Source of the DNA: Deferribacteraceae bacterium
Lineage (GTDB): Bacteria > Chrysiogenota > Deferribacteres > Deferribacterales > JAISNW01
Reading direction: 5' to 3'
DNA: 37,936 nt
NCBI GenBank assembly: GCA_031256375.1
Contig: JAIRQX010000099.1
Span: forward strand, 1-37,936
Below, piece after piece: positions 1 to 37,936 of this stretch; within the stretch, counting starts at the first letter, position 1; each line of letters begins with the position of its first letter. Both the position numbers and the translations under genes were made by a program. The notes below the pieces were generated by a model. It saw only the letters and a list, made by a program, of their open reading frames with translations. It ran no database searches and was not told the DNA's origin.

Positions 1-119
1 CATTAACCGTCTTTGCGAGCTGAATGTTTTTTATGAAGCGCGGCAATCCATGCAGGTAAAAGCTCTAACTGGATTGCTTCGTCACTGCGTTCCTCGCAAT
101 GACGAGTGGAACTGCTATA
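1..119 (-). repeat. Dispersed palindromic repeat, copy A1 (possibly cut by window edge)
   Basis: Read on the minus strand it begins TATAGCAGTTCCACT, continues with the motif CGTCATTGCGAGGAAC, then a hairpin with arms GCAATCCA/TGGATTGC (43-50 and 70-77) around a 19-nt loop, and ends with CTCGCAAAGACG near position 8. It is related to copy C at 22681-22778 and to the MITE-like copy at 17936-18054. It lies downstream of the subtilase gene. No real coding sequence is visible in it. REP/MITE-like repeats of this general sequence type are common in bacteria. Confidence 0.75.
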
Positions 120-174
120 ACGCTGTAGGCGTTTACGGTTGAAAGAATAATTCCCATAAAAACATTCCGCATAA

Positions 175-245
175 TATAGCTGTTCCACTTTACATTGACC
201 ATTATTGCCACAATGTTTCTCGCAATGACAAGTGGAACTGCTATA
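175..245. repeat. Short MITE-like repeat, copy A2 (internally deleted)
   Basis: A 71-bp element bounded by terminal inverted repeats TATAGCTGTTCCACTT (175-190) and AAGTGGAACTGCTATA (230-245), one mismatch between them. Its first 35 bp match the minus strand of the 17936-18054 element. It then jumps to the last part of that element, so the central hairpins are missing. It reads as a deletion derivative of the 119-bp form. It sits just beyond the stop of the subtilase gene. Confidence 0.75.
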
Positions 246-249
246 CCTT

Positions 250-2184
250 TTACGAAAATTGTCTTCTCACAAGCCATACGGCGGAAGCTAAAAGTATCAA
301 TACCGCAGCGCCGGAAAAACCGCCCTCATTTCCTCCGGCTGCGCAGCCAAAGTAGTTTCTGCCTGATGAAGAACTTGGCACAATTATTTTGGGCGGTTTG
401 GTCTCCGGATAGTTGCTGTTATTAAACCCGCCAGTGCGCTCAGGGTAGTCTGACGTAACCGCACACGCGCCGCCCGCGTCTTTACAACTTTTCACCGCTA
501 TAAGGAATGCCGCAATATCAATCTGTCTTCCCCCCTGAACTTTACCGTCAAGTTCGGGTATTTTGCGCGCACTGTCATAAAGCATATTCATAAGCCGCCC
601 CGGTCCGGCATCCGGATAAACTGCCGCTCCCGCCGCAATTATACCCGTTACAAAAGGCGCAGACATAGATGTGCCTGACATTGATGTCAGACTGTCCGCA
701 TAGTCGGCGGCGCCTATAAGAAGTTTGTTTATTGTTACGCTTGGAGACGGGGAAGAGGCGCTTAAATTGCCGTCTACAAGAACCATAACGCTGATTGTTG
801 TCGTATTCGCCGGAATTTCATAAAAAAAGAACCTATTGCTTTCCTGTTTATCGCTGAATGCCTCCAGTCTCCAGACTGGCGAATTATTACGCCTGATATA
901 CATATTAAGGGAACATCCGGAAGATTCGCAAACAAGGTTATTGTCGTAATTTAAAGATACAGACTTTTTTTTGCGGCTTGAAACAGATGTAAGATTTATG
1001 TTATCCACAGTAAAGTTATCACTGCCCGTACCTTTGGCGTATATAAGTTTTTCTCCCGCCCTGCTCCAATTGCCGCCCATATTTGTAGGCGCTTGATGGG
1101 CGCTTTGATGAGTGCTTTGGTAAAGGATTCCCGAAGGGTTGGTTGCGTTATCCACCCCTTTACCCAGAAAATAAATAGCTGTGCTTAATATTCCGTTTCC
1201 CGGAGCGGCTATTGTAACAGCGCCGCCATAATTGCTGTACCCCGCCAGTTTGAGATTATCATCCAGCGCCGCTACGGTTATAATATTTTCAAGGTCGTAA
1301 CTCCCCGGGTACATAGGGGTTTGACTGACATCATAATTTTCATTGCCGGCGGCGGCGACAACTATAATGCCATTCTCTTTAAGACGCTCCATTGCGTTAT
1401 ATTCGGCTTTTGAAGGTTCATAACTGCCATAGCTCATATTTACTGCCACCACAGGTACGCCCTGTTGTTTTTGGCTGATTATAAATCCTATGGCATCTAT
1501 TATCTTGGCATTTGACAGGGATGCCCCGCCGACGCTTGCATTTGCCGGAAAAATATGCACTTTGCCGTAACCTGCGCCAGCCACGCCAAAATTATTGTCA
1601 TTAGCGGCGCCTACTATCCCCGCTACATGAGTGCCGTGTCCTTCACGGTCATCAGAGCCGTCTGCCGGATAACGGAGGGGGACGCCTAATCCCGTATCCC
1701 AGAGTATATTATATCCGTTGTCATTGAGGTTGTCTTTGTAGTTTATATCTCTGTGAACATCAACGATCCCTGAGTCTATAAAAGCGGCAACCGGTCCGCC
1801 GTTCCTGCCAAGAGGCGGGACGGCGTCCATTACATCTTTGCCGTCAAGCCAGCCTATTTTATCGTTATTAAGCGCCCACTGCTCAGGAAAATTAGTGTCT
1901 GAAGGGATTTCAGCTAAAAGATATCTGTATATGACCGGTTCATATTCATCAGCTACACCGTCACTGAGAAGTTTTTTGGCTGTAGTTTCGCCTACAACGT
2001 AATAACATTGCTCCTCAACGCACACTGTTTCGTACTGCGGCATTTCTTGTGAATATAGTCTGCGTGTGTCAGCAGTATGACGCGACACCGGCACAAGAAA
2101 CTTTCGCTCATCAATATCAGGATTGTCATACGCAAAAACCGGTATGTTAAAAAGCAGTAACAGTAACACGCTGATAATGCGCAT
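250..2184 (-). CDS. Secreted subtilisin-like serine protease (S8) with C-terminal sorting anchor
   Basis: A 644-residue preproprotein. Residues 1-18 are a signal peptide. The S8 catalytic triad is visible as D137 (in AAFIDSGI), H183 (in GHGTHVAG) and S506 (in GTSMSAP), with the oxyanion-hole Asn at N281 (AAGNEN). Between N281 and the catalytic Ser the catalytic core carries an insert of roughly 150 residues (about 335-490), rich in beta-type sequence. The C-terminus has a Ser/Pro-rich linker, C614 in a GCAAGG motif, a hydrophobic segment and a short RR-containing tail, which is a Cys-type tripartite sorting signal. The protein is probably exported and surface-anchored. It lies 5 bp after proC and is likely translated from the same message. 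Substrate unknown. Confidence 0.9.
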   Translation of the reverse strand: MRIISVLLLLLFNIPVFAYDNPDIDERKFLVPVSRHTADTRRLYSQEMPQYETVCVEEQCYYVVGETTAKKLLSDGVADEYEPVIYRYLLAEIPSDTNFPEQWALNNDKIGWLDGKDVMDAVPPLGRNGGPVAAFIDSGIVDVHRDINYKDNLNDNGYNILWDTGLGVPLRYPADGSDDREGHGTHVAGIVGAANDNNFGVAGAGYGKVHIFPANASVGGASLSNAKIIDAIGFIISQKQQGVPVVAVNMSYGSYEPSKAEYNAMERLKENGIIVVAAAGNENYDVSQTPMYPGSYDLENIITVAALDDNLKLAGYSNYGGAVTIAAPGNGILSTAIYFLGKGVDNATNPSGILYQSTHQSAHQAPTNMGGNWSRAGEKLIYAKGTGSDNFTVDNINLTSVSSRKKKSVSLNYDNNLVCESSGCSLNMYIRRNNSPVWRLEAFSDKQESNRFFFYEIPANTTTISVMVLVDGNLSASSPSPSVTINKLLIGAADYADSLTSMSGTSMSAPFVTGIIAAGAAVYPDAGPGRLMNMLYDSARKIPELDGKVQGGRQIDIAAFLIAVKSCKDAGGACAVTSDYPERTGGFNNSNYPETKPPKIIVPSSSSGRNYFGCAAGGNEGGFSGAAVLILLASAVWLVRRQFS

Positions 2185-2189
2185 TTTAT

Positions 2190-2978
2190 TTAACCTTGCA
2201 GCTTTTGGGTTCGTTTGACAGCAGCATCCACCGCGTCCATCATAATACCTCTGATACCTTTATCTTCCAGCGTTTTTACAGCCTCTATAGTTGCGCCGCC
2301 CGGAGAGGTAACCATATCTTTCAGGGCAGCCGGATGTAGACCTGTTTCCAGAACCATCTGCGCAGCGCCTGATGCGGTATGCGCGGCAAGAAGGAGAGCA
2401 TCTTCTCTTTTCAGCCCTGCTCTGACCCCTGCATCCGCAAGAGCTTCCATTATTATATAAAAGTATGCGGGACCGCAGCCGGATACCCCTGTTGCAGCGT
2501 CAATAAGTCCTTCGTTTATTGTAATCACACTGCCTGCATAACCGAATATCTCTCCGGCAAGACGTATATCGTCACCGGACGCGTATGAACCGCGGCATAA
2601 CAGCGTGATCCCTTTCATTACAAATGCGGGGGTGTTGGGCATAGCGCGCACAAGGCGGATCTTCTTCTCCCCGAATATCTTTTCCAGCGTAACAGTCGCC
2701 ACTCCCGCAAGAATAGATATATATAACGGTTCTGCCGTTCCCGGGTTAAGCGCGCCTAATAACTGCGCCGCCTGCGGTTTAACGGCAAATATCACAACCT
2801 CTGAAGACGCCGCGACTTCATCATTATTATCGGTAACAGACACGCCGTACTTTTTATTAAGCTCTTCCAGACGGTCTTTTCTGGGATCGCTCATTATGAT
2901 ATTATGCGTATGGCGGAGCATCCCTTTAAGTAATGCTTCCGCCATATTGCCCGAACCTATAAACCCAATTTCAAACAT
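2190..2978 (-). CDS. proC: Pyrroline-5-carboxylate reductase
   Basis: A 262-residue cytoplasmic enzyme, normal family length, that reduces 1-pyrroline-5-carboxylate to L-proline with NAD(P)H. The N-terminal Rossmann motif is GFIGSGNMAEALLKG (residues 5-19). The C-terminal dimerisation domain carries CGPAYFYIIMEALADAG and the family signature SPGGATIEAV. It begins 7 bp after the stop of the livJ-like gene and ends 5 bp before the subtilase start, so the three probably form one transcript. The functional link between them is not obvious. Confidence 0.96.
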   Translation of the reverse strand: MFEIGFIGSGNMAEALLKGMLRHTHNIIMSDPRKDRLEELNKKYGVSVTDNNDEVAASSEVVIFAVKPQAAQLLGALNPGTAEPLYISILAGVATVTLEKIFGEKKIRLVRAMPNTPAFVMKGITLLCRGSYASGDDIRLAGEIFGYAGSVITINEGLIDAATGVSGCGPAYFYIIMEALADAGVRAGLKREDALLLAAHTASGAAQMVLETGLHPAALKDMVTSPGGATIEAVKTLEDKGIRGIMMDAVDAAVKRTQKLQG

Positions 2979-2984
2979 TCAGTT

Positions 2985-4214
2985 TTAATTTAAAAGTTTA
3001 AAAATGTAATTACCGTCTGAATCTTTAACAACCTCTTGAATAAACGGTGGTTTTATAGCATTGCCGTCATCATCAAAATCCATTTCGCCGCTCACGCCTT
3101 GAAAATTTTTAGTTGTGGCAAGAGCGTCTTTCATAGCCTCGCGTTGCGCGGGGTCAGCGCAGTTTGTCACATTCGCGGCTTTTGCGGCGTTAGCAAGAAG
3201 ATAGATAGCGTCGTACCCCTGAGCGGCAAACATATCAGAATCGTGTCTGGCTTCATTGATCTTCCTGTTAAAATTTACAACTAACTCATTTTCAGATGAA
3301 GTTGAGAAACCTGCAAAAAATACGCTGCCGACAGCCGCGTCTTTTGCCACGTTATAAAGCTCCGGCGACTGTAAGCCGTCACCGCCGACCAGCGGCTGTT
3401 CAAAGCCCTGTTTGCGAAGTTCCAGCAGAATAAGCGATGCCTCCTGATAATAACCAGAGAACACCACAGCGTCAAAATTCTTCCCTTTCAGCGCCGTTAC
3501 TTGGGCGGAAATATTTGTGTCTTTGTCAGCTATGGTCTGTTCTGCAACAACTGTTCCGCCGTATTCGCCTATAGCGTTACGGAAAGTTGTGGACAGCCCG
3601 ATGGAGTAATCATTGTTTATGGATGTAAATATAACGTAATTGTTCCACCCCTTATTCTCCATAAGATATTTAATAGTTGCGGGAGCGCCGTAATTGTCAA
3701 GCAGGGTGTTTCTGAATACATAAGGGAGGTTTGTTTTATCACCGTTTTTTTCAATCTCTACGGTAACATTTTCTGCGGTTGCCCCAGCTGAAATTTGTAT
3801 TGTTTTTGAATCGTTTATAGTATTACGAATTGCAAAGCACGCGCCTGACGTTGGTTCTCCAAGAATTGAGCATACTTTGTCATTGTTTATAAGCCGCTGA
3901 GCTACGGTAAGAGCTTCAGCCTTGTCACCGCGGCTGTCATAATGAACAATTCTGATAGGTTTTCCGTTGACGCCGCCACTTTCATTGATTTCTTTAACAG
4001 CCAGTTCCGCTCCGTAAAGCGTTTGCAGACCATATACCGCAATTTCACCTGTTTCAGGTCCCTGAACGCCAAATACAATCTCTTTGGCTTCTACAACTTT
4101 AGCGGCGCTAGTAACATCGGTTACTTCCGCGTCAGTAGTTTTCTTTTTGCAGCCGAACATAAAAAGAAGAAGAACTGCTGACAAAACAATCATTAACTTA
4201 CTCAGTCTACTCAT
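2985..4214 (-). CDS. Branched-chain amino-acid ABC transporter substrate-binding lipoprotein (LivJ-like)
   Basis: A 409-residue type I periplasmic binding protein (Peripla_BP_6/LivJ family). A lipoprotein signal peptide ends in FMFGC (Cys22), so the mature protein should be lipid-anchored in the periplasm. Family features include VFGVQGPETGEIAVYGLQ near the mature N-terminus, GGVNGKPIRIVHYDSRGD and the AQGYDAIYLLA block. The ligand is probably a branched-chain amino acid or another small amide, but cannot be read from sequence. No permease or ATPase genes are present in the window, so this is an orphan binding protein or its partners lie elsewhere. A strong SD (AGGAGG) precedes the ATG. Divergent from leuB. 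Confidence 0.9.
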   Translation of the reverse strand: MSRLSKLMIVLSAVLLLFMFGCKKKTTDAEVTDVTSAAKVVEAKEIVFGVQGPETGEIAVYGLQTLYGAELAVKEINESGGVNGKPIRIVHYDSRGDKAEALTVAQRLINNDKVCSILGEPTSGACFAIRNTINDSKTIQISAGATAENVTVEIEKNGDKTNLPYVFRNTLLDNYGAPATIKYLMENKGWNNYVIFTSINNDYSIGLSTTFRNAIGEYGGTVVAEQTIADKDTNISAQVTALKGKNFDAVVFSGYYQEASLILLELRKQGFEQPLVGGDGLQSPELYNVAKDAAVGSVFFAGFSTSSENELVVNFNRKINEARHDSDMFAAQGYDAIYLLANAAKAANVTNCADPAQREAMKDALATTKNFQGVSGEMDFDDDGNAIKPPFIQEVVKDSDGNYIFKLLN

Positions 4215-4243
4215 GGAATCCTCCTAAAAATAATTTTACATCT

Positions 4244-4272
4244 GATATAGCATATATAATTACGCTGTACAA
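4244..4272 (-). promoter_or_regulatory. Predicted sigma-70 promoter for livJ-proC-subtilase
   Basis: On the minus strand a -35 box TTGTAC is followed after 17 nt by a -10 box TATATC, about 30 nt ahead of the livJ-like start codon. It lies in the divergent spacer shared with leuB. Assigned by eye. Confidence 0.5.
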
Positions 4273-4323
4273 TTAAAAAAGTTAGTAATAATATAAGCAG
4301 TTAAATTTACCGAGGTAATAAAT

Positions 4324-5403
4324 ATGCACACAGCGTTGCTTCCGGGAGATGGAATTGGACCCGAGGTTATGACGGAAGCTATTAAAGTATTAAATGCGGT
4401 TAAACAATGTTTCGGTTTTGAAATACAGTTCAGAGAGGCTCTGATCGGGGGAGCGGCTATAGACCGCACGGATACCCCCCTGCCTGAAGAAACGCTGAAA
4501 ATATGTGAAGAAAGCGATGCCATACTGTTTGGTTCCGTAGGGGGACCAAAGTGGGAAAATCTGCCTCCGGACAAGCAGCCTGAGCGCGGAGCCCTGCTAC
4601 CGTTAAGAAAACATTTTGCTCTATATGCTAACATACGCCCCATAAAGGTCTATCCGTCACTGGCGGACAGTTGCCCGCTTAAAAACGAACTTATACCGGA
4701 GGGGATTGATATAGTTTTTTTCAGGGAGCTCACAGGCGGTATATATTTCGGTATGCCGAAAAGTATTTCTGAGGACGGACGCTCCGCTGTGGATACTATG
4801 CAATACTCAACGTATGAGATAGAACGCATTGCCAGAAAAGCTTTTGAGGCTGCGCGAATGAGAAAAAAGACCGTTACCAGCGTGGATAAAGCAAATGTGC
4901 TTATGACAAGCGTTTTATGGAGAAAAACGGTCACAGAAATCCAGAAAAACGAGTATCCAGATATTCAGCTAAACCATCTCTATGTGGACAATGCAGCCAT
5001 GCAGCTTGTAAAAAACCCGTCTCAGTTTGATGTAATAGTTACCGAAAATATGTTCGGAGATATTTTAAGCGATGAAGGTGCAATGCTGGCAGGTTCTCTC
5101 GGGATGCTGCCTTCAGCGTCAGTAAACGAAAATAATTTTGGTTTATACGAACCTATCGGCGGGAGCGCGCCCGATATAGCCGGAAAAGGGGTTGCGAATC
5201 CCGTTGCACAGATTCTCTCAGCCGCTCTTATGCTCCGGTATTCGTTTGGACATGACAGCGCGGCAAAATCCATTGAAAATGCCGTTGAACAAACGATTAA
5301 GAGCGGTCTGCGCACTGCGGACATATATCAGGGGAAACAGGGTGAACAACTGGTAAATACGGCGCAGATGGGGGACACAATAGCGGGTTTTGTCGGAAAG
5401 TGA
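4324..5403 (+). CDS. leuB: 3-isopropylmalate dehydrogenase
   Basis: A 359-residue NAD-dependent dehydrogenase of the isocitrate/isopropylmalate family. It catalyses oxidative decarboxylation of 3-isopropylmalate in leucine synthesis. Visible motifs are the N-terminal [12 protein letters not shown], the LeuB-type loop with [25 protein letters not shown], and the metal/NAD signature [14 protein letters not shown]. Length and motifs are typical of LeuB rather than Icd. The SD GAGG lies 8 nt before the ATG. leuA, leuC and leuD are not in the window. The PAP2 gene begins inside the leuB stop codon region, so the two are translationally coupled. Confidence 0.97.
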
Positions 5404-6092
5404 AATATTTTTGTAAACCTTTTATCTGCGGCGTATCGCCGATATATATTCTGCTGTTTTGTATCACTGCATGGATATTTTACTCAAACCCGCAATTGGA
5501 TACCGGTTTCAGCGCCCTGTTTTATTCCGGCGGCAAATTCTTCGGAGCGGATAAACGGTGGGGAATGTTTGTGTACCATAGTGTGCATATTGCCGCAACC
5601 GCAGTAACAATTTTTTTCGCATTACACCTTCTGTTTTCATTTATCTTTAAAAAATTCCGTTTTATGGGAATTTCAAGAAAAACGGTTATCTATTTGGCTA
5701 TGGTTCTGATTCTAGGACCGGGAATCCTTATAAACAGCGTATTAAAAGAGCATATCGGGCGGGCGCGCCCGGCGGAAACACAATGTTTCGGAGGAGAGTT
5801 GCGGTTCACCCCTGCGTTTGCCAAAACAAACGAATGTGACAGCAACTGCTCTTTTGTGTCAGGGCACGCCGCTTTTGGGTTTTACTGGCTGACATTGGGA
5901 TTTATAGGCGGCACGGTATTTCTTAAACGGGCAGGGTATGCTTTCGGCATCTCTATGGGGTTTGGCGTAGGTATGGTACGAATAATGCAGGGACGGCACT
6001 TTTTAAGCGATATTGTTTTTGCGGGTTTTTTTGTATGGCTGATCGCGGCAGTAACCTATTGGTTATTCTATATAAAGTTAGTGAAAAATTGA
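5400..6092 (+). CDS. PAP2-family membrane phosphatase
   Basis: A 230-residue polytopic inner-membrane protein of the type 2 phosphatidic acid phosphatase (PAP2) superfamily, which includes PgpB, LpxE/LpxF and undecaprenyl-pyrophosphate phosphatases. The three catalytic motifs are intact: K116-x6-R123-P124 (KEHIGRARP), S154-G-H156 (FVSGHA) and R194-x5-H200-x3-D204 ([11 protein letters not shown]). The start is GTG at 5400, overlapping the leuB stop. The exact lipid substrate cannot be decided. Several Cys residues (129, 146, 150) between motifs 1 and 2 may form a periplasmic disulfide. Confidence 0.9.
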
Positions 6093-6249
6093 AGTATAAT
6101 CGGAATTATAGCGGTTTCGCATTACATTAACCGTCTATTATTGAGGTGCAACTGAATTTTGGCAAAACAGTATATCGCTATAATTTTACCTATCCACTCG
6201 CAAAATAAAGCTAAAGTATATTCATCAGCCAACCGATATTGATTATAAG

Positions 6250-6310
6250 TTTGCTGAATGACTTTTGAAAGTATAATGGCTTGACAAGTAAATAAGATTT
6301 GAAGTATCAA
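6250..6310 (+). promoter_or_regulatory. Candidate promoter region for the leader ORF/outer-membrane protein
   Basis: Two overlapping sigma-70-like signals are visible. One has a perfect TATAAT at 6272-6277 with a poor -35 (TTTGCT, 16-nt spacing). The other has a perfect TTGACA at 6281-6286 followed after 18 nt by TATCAA (6305-6310). Either would give a leader reaching the SD at 6330-6335. The rest of the 6093-6339 spacer holds no gene I can support. Confidence 0.45.
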
Positions 6311-6339
6311 TGAAATGCGTAGATTTAGCAGGAGGGTTT

Positions 6340-6384
6340 ATGTTGTTTTCTAAATCAGCGTCAATTAAACGGTTATGTGTCTGA
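6340..6384 (+). CDS. 14-codon leader ORF upstream of the outer-membrane protein
   Basis: A short ORF encoding MLFSKSASIKRLCV. It is preceded by a near-perfect SD (AGGAGGG) ending 3-4 nt before its ATG. Its TGA stop (6382-6384) lies one base before the ATG (6386) of the outer-membrane protein, which has no good SD of its own. The arrangement suggests that translation of the short ORF delivers ribosomes to the downstream start. Whether the peptide itself has a role is unknown. It resembles no attenuator peptide I recognise. Confidence 0.5.
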   Translation: MLFSKSASIKRLCV

Positions 6385-6385
6385 T

Positions 6386-7135
6386 ATGAAAAAATTTACG
6401 GTTTTATTTTTTATATTGCTTGTTTGTAGCCCCGCTTTTGCGCAAATCAGCTCCAAACACAGAGGATACGATATTCCCGCCAAAGTTGAAGGATTGAGTC
6501 CTGCGGGTGAAGATAATAATACAGAGGCGAAATCAATCGCGCCGTATGATATATATCTGGTATTCAGCACGGGAACGATGCAGGGCAAAACTTTATCTCT
6601 TGACGGCGAAAAGTTCGGCGGATCATCTATCGGACACACTGATATATCACTTCATTATTTCCCGTATGAATATCTTGGTTTAGGAATCGGTATGTTCTAC
6701 TACAAAGGTCGCACTAATGAAAGATATGATGTTTTTGCCCCAGACGATACCGCGGCAGTCAGATATAATACTTTAGGGCTAAGTATTCTTATGCTGGGAA
6801 GATACTCTCTTAAAAATATTACAAATATAGAATCGTTAAAAAATTCGGCAATATTAAACTATATGGGAATAGTAAGCCAATTTGAAACATATTTTTCCGC
6901 CGGTATTACAAGTAACGTCAACTATGTTGCCAGAGATTATACAGATAATACGGACTCTGAAAACGGCAGCTCAGTAGGATGCCTTTTTGAGGTCGGCATA
7001 CGTTGGTTTATGTCCGGACCTGCATTTATTGGCATCTCCACGAGATATACCTACAACGGTCAAGGTTCTGAAAGTAGCAGAAATGTTGATTTGGGAGGTA
7101 TCTCACTGTTTCTTAATATCGGATACAATTTCTGA
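6386..7135 (+). CDS. Predicted outer-membrane beta-barrel protein
   Basis: About 249 residues from ATG 6386; a GTG at 6377 is an alternative start three codons upstream. The N-terminus MKKFTVLFFILLVCSPAFAQ is a signal peptide with an AFA cleavage site. The mature part alternates polar and aromatic/hydrophobic residues (for example YLGLGIGMFYYKG and GYNF at the end), and the last residue is Phe, as expected for BAM-assembled barrels. No catalytic motif is seen and I do not recognise a named family. Its stop lies only 5 bp from the stop of the convergent glmS. Confidence 0.7.
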   Translation: MKKFTVLFFILLVCSPAFAQISSKHRGYDIPAKVEGLSPAGEDNNTEAKSIAPYDIYLVFSTGTMQGKTLSLDGEKFGGSSIGHTDISLHYFPYEYLGLGIGMFYYKGRTNERYDVFAPDDTAAVRYNTLGLSILMLGRYSLKNITNIESLKNSAILNYMGIVSQFETYFSAGITSNVNYVARDYTDNTDSENGSSVGCLFEVGIRWFMSGPAFIGISTRYTYNGQGSESSRNVDLGGISLFLNIGYNF

Positions 7136-7140
7136 GAGAA

Positions 7141-8247
7141 CTACTCAGCCAGTACGCTTTTTACCAAATTTCTCGGTTTATCCACGTCTTTGCCTAATCC
7201 TTTTGCCGTAAAATAGGCAAAAAGCTGTGCCACTACTACTGTTAAAAACGGTGACACCTCCTCATTGCAATCAGGGATGTAAAGCTGGTGATCAGATTCA
7301 GGGCGATCGTTCCGGCTTATTTCGGACATTACCGCGATAACTTTTGAACCGCGCGCCCTCGCTTCCTGAAGGTTTGAAAATATTTTGTCATTAGCCTTTC
7401 CCGCAGGAACAAAAATCATTACGGGAAAATTTTCATCAAGTATAGCTACGGGTCCGTGTTTTAATTCGCCGGAAGGGTAGGCTTCCGAATGTATATATGT
7501 TGTTTCTTTAAGTTTCAGCGCGCCTTCAAATGCGATGGGGCAGTTATAATGTCTGCCCAGATAAATAAAATGTCCGGTGTTTTTATAAAAATCCGCCGTT
7601 TCTTTTACCGTTTTCTCTGTTTTTAAAACCCGCCGGATCTTCTCCGGAAGATTCAGAAGCTCATTCAGCATTGCGGAAACAGTGTTATTGTCAATGGTTT
7701 TACGTTTTTCGCCTAACCATAACGCAAACAGTAAAAAAGTTACAGCCTGTGACATAAACGCTTTAGTTGATGCAATGCTGATTTCCGGTCCAGCGTACGT
7801 ATATATTGCGTAATCCGCTTCTCTAGCCATTGAGGAACCAATCACATTGCATACGGCAACTATCTTCCCTCCAAGTTTTTTCGCAGTCTGCATAGCGTTT
7901 TTTGTATCTGTAGTCTCCCCTGACTGGCTGACGCACATACACAATACGTCCTTATTAAGCGTTAAATCACTGTTTGGATATTCGGACGCGATCTGTACCT
8001 CAACAGGTATTTGAGCATATTTTTCAATAAAAATTTTGCCTAAAAGTCCTGAATGCCAACTTGTGCCGCAGGCAAGCACCAAAATCCGCTCAATATCGGA
8101 AACTGAACTTTCAAGAGGGGTCAGCTCGCTGATATACAACTTACCCGTGTCCGGCAACACTCTTCCCTTAAGAGTATCTATAACCGTTTGAGGCTGTTCA
8201 TGTATTTCTTTTAGCATAAAATCGTCATAACCGCTTTTATCGCACAT
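7141..8247 (-). CDS. glmS: GlmS isomerase half only (lacks the glutaminase domain)
   Basis: A 368-residue protein corresponding to the C-terminal two SIS domains of glucosamine-fructose-6-phosphate aminotransferase. Full-length GlmS is about 610 residues. The ORF starts at the interdomain linker (GYDDFMLKEIHEQP) that in full-length enzymes follows the N-terminal glutamine amidotransferase domain. Isomerase motifs are intact: ACGTSWHSG, SQSGETTDT, STKAF, GELKHGP and the terminal DKPRNLVKSVLAE. An SD (AAGGAG, 8258-8263) lies 10 nt before the ATG. Only about 37 bp separate it from the glmU stop, so no glutaminase fragment remains. It could be an ammonia-using isomerase, need a separate amidotransferase, or be a decaying or misassembled gene. 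Confidence 0.85.
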   Translation of the reverse strand: MCDKSGYDDFMLKEIHEQPQTVIDTLKGRVLPDTGKLYISELTPLESSVSDIERILVLACGTSWHSGLLGKIFIEKYAQIPVEVQIASEYPNSDLTLNKDVLCMCVSQSGETTDTKNAMQTAKKLGGKIVAVCNVIGSSMAREADYAIYTYAGPEISIASTKAFMSQAVTFLLFALWLGEKRKTIDNNTVSAMLNELLNLPEKIRRVLKTEKTVKETADFYKNTGHFIYLGRHYNCPIAFEGALKLKETTYIHSEAYPSGELKHGPVAILDENFPVMIFVPAGKANDKIFSNLQEARARGSKVIAVMSEISRNDRPESDHQLYIPDCNEEVSPFLTVVVAQLFAYFTAKGLGKDVDKPRNLVKSVLAE

Positions 8248-8284
8248 AAAAAATAATCTCCTTAAATTTTTTGTGATATTTGCA

Positions 8285-9637
8285 TTAACTCTTTTTTTTG
8301 GCTCTTATATGGTCAGCTTTCCCTTCTAGAACCACCTGCGGCGTGCGTGATATGCCAAGCGCATTGTCCGGCACATTTCTTGTAATAGTTGAACCTGCGG
8401 CGATAATTACATCTTTTCCGACAGTAACGGGGGCTACAAACTGCACATCGCTTCCGACAAAGGTTCCGTCCCCTATAATTGTTTTATACTTTTTAAATCC
8501 GTCATAGTTGCATGTTATTGTGCCGCAGCCAATATTGACAGCCGAACCAATTTCACAGTCTCCCAGATAAGTCAGATGATTGGATTTGCTTTCATGACCC
8601 ATTTTCGCTTTTTTCAGTTCAACAAAATTCCCGACGCTGTTTTTTCCTGTCAGAACAGAACCCGGGCGTATATGCGCCATAGGTCCTATTTTACATTCTT
8701 TTCCTATCTCGCTTCCCTCTATCAGTGTATTTTCCTTGATCACGCTGTCCGCACATATCACAGAATCAATTATGCGCACCCCGCTGTAAAGTGTCACGCC
8801 TGTTTCCAGTAAACATTTCCCTTCCAGATAAACATTCGGATAAATTGTCACATCGTTTTCTATAACCGTTTCCGCTGAGATATAAACACTGTCAGGATCT
8901 ATAAGGGTTACACCGTTAAACATATGTTTTTGAGCGCGTTCTCTCCAAATTTTTTTCTCCATAACCGAAAGCTGTGAACGGTCATTTATTCCTATGAATT
9001 CATTTTCATTATCAGCGCACCATGCAAACGCGCCGTCCGACACAATATCCGTGAGGTAATACTCTTTCTGGGCATTTTTATTTTCAACTTTTTTAAGGTG
9101 GTTAATAAGAACATCCGCTTTACAATAGTATATTCCTGTGTTTATTTCGTTAATTTTTTTCTCTTCAGGGGTTGCGTCTGTCTCTTCCACTATCTTAATG
9201 ACACTTCCGCCGGCGGAACGGACAACGCGTCCGTACCCCTTCGGATCAGGTGATTTTACAGTTATAAAAGAGGTTGACGATGATTCGGATTTCTCAATAA
9301 AACGTTTAATGGCTTCAATTTTTATGTTAGGCATATCAGCGCAGAGTATAAGGACATTTCCTTTATAATCTTTTAAAAATTCTTCCGCCGCAATAACTGC
9401 GTCAGCGGTACCCTGTTGTTTTTTCTGGACGCAAAAGTTTACTCCGGAATCAGCAAACGTTTTTTGAATTGTTTCTGATTCCTGATTAACCACAACCACT
9501 ATTTTTTCCGGACATAATCCCTCCGCAAGTTCAATAGCGTATGAAAGCATGGGTTTGCCCGCTACATTAAAAAGAACTTTGGGTATTTTTGACTTCATTC
9601 TGGCGCCTTTACCGGCGGCTAAAATTATTACAAGCAT
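8285..9637 (-). CDS. glmU: Bifunctional N-acetylglucosamine-1-phosphate uridyltransferase/glucosamine-1-phosphate acetyltransferase
   Basis: A 450-residue cytoplasmic enzyme, normal length. It performs the last two steps to UDP-GlcNAc. The N-terminal nucleotidyltransferase domain carries LAAGKGARMKSKIPKVL and the QQGTADAV block. The C-terminal left-handed beta-helix acetyltransferase domain carries RPGSVL, NFVELKKAKMG, HLTYLGDCEIG and GCGTITCNYDG. It lies immediately upstream of the truncated glmS on the same strand, so hexosamine synthesis forms a short operon, possibly begun by the small LSm-like gene. Confidence 0.97.
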   Translation of the reverse strand: MLVIILAAGKGARMKSKIPKVLFNVAGKPMLSYAIELAEGLCPEKIVVVVNQESETIQKTFADSGVNFCVQKKQQGTADAVIAAEEFLKDYKGNVLILCADMPNIKIEAIKRFIEKSESSSTSFITVKSPDPKGYGRVVRSAGGSVIKIVEETDATPEEKKINEINTGIYYCKADVLINHLKKVENKNAQKEYYLTDIVSDGAFAWCADNENEFIGINDRSQLSVMEKKIWRERAQKHMFNGVTLIDPDSVYISAETVIENDVTIYPNVYLEGKCLLETGVTLYSGVRIIDSVICADSVIKENTLIEGSEIGKECKIGPMAHIRPGSVLTGKNSVGNFVELKKAKMGHESKSNHLTYLGDCEIGSAVNIGCGTITCNYDGFKKYKTIIGDGTFVGSDVQFVAPVTVGKDVIIAAGSTITRNVPDNALGISRTPQVVLEGKADHIRAKKKS

Positions 9638-9680
9638 ATCTTTACCCTGTTATATTAAATGAAGAGAATTGATACGCGAT

Positions 9681-10007
9681 CTATAGCAATATGCTTCCGC
9701 TGTCTTTCCCATGTATTGTATTTAAAGAGGAGGCTATTTTGATATTACTTTTCGCTTCCAGATATTTATTTTTAAGCTCTTCCGGAATTTTAGCGTATTG
9801 GTACATAATATGACGTTCATCCAGTTTTGCGTTTATCTCCTCTTCGTAAGGGAAACCGAACGGGAGCATGGCAAGCTGCACACTACCTGTAACCGCTGGA
9901 ACCGCCTGGATTATTACCACATCATTCAGAGTTTTGTTTTCTGCATCATAGTTACCCATAACAGTATCGCCGCTAACCAATTTTACAAGTTTGACATCAT
10001 ATTGCAT
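9681..10007 (-). CDS. Small LSm/Sm-like protein (tentative)
   Basis: A 108-residue protein from ATG 10007, chosen because GGAG lies 8-9 nt upstream; a longer reading from 10043 adds 12 residues without an SD. The N-terminal 60 residues look like a small beta-barrel (DVKLVKLVSGDTVMGNY, then VVIIQAVPAV and LAMLPFGFPY). A charged helical tail with EELKNKYLEAKSNIKIA follows. The pattern resembles uncharacterised Sm-like proteins known from bacteria and T4-like phages, but this rests on memory of the pattern rather than alignment. It precedes glmU by 43 bp. Confidence 0.6.
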   Translation of the reverse strand: MQYDVKLVKLVSGDTVMGNYDAENKTLNDVVIIQAVPAVTGSVQLAMLPFGFPYEEEINAKLDERHIMYQYAKIPEELKNKYLEAKSNIKIASSLNTIHGKDSGSILL

Positions 10008-10106
10008 ATATTTTCTCCAAAAATTATGGATTATTAAATACACAGATTTTTGTTGAATTGCAACTGTTTTATTTACAACCGCATCTTAAAGATATATTGT
10101 GTTGAT

Positions 10107-11318
10107 ATGACTGTTGATACAATGCGCGCGATAGACAGATATCTTGGCATACCGCTTTGCTTTATAGCTACAATTATCTGCAAAATATTCTTCCGCCCTA
10201 AAAAAGATGTCAAACCGCAGAAAGTTTTGTTTATAGAGCTTTCAGAGATGGGCAGCGCTATCCTTGCCGATCCCGCAATGCGTAAGATCAGGCAAAAATA
10301 TGACGCGGAACTGCATTTTCTTATATTCAAAAAAAATAAAGCCAGTCTTGAACTGCTTCAAACCGTACCTGATGAAAACATATTCGCTATTGATCCCCAA
10401 GGTATAAAATTAATAAAAGATACGTTACTTTTTTTACAATGGGCGCGCCGTAAAAAGATAGACACAGTGATTGACATAGAGCTGTTTTCAAGATACACCG
10501 CGCTGCTTACGGGCTTTTCAGGCGCGGATAACCGTATAGGTTTTTACAGATACCACAACGAAGGGCTTTACCGTGGTGAAATGCTGACGCACCGTATAGC
10601 CTACAATCATTACAAACATATCTCCGAAAATTTTATCGCCATGATCAATGCGCTGGATGAAAATTCCGGCGGTGACCTATATTCCAAATCACTTGTGGAA
10701 AAACGCGATATAATTCTCTTCAAAGCGCGTATAACGGAAGAGGAAAAAGAGAAGATGCGTAAGACAGTTGATGAAGCCGCCGGTGAAATATGGCGTGTAG
10801 ATACGCCGCGGATACTGCTTGTCAACTCAAACGCGAGCGATCTTCTCCCTCAAAGGCGCTGGCCGGCGGATCATTTTGTATTGTTTATACAGATGATGCT
10901 TGCCCGTTATACCGATGTACTGGCGCTTTTAACCGGAGCGAAAGCTGAGTTTTTACAGGCTGAAAATATCAGAACAAATGTAAATAATCCGCGCTGCATT
11001 AATTTTACAGGCAAAGCCACACTGAAAGAGCTTCTTTCGCTTTACTCCATAAGCTGTACTATGCTGACAAACGATTCCGGACCAGGTCACTTTTCAGCAG
11101 TGACAGATTTACCCACTGTCGTGATATTCGGACCGGAAACGCCTGCGCTTTACGGTTCTCTTGGAAACAGCATCCCCCTTTTTCTTGGTTTGTCATGTTC
11201 TCCATGCGTAAACGCCTCAAATCACAGAAAAACAAGTTGCACTGACAATGTGTGCGTAAAAAAAATTACACCTGAGAGCGTGGCTGTAGTTATATCCGAA
11301 ATATTGGACAAAATATGA
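10107..11318 (+). CDS. Glycosyltransferase family 9 (heptosyltransferase-like)
   Basis: A GT9 protein of about 403 residues from ATG 10107; an in-frame TTG at 10050 would add 19 residues without support. It has the two-Rossmann GT-B layout, with VLFIELSEMGSAILADPAM at the N-terminus and the C-terminal donor-site block TNDSGPGHFSAVTDLPTVV followed by FGPETPALYG. GT9 enzymes transfer ADP-heptose or related sugars onto LPS core. The acceptor here is not readable. A Cys-rich C-terminal stretch (CSPCVNA, SCTDNVC) is typical of many GT9 members. The gene ends in an ATGA overlap with the GT39 gene, so the two work in one operon, probably in cell-surface glycan assembly. Confidence 0.87.
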   Translation: MTVDTMRAIDRYLGIPLCFIATIICKIFFRPKKDVKPQKVLFIELSEMGSAILADPAMRKIRQKYDAELHFLIFKKNKASLELLQTVPDENIFAIDPQGIKLIKDTLLFLQWARRKKIDTVIDIELFSRYTALLTGFSGADNRIGFYRYHNEGLYRGEMLTHRIAYNHYKHISENFIAMINALDENSGGDLYSKSLVEKRDIILFKARITEEEKEKMRKTVDEAAGEIWRVDTPRILLVNSNASDLLPQRRWPADHFVLFIQMMLARYTDVLALLTGAKAEFLQAENIRTNVNNPRCINFTGKATLKELLSLYSISCTMLTNDSGPGHFSAVTDLPTVVIFGPETPALYGSLGNSIPLFLGLSCSPCVNASNHRKTSCTDNVCVKKITPESVAVVISEILDKI

Positions 11319-12706
11319 CTTTCAGAACAAAGTTACTTATTGCTCTTCTTATAACCGGTGTAATCCGCGGACTTTACAATGTATTTATCCCATTGCATCC
11401 GGATGAAGCGTATTACTGGCTTTGGAGCCGGTATATAGATTGGTCTTACTACGACCATCCCGGTATGACGGCATGGATGATCCGCCTCTTATCTTTTGCG
11501 GGAGACAGTGAGGGAGCGGTGCGGCTAACCGCTGTTTTCTGCATGACAGGGGCAGGTTATGCGCTTTCTATGCTGAGTTATAAAATAAAAGGGGAAAATG
11601 CGGGCTGGTTATGTTTTATAGCGTTTGCCTCACTTCCGGCAACCGCTATGGGATATGCCTTTGTCACTCCGGATAGTCCGCTGATACTTTTCTGGTGCCT
11701 GTCCCTATACTGGGGGTTACTTGCTGTAACAGGCGAAGGGAAAAGATATTTTATCATGACGGGCGTTGCGATTGCCCTCATGATTACCGGCAAATATACC
11801 GCTGTGCTTTTCCCTGCATCTCTGTTTTTTTATATCCTGCTGTTTGACAGGTCTCTTTTCAGGGATAAATATACATGGTTAGCTTGTCTTATCGGAATGT
11901 GCGGTATAATTCCCATAGTAATATGGAATATGCAGCATGATTGGATCAGCATAAAGTTTCAGTATCAACATGGAACCTCCAAATCGTTCAGGATATTGTG
12001 GGATGAGTTTTTGATATTGCTTGGCGGAATCCAGCTTTTGCCAACCCCTGTATTCGCTTTTATAATTTACAAAGTTTCTTTTTATTTTAAGGGTTACAGA
12101 AAGGAGCAGTGGTTTAAGTATATCTTTACTATCTTTCTCGTACCTACTTTATTCTTCTTATATAAAGGGCTGTTTAGAAAGATGGAGCTGAATTGGCCTG
12201 TTATCGGCTTTCTGTCGGCGCTGTCATTATTGGCGGTATATGTTGCCGACGGTTACCACCGGAAACTATATAAAACAGGGATTGTTTTTGCCGCTGCGGC
12301 AACGGCAATTATGATGATGACGCCGTTTTTACCTTTGCCTGATAAGATAAACATATCGCGGAGGCTGCTCGGATACAAAGAAGCTGTTGAAGAGTTATCC
12401 GCCGTTGCGCCGCCGGACGCCGGAACGCAATACTTCAGCAACCATCTTACCGTGGCGTCAATAATGGCATATTATCTGAAAGGGCATCCGAGAGTGTATA
12501 TTCCTGTTAATTCACGGTACAGCCAGTTTGATATATGGGACAGCGGCGCGGATTATTCGGGTATGAAAGGGTACTACCTCGGGTTTAACGATAAAGGTGA
12601 AGAGTTGGCAAATATTTTCGGCGGCGCCGAATTAATAAAAGAGTTCAGTACCATTTCCAGAAAATTTTATATATATAAAACAGAACCGGCTCCTTTATTA
12701 AAGTGA
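11315..12706 (+). CDS. GT39-like membrane glycosyltransferase (ArnT/PMT type)
   Basis: A 463-residue polytopic membrane protein with many hydrophobic segments. The first periplasmic loop carries the GT39/GT83 signature with conserved acidic residues, HPDEAYYWLWSR, followed by YYDHPGMTAWMIR. Such enzymes move a sugar from a polyprenyl phosphate donor to lipid A, proteins or other envelope acceptors. It starts inside the stop region of the GT9 gene (4-nt overlap). The 3' end overlaps the convergent oxidoreductase by 9 nt. The exact donor and acceptor are unknown. Confidence 0.88.
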   Translation: MTFRTKLLIALLITGVIRGLYNVFIPLHPDEAYYWLWSRYIDWSYYDHPGMTAWMIRLLSFAGDSEGAVRLTAVFCMTGAGYALSMLSYKIKGENAGWLCFIAFASLPATAMGYAFVTPDSPLILFWCLSLYWGLLAVTGEGKRYFIMTGVAIALMITGKYTAVLFPASLFFYILLFDRSLFRDKYTWLACLIGMCGIIPIVIWNMQHDWISIKFQYQHGTSKSFRILWDEFLILLGGIQLLPTPVFAFIIYKVSFYFKGYRKEQWFKYIFTIFLVPTLFFLYKGLFRKMELNWPVIGFLSALSLLAVYVADGYHRKLYKTGIVFAAAATAIMMMTPFLPLPDKINISRRLLGYKEAVEELSAVAPPDAGTQYFSNHLTVASIMAYYLKGHPRVYIPVNSRYSQFDIWDSGADYSGMKGYYLGFNDKGEELANIFGGAELIKEFSTISRKFYIYKTEPAPLLK

Positions 12707-13690
12707 ATGGTTAATAACTAACCGTCCCTTTACTTTTCCCTGAAGAAGAAGCGGCACATAGTTTGCAAGTTCCTCAAACGAAATTTCGGTGCATAACCAC
12801 GCAGCTTGCGGAATCCGCCAGTCGCTGGACAGTTTTTGCCAAACGGTTCTTTTTATTTTAGGTGAACATGATAGCGCGTTAATTCCGATTAAATTTAACC
12901 CTCTGTGCAAAAACGGCATAAGCGATGTATAGAGTGTCATATCATCTCTTTCGCCTGCTACAATCACAGTGGAATTTGGATTCATCAATTTAAGCATGGT
13001 TGAAAGCGAATTTCCGCCGACAGTATCAAACGCCCCGTCATACAAAGGGGGTTCCAGAGTTTTGTTTTTCAGATTTTCCAGCTGCGACATAGGAAGCACA
13101 TTTGAAACACCAAGTTTCAATACATAATCTTTGTCATTTGGTTCATAAACGTAAGCGGTTACATTATATCCCTGCACTGCAAGTATGGCGGCTGTTACAG
13201 CCCCGAGATCACAGGATGCGTTGGTAACTGCCAGTTTATGTTCATTTGGCGTAAGACCTGTGTTTGTCAAATTCATTGATCCAATTCCGGCTGTAATGCT
13301 GGCGCTTCCCAATGTCATGCACGATTTAAGGTCGTATCCGATAGGAATAGGCAAAACCAGATCGGCAGGCGCTGAAATATAACCCCCGAAACCACCGGGG
13401 CATTTTGAGCTGAGGTTTAAACCCGTTACAAATACTTCATCACCTTCGTTAAAGTGAGCTACCTTAGAGGATACAATAATTCCAGAGGCATCAATACCTG
13501 GAACTACCGGATAACTAATCCCGTCATCTTTGCCTGAAAGTATAAGAGCATCATTGTAGTTTAAAGCGGTATAATTTACCTTTATTAAAACATCGTTCGC
13601 AGGCAGATCGTTTAAATTCAACATTATCTGCTCATAAAACGTCCTTTTTGAAGAATCCTGCTGAACCAGAACGGCACAATATACATTCAT
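12698..13690 (-). CDS. YhdH/AcuI-family zinc-independent quinone oxidoreductase with altered nucleotide-binding loop
   Basis: A 330-residue medium-chain dehydrogenase/reductase of the YhdH/AcuI (acrylyl-CoA reductase) type: ALNYNDALILSGK, VPGIDASGIIV, GEDV-like NEGDEVFVTG, and AFDTVGGNSL. Family members reduce acrylyl-CoA or enoyl substrates with NADPH. The dinucleotide-binding loop, usually GASGGVGS, is here NASCDLGA (residues 157-164), so two of the three glycines are lost. The Ser/Gly-Arg segment that normally contacts the NADPH phosphate is replaced by YEPNDKD. It may have changed cofactor use or be losing activity. SD GGAG precedes the ATG. Monocistronic. Confidence 0.82.
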   Translation of the reverse strand: MNVYCAVLVQQDSSKRTFYEQIMLNLNDLPANDVLIKVNYTALNYNDALILSGKDDGISYPVVPGIDASGIIVSSKVAHFNEGDEVFVTGLNLSSKCPGGFGGYISAPADLVLPIPIGYDLKSCMTLGSASITAGIGSMNLTNTGLTPNEHKLAVTNASCDLGAVTAAILAVQGYNVTAYVYEPNDKDYVLKLGVSNVLPMSQLENLKNKTLEPPLYDGAFDTVGGNSLSTMLKLMNPNSTVIVAGERDDMTLYTSLMPFLHRGLNLIGINALSCSPKIKRTVWQKLSSDWRIPQAAWLCTEISFEELANYVPLLLQGKVKGRLVINHSL

Positions 13691-13827
13691 TTTGCACTCC
13701 TTAAGTTTAATTAAATATCAAAATAATACATTTTTTTCAAGTAAACTCTTTAAATCTCTGTAAATTTCTTAAATTTGCCAAAGCGCAGAATTGACAGTCA
13801 GGCGGAATACAGCGTCAGAGCATTTTT

Positions 13828-13843
13828 TGGCACATAGTTTGCT
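13828..13843 (+). promoter_or_regulatory. Sigma-54 (RpoN) promoter, consensus
   Basis: TGGCAC, five bases, then TTGCT, with exactly ten bases between the invariant GG (13829-13830) and GC (13841-13842). This matches the -24/-12 consensus of sigma-54 promoters. The expected transcription start is near 13854, about 15 nt before the ATG of the 91-aa gene. Transcription should need RpoN and an AAA+ activator, neither encoded in the window. Confidence 0.75.
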
Positions 13844-13868
13844 ATTCACAATACATGAGGTAAAAAAT

Positions 13869-14144
13869 ATGGAAAACAGTACATTATTGGCCAGAAGAGT
13901 ATTAACTGAAGAGATGAAAGAGGTTAACCGGATTATTGCCGCAACCGCCGAGGCAAGAAACAATTTTGAATATCTGTATAAAACAACGGAAGATTTAAAA
14001 CATTTCTGTACGTGTTTTACCGCTGAAGAGTATGCTAATCAGACAATTACACAGGATATGATCTCAGAATTAGTTGAAGAGGTCACTTACCTCTTTAAAA
14101 AGAGTATTCGCCCTTCTACTTTTTTACCACGCCTGCATCTGTAA
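13869..14144 (+). CDS. Small hypothetical protein behind a sigma-54 promoter
   Basis: A 91-residue soluble protein beginning MENSTLLARRVLTEEM. The start is chosen because GAGG lies 8 nt upstream. Sequence composition is mostly helical and charged (residues 1-70), with no signal peptide, membrane segment or recognised domain. Two Cys residues occur in HFCTCF. A consensus sigma-54 promoter lies directly upstream with an unusually short leader. The last 29 nt overlap the 3' end of the convergent cobT. The function is unknown; the promoter suggests a nitrogen, flagellar or stress type of control. Confidence 0.65.
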   Translation: MENSTLLARRVLTEEMKEVNRIIAATAEARNNFEYLYKTTEDLKHFCTCFTAEEYANQTITQDMISELVEEVTYLFKKSIRPSTFLPRLHL

Positions 14145-15180
14145 GGGTCGCTACTTTTGTTATAGTAGCGGCAGCCAGTTCAACAAGCGGTATTGCGCAA
14201 ACAGCGCCAGTACCTTCCCCAAGGCGCATCCCTAACCGGAGCAGCGGGGTAAGTTTCAGATAATCCAGCATATATTTATGCCCGCGCTCTTCCGATTCAT
14301 GTCCTGCAATCATGTACTCGCGGCAGTCGGGCGCTATGGCGTATGCTATTAACGCTGCCGCAGTGGAAATAACCCCATCCAGTATTACGGGAATTTTATG
14401 CACAGCGGCGGCAAGCATAACCCCTGCCATTCCGCCGATTTCATATCCGCCTACAGTGGCTAAAACCCCGACAGGATCATCTTTTGACGGTGAATGCAGA
14501 TGCAGCCCTTTTTTTACCGCCTCGACTTTCCGTAACCATCCCGCGTTATCTAACCCGGCTCCACATCCTGTAAGTATTTCCGGTTCCATACCGGTAAAAA
14601 CTGCCGCTATTGCCGCAGAAGGCGTTGTGTTGCCTATTCCCATCTCACCTGTGGTTATCAGGTTCAGATCATACTTTTTTATGTTCTCTGAAGCTGTTTC
14701 AAATCCTGTTAAAATGGATTTTCCCGCGTCAGCCCTTGACATGGCTGCTGTTTTGGTGAAATTGGCAGTACCTTTTGCTATTTTGCGGTCATAAAAGACT
14801 GCGGAAAAATTTTCCGGCGCTTTAACCTCTCCCAGTGTACCGATATCTGTTATAAAAACACGGGTTCCTGTGTGATTTGCGTAAACACATACTGTTGAAC
14901 GCCCCTCAAGCATCGTCTGCATCATCAGCATCGTTACATCTTGCGGGAAAGAGCTGACACCTTCAGCACACACACCGTGATCCCCTGCCATTACAAATAT
15001 TGCGCGTCTGCTAACATCAGGCGTAAGAACGCCGCTTATAGCGCATAGTTTTTCAGAAACGGCGTTTATTTCCCCCATCGCGCGCAGGGGCATGGCAAGT
15101 GACGCTGTGCGCTGAGCGGCGGCTTCTTGTATTTTTGGATCGCATGGGGCTATTTTTTTTATGATATCACTGATTGTCAT
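14116..15180 (-). CDS. cobT: Nicotinate-nucleotide:dimethylbenzimidazole phosphoribosyltransferase
   Basis: A 354-residue enzyme of normal length that makes alpha-ribazole phosphate for the lower ligand of cobalamin. Family motifs are present: FVMAGDHGVCAEGVS, TTGEMGIGNTTPSAA, CGAGLDNAG and the C-terminal LGEGTGAVCAIPL, which holds the catalytic Glu. No other cob genes lie in the window, and no cobalamin riboswitch (no B12 box) is visible upstream. The gene may therefore serve salvage, or the rest of the pathway may be elsewhere. The start codon ATG has no strong SD. Confidence 0.96.
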   Translation of the reverse strand: MTISDIIKKIAPCDPKIQEAAAQRTASLAMPLRAMGEINAVSEKLCAISGVLTPDVSRRAIFVMAGDHGVCAEGVSSFPQDVTMLMMQTMLEGRSTVCVYANHTGTRVFITDIGTLGEVKAPENFSAVFYDRKIAKGTANFTKTAAMSRADAGKSILTGFETASENIKKYDLNLITTGEMGIGNTTPSAAIAAVFTGMEPEILTGCGAGLDNAGWLRKVEAVKKGLHLHSPSKDDPVGVLATVGGYEIGGMAGVMLAAAVHKIPVILDGVISTAAALIAYAIAPDCREYMIAGHESEERGHKYMLDYLKLTPLLRLGMRLGEGTGAVCAIPLVELAAATITKVATLTDAGVVKK

Positions 15181-15263
15181 TCTAAAAGATTAGAAAAAAA
15201 GGATTAATTTGTCGATAATTTTTTAAAACATTTTTTACAACCCTTGGAATGCTTAGACGGCGG

Positions 15264-15291
15264 TTGGCGGATTATATACTGTAAATAATAT
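15264..15291 (+). promoter_or_regulatory. Predicted sigma-70 promoter for the rseC-like gene
   Basis: TTGGCG (15264-15269) and TAATAT (15286-15291) are separated by 16 nt, about 36 nt ahead of the start codon. The rest of the 15181-15327 spacer shows nothing further that I can support. Confidence 0.4.
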
Positions 15292-15327
15292 AGTTAATAT
15301 GATATAGATGCTGTAGGAGCATGGATT

Positions 15328-15759
15328 ATGGGAAGAGACTGTGAAGTTAACGCCGTTGTGAAAGAGGTAAACGGAAATAAGATTATTGTTGAAACAGCGC
15401 CGGATGACGTATGCGTTTCATGCGGGGCGAAAATAATGTGCGGATCGGCAAAAAAAAGGATATTCGCCGTAACCCTTCCGGTCAGCCCCTGCGTTCAGGC
15501 GGCGAGAGATAACAAAAGTTTCAGACAGGGAGATACTGTGTGTCTGTCGGTTCCCGCAAAATTCATATTAATTCTTACTTTTACGCTGTATATAATGGGG
15601 GCTGCAGTCGGAACCGCGGCAACGATATTGTTGTCACACCTGTTTAATCTTTCCGAAACTTTGGCAGCCGTACTTTTTTTACTTATTACAGCTTTATGGT
15701 TTGTTCTGACAACCGTATTTTACGGAAAATCGGCGGATAAACAGATAAAAGTTTCTTAA
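15328..15759 (+). CDS. rseC: RseC/MucC-family membrane protein
   Basis: A 143-residue protein with the RseC layout. An N-terminal cytoplasmic domain with a Cys cluster (C29-x2-C32-x5-C38) is followed by two transmembrane helices (about 77-97 and 104-126) and a short basic tail. RseC-family proteins are linked to SoxR reduction (with Rsx/Rnf), to sigma-E control, or to electron-transport contexts in anaerobes. No rnf genes are next to it here, so its partner cannot be named. It stands alone between cobT (divergent) and ddaH. An SD-like GGAG (aggagcat) precedes the start. Confidence 0.82.
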   Translation: MGRDCEVNAVVKEVNGNKIIVETAPDDVCVSCGAKIMCGSAKKRIFAVTLPVSPCVQAARDNKSFRQGDTVCLSVPAKFILILTFTLYIMGAAVGTAATILLSHLFNLSETLAAVLFLLITALWFVLTTVFYGKSADKQIKVS

Positions 15760-15817
15760 GGCGCCCCACAGAAACCCTTGATCTTTTACAGTATTTGCCA
15801 AACAGCGGATAAAACTC

Positions 15818-15846
15818 TTGACATACCATTATTCAACGGATACTGT
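15818..15846 (+). promoter_or_regulatory. Predicted sigma-70 promoter for ddaH
   Basis: A perfect TTGACA (15818-15823) followed after 17 nt by TACTGT (15841-15846). The predicted start, near 15853, would leave a leader of only about 14 nt before the ddaH ATG, which lacks a clear SD. Confidence 0.5.
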
Positions 15847-15866
15847 CAAAAAAGCGTTAGATTCTT

Positions 15867-16643
15867 ATGGATAAGATATTTTTTACAAAAGCCATAACCC
15901 GTTTACCCGGGGAAGATTTTGCAAACGGGCTTACCACATCTGGTCTGGGGCTTCCCGATCTGTCTCTTGCCGTCAATCAGCATACGGAGTATATTTCTGC
16001 GTTGAAACGCCTAAACATTGATGTAGATGTGCTTCCGCCGCTTTCAGGTATGCCTGACGCCTGTTTTGTTGAGGATACGGCAATCGTTACCGAAGAGACA
16101 GCGGTAATTACACACCCGGGAGCAGTTTCCCGCACAGGGGAAACTGACAGTATATCCGCGGTCTTATCGCAGTATAAAAGTGTCCGGCGTATCAACGGAA
16201 AGGGAGCGACGATTGATGGCGGCGATGTTCTTCTGGTTGGGGATACTTTTTTTGTGGGGATAAGCAATCGCACAAACAGAGCGGGAATGGACGAGTTCGC
16301 CGCAATTTTGACGCCTTACAACCGTTATAAATTTGTCCCCGTAGAAGTTGCAGACGGGCTGCATCTGAAATCCGGCGTCACGCAAATAGCGCCGTACAAG
16401 CTGTTTATTACCAAAGAACTGGCGGATAACCCAGCTTTTACCCCTTATAAAAAAGTTATTGTCCCTGATGGGGAAGAGTATGCGGCAAACACGCTTCTTA
16501 TAAACGGAACGCTTCTTATGAGCGGAGGATTCCCGAAAAGCGCGCAGGTATGTAAAGATGAAGGGTGTAAGGTAATAGTTCTTAATATGAGCGAATACAG
16601 AAAGATGGATGGCGCTCTGACCTGTTTAAGCCTTAGGTTTTAA
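15867..16643 (+). CDS. ddaH: Dimethylarginine dimethylaminohydrolase-family amidinohydrolase
   Basis: A 258-residue pentein-fold enzyme matching DDAH in length and motifs: FVEDTA with E69 and D70, GGDVLLVG, the catalytic His166 in GLHLKSG, and the nucleophile Cys253 in ALTCLSLRF at the C-terminus. DDAH converts methylated arginines to citrulline. Bacterial relatives can also act on arginine or on other guanidines, so substrate is inferred from family only. The 3' end overlaps the convergent LRR gene by 18 nt. Confidence 0.88.
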   Translation: MDKIFFTKAITRLPGEDFANGLTTSGLGLPDLSLAVNQHTEYISALKRLNIDVDVLPPLSGMPDACFVEDTAIVTEETAVITHPGAVSRTGETDSISAVLSQYKSVRRINGKGATIDGGDVLLVGDTFFVGISNRTNRAGMDEFAAILTPYNRYKFVPVEVADGLHLKSGVTQIAPYKLFITKELADNPAFTPYKKVIVPDGEEYAANTLLINGTLLMSGGFPKSAQVCKDEGCKVIVLNMSEYRKMDGALTCLSLRF

Positions 16644-17873
16644 CGGTCTTAATTTCAGCAGTATTACCAGCGCCGCTAACAAAATAATCCCCTCCAAAAA
16701 ATCTCCTGCCCCCGCGCTGCAACCTCCCGGACCGGAAGGTTTGCCGATCATATCCGATACGTTGTCGCTTTTATTGTCTACAATAGTTACCGGCTGAAGC
16801 AGGTCTCCGTTGACTATGGTTAACATATCGTAATCGTTCGCCTGCGGATATTTTTCGCACTGATGGTCTTTTCTGACATTTTTTACCAGATAAAGCGACA
16901 TCTGGTCTATATCCGGAATACAGTTGTAGCTTAAGCCCAATTCCTGAAGGTAGCCGTCGCGTATTATCTTCTTAAATGACGATATATCGGTGATGCTGTT
17001 TCGGTCAAGAGCAATAACAACCGGATACGGCAGTTTTCCTATAGGCGATGCGTCGCTGATATAATTTTGTGAAAGTTCAAGATGGGTGAGTTTTGTGAGA
17101 TTATCAACAAATTTAACGCTGCTTATGCGGTTATTTTTTGCGTATATTGCGGTAAGCTCTGTTGATTTTGTAAGCGGGGCGAGGTCTGTAAGCATATTAA
17201 CGTTAAAATTCACCATACGGAGACTTGTTATGTTATCTAGTATCATTATGGATGACAGCCGATTGTCTGCCATATGCAGGTATTGAAGTGAGTTCATTCT
17301 GTGGAGCGGGGTAATATCTGTGATTTTATTAGATTCCAGATTAAGAATGTACATATGGGTCAGGTTGTCAAGCGGAGTAATGTTAGTGATATATTCCGGA
17401 GCCTGTCTGTACAGGATAAGCGTTTGCAGATTAACAAGGTCGGCTAAAGGGCTCAGGTCGGTAATATGGTTTTCTGATAAATTCAGGTAGTATAGGTTTG
17501 GAAGTGATGTCAGCGGGGTGAGATTATCAATCTCGCTGCCGGGTATTTCAAGCCTTATAAGTTTTGTAAGGGATGAAAGAGGGGAAAGGTCAGATATTTT
17601 AGTCCCGTAATTGCCCATACTGATGGTCTCAAGATTAGGGAACTGTTCAATTCCTTCAAAACTTGAGACGGTCGGATCGTTACATCTGATATTTACTACT
17701 TTAACAGCATCTTCCTCATATATCGGATTCATGTATATATTGGGGATATTGTTGCGTATGCACTGCTCAAGCCTTGTTTTTTCAGGAAATGCGATTACTT
17801 TATGATCGTATGCGCCGCAGACGGATGCGGTTGTAAAAGATAAGATCAGCAAAGCAATTATTATCTTGTCCAT
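16626..17873 (-). CDS. Exported leucine-rich-repeat (internalin-like) protein with Cys-type sorting anchor
   Basis: A 415-residue protein. Residues 1-20 are a signal peptide ending CGA. Residues about 70-330 hold nine or ten leucine-rich repeats of about 22 residues with the internalin/SDS22 spacing (for example LTSLPNLYYLNLSENHITDL). The C-terminus has a GPGGCSAGAG motif with C385, a hydrophobic stretch and a basic tail, like the subtilase at 250-2184. It is likely surface-exposed and protein-binding; the partner is unknown. Its predicted -10 box lies so close that the mRNA may be leaderless, and no SD is visible. Confidence 0.87.
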   Translation of the reverse strand: MDKIIIALLILSFTTASVCGAYDHKVIAFPEKTRLEQCIRNNIPNIYMNPIYEEDAVKVVNIRCNDPTVSSFEGIEQFPNLETISMGNYGTKISDLSPLSSLTKLIRLEIPGSEIDNLTPLTSLPNLYYLNLSENHITDLSPLADLVNLQTLILYRQAPEYITNITPLDNLTHMYILNLESNKITDITPLHRMNSLQYLHMADNRLSSIMILDNITSLRMVNFNVNMLTDLAPLTKSTELTAIYAKNNRISSVKFVDNLTKLTHLELSQNYISDASPIGKLPYPVVIALDRNSITDISSFKKIIRDGYLQELGLSYNCIPDIDQMSLYLVKNVRKDHQCEKYPQANDYDMLTIVNGDLLQPVTIVDNKSDNVSDMIGKPSGPGGCSAGAGDFLEGIILLAALVILLKLRPLKPKA

Positions 17874-17879
17874 ACAAAA

Positions 17880-17910
17880 ATTATATCGGCAAAAAATTAT
17901 TTTACTTAAG
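17880..17910 (-). promoter_or_regulatory. Predicted promoter of the LRR gene (possibly leaderless)
   Basis: On the minus strand a perfect TATAAT occupies 17885-17880, with TTAAGT 18 nt upstream as a weak -35. The expected start falls at or within a base or two of the A of the LRR gene start codon (17873). Confidence 0.45.
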
Positions 17911-17935
17911 GAAATTTATAGCATTTTGGTGAATA

Positions 17936-18054
17936 TATAGCAGTTCCACTTGTCTTTGCGAGGAACAAAGTGACGAAGCAATCCAGAATGAACAATCTGG
18001 ATTGCCGCGCCTAAGGCGCGGCAATAATGGTCAATGTAAAGTGGAACAGCTATA
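17936..18054. mobile_element. MITE-like element with 16-bp terminal inverted repeats
   Basis: A 119-bp non-coding element with termini TATAGCAGTTCCACTT (17936-17951) and AAGTGGAACAGCTATA (18039-18054), inverted with one mismatch. Inside are two strong palindromes. One is GCAATCCAGA/TCTGGATTGC around an 8-nt loop. The other is an 11-bp perfect stem, ATTGCCGCGCC (18001-18011) paired with 18015-18025 around TAA. The ends begin and finish with TA, which would fit an IS630/mariner-type insertion, but no transposase is present in the window. Related copies lie at 1-119, 175-245 and 22681-22778. It occupies the 17874-18231 spacer together with the promoter of the next operon. Confidence 0.8.
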
Positions 18055-18161
18055 GCTCAAATAATTTCTCCATTTTCATAGAATTTTTACAACATCTCTT
18101 TCTTTGTTCTGAAACCGCTGCCATGACCGTGCGTTTTTCCTCTTTTATCGCTGGTTTTATA

Positions 18162-18190
18162 TTGAATAAAACGGTTGAATATGTTAATAT
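18162..18190 (+). promoter_or_regulatory. Predicted sigma-70 promoter for the lipoprotein-ddh-ftsB-xseA operon
   Basis: TTGAAT (18162-18167) and TAATAT (18185-18190) with 17-nt spacing, about 41 nt before the lipoprotein start codon. Confidence 0.5.
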
Positions 18191-18231
18191 GATTTACTTG
18201 GAGACTTATATGGTTAAAAAGGTATAGTTTA

Positions 18232-18861
18232 ATGAAATTTTTATTAGTTGCGGCGATAGCTGTGTTTATTGCGGGCTGCGCACCGCAGATACAATACCCT
18301 GATATGACCCTTAATACTTTGCAGGACAGCGCCTACCCCTGCCTGAAAATTGTTTTTACCGATATCGTAAGGCTTAAAGATATGAATTTTGTCACAAAAG
18401 ACAACGAGTCTATTCTGCTTTATAATATTGCGATAAATTCCAAGCCGTATTACGAGTTTTCCGTAGTTAAGCGGCATACATCTTCAGTCAGCGCTGAGTG
18501 GAGCCTTGTCGCTATATCAGATCAATATGACAGTAACGTAAAATTTTATGAAATTCCCCCGTCAGACATATATTTTGACAGATCTGCCGCGGTGGCGCTT
18601 ATTGAGCGGGACAGGCAGATTTATTTGCGCGGCATTATGGGGGAATATACTACGCCGGACACACTTTATATGATAATATCCGACAGGATTGTGCAAAAAG
18701 ATTCCTATCTGCACCTTTTTTCAGTTGAAAAATGGCGCAACTCTTCAGCCGGAAAACGGATAATAGCGGATATGACGGAACTGGTAGATTGGTATTATAA
18801 TCATACGGAAGTTGTTAGTTGTAATATGCCTACTAGATCAGATAAAGCATGGTGGAAATAA
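18232..18861 (+). CDS. Hypothetical lipoprotein
   Basis: A 209-residue protein with a lipoprotein signal peptide, MKFLLVAAIAVFIAGC; Cys16 is the expected lipidation site. The mature part has no recognised domain. It contains mixed beta/alpha sequence with several Tyr/Asp-rich stretches. The stop codon abuts the ATG of ddh with no gap, so it is the first gene of a tightly packed operon. A link with envelope synthesis is suggested only by that context (ddh, ftsB-like). SD AAGG lies about 9 nt upstream. Confidence 0.7.
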   Translation: MKFLLVAAIAVFIAGCAPQIQYPDMTLNTLQDSAYPCLKIVFTDIVRLKDMNFVTKDNESILLYNIAINSKPYYEFSVVKRHTSSVSAEWSLVAISDQYDSNVKFYEIPPSDIYFDRSAAVALIERDRQIYLRGIMGEYTTPDTLYMIISDRIVQKDSYLHLFSVEKWRNSSAGKRIIADMTELVDWYYNHTEVVSCNMPTRSDKAWWK

Positions 18862-19788
18862 ATGAATAAAATTAAACTCGCCGTAAAGGGGTTGGGTAAT
18901 CTGGGCAAATTTGTTATTGAATTTGCGGAAAAAATGCCTGATATGGAATGTGTGGGCGTATTACGCAGAAAAAGCTCACTTGGCGCTAAGATATATGATC
19001 TGAGAGGCGTCCCCGATTTTGACGGTATAGAATCTCTTGAGGAGAAAACAGGCAACAGACCTGATGTTATAATATTATGCAACCCATCGAGAAATACCCC
19101 GGAAAATGTGTCTGAATACCTTACAAAAGGCTATAACACTGTAGATAGTTTTGATATACATACGGATATTGTAACAGTTATGGACAAACTTCAGCCGCTT
19201 GCCATAAATAACGGTAAAACTTCATTAATTGGGGCGGGCTGGGATCCCGGAACAGATTCCGTCATACGCGCTTATCTTGAAGCTATGGCGCCCACTGGTA
19301 CGACGTTTACTAATTTTGGCAGGGGACGGTCAATGGGGCATTCCGCGGCTGCTAAAGCTATCACCGGCGTGGAAGATGCCATATCCATTACCATACCTAT
19401 GGGCGGGGGCAGACATTCACGTCTTGTATATGTTGCGCTGAAAAAGGGGGAAGATCTCAGGACTGTTACCGAAAGGATAAAATCGGATAATTACTTTTCG
19501 CATGATCCTTTGCAGGTGGTTCAGGTGTCTGACTGTACCGAGCTTGATTTTGTCGCTGATTCTTCTCACGGGGTTCTCATTGAGCGTATTGGCGGGGCTG
19601 CTTCGGTTTCTAACCAGAGTTTTAAATTTGAAATGCGTATAAACAACCCTGCGCTGACGGCGCAAATATTACTTTCATGCGCGCGCGCGGCTGTCAAAAT
19701 GCCCGCGGGGGTATTTACAATAATCGATATCCCCCCCATATATCTGTTGCCCGGAGACAGGGCGGAACTTATTAAAAGGCTTGTATGA
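18862..19788 (+). CDS. ddh: meso-Diaminopimelate dehydrogenase
   Basis: A 308-residue NADP-dependent enzyme that aminates L-2-amino-6-oxopimelate to meso-diaminopimelate in one step, bypassing the DapD/C/E/F branch for lysine and peptidoglycan. Features: N-terminal Rossmann fold (VKGLGNLGKFVIEF), GWDPGTDSVIRAYLEA, RGRSMGHSAAAKAI and the C-terminal PPIYLLPGDRAELIKRLV. Length is typical (around 300-330). It starts directly after the lipoprotein stop and overlaps the FtsB-like gene by 4 nt. Confidence 0.93.
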   Translation: MNKIKLAVKGLGNLGKFVIEFAEKMPDMECVGVLRRKSSLGAKIYDLRGVPDFDGIESLEEKTGNRPDVIILCNPSRNTPENVSEYLTKGYNTVDSFDIHTDIVTVMDKLQPLAINNGKTSLIGAGWDPGTDSVIRAYLEAMAPTGTTFTNFGRGRSMGHSAAAKAITGVEDAISITIPMGGGRHSRLVYVALKKGEDLRTVTERIKSDNYFSHDPLQVVQVSDCTELDFVADSSHGVLIERIGGAASVSNQSFKFEMRINNPALTAQILLSCARAAVKMPAGVFTIIDIPPIYLLPGDRAELIKRLV

Positions 19789-20078
19789 CAATGAAAAGTA
19801 CACTTATTTATATTATTATAATCGTATTTCTTCTGTTTTATATGATATTCGGTCATAACGGTTTGCTTAAATATAAAGAGATGTTGCATATTCAGAAAGA
19901 GTATCAGCAGATGATTGAGAATATGGAAGAAAAGATTGTTTTTTTGGAATGGGAACTGGATCTTATGAAAAACAATAAAGATTATATGGATTATCTAATC
20001 CGCCGTGATACAATATTACAGATGCCCGGAGAGGATCAGTATATAATACGCGATAATGCAACAGTACCAAGTAAGTGA
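19785..20078 (+). CDS. FtsB/DivIC-like septum formation initiator
   Basis: A 97-residue bitopic protein. A short cytoplasmic N-terminus is followed by one transmembrane helix (about 7-24), a GHNGLL motif, and a coiled coil (about 30-60, EYQQMIENMEEKIVFLEWEL). The family-typical tail comes next: LKxNxxYMDYLIRRDTILQMPGEDQYII. FtsB-type proteins bind FtsL and FtsQ in the divisome. The assignment rests on this pattern. The gene overlaps ddh by 4 nt and xseA by 23 nt. Confidence 0.78.
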   Translation: MTMKSTLIYIIIIVFLLFYMIFGHNGLLKYKEMLHIQKEYQQMIENMEEKIVFLEWELDLMKNNKDYMDYLIRRDTILQMPGEDQYIIRDNATVPSK

Positions 20079-21387
20079 GCTTACAGATCAAATAAAAAAA
20101 CTAATAGATAATACCTTTCAGGGAAACATTATGGTGCATGGAGAGGTAACGGAAAGCTCTAAATCATCATCAGGGCACCTTTACTTCTCTCTCAGGGATG
20201 ATGGGGCAAAGCTGAAATGCGCTTACTTCAGACAGACGATCCTTTACGGCGCATTTATTCCGAAAAATGGCGATAAAGTCAGTGTTATAGGGGAATTGCG
20301 ACTGTATAAACCGGAAGGTTACTACTCCCTTTCAGTCCGAAAAGTTATATACAACGCCGAAGGTGATTTCTGGCGGAAATTTGAAGAGACGAAGAAGAAA
20401 CTTTCTGCTCTGGGTATGTTTGACAGCGCCACAAAGCGCAGTATTCCAGCATTTCCCAGAAGAGTTGCACTTCTGACATCGGCAACGGGGGCGGCGGTAA
20501 AAGACTTTATTATCACATCAAAAAATGCGGGGATGTTTTTTGATATAGATTTGTGGTCAATTCCTGTACAGGGGAAGGATGCCACGGTGCAGATTGTGAA
20601 AGCTATTACTCAGGCAGGGAAAAGAACTGATCTGTATGATGTATTGGTGCTGACCAGAGGGGGGGGATCTCTTGAAGATTTGTCTGTGTTTAATGAGGAA
20701 TCGGTGGCGGTTGCCTTAAAAAAATCAGATGTACCGACTATTTCTGCTATAGGACACGAGCAGGATATAACAATATGCGATTTTACCGCTGACGAAAGGG
20801 TGGCAACGCCCACTGCTGCGGCTGAAAGATTATCCCGTACGCCTAAAGAGACCAAAACAAATATTCGCGTATTAGAAAATAGGTTATCAACATTGTTGCG
20901 TTGGCAGAGGGAAAGCGCTATTTTAAAACTAGATAAATTGCAGGCAAAATTACAGGCGTCCGGTGCGCCGGTTTTAATTAACGGAGCAAAATTCCGTTTG
21001 CAGAAAGCTCAGTTAGGGCTTCTTGCCGGGTTACGCGCACTCTCTGCCGGTTACAGGATACGGGTTGAAAGATTAAACAGCTCTGTCGCAAACTTATCAC
21101 CGTTATCTCGCGTTGCCAAATTCCGCCATAAGGTGGATTTTTTTCAATCTGAGCTGATTAAGCATACCCGTTGCGCGCTGACTGAGGATATGCACAGATT
21201 GGAGCTGCTTAACCAGCGCCTTGTGCTGACAGATCCGGAAAGGCTGCTTGAAATGGGGTACTCTCTTGTGATGCATGATTGTAATATAGTAACATCAACT
21301 ATGGATGTGCATCTTGATGATGAGTTGGAAATAAAGATGAAAGGCGGCAGGGTAGAGGCGTTTGTCACCGGAATAAAAAAATACTGA
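20056..21387 (+). CDS. xseA: Exodeoxyribonuclease VII large subunit
   Basis: A 443-residue nuclease subunit of normal length. The N-terminal OB-fold carries VHGEVTESSKSSSGHLYFSL. The catalytic core has TSATGAAVKDF, LTRGGGSLEDLSVFNEE, ISAIGHEQDITICDFTAD and VATPTAAAE. The C-terminal part is a helical, coiled-coil region that in the family binds XseB. The small subunit gene xseB is not adjacent in this window. The start overlaps the 3' end of the ftsB-like gene by 23 nt. Confidence 0.96.
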   Translation: MQQYQVSELTDQIKKLIDNTFQGNIMVHGEVTESSKSSSGHLYFSLRDDGAKLKCAYFRQTILYGAFIPKNGDKVSVIGELRLYKPEGYYSLSVRKVIYNAEGDFWRKFEETKKKLSALGMFDSATKRSIPAFPRRVALLTSATGAAVKDFIITSKNAGMFFDIDLWSIPVQGKDATVQIVKAITQAGKRTDLYDVLVLTRGGGSLEDLSVFNEESVAVALKKSDVPTISAIGHEQDITICDFTADERVATPTAAAERLSRTPKETKTNIRVLENRLSTLLRWQRESAILKLDKLQAKLQASGAPVLINGAKFRLQKAQLGLLAGLRALSAGYRIRVERLNSSVANLSPLSRVAKFRHKVDFFQSELIKHTRCALTEDMHRLELLNQRLVLTDPERLLEMGYSLVMHDCNIVTSTMDVHLDDELEIKMKGGRVEAFVTGIKKY

Positions 21388-21486
21388 AAAAAATCCCGAT
21401 AAACGCGGAACGCCGGGATGGTCGTCCTTATAAAAGCTGTAAAGCGGATGTTACGAAAGAAAAATAAATTGGAGAGAGCTATAACA

Positions 21487-21960
21487 ATGGACAGAATCCC
21501 TATAACAACACAAGGTTTTGAAAAATTAAAGGGTGAGCTTGAGAAGCTAAAAACTATTGACAGAAAAGAGATTATTGAAGCAATACAGGAAGCGCGCAGT
21601 CACGGCGATCTAAGTGAAAATGCTGAATATGACGCGGCTAAAGAGCGTCAGGGATTGATAGAAGCGCGCATTGCTGAGTTAGAATCAAAAATACCGCGGT
21701 TTGATATAATAAATACTGCTGGGATGAGCGGAGAGAAGATAATGTTCGGCGCAACAGTAGAGCTTGAAAATATTGATAACGGCGAAAAACGTAAATATAC
21801 CATAGTAGGTCCTGACGAAGCTGATATTTCATTGGGAAGGGTGTCAATTCTGTCACCGCTGGCGCGCGCCATTATAGGCAAAAAAGCCGGTAATGACGTT
21901 GTGGTGCAGGCGCCGGGAGGTGAAATTGAATATGAAATAGTGAGAGTATCCTTTAATTAA
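21487..21960 (+). CDS. greA: Transcription elongation factor GreA
   Basis: A 157-residue protein, from ATG 21487, chosen because the SD GGAGAG lies upstream and because the GreA N-terminus (DRIPITTQGFEKLKGELE) starts there. The coiled-coil domain has the family block ARSHGDLSENAEYDAAKERQ, with the acidic tip that reaches the polymerase active site. The C-terminal FKBP-like domain carries the SPLARAIIGKKAGNDV motif. It rescues backtracked RNA polymerase by transcript cleavage. A 99-bp gap separates it from xseA; pgsA follows after 12 bp. Confidence 0.97.
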   Translation: MDRIPITTQGFEKLKGELEKLKTIDRKEIIEAIQEARSHGDLSENAEYDAAKERQGLIEARIAELESKIPRFDIINTAGMSGEKIMFGATVELENIDNGEKRKYTIVGPDEADISLGRVSILSPLARAIIGKKAGNDVVVQAPGGEIEYEIVRVSFN

Positions 21961-21972
21961 GGGGGAAATTCA

Positions 21973-22590
21973 GTGCTAAACACACCAAATGTGATTACTA
22001 TTTTAAGAGTTCTTTTTGTCCCTGCCTATCTTTGGGCAATTTATGCGCATTTTTCTTATGCAAACCAATTAGCTTGTCTGTTTTTTATAATAGCGGGGCT
22101 TACGGATTTATTGGATGGTTTTATAGCGAGGAAATACGGGCTGGTAACAACACTTGGTAAAATTATAGACCCTGTTGCGGATAAAATTGTGGTGTATGCG
22201 GCAATGGTAGCGCTTGTATCTTTACAGCGCCTGAGCGGATGGATAGTAATTTTGATGTTGTTCAGGGATTTTTCAGTCGGGGCTTTACGGGATGCGGCGG
22301 CACAGCGGGGAACTATAATTGCCGCAGGTTTCTGGGGCAAGATAAAAACTGTGTTTCAGATGGTTTCATTAGGTTTTCTTATATTTTATGACAGCCTTAT
22401 TTTTTTACCTCTTTCAGCTTTCGGATTATATCCGGGAGACGACAGATTGTCTATTCCCGCAGATTACACCGCAACGCCGACTTTTTTGATCGGTATGGTT
22501 CTGATGTATATTGCGCTTGCGGCGTCAATTTTTTCATGTGTTATTTACTTTAAGCAATATTACAAAATAATTATAAATGGGGAACAGTAA
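21973..22590 (+). CDS. pgsA: CDP-diacylglycerol--glycerol-3-phosphate 3-phosphatidyltransferase
   Basis: A 205-residue polytopic membrane enzyme of the CDP-alcohol phosphotransferase family. The signature is complete: D45-x2-D48-G49-x2-A52-R53-x8-G62-x3-D66-x3-D70. It makes phosphatidylglycerol phosphate, the committed step to phosphatidylglycerol and cardiolipin. The N-terminus NTPNVITILRVLFVP is typical of PgsA. The start codon is GTG with GGGGG/GGAAA upstream. Last gene of the run beginning at 18232. Confidence 0.93.
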   Translation: MLNTPNVITILRVLFVPAYLWAIYAHFSYANQLACLFFIIAGLTDLLDGFIARKYGLVTTLGKIIDPVADKIVVYAAMVALVSLQRLSGWIVILMLFRDFSVGALRDAAAQRGTIIAAGFWGKIKTVFQMVSLGFLIFYDSLIFLPLSAFGLYPGDDRLSIPADYTATPTFLIGMVLMYIALAASIFSCVIYFKQYYKIIINGEQ

Positions 22591-22680
22591 CCTTTAAATA
22601 CACATTTTCAGACGCTTTGCTGCACAATATGCTACATTAGTGACCTACTTCTTATATCCCGCATATAATAAGCGCTTTTT

Positions 22681-22778
22681 TACAGCAGTTCAACTCGTCA
22701 TTGCGAGGAACATCGTGACGAAGCAATCCATGCAGGTAAAAGCTCTAACTGGATTGCAACGCTTGGCTCGCAAAGACG
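22681..22778 (+). repeat. Dispersed palindromic repeat, copy C (loop inverted relative to A1)
   Basis: Begins TACAGCAGTTCAACT, a decayed form of the terminal repeat. It continues CGTCATTGCGAGGAAC and GTGACGAAGCAATCCA, and ends CTCGCAAAGACG (22767-22778). The 35-bp hairpin 22723-22757 (arms GCAATCCA/TGGATTGC) is identical, in the same plus-strand orientation, to 43-77, although the flanks of the two copies run in opposite directions. The remainder of the 22591-22822 spacer shows no gene. Confidence 0.75.
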
Positions 22779-22822
22779 AAAAATGAAACTATTGTATTGA
22801 TTGCAAGTCGGTATGAAAAAAA

Positions 22823-23917
22823 TTATACAAAATTACCGTTATTATAAATAATTTTCCCGTCAATTTCGGCTGAACCGCCGTCTTTCATATCTTTTATCAG
22901 ATCCCAGTGCAGGGCTGATCTGTTTTTACCGCCGGTTTCCGGATATGAGGCGCCAACCGCAATATGTATAGTCTGTCCGATCTTTTCATCAAAGAGTATA
23001 TTTTTACTCTCTTTCTTTATATTATCGTTCAAACCGAACGCGATTTCGCCTGCAAATCGTGCGCCTTCATCAGTATCCAGCATTTTCAGCAAGAAATCGT
23101 TGCCTTTTTCAGCGTGGGCTTCAACCACTTTCCCTTCGCTGAAACGCAGCGTTACTCCACGGGCTTCAACTCCGTTGTAGTTTGTAGGTATATCAAAATA
23201 TATCTGTCCTTCTGCGCTGTTTTCCACAGGGCTTGTAAATACCTCTCCGTCAGGCATATTGCGCTGACCGCAGCAGCTTTTCCATTTACGACCTTCCACA
23301 TTCATAGTAAGGTCCGTATTTTTGCCACGGATACGGATTGTTTTGCTTCCGGTAAGAAGCTTAACTATATCCGCTTGAAATTTGTCAACCTCAAGCCAAG
23401 CGGCTACAGGGTCTCTTTCATTTAGTTTACAGGCATTGTAGACGAAAAAAGAGTAATCCTCATACGACATCTCTGCATCCTGCGCCATAGCGGGAGTTGG
23501 ATACGGAGCGATAACCCAGACAAACTCACCTTTATCTTCACGGTCTAACATTATATCTCTCAGGTTGCCGCGCACTTTTTGATTTATGGCGATTTTATAT
23601 GAGTCTGCCCCGGTAAGTTGTTTAGAGTTGACTGTGGAGTCAATCGCAATTTGCGCGGTAACTGTTTCCGCCAGTAATTTGTCCGCTTCCGGTATATATG
23701 AGAAGTGATGATCCTGCCCGTATTTAAAAAATATGGCGCTCTGCTCAGAAAAAGAGATTCTGACGAGAGGATGAGCGCCTCTGAGCAAAATTTCCCTAAA
23801 ACACGCTTTTATCAGTGACTCAGCACAAGATTCGCCGCGTATAATTACAAGATCGTCTTTTTTTATCTTTAAACTGTAATCACATAAAAGTTGAGCCAGT
23901 TTTTTTTCATAACTCAT
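22823..23917 (-). CDS. M29-family metalloaminopeptidase
   Basis: A 364-residue protein matching thermophilic aminopeptidase T/PepS (MEROPS M29). The N-terminal domain begins KKLAQLLCDYSLKIKKDDLVIIRG. The C-terminal metal-binding domain carries NMPDGEVFTSPVENSAEG, HIAVGASYPETGGKNRSALHWDLI and the flanking Glu/His/Asp residues expected to bind two metal ions. It releases N-terminal amino acids in the cytoplasm. The gene follows rpoD by 4 bp and is probably cotranscribed with it. No independent SD is evident. Confidence 0.9.
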   Translation of the reverse strand: MSYEKKLAQLLCDYSLKIKKDDLVIIRGESCAESLIKACFREILLRGAHPLVRISFSEQSAIFFKYGQDHHFSYIPEADKLLAETVTAQIAIDSTVNSKQLTGADSYKIAINQKVRGNLRDIMLDREDKGEFVWVIAPYPTPAMAQDAEMSYEDYSFFVYNACKLNERDPVAAWLEVDKFQADIVKLLTGSKTIRIRGKNTDLTMNVEGRKWKSCCGQRNMPDGEVFTSPVENSAEGQIYFDIPTNYNGVEARGVTLRFSEGKVVEAHAEKGNDFLLKMLDTDEGARFAGEIAFGLNDNIKKESKNILFDEKIGQTIHIAVGASYPETGGKNRSALHWDLIKDMKDGGSAEIDGKIIYNNGNFV

Positions 23918-23921
23918 AATT

Positions 23922-25781
23922 TTATTCAGTAAAAGTTTTCAGTATGCGGCTGCGTGTCGGGTGACGCAGTTTGCGCAGCGCCTTTGCTTCAATCTGACGG
24001 ATTCTTTCCCGTGTGACGCTGAATTTACGACCAACCTCTTCCAATGTATGATCTGAATCGCAATCTATTCCGAAACGCAGACGCAGTACGCTCGCCTCCC
24101 TTGGGCTCAGAGTATCCAGAATACCGCTTGTGTGTTCACAGAGTTTTAAATAGATTACTTCATCCGAAGGGTTTTTTGCCGACTTGTCTTCTATAAAATC
24201 ACCAAGGCTGGAATCTTCATCTTCACCTATAGGTGTTTCAAGGGAAACAGGTTCTTTGGCAATCTTTAAAACTTTTTTGATCTTCTCCAAAGGGATATCC
24301 ATTTCAGTGGATATCTCTTCCGGCGTGGGTTCACGACCATATTCCTGTTGTAACTGCCGGCTGATCTTTGTCATTTTATTAATGGTTTCAATCATGTGTA
24401 CAGGGATACGGATAGTGCGCGCCTGATCGGCTATAGCCCGCGTTATTGCCTGACGTATCCACCAGGTGGCGTAAGTAGAAAACTTATACCCCTTAACATA
24501 ATCAAATTTTTCAACGGCTTTCATAAGCCCGATATTACCTTCCTGAATAAGATCAAGAAATTGCAGACCACGGTTTGTATATTTCTTTGCAATACTTACC
24601 ACAAGACGCAGATTTGCTTCTATCAATTTGGATTTGGCAAGCTCTGTCTCACGCTCCCCCTGCAAAAGGCTTTCAAAAATAATATCAAGCTCGTTTTTAT
24701 CAACACCCATATTTTGATACGATTTATTCAGAACTTGCAGAGCCTTGTCATATTTTTTTAAAATAGTATCTATTTCATTCTTTTTATAATTTGATTTTTT
24801 AAGATTTACCGTCAGTTCTTCCGGACTGATATATGTGCCGTCGCTATTGTATTTTCCCTTATCAGGAATGCCTAAGCTCTTGAGTATCCGTACCACGTCG
24901 CTGGCATTGTTGGAAATATCGGAGTAGCATTTGCGTATGTCATCAGCAATAATACATATATGATTAAAATTGAACTTTAATTTAAGCAATTTGTTGGTAA
25001 TTTCATCACGATCATCGTTGATCATGTCTGTTATCGCCATGGCTTCGTCATGGTTTGTTTTTTCTTTTCTGATTTTTTCAGCCATATTAATATCGGCTGT
25101 AAGTTTACCCAGAATAAACTCAAACGTTTCCAAAAATTGCTGCGCTTTAAACTGTATTACTTTGTCATCTACAATTTTCAACTGCGTATCTTTGTCATAT
25201 TTTATCTGGCGCGAAGCGTTTTCGTCATTTTCATCATAATCCGCTTCAATGACCTCGTAATCAATATCTTCCTCTATGTTAATTATATCTTTAAGTTTAA
25301 TCGTTGAAGTGCGGACCATTTCCATAATTTCTGCAAATTTCCGGACTGTATTCGGAAAAGAGAGGATGTTGCGGATCACTTTACGCTGACCTTCCTCTAT
25401 CTCTTTTGCGACGCTTACCTCCTCTTCGCGGTTGAGAAGAGCAATATTTCCCATCTCTTTCAAGTACAGCCGCACCGGATCATCTGTATTGAGAGGGTCT
25501 TCAATATCTTCTGCGCTGATTTCACCGTCAAACGGCACAGAAACGGGGTCATCCGTATCATCTTCTATTGCGGAAGCGCTAAAAATTCCATTTTTTTTGG
25601 TTTTATTATCAATCACGTCAATTTTCATTTGCGCAAAAAGAGTTAAAATATCATCCATTGACTCTGATGAAGTCGTATCTTCGGGCAAACCGTCATTAAT
25701 TTCATCCCATGTCAAAAACCCTTTTTCTTTGCCGAGCATTATTAACTGCTTTACCTCAGGCGATTTTATTTTTTTAGACAT
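23922..25781 (-). CDS. rpoD: RNA polymerase primary sigma factor (sigma-70)
   Basis: About 619 residues from ATG 25781, chosen because GGAGG lies 4-5 nt upstream. Region 1.1 is present ([21 protein letters not shown]), followed by region 1.2 ([22 protein letters not shown]) and a long non-conserved acidic/coiled region. Region 2 follows ([24 protein letters not shown] in pieces; [20 protein letters not shown]), then region 3, and region 4 with [20 protein letters not shown]. This is the housekeeping sigma factor. The position downstream of dnaG is the conserved macromolecular-synthesis arrangement. Confidence 0.97.
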
Positions 25782-25804
25782 TAAGCCTCCGTAATGCTGC
25801 CTTT

Positions 25805-27514
25805 TCAATCTTCCCCTGTATATGTTTTTTTCTGATGTTTATTGATATTGCGTAGATATTCCATATACGCTTCCAAGTTGCCGGACTCACCTGTTGACGT
25901 TATCTGATCCGCGATCTTATACCGTTCTTTATCGCAAAAATTAATCATTAACTTAGTTTTGCAATCAATTGCCGCTGAATAACAATCGGGGGTATCTTTT
26001 TTATTGATTAGCATATCTGCTATTGTTTCACCAACTTCAGTATCATTGCGCAATTCTATAATATTATCACCTTGTGCGAAAAATTCAAGAATTTTTTTAT
26101 ATATTAGACGAAACGTTTCATCGTCAAAACATTCCTGCGGCAAATCAGCGGTTAAATGTTCCGTCATGTCTTCCGGAAGCAGGAAAAGGTACGTGATAAA
26201 ATCTTTTTCAACCATAAAGTTTATGTTGCCGGTTTTTTTAGCGTACCTAATCACAGCATTTTTAGGTTTACCGCTACTGACATCATCGCTTAGGGTTTGC
26301 TCTGACACTTCAAATAGTGACGCGGTTTCTTTCAGATAGTATTCCTGTCTGTAAGGGTTTTTTATCTTTTCCAATATACTTTTTATATCATTAAGACGGT
26401 TAAAGCGTTTGTTATTATCCGTTCCTTTGCCGCGTTCATTTTTTATTGTGTGTATCAGCAGATCCTGCCGCGTTTCCAGAATTTTATCAAAACCCTCCTT
26501 CCCGTTATTTTTCAGGAAAGTATCAGGGTCTTCCCCTGCCGGAAGGAAGATCACATTCGGGTATATATCACATTCTATGGCTATATCCCTGCTTTTCATC
26601 ATCGCTTTTATTCCGGCTTCGTCCCCGTCCAGAATAAGATTGTACTCCTCCGCCGAATATCTTTTAAGCTGAGCCACCTGTTCTTTTGTGAATGCTGTGC
26701 CCATGATGGCCACCGTTTGTGGGAATCCGGCAGCCACCATGCGTATAGCGTCAAAATACCCTTCCACAATGAAGCATGATTTGTCTTTTTTCATAATCTC
26801 TTTAGCATTGTGCAGATTGTAAAGTTCATGCCGTTTTGAAAATAATGACGTTTCGGGGGAATTTATATATTTTGATCTTTCCGCCGGATCCATTGTCCTG
26901 CCGGAAAAACCGATACAGGCGCCGGTTGCGCTGTGTATGGGAAATAGTATCCTGTTTGCGAACAAACATTTTCTGTACTTTGAAAAAATACCGGACCCGG
27001 CGATAACAGCCCCCGTAAAAGAGTTTTCAAAGGGGGTTATACTGATATCAGGAGGCGCCCAGCCAAGATCAAACCGTTTTATAATATTCTCTTCAAACCC
27101 TCTGCTTTTCAGATATTCCAAAGCGGCAATCCCTTCCGGTTTGAAAAGGCTGATTTTTGCGCGTTCCGCAAACATTTCATGCAGGGCTTTCATATCTTTA
27201 ACCGGCTTCTGTGGCGTGTCTTTTGAATCGTATTTAAGTTCTATGTTGTATTGTTCACATATGTAGGTTACAGCATCTGCGTAATTCAGTGTCCTGCGCT
27301 TCATTATAAATGTAATGGCATCCCCCTTTTCTCCGCAGCCAAAACAGTTAAAAAATCCTTTATCCTCGCGGACGTTAAAAGAAGGGGTTTTTTCGGAGTG
27401 GAAAGGACACAGCCCCACTGTTGCGCGACCTTTACGCATAAGATTTACATGGGGGGATATAATATCCGCAATGTTAATCCGGTGAATCTCATCTATAACG
27501 GAACGTGCTATCAA
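25805..27514 (-). CDS. dnaG: DNA primase
   Basis: A 569-residue primase. The N-terminal zinc ribbon has Cys/His ligands in [13 protein letters not shown] and [11 protein letters not shown]. The catalytic core follows with FSGRTMDP, the TOPRIM segment [12 protein letters not shown] and the metal-binding [12 protein letters not shown]. The C-terminal DnaB-interacting domain is less conserved. The start codon is TTG (27514), which places the usual [14 protein letters not shown] at the N-terminus. It initiates Okazaki fragments with RNA primers. rpoD starts 23 nt after its stop. rpsU, often upstream, is absent here. Confidence 0.96.
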
Positions 27515-27558
27515 AATACAAACCTGGCAATGGATTTTGCAAAATTTTGTTGTGTTCC

Positions 27559-27587
27559 AAAATAATGCCTTAAACTGTTTTTTTCAA
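27559..27587 (-). promoter_or_regulatory. Predicted sigma-70 promoter for dnaG-rpoD
   Basis: On the minus strand TTGAAA (27587-27582) and TATTTT (27564-27559) are separated by 17 nt, about 45 nt ahead of the TTG start of dnaG. Confidence 0.5.
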
Positions 27588-27601
27588 GAGAAAAATATTG
27601 T

Positions 27602-27618
27602 TGGCATAAAACTTGCTT
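27602..27618 (+). promoter_or_regulatory. Orphan sigma-54-like promoter
   Basis: TGGCAT, five bases, TTGCTT, with exactly ten bases between GG (27603-27604) and GC (27615-27616). It faces right, into the 3' end of the opposite-strand yhbP-like gene, with no coding gene downstream on its own strand. The expected start is near 27628, just ahead of the hairpin AGAGCG/CGCTCT (27624-27642). It could drive an antisense or small RNA, or be a chance match. Confidence 0.35.
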
Positions 27619-27632
27619 GAAAGAGAGCGTTT

Positions 27633-28064
27633 TTAGCGCTCTGTCCGCTCCCAATATAGTTTCTTTCCAAATTTAACAATATTTGACGTGAATTTGACGT
27701 AATCCAGACGTAATGTCCATAACTCAGCATCTGTCAGGCATACGAATGGAAATCGTTTACTATAGCTTTGTCTCATCTGAACGGAATCTGTTATACGCGC
27801 AACCCCTTTAAACTGCACCCCCTGAATGCGAAAAACCGATTTTGTCTGCCGCGATATAGTCCCCGATACATATGGGGTTTGTAGCATTAATTTTGCGTGC
27901 CGCGTATCACTGTTGGAAAGAAAGAGCAGAGCCGGATCGGAGGGGATGAACGAATAATAACAGCAGCAGCTCCAAGTATATTCTTCGTCCCGTATGCTAA
28001 GCGCCGCCACATGGTGTTTTGATATAAATCTTACAATATCGTCGTGCATTACCACTGCTTCCAT
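27633..28064 (-). CDS. YhbP-family (pyridoxamine-phosphate-oxidase-like fold) protein
   Basis: A 143-residue protein closely patterned on E. coli YhbP (UPF0306): KHHVAALSIRDEEYTWSCCCYY, the TRHAKLM block, VSGTISRQTKSVFRIQGVQFKG and the tail LDYVKFTSNIVKFGKKLYW. The fold is that of flavin-binding split barrels; no activity is established. The Cys triplet SCCCYY is unusual. The start overlaps the mazG stop by 16 nt, so the two are coupled. An alternative ATG lies five codons in (28049). Confidence 0.85.
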   Translation of the reverse strand: MEAVVMHDDIVRFISKHHVAALSIRDEEYTWSCCCYYSFIPSDPALLFLSNSDTRHAKLMLQTPYVSGTISRQTKSVFRIQGVQFKGVARITDSVQMRQSYSKRFPFVCLTDAELWTLRLDYVKFTSNIVKFGKKLYWERTER

Positions 28065-28828
28065 TTTGCTTCCAGCCAGAGCTTTTCCATCGTTTCCAGA
28101 TTGCTGTCAGTGAGCTTTTCACCGCGTTCCGACAGAGTGTCCTCTATATAATTAAACCGTTTCACAAATTTAACATTAGCCGCACGCAACGCTTCGTCCG
28201 CTGAAAAACCGTAGTGACGGGAAAGATTTACAAGAACAAATAAAAGATCGCCCATCTCCTCTTTTATCATATTAAAATCTCCACTGTTACAGGCATCCCT
28301 CAGTTCATCATATTCTTCGGCAACTTTCAGCATAACATCTTCCGCCGTTTTCCAGTCAAAACCTACTTCCGCCGCCGTTTTTTGCAGTTTTTCAGATTTC
28401 GGTAGAGTCGGGAAACTCTTATCCGCTTTATCCAGAGTATGAGAGATGTGTTGATCCCCCTTTTCCTGAGCTTTAATGGTTTCCCATTGTTTTAAAACTT
28501 CCAAGTCGCTTGTGATTTCCGTTTCGCTGAATACATGCGGATGTCTGCGGATAAGTTTTTTCACAATATTGTCTGTAACATCATCTATATCAAAAAACCC
28601 GTCCTCTTCAGCTATCCGGGTATGCATCGCTACGTGAAGAAGCACATCCCCCAGCTCTTCGCATATATTTGGCATATCTTTTTTATCTAACGCCGAAATC
28701 AGTTCATATACCTCTTCTATTAAATCGTCTTTTAAACTGTATAACGTCTGTTTTTTATCCCAAGGACAGCCATCAGGTCCTCTGAGTTTTGCAACTGTTT
28801 CCAACAGATCGTTAAAATTTTTTTTCAT
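28049..28828 (-). CDS. mazG: Nucleoside triphosphate pyrophosphohydrolase MazG
   Basis: A 259-residue protein from ATG 28828, chosen because GGAGG lies 4 nt upstream; a longer frame from 28876 has no SD. There are two MazG domains. The first has CPWDKKQTLYSLKDDLIEE and EELGDVLLHVAMH, with KKLIRRHPHVF between the domains. The second has EEYDELRD and EEMGDLLFVLVNLSRH. Both EExxE/ExxD metal sites are present. It hydrolyses (d)NTPs to monophosphates in nucleotide-pool cleaning and control of starvation signalling. Divergent from era and followed by the yhbP-like gene. Confidence 0.95.
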   Translation of the reverse strand: MKKNFNDLLETVAKLRGPDGCPWDKKQTLYSLKDDLIEEVYELISALDKKDMPNICEELGDVLLHVAMHTRIAEEDGFFDIDDVTDNIVKKLIRRHPHVFSETEITSDLEVLKQWETIKAQEKGDQHISHTLDKADKSFPTLPKSEKLQKTAAEVGFDWKTAEDVMLKVAEEYDELRDACNSGDFNMIKEEMGDLLFVLVNLSRHYGFSADEALRAANVKFVKRFNYIEDTLSERGEKLTDSNLETMEKLWLEAKWKQW

Positions 28829-28927
28829 CTGTCCCTCCGGAATGGGCATTGTGGCATAAAGAAAGCTATCACACAACCGCTTAAAAAATTGTTGCGCTTT
28901 TTATCAGTATAATACACTCTCAAAAGG

Positions 28928-29851
28928 ATGGATAATAACAAGTTTAATAAAAAAGACAGTGATAAAAATTGTTTCCGCTGCGGAATGACTGCTCTGGCGG
29001 GGTTGCCGAATGCCGGAAAATCTACATTGCTTAACGCCATTTTGGGGGAGAAAATAGCAATAACATCCTCAAAACCTCAGACCACCCGTAATGCGATTAT
29101 AGGGATAAAAACCACTGATGATGCGCAAATAATATATGTTGACACTCCGGGTTATCATACCGGCGGGGGGAAGATGAACCGCGCAATGATCCGGCAGACG
29201 GAAGAGGCTATTTTATCGGTAAATATTGTTTGTGTGCTTGCCGATCCGGCAGAGCGGAGGATTGACGCTTTTAAAACTCTTCTGGAAAAGGTAAATGCGG
29301 GCGGCGCTCCGGTTATACTTGTGATTACGAAAACAGACAGCCGCGGCAAAGAGGATATTTACAGAGCGGCTGAATCTCTCTCAAAACTTGCGCTGTTTAA
29401 AGAGATTGTGCCTGTGTCTGCCCAAAAAATGTTTAACCTCGGAGTTTTGGAAGAATTGATTATCAGGGAACTACCCATCGCGCCGCCTATATATAACAGG
29501 GATGAACTAACCACACATCCTGAAAGTTTTATTATTTCTGAATTTATCCGTGAACAAGCGTTTACGCTTCTTAATCAGGAGGTGCCTTACGATATACTTG
29601 TGGAAACAGAAAAAGTTGAGGAGACTGACGGTAAAATGAAGATAACGGCGGCTATTATAGTTTCCAGAGATAGCCAGAAGGGTATCGTAATAGGGAAGGG
29701 CGGTTCAATGCTTAAAGAGATCGGTTCCAGAGCGCGTAAAGAGTTGGAAAAGTTTTTCGGAATGAAGATACGCCTTGATATTTGGGTAAAAGTTAAAGAA
29801 GACTGGTCTTCCAAGGATGATTATTTGCGTATTCAGGGGTTGTATAAATAA
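28928..29851 (+). CDS. era: Ribosome-assembly GTPase Era
   Basis: A 307-residue GTPase with a C-terminal KH domain. G1 is GLPNAGKS, switch I includes KPQTTRNAI (effector Thr), and G3 is DTPG. The G4 motif is T134-K-T-D137 instead of the usual NKxD. The KH region is GIVIGKGGSMLKEIGSRARKELE in pieces. The N-terminus has about 15 extra residues with Cys15 and Cys18 before the G1 strand. Era binds 16S rRNA 3' end during 30S maturation. A perfect TATAAT (28908-28913) lies close upstream and the SD is poor. recO follows after 5 bp. Confidence 0.93.
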   Translation: MDNNKFNKKDSDKNCFRCGMTALAGLPNAGKSTLLNAILGEKIAITSSKPQTTRNAIIGIKTTDDAQIIYVDTPGYHTGGGKMNRAMIRQTEEAILSVNIVCVLADPAERRIDAFKTLLEKVNAGGAPVILVITKTDSRGKEDIYRAAESLSKLALFKEIVPVSAQKMFNLGVLEELIIRELPIAPPIYNRDELTTHPESFIISEFIREQAFTLLNQEVPYDILVETEKVEETDGKMKITAAIIVSRDSQKGIVIGKGGSMLKEIGSRARKELEKFFGMKIRLDIWVKVKEDWSSKDDYLRIQGLYK

Positions 29852-29856
29852 CATAA

Positions 29857-30567
29857 ATGAAAAGTCTGAATACTCCGGCTATAATTTACCGTTTAACCCG
29901 TTATTCGGACAACTCTGCCATCGCTTTGGCTTTTTCACCCGAGTACGGCAAACTGAAACTCTTTATGCCTAACGCATACAGCAAAAAGGGCGGATTTATG
30001 ACGCTTACCCCCGGGAACCTGACCTTTATAATGAAGGACACTTCCGATTTGCACAGGTTTGTCGCATTCAGCCATAATCCTGCATACCACTATTATTCAC
30101 AGACTCCGGAAATCATCGTGCGCCTGAATATCTGTTTTGACTTTTTTGAACACCTTTTTCATTCAGGTGAACAGTGCCGTATATTTTGGGAAATGTGTCT
30201 AAAATACAGCGAAGATAACTGCCGCAAAGCGGGGCTTTACACCATTTACCGCCTTATGAAAGAGGCGGGGGTTATGTTTGATCTGAAGTGCAAATGCGGT
30301 TCCGCGCAAGGGGATATTTTACTGAAAGACGGCGAGCTTTTTTGCGGGAAATGCGGCGTTTCGCAAAGTCCGGAAGAGGGTATTCCTATAAGCGGCAAAA
30401 TGTATTCCAACCTTTTAGCTTTCCCTCAGAATGAGCTTTTCAAAAATATCAATTTTACACATGAGGAAGAGCTTAAACTTTTAATGCTTTTTAACAACCA
30501 TTTGAGCGTTGTGAGCGGCAAAAACAAAATGCTTAAAAGCGTCAGCGTCTTTATTTCTATGCAGTAA
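29857..30567 (+). CDS. recO: DNA repair protein RecO
   Basis: A 236-residue protein of the RecO family. The N-terminal OB-fold has AIIYRLTRYSDNSAIALAFSPEYG, followed by an alpha-helical domain and a zinc-binding motif formed by CKC (near 147-149) and CGKC (near 168-171). RecO loads RecA onto SSB-coated single-stranded DNA with RecR. The era-recO order is common in bacteria. The assignment is good from overall pattern and context; RecO is a poorly conserved family. Confidence 0.9.
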   Translation: MKSLNTPAIIYRLTRYSDNSAIALAFSPEYGKLKLFMPNAYSKKGGFMTLTPGNLTFIMKDTSDLHRFVAFSHNPAYHYYSQTPEIIVRLNICFDFFEHLFHSGEQCRIFWEMCLKYSEDNCRKAGLYTIYRLMKEAGVMFDLKCKCGSAQGDILLKDGELFCGKCGVSQSPEEGIPISGKMYSNLLAFPQNELFKNINFTHEEELKLLMLFNNHLSVVSGKNKMLKSVSVFISMQ

Positions 30568-30585
30568 AAGCTGTTTTAAAATCAT

Positions 30586-30609
30586 TTTTGAGAAACCATT
30601 TTGAGAAAC
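30586..30609 (+). repeat. Tandem 13-bp-period direct repeat upstream of the fix promoter
   Basis: TTTTGAGAAAC occurs twice (30586-30596 and 30599-30609) with a 13-bp period, ending 16 bp before the predicted -35 box of fixA. The position would suit an activator site, but no regulator is identified. Confidence 0.45.
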
Positions 30610-30625
30610 TGTAGCGCTAGACTTA

Positions 30626-30653
30626 TTGCATTTTCTTCTATTTATGTTATATT
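30626..30653 (+). promoter_or_regulatory. Predicted sigma-70 promoter for fixABCX
   Basis: TTGCAT (30626-30631) followed after 16 nt by TATATT (30648-30653), about 40 nt before the fixA start, which has the SD GGAG. Confidence 0.5.
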
Positions 30654-30693
30654 TATTATTAAATGAAAAAATATTTTACGGGAGTGAGCAGTT

Positions 30694-31446
30694 ATGAATA
30701 TTTTAGTGTGCTGTAAAATTGTGTATGAGGAGCAAGACATCTCTGTCCTGCCTGACAGGGGTCTATCATACGACCGTGCGGAGTTGAAGCTGAGTCTTTA
30801 TGACTTGAACGCGGTAGAACAGGCGGTACAGTTGTCCGGTAACATCAGGGCGCTGAGTATAGGCGGCAAAAATAAAGATAACGGCAAAATCAAAAAAAAT
30901 CTTTTATCGCGAGGTCCTCAGGAGTTGTATATTGTGACGGATGAGGCGCTGTCCGGCGCCGACACTCATCAGACCGCCACGGTACTGGCGGCTGCCGCAA
31001 AAAAAATCGGTTTTGATCTCATTTTGTGCGGAGAGGGGTCTGCCGATCTTTACGCCCAGCAAACCGGAATACAGCTAGGAGAGCTGCTTGGCGTACCGGT
31101 TATTAGCTCAGTCAGTAAACTCACTGCCGCGGACGGAAAAATTATTGCTGAACGCACCGCTGATGACTCGGTAGATGTAATTGAAGCGCCGCTGCCTGCC
31201 GTGGTATGTTTGACTTCAGATATTAATGAACCGCGCATACCCGGAATGAAAGATATTCTGGCGGCGGGCAAAAAACCGGTTACTGAATGGAGCCTTGCCG
31301 ATCTCGGGATTGCCGCGCCGGAAGTGACTGTTGATGTTATCAGCATTCTGGCGCCTGTAGGGAAAGACCGTAAACGGATTATCGTGGAAGGTGATGACAA
31401 AGCCACGGAACTGTTTGATAATATTAAAAATGAGGTCAGGAGTTAA
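30694..31446 (+). CDS. fixA: Electron transfer flavoprotein beta subunit (FixA-type)
   Basis: A 250-residue EtfB/FixA protein. It begins MNILVCCKIVYEEQD, and family blocks include LSLYDLNAVEQAVQL, the Asp-rich DTHQTATVLAAAAKK and LILCGEGSADLYAQQTG. Together with FixB it forms the flavoprotein that accepts electrons from NADH. In FixABCX complexes it confers flavin-based bifurcation to quinone and to ferredoxin/flavodoxin. First gene of a four-gene operon; fixB starts 2 nt after its stop. FixA rather than generic EtfB is chosen because fixC and fixX follow directly. Confidence 0.88.
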   Translation: MNILVCCKIVYEEQDISVLPDRGLSYDRAELKLSLYDLNAVEQAVQLSGNIRALSIGGKNKDNGKIKKNLLSRGPQELYIVTDEALSGADTHQTATVLAAAAKKIGFDLILCGEGSADLYAQQTGIQLGELLGVPVISSVSKLTAADGKIIAERTADDSVDVIEAPLPAVVCLTSDINEPRIPGMKDILAAGKKPVTEWSLADLGIAAPEVTVDVISILAPVGKDRKRIIVEGDDKATELFDNIKNEVRS

Positions 31447-31448
31447 TA

Positions 31449-32357
31449 ATGAAAATATTACTGTTCAGCGATAATAATGAAAATTACGGGGAGCTGTGCG
31501 CTGCCGCGGGAACTCTGGGGGGCGAGATCACCGCTTTTATTATCGCGGATAAAAACGATGCCGGAAACATTCCTGTTAAAAAGGCGTTTTATGTAGAACC
31601 GGATGCCTCAAAACTGTTTGAAAACTATTACGCCTCTTTTAAAGAGTTAGTTTTTAATGAGAAGCCTGATGTTATACTCATTTCAGCAACCAAAAAGGGC
31701 AGATATATGGGCGCACGCTTGGCAGCCGCTCTGAAAACTTCAGTATTAACCGATCTGTCAGATATGGAAGCTGACGGAAACGGTATAAAGGGCGCTCAGA
31801 TGTACTACGGGGGCGCGGCGGTGCGCACTGTCAAAAGTAAAGGAATGGCTATAGCTACTCTGCCGCAAGGGTCTTTTGCGCCGGTTTACGGAAAAGCGGA
31901 AGATGTTGTGAATATCCCATATAAAGACGACGGTTCGCTGCTTAAAAAGGTAGAGACGCGAAGTAAGGCAGGGCGGACAGTCAATCTTGTCACCGCAAAA
32001 AATGTTGTGTGTGTAGGCAGAGGGGTCACCCAAAAAGAGGATATAGCTCTTGCCGAAGCTTTAGCCAAAGCAATCGGAGGTGAGGTAGGATGTTCCCGTC
32101 CGGTCGCGGAAGGATCGGGTTTTTTAGATACAAGCCGCTATATAGGAGTTTCAGGATTAACGCTTAAGCCGGATGTTTATTTTGCCGTAGGCATATCCGG
32201 TCAGATACAGCATATAATCGGAATAAATTCCGCCCGGATAATTATTGCCGTTAACAAAGATAAAAACGCGCCTATATTTAAGGTTTGTGATTACGGGATT
32301 GTTGGAGATTTATACAAAGTGTTGCCCATATTAACCAAAATGTTTGAGGGTAATTGA
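31449..32357 (+). CDS. fixB: Electron transfer flavoprotein alpha subunit (FixB-type)
   Basis: A 302-residue EtfA/FixB protein, somewhat short for the family. The N-terminal domain contains YMGARLAAALKTSVLTDL. The C-terminal FAD domain has VCVGRGVTQKEDIALAEALA, GGEVGCSRPVAEG, and ISGQIQHIIGINSARIIIAVNKD (read in pieces), the usual FAD-binding block. No ferredoxin domain is fused at the N-terminus. The stop TGA overlaps the ATG of fixC by one base. Confidence 0.88.
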   Translation: MKILLFSDNNENYGELCAAAGTLGGEITAFIIADKNDAGNIPVKKAFYVEPDASKLFENYYASFKELVFNEKPDVILISATKKGRYMGARLAAALKTSVLTDLSDMEADGNGIKGAQMYYGGAAVRTVKSKGMAIATLPQGSFAPVYGKAEDVVNIPYKDDGSLLKKVETRSKAGRTVNLVTAKNVVCVGRGVTQKEDIALAEALAKAIGGEVGCSRPVAEGSGFLDTSRYIGVSGLTLKPDVYFAVGISGQIQHIIGINSARIIIAVNKDKNAPIFKVCDYGIVGDLYKVLPILTKMFEGN

Positions 32358-33649
32358 TGAGTGAAGAAAAATTTGATGTAATAATTGTCGGCGGAGGAAT
32401 AGCAGGATCTGTAACGGCTCTTTTGCTTGCCCGCGCAGGGTTGGAAGTTGTGATGATAGAGCGCGGCAACTATTCAGGGGCAAAAAATATGACCGGCGGA
32501 CGGCTTTACAGCCACTGTTTTAACGGAATAATCCCTGATTTTGCGGAAATAGCGCCTATTGAACGCAAAGTAATGCATGAACGAGTCAGCATGATGACCG
32601 AAACTTCAAATTTTACCTTTGATTATACTTCAGACAGGCTTGCACAGCCCGGGAAGGAATCTTATATAGTGCTGAGAGGGATATTTGACCGCTGGCTGGC
32701 GGAGCAGGCTGAGAAAGCTGGCGCGATGGCAGTAAACGGAATCCTCGTGGAAAATCTTATTATAAGAGACGGCAAGGTTTGCGGAGTAATTGCCGGAGAG
32801 GAACAGATGTTTGCTGATACGGTTGTCCTCGCTGATGGCGCAAACTCTCAGCTTACGACAAAAGCAGGTCTCCAGCGGAAGCCTGTAACCCCGCATCAGA
32901 TCGCTATTGGCGCAAAAGAGCTTTTTGAACTAGATGAAAAAAAGATTGAAGGCAGGTTTAATCTTGCTCCGGGCGAAGGTTCCGCGTGGTTATTCGCCGG
33001 CTGGCCTTCCGGTGGCATGACAGGAGGCGGTTTTATATATACAAATAAAGCGTCAGTTTCGTTGGGTATTGTTGTTACCGCTGCTGAATTTATAAATGCA
33101 CGCAAGAGCGTAAATGAACTTTTGGAACAGTTTAAAGCGCACTCTGCTGTAAAACCGCTGATTGAAGGGAGCAAACTGATTGAGTACTCGGGTCATATGG
33201 TTGCCGAAGGCGGTTACGGAATGCTACCGCGCCTTTACAGCGATGGTGTGGTGGCAGTGGGAGACGCTGCGCACCTTGTTATAAACGCGGGGTACACAGT
33301 ACGGGGGATGGATCTGGCTGTAGGTTCCGCAGCCGCCGCAGCCGCCGCGATAATATCCGCAAAAAGCAGAGGTGATTTTTCTGAAAAATCGCTGTCAATG
33401 TATAAACGGCTTTTGGATGACAGTTTTGTTATGCGGGATATGAGACGCTTCAGAAAATATCCGCGTTTTATGGAAAACCGCAGAATTTTTAACGAATATC
33501 CGGAAATGGCGGATGAGATTTTTGCTGGTGTGTTTGTTACGGATGGCGCGCCGCAGGCGTCAATGTTTTCTAAGATATTTAAAACTGCAAAAAAAAATGG
33601 GTTGCGTAATCTGGCGAAAGACTGCATAAAAGGGGTAAGTACATTGTGA
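32357..33649 (+). CDS. fixC: FixC-type flavoprotein:quinone oxidoreductase
   Basis: A 430-residue FAD protein related to ETF-quinone oxidoreductase. The N-terminal Rossmann motif IIVGGGIAGSVTALLLARAG is followed by GAKNMTGGRLY, and further FAD contacts lie in DGVVAVGDAAHLV with the GMDLAVGSA helix. The start is ATG 32357 with GAGGG 7 nt upstream. FixC passes electrons from the FixAB flavoprotein towards the quinone pool, with FixX carrying the iron-sulfur centre. FixX starts 24 nt after its stop. Confidence 0.92.
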   Translation: MSEEKFDVIIVGGGIAGSVTALLLARAGLEVVMIERGNYSGAKNMTGGRLYSHCFNGIIPDFAEIAPIERKVMHERVSMMTETSNFTFDYTSDRLAQPGKESYIVLRGIFDRWLAEQAEKAGAMAVNGILVENLIIRDGKVCGVIAGEEQMFADTVVLADGANSQLTTKAGLQRKPVTPHQIAIGAKELFELDEKKIEGRFNLAPGEGSAWLFAGWPSGGMTGGGFIYTNKASVSLGIVVTAAEFINARKSVNELLEQFKAHSAVKPLIEGSKLIEYSGHMVAEGGYGMLPRLYSDGVVAVGDAAHLVINAGYTVRGMDLAVGSAAAAAAAIISAKSRGDFSEKSLSMYKRLLDDSFVMRDMRRFRKYPRFMENRRIFNEYPEMADEIFAGVFVTDGAPQASMFSKIFKTAKKNGLRNLAKDCIKGVSTL

Positions 33650-33673
33650 CGGATATAAAGGGGAGAATGTGTT

Positions 33674-33946
33674 ATGACAGAAGAAGAAAAGTTGGGAGTA
33701 AATAAATTTCATGTAGATGAAAACTTTTCTCATATTGAAATAAATAAAGAGGCGTGTCCGGAGGATATTATGACGCTGGTGCGCGCCTGTCCCGCGGGGC
33801 TTTACAAATATAATGACGGTACGCTGACTCATGACTGCGCCGGTTGTTTTGAATGCGGCGTCTGCCGGATACTCTCCGCGGGCAAGGTTGTCTCCAGATG
33901 GGAGTTTCCGAAGGGAGGTAAAGGTATTGAATACCGGTTCGGATAA
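33674..33946 (+). CDS. fixX: FixX ferredoxin-like iron-sulfur protein
   Basis: A 90-residue protein homologous to the C-terminal cluster domain of ETF-QO. Six Cys residues are seen: C28, C39 (in RACPAGLY), and C55-x2-C58-x2-C61-x2-C64 (DCAGCFECGVC). These would hold one or two [4Fe-4S] clusters. It completes FixABCX. No nif genes are in the window, so the complex may supply low-potential electrons for another purpose or act in acyl-CoA metabolism. Confidence 0.92.
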   Translation: MTEEEKLGVNKFHVDENFSHIEINKEACPEDIMTLVRACPAGLYKYNDGTLTHDCAGCFECGVCRILSAGKVVSRWEFPKGGKGIEYRFG

Positions 33947-33992
33947 TTCTGTGTTTTTCAGAACCAAGTATTATTACAAACTATTTTAGATA

Positions 33993-35252
33993 ATGATAAA
34001 ATTCATTTCCGGTCATTTGCTTTATAACCTGTTTATGCTGTGCTGGCGATTTGCCGCGTCCGTCTGGTACGCTTTCCGGTTTATGATTAAGCATAGAGTT
34101 AATGCACACGCTGCATCGTGTGCGTATTATTTTCTGGTTTCATTTGTTCCTGTGCTTGTCATTGCCGGTTGGGGGATTACTGCGCTCGCTGACAGGTTCG
34201 GATTTATGCATCTTGAACTGCTGGAAAATATCCGGCTTTATTCACAGATTCAGAGCCTGTCATCTTTTATGGGCATTGCCGCGCCGCCGGTCTCCTTTAA
34301 GGCATTGGGGGTTTTAGGCGTAATATATGTAGGTTGGAGCGCTTCATCACTGATAAAGGCAATACATGAAATTTTTGCGGCAATATTCCCTGCTAAAACG
34401 AAAAGTAAAGGGATAATAACAATGATTACCGTTAATTTTATGATCCCTCTTCTGATGATAACAGCGATAATTGTTTCGTTATTAAGCGCCGTTATAACGC
34501 ATATTTTCCGCTGGCTGCTGGTGGATATGACGCATTTGATAAACCGGTCAATTCCGGTATCCATACTGACCCCTGTTTTAGCGATGCTTGTTGTCGCTTT
34601 GGTGATGTATGCCTGTTTTATGCTCCTTGCTCAGGGAAAACCTAAAAAAATACCGGCTATTGCAGGTTCTTTGCTGTTTGCTATATATTTTATGCTTATT
34701 CAGCATGGTTTTTCTATAATTATGGTAAAACTAATCGCCGTTTACTCTCGGTACGGAACTATGGGCAGCCTTCTTCTTATTTTATTTTGGGCATTTATGA
34801 TATTTTACGGGATGTTTATAGCGGCGGAGTACGTCCGCGTAATAGATAATTTTGGCGATATAAACTATATTCAGTATATATACGTTAATTTAAAAAACAG
34901 ACCGTCTTTACTGGAAAAAATTATGATGCTTAAACTCCATTTCGGAGATAGTTACCTGACTCATTTTTTCAATGGTGAAAAAAGAGTATATGACGGTGCA
35001 GCCATTGCGCTTTTTAAAGTAAAAAGCGGAGAGATAACGGCGAGCTGTAACGGGCAAAAGCTGCCATCTCTGCAAACCGGTGAAATATATAATCAGATAG
35101 GTGTCCGCCCACTCACTGTAGAGTTTACCGCCCTTTCAGACAGTAAAGCGCTGATTGTGCCGGATAATGATGTAAAAGAACTTCTGAGCAGACATCCGGA
35201 CGTATGGACAACCATAAGCGCCGGAGAGGCGATTGGCGTTTCAAATAAATAA
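33993..35252 (+). CDS. YihY/BrkB-family membrane protein with C-terminal cyclic-nucleotide-binding-like domain
   Basis: A 419-residue protein. Residues about 20-285 form the YihY/virulence factor BrkB membrane domain with six or so hydrophobic segments (for example HAASCAYYFLVSFVPVLVI and VLGVIYVGWSASSLIKAI). Residues about 320-405 resemble a CNB beta-roll: LFKVKSGEITAS, LQTGEIYNQIG, then FTALSDSKALIVPDNDVKEL and LLSRHPDVW. The canonical cNMP-pocket Glu and Arg (GE-x-AL...PRxA) are not conserved. The substrate of the family is not established (the RNase BN label is historical). It is followed by the sirtuin gene after 21 bp. Confidence 0.85.
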   Translation: MIKFISGHLLYNLFMLCWRFAASVWYAFRFMIKHRVNAHAASCAYYFLVSFVPVLVIAGWGITALADRFGFMHLELLENIRLYSQIQSLSSFMGIAAPPVSFKALGVLGVIYVGWSASSLIKAIHEIFAAIFPAKTKSKGIITMITVNFMIPLLMITAIIVSLLSAVITHIFRWLLVDMTHLINRSIPVSILTPVLAMLVVALVMYACFMLLAQGKPKKIPAIAGSLLFAIYFMLIQHGFSIIMVKLIAVYSRYGTMGSLLLILFWAFMIFYGMFIAAEYVRVIDNFGDINYIQYIYVNLKNRPSLLEKIMMLKLHFGDSYLTHFFNGEKRVYDGAAIALFKVKSGEITASCNGQKLPSLQTGEIYNQIGVRPLTVEFTALSDSKALIVPDNDVKELLSRHPDVWTTISAGEAIGVSNK

Positions 35253-35273
35253 TAACAATAAATAAGGTGTATT

Positions 35274-35963
35274 ATGTATAAAAACATTGTAATACTGACT
35301 GGCGCGGGAATATCAGCCGAATCGGGCATAGCCACATTCCGTGACAGCGGCGGGTTATGGTCAAACTATAAAGTAGAGGATGTTGCTACGCCGGAAGGAT
35401 TTGCGCGTAACCCGGGTCTCGTACACAGCTTTTATAACCATAGAAGAGGGGAGCTTGCAAAAGTTTTTCCAAATGCCGCTCATACAGCTTTGGCTGATTT
35501 GGAAAAGAGGCGCGGCGGCGGGGTTACGGTTGTTACACAAAATGTGGACAATCTGCATGAACGTGCAGGAACGGTAAATCTGATTCATATGCACGGAGAG
35601 CTTACCAAAATGCGCTGCGGAAAGTGCAGAGATGTAATTGTTACGGAAGAGGAGTTTTCAACGGAGTCTGTCTGTTTAAAATGCGGCGGCGTAGGCTCAA
35701 TGCGCCCGCATATAGTATGGTTCGGCGAAACGCCGATGAAAATGGATGAAATAGGCAATTTACTGGAAAAATGTAATCTTTTTATATCCATAGGCACTTC
35801 CGGCGCGGTTTATCCCGCGGCGGGGCTTGTCCGCATAGCCAAAGCATCCGGCGCTCATACCGTTGAGCTGAATCTGGAGAGATCGCAGGGAGCGTCTCTT
35901 TTTGCTGAGAAGATATACGGTAAAGCCACGGAGGTAGTGCCGGAATATACCGGAAAACTGTAA
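35274..35963 (+). CDS. cobB: Sir2-family NAD-dependent protein deacylase
   Basis: A 229-residue sirtuin with all family motifs: GAGISAESGIATFRD (residues 10-24), TQNVDNLHERAG (88-99), catalytic His107 in HMHGEL, and zinc Cys C115, C118, C134 and C137. Y54 and R57 in FYNHRR match the Tyr-x-x-Arg pair of class III (SIRT5/CobB type) enzymes, which favours desuccinylase as well as deacetylase activity. Cytoplasmic. It lies between the BrkB-like gene and typA in close spacing. Confidence 0.93.
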   Translation: MYKNIVILTGAGISAESGIATFRDSGGLWSNYKVEDVATPEGFARNPGLVHSFYNHRRGELAKVFPNAAHTALADLEKRRGGGVTVVTQNVDNLHERAGTVNLIHMHGELTKMRCGKCRDVIVTEEEFSTESVCLKCGGVGSMRPHIVWFGETPMKMDEIGNLLEKCNLFISIGTSGAVYPAAGLVRIAKASGAHTVELNLERSQGASLFAEKIYGKATEVVPEYTGKL

Positions 35964-35979
35964 AAAATATAGGAGTTTT

Positions 35980-37815
35980 ATGTATTCTGTTGTCAGAAAT
36001 GAAAAATTGCGCAACATCGCAATCATTGCGCATGTTGATCACGGCAAAACGACCCTTGTGGACGCTATGTTCCGTCAGGGTTCAATTTTAAGGGAAAATC
36101 AGACGCTTGAAGAGCGCGCCATGGATAATATGGATATTGAGCGGGAGCGCGGAATAACTATTGCGGCTAAAAACTGCGCTGTAAAATGGAAAGGGGTCAG
36201 GATAAATATTGTGGACACGCCCGGGCACGCTGATTTCGGCGGCGAGGTTGAGCGGGCGTTGTCAATGGCGGACGGAGCTATACTGCTTGTGGACAGCTCT
36301 GAAGGACCGCTCCCACAAACCAGATTTGTACTGAAAAAAGCGTTGGAGCGCGGACTTAAAATTATTGTAGTTATCAATAAGATAGATCGTAAAGACGCCC
36401 GTCCGGATGAGGTTATAGATGAAATAATTGATCTGTTCATAGACCTTGACGCGTCTGAAGAACAGCTTGAGTTTCCGTTGCTGTACGCGATAGGCAAGGA
36501 TGGAGTGGCTCAGAAAACACTTGATGAAAAAAGCGCAGACCTGTCGCCCCTTTTTGATACAATACTGGAAGCGATTCCCGCGCCGGAGGCGGATACTGAA
36601 GAACCTTTCGCCATGCTTGTAAGCGATATTGGATATTCTGATTATCTTGGACGTCTTGCCATAGGTAAAGTGCACTCAGGACGGGTAAAACAGCAGGATA
36701 ATCTTGTACGGGCGGATGAAAAAGGGAAATATAATAATATTCGCATAAGTAAACTTCAGATATATGAAGGTCTTTCGCTTCATGAAACGGAAAGCGCCGC
36801 CGCAGGGGAGATAGTTGTGCTTGCGGGGCTTGCGGACGCTTTTATTGGCGATACTATAACGACCGCCGCCCGTCCGAAAATCCTGCCGCGCCTGATGGTT
36901 GATGAACCTACAGTATCAATGCGGTTTGGTACCAACACTTCGCCTCTGTCAGGTAAAGAGGGGACGTTGCTGCAATCGGCGCGAATCAAAGAACGGCTTG
37001 AAAAAGAAATTTTGCGTAACGTAGCTATACAACTGGAGTTTCCGGACGATAAAGACAGCTATATAGTTAAAGGCAGGGGGGAGTTCCAGCTTGCCATACT
37101 GATTGAGACTATGCGCCGTGAAGGGTTTGAGCTTTCGGTGGGGCGTCCTGAAGTTATTTACAGAACATTGGGCGGCAGAAAGACTGAACCTGTTGAGCGT
37201 GTGTATATAGATTGTGAAGAGGCATTTTTGGGGGTTGTAACTGAAAAGCTATCTATGCGGAAAGGACGCATGACCAACCTTATCAATAAAGGTTCAGGCA
37301 GAGTCAGGGCGGAGTTTAACATACCAAGCCGCGGGCTGATTGGCTACAGAGATGATTTTATGACTGATACAAAAGGTACTGGGATTATGAATACGCTCTT
37401 TTCCGGATATGAGGAGTACAGAGGGGATTTTCCCAGCCGTTTTAACGGATCTCTGGTGTCTGACAGGGCTGGTAAGGCTGTAGGTTACGGACTGTTTCAC
37501 CTTGAACCGAGGGGGAGACTTTTTATAGCGCCCGGCGATGTGGTTTACGAAGGGATGGTTATCGGTGAATACAATAAAGATAACGATATTGATGTAAACC
37601 CGTGCAAAGAGAAGAAACTGACCAATATGCGCGCTGCGGGAAAAGATGAAAATATTATTCTACGCCCTGTGAAACCACTTACTTTGGAGGAGGCGATCCA
37701 TTTTCTTTCACCGGATGAACTTGTTGAGGTTACCCCGAAATCAATACGCATACGCAAAACAGCGCTGAGCGCGCAGACAAGGCACACAAACCGCGCCAGG
37801 AGTCTTAAAGAATAG
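35980..37815 (+). CDS. typA: Translational GTPase TypA/BipA
   Basis: A 611-residue EF-G-like GTPase of normal length. G1 is AHVDHGKTTLVDAM, G2 is RERGITIAAKN, G3 is DTPGHADFGGEVER and G4 is NKIDR. The C-terminal half has the BipA-specific GRGEFQLAILIETMRREG and the PSRGLIGYRDDFMTDTKGTG block (in pieces). It acts in 50S assembly and stress or low-temperature growth. SD-like AGGAG lies upstream of ATG. A cluster of hairpins begins 3 bp after its stop. Confidence 0.97.
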   Translation: MYSVVRNEKLRNIAIIAHVDHGKTTLVDAMFRQGSILRENQTLEERAMDNMDIERERGITIAAKNCAVKWKGVRINIVDTPGHADFGGEVERALSMADGAILLVDSSEGPLPQTRFVLKKALERGLKIIVVINKIDRKDARPDEVIDEIIDLFIDLDASEEQLEFPLLYAIGKDGVAQKTLDEKSADLSPLFDTILEAIPAPEADTEEPFAMLVSDIGYSDYLGRLAIGKVHSGRVKQQDNLVRADEKGKYNNIRISKLQIYEGLSLHETESAAAGEIVVLAGLADAFIGDTITTAARPKILPRLMVDEPTVSMRFGTNTSPLSGKEGTLLQSARIKERLEKEILRNVAIQLEFPDDKDSYIVKGRGEFQLAILIETMRREGFELSVGRPEVIYRTLGGRKTEPVERVYIDCEEAFLGVVTEKLSMRKGRMTNLINKGSGRVRAEFNIPSRGLIGYRDDFMTDTKGTGIMNTLFSGYEEYRGDFPSRFNGSLVSDRAGKAVGYGLFHLEPRGRLFIAPGDVVYEGMVIGEYNKDNDIDVNPCKEKKLTNMRAAGKDENIILRPVKPLTLEEAIHFLSPDELVEVTPKSIRIRKTALSAQTRHTNRARSLKE

Positions 37816-37817
37816 TA

Positions 37818-37860
37818 ATTCCAATTCTAAATTAAACGTGCGTTAATTTAGAATTGGAAT
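37818..37860 (+). terminator. Perfect 18-bp inverted repeat after typA (terminator or repeat end)
   Basis: Arms at 37818-37835 (ATTCCAATTCTAAATTAA) and 37843-37860 are exact complements around the 7-nt loop ACGTGCG. It lies 3 bp beyond the typA stop. The stem is AT-rich and lacks the GC-rich stem plus T-run of a standard intrinsic terminator, so it could equally be the border of a repeat element. Confidence 0.5.
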
Positions 37861-37861
37861 A

Positions 37862-37922
37862 CACGGCATGGATGCCGTGACAAAATGCTTGGCATTTTGG
37901 AAGGCAAGATAACACTCTTGCC
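37862..37922 (+). repeat. Three further tandem hairpins at the window edge
   Basis: Three perfect stem-loops follow one another. CACGGCAT/ATGCCGTG occupies 37862-37879. CAAAATGC/GCATTTTG occupies 37881-37899. GGCAAGA/TCTTGCC occupies 37903-37922. With the preceding 18-bp palindrome this makes four hairpins in 105 bp. No ORF is evident. The element may extend past the window. Confidence 0.65.
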
Positions 37923-37936
37923 GTAGCCGGTAAATA

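Follow-up and report, generated by a model that had tools for sequence, protein, structure and literature searches.

An isomerase-only glmS gene and parallel losses of glutaminase function in a Deferribacterales lineage

Amidotransferases are the textbook example of substrate channelling, which is held to be necessary because free cellular ammonia is scarce. GlmS makes the first amino sugar of the cell wall, and a glmS gene that encodes only the isomerase half of its product raises the question of where such an enzyme would obtain its nitrogen, and whether it still makes GlcN-6-P at all. We examined this question for a gene located on a 37.9-kb contig (C98), analyzed over its whole length and called the window here, from the draft genome G000 (1.95 Mb, 128 contigs, 95.6% complete).

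An isomerase-only ORF beside glmU

The locus comprises the following features, all on the minus strand.

7141-8247 (-): glmS isomerase half, 368 aa, with two SIS domains and the C-tail; GlmS models matched from position 244/245
8248-8284 (-): glmU-glmS intergenic gap of 37 bp, the apparent scar of a deletion of about 240 codons; G002 has a full-length glmS here
8258-8263 (-): Shine-Dalgarno sequence AAGGAG with a 10-nt spacer to the ATG, read directly
8285-9637 (-): glmU, intact and bifunctional, of the same pathway, upstream and in the same orientation; TIGR01173 548.1 bits (cut-off 366.85)

The glmS ORF ran for 368 codons from an ATG at 8247-8245, 37 bp beyond the glmU stop codon at 8287-8285; direct reading of the letters confirmed both this spacing and the ribosome-binding signal as given in a preliminary description of the locus. 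The matches to NF001484 (429.6 bits, cut-off 381) and TIGR01135 (421.1 bits, cut-off 418.05) began at profile position 244/245 and reached the end of the profile; both GlmS cut-offs were passed even with the glutaminase domain (the first ~244 profile positions, 40%) absent. Pfam detected two SIS domains and no GATase domain in the ORF. These matches bear out the earlier view that the gene begins at the linker and retains both SIS domains and the catalytic C-terminus. The closest solved structure was 1MOQ, the isomerase domain of GlmS from E. coli (6e-81 across ORF residues 3-367), a similarity that fixes the fold, and the catalytic residues Q348, S349, T352, E488, H504 and K603 (mature E. coli numbering) were all kept. 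GlcN-6-P deaminases of the GlmD/NagB-II type also have two SIS domains, no glutaminase and a chemistry of sugar phosphate and ammonia, but the ORF fell far short of the cut-offs of their equivalog models (95 bits, cut-off 580; 113 bits, cut-off 430). Judged by its sequence, the ORF is a true member of the GlmS family.

The preliminary description had left room for a second full-length glmS or a stand-alone GATase2 domain elsewhere in the genome, and neither was found in G000. The window ORF was the sole GlmS copy in this 95.6% complete draft, and the sole GATase_6 match, on another contig, was the start of PurF rather than a detached GlmS glutaminase. Within the window there was no Rfam match to an RNA regulator of glmS, and no stable leader fold was present upstream of the gene. 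Among the other window genes were a subtilisin-like serine protease of 644 aa (250-2184, minus strand), with no NCBIfam family above cut-off, and a leucine-rich-repeat protein (16626-17873, minus strand) with weak internalin-type repeat similarity (about 110 bits against a cut-off of 1600).

Origin of the short gene and selection on the remaining half

In the sister genome G002 a full-length glmS began directly after glmU, where the window has its 37-bp gap, and the Met with which the window ORF starts has its counterpart in the linker of relatives (G002 EEMAERDGFDDFM, window MCDKSGYDDFM; relatives' motif EMAE(K/R).G(F/Y).DFM). Because the full-length gene occupies the same place and the linker Met is common to the relatives, this comparison identifies an in situ deletion of ~240 codons, after which the gene starts at an internal linker Met with its own Shine-Dalgarno sequence. 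The gap leaves no room for a glutaminase remnant, and nothing convincing in the way of repeats was found at the deletion junction. Other genera of the same family carried full-length GlmS. The preliminary description had asked for an intact glutaminase domain in relatives; three family members have one, and we read this as the ancestral state and not as evidence of an artefact. No true isomerase-only glmS was found among 63 distant GlmS loci: three short-framed candidates were frameshifts with the glutaminase in a neighbouring frame, and one further short locus was cut at a contig edge. A Deferribacterales glmS copy without an in-frame Cys, one of two in G018 (L006, 766-2600), was set aside because an in-frame stop after ~49 codons marks it as a pseudogene; the other copy is intact. 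In another relative a second glmS was split among several frames (G013:C1:755495-760724).

The dN of the isomerase half was 0.27-0.37, and 0.30-0.37 in the comparisons of G000 with its relatives, where 63-67% of third codon positions had changed compared to 19-22% of second positions, the same as among intact relatives. This pattern indicates purifying selection on the isomerase half. Together with the retained catalytic residues and the parallel GATase losses described below, it favours the functioning isomerase that had been suggested at the outset over random decay.

We next considered residues that are otherwise conserved, taking 84 other GlmS as the reference for invariance, by which 65 isomerase columns were near-invariant. 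Four of these columns were changed in both G000 and G002 (V399, A602, T606 and V607), while the catalytic residues were unchanged. The probability of such an overlap by chance was 0.005 (hypergeometric), a value computed for two sisters that are not independent. The corresponding codons in the window are as follows.

7774-7776 (-): codon 158, equivalent to V399, encoding Ile (Val in 84/84 others); Ile in G002 too
7144-7164 (-): C-tail codons 362-368, VKSVLAE against the consensus AKSVTVE (A602V, T606L, V607A; K603 kept)

We take V399 to be a site with a role in the ammonia channel. A602, T606 and V607 were invariant in 84/84 other GlmS and all three were altered in both the window and G002; they are located in the C-tail, which forms the ammonia channel together with Trp74 (PMC7948480). 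The glutaminase domain of G002 GlmS was present but degenerate (T76A, N98D and a shortened Q-loop) and was still constrained, with a dN as in intact domains and Cys1 kept. T76 and N98, the latter being the oxyanion-hole Asn, were unchanged in 81/81 other sequences covering both positions.

Parallel losses in other glutamine-dependent synthases

The loss is genome-wide, which goes beyond what the preliminary description saw. In both G000 and G002, five Gln-dependent synthases (GlmS, GuaA, PurF, PyrG and CPSase) appear from their sequences to have lost glutaminase function by unrelated routes, with their synthase parts conserved. GuaA in G000 consisted of the ATPPase domain alone, encoded just after guaB with its Shine-Dalgarno sequence preserved, and in G002 the GATase domain of GuaA was internally deleted. 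PurF without the nucleophile Cys and propeptide was encoded at two loci.

G000, contig C106 (L040, 1-507): PurF starting MVGVYG
G002, contig C149 (L042, 1050-2396): PurF starting MAVAGVYG, against ECGVAGVYG in the outgroup G010

In both proteins the nucleophile Cys that follows the start or propeptide was gone, and the phosphoribosyltransferase half of PurF in G000 was intact on a separate contig. Other family members had a different PurF of 620-645 aa that looks acquired from elsewhere. PyrG in G000 and G002 read FFGLGS(L/M)G in place of FFGICLG (C379 to Ser, with a one-residue insertion) and FLPEY in place of FHPEF (H515 to Leu), so that neither protein has the triad Cys and His any longer. 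CarB was intact in G000, and CarA was not found in G000 (95.6% complete draft) or G002 (87%), same-family query included.

A survey of class I GATases gave two clear matches in G000 and three in G002 compared to 6-8 in better assembled members of the order, and TrpE/TrpG were not found. The loss of glutaminases was not total, as HisH, PurQ/PurL and GatA remained: HisH kept its Cys, His and Glu in both genomes, and PurQ in G002, the long PurL in G000 (with GATase motifs present) and GatA were intact. Glutamine would still be made, given a glutamine synthetase in each genome (GSIII in G000, GSI in G002), and with these amidotransferases kept it would still be used in some steps. The same synthetases rule out glutamine-synthetase loss as the driver. 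On contig C5 of G000 (L094) the GSIII-type gene adjoins that for the long PurL with its intact fused GATase, and the two were perhaps transferred together.

A concatenated tree of the synthase domains joined G000 and G002 as sisters with 100% support, with G001, G003 and G004 apart, and places G002 in a sister genus of the window genome. Since the sisters share the PyrG changes, the losses are seen in two independently assembled genomes. Glutaminases of GlmS, GuaA and PyrG were intact in G001, G003 and G004, and working glutaminases were kept in these three other family members surveyed and in the rest of the order.

Nitrogen supply and function of the isomerase half

An NADP-type glutamate dehydrogenase (GDH) was present in G000 and G002, and searches of the two drafts found neither AmtB nor GOGAT; in G003 and G004 the situation was reversed, with GOGAT and AmtB present and GDH not found. 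NadE was of the short, ammonia-type form in G000 and G002, in which neither NagB nor AsnA was found as an ammonia-using replacement. The presence of GDH, the failure to find AmtB and GOGAT and the short NadE fit cells bathed in ammonia. Deferribacterota are known from insect guts, and the insect-gut Termitispirillaceae/JAISNW01 have genomes of 1.6-2.15 Mb with a GC content of 40-44% (PMC12887300), values with which the 1.95 Mb of G000 and the 42.9% GC of the window agree. The habitat is probably an insect gut, and ammonia would be high there; hindguts of soil-feeding termites contain up to 130 mM (PMC7886697). A dimethylargininase-like protein encoded at 15867-16643 (plus strand) of the window scored 210 bits, less than the 450-bit cut-off, and might supply ammonia or an amine from the arginine side.

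We propose that the window ORF is probably a working GlcN-6-P synthase that does not use glutamine, is fed by ammonia and forms one part of a lineage-wide switch. We also lean towards the broader reading, in which free ammonia would feed the clade's GlmS, PurF, GuaA, PyrG and carbamoyl-phosphate synthase, and the window ORF would be the first natural GlmS isomerase half that depends on ammonia for GlcN-6-P synthesis. The enzymes would accordingly use free NH3 in vivo, and the GlmS isomerase half would be able to do so. Fru-6-P would bind the retained sugar site, His504 would open its ring and Lys603 would form the Schiff base, and NH3 from the cytosol or solvent would enter on the side that the glutaminase domain, now lost, would have covered. 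Across five amidotransferase steps of hexosamine, purine and pyrimidine synthesis, free ammonia would thereby have replaced nitrogen channelled from glutamine in this lineage. The proposal is boldest for GlmS, since the E. coli enzyme is not known for useful ammonia-dependent synthesis. GMP synthetase can work on external NH3, even when its ATPPase subunit stands alone (PMC10526850), and the same holds for CTP synthase (PMC9138612).

The isomerase half shares its fold, catalytic residues and glmU linkage with canonical two-domain GlmS/GFAT (TIGR01135, NF001484), from which the window ORF differs in its missing N-terminal glutaminase domain and its altered V399, A602, T606 and V607. Mammalian CPS1 is also an ammonia-using synthase, as proposed here, and in its GATase-like domain Ser replaces the nucleophile Cys, as in PyrG of G000 and G002; CPS1 differs in being an N-acetylglutamate-activated enzyme of ureagenesis, and a single enzyme compared to a genome-wide switch. 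The archaeal GuaAb (the M. jannaschii ATPPase subunit, Km for NH4+ 4.1 mM; PMC10526850) stands alone like GuaA in G000, but archaeal GMP synthetase has a GATase partner subunit and none was found in G000. Single-domain NAD synthetase (NadE type N) is likewise a synthase that lacks a glutaminase and takes free ammonia in vivo, although, unlike the window GlmS, this short form is regarded as ancestral and is common, occurring in 44% of genomes (PMC3376133). In Table 1 of that study every GuaA, PyrG and CarAB has a glutaminase component, among 600-800 genomes each, GlmS not being tabulated. In the literature searched, with most subscription journals outside it, we found no published report of a natural isomerase-only GlmS, an ammonia-dependent GlmS or a concerted loss of glutaminases. 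Ammonia-using synthases of a single domain are already known for NadE, and what would be new is the concerted five-enzyme loss with an isomerase-only GlmS.

A different explanation is that no amination takes place, and that the isomerase half instead isomerizes hexose phosphates or takes part in breaking down GlcN-6-P while amino sugars are salvaged from the environment. The isolated C-terminal domain of E. coli GlmS does have phosphoglucose-isomerase-like activity, and a gut habitat supplies amino sugars. In addition, GlmM was not found in the G000 assembly; it is present in other family members, and G002 has only a C-terminal fragment of it at a contig end (G002:C27:7-252). G000 may have a gap in its assembly at glmM, may have lost the gene or may use another phosphomutase in its place, and the missing GlmM leaves room for this explanation. 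We nevertheless consider it unlikely, as G000 has a separate Pgi-like gene (on C9), searches revealed no NagA or NagB and for NagK only a weak ROK-kinase match, synteny with an intact glmU is retained, and the Schiff-base lysine and every other conserved catalytic residue are unchanged.

The preliminary description had offered free ammonia or an external amidotransferase as the nitrogen source. Of these two, free ammonia is favoured because no stand-alone GlmS-type glutaminase and no GlsB were found in G000, and the external glutaminase is disfavoured. HisH, PurQ/PurL and GatA are present and look intact, and one of these or another glutaminase might feed ammonia to the truncated GlmS in trans. 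This is very improbable, since no extra stand-alone class I/II GATase was found in G000, the walls of the channel have changed where they face the lost domain, and such docking would be needed by each of five unrelated synthases. That the ORF is a decaying remnant of a hexosamine synthesis being lost is scarcely tenable: the insect-gut clade is biosynthetically reduced (PMC12887300) and glmM was not found in G000, but the gene keeps 368 open codons, a Shine-Dalgarno sequence, all catalytic residues and third-position-biased divergence at the rate of its intact relatives. Removal of the N-terminal half by an assembly or binning artefact, conceivable in a draft of 128 contigs, has next to no probability given a clean, in-frame junction with a Shine-Dalgarno sequence inside a 37.9-kb contig and the parallel damage to GuaA, PyrG and PurF in two genomes that were assembled separately.

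On the reading that we prefer, of an ammonia-fed GlmS within a lineage-wide switch, a clade with five lost glutaminases would be a natural experiment on when channelling is dispensable and which channel residues are then freed. It would also bear on whether ammonia can serve as a substrate for the isomerase half of GlmS, and through this on the GlmS mechanism and on drug targeting. In genomes, the glutaminase losses would mark organisms that live at high ammonia.
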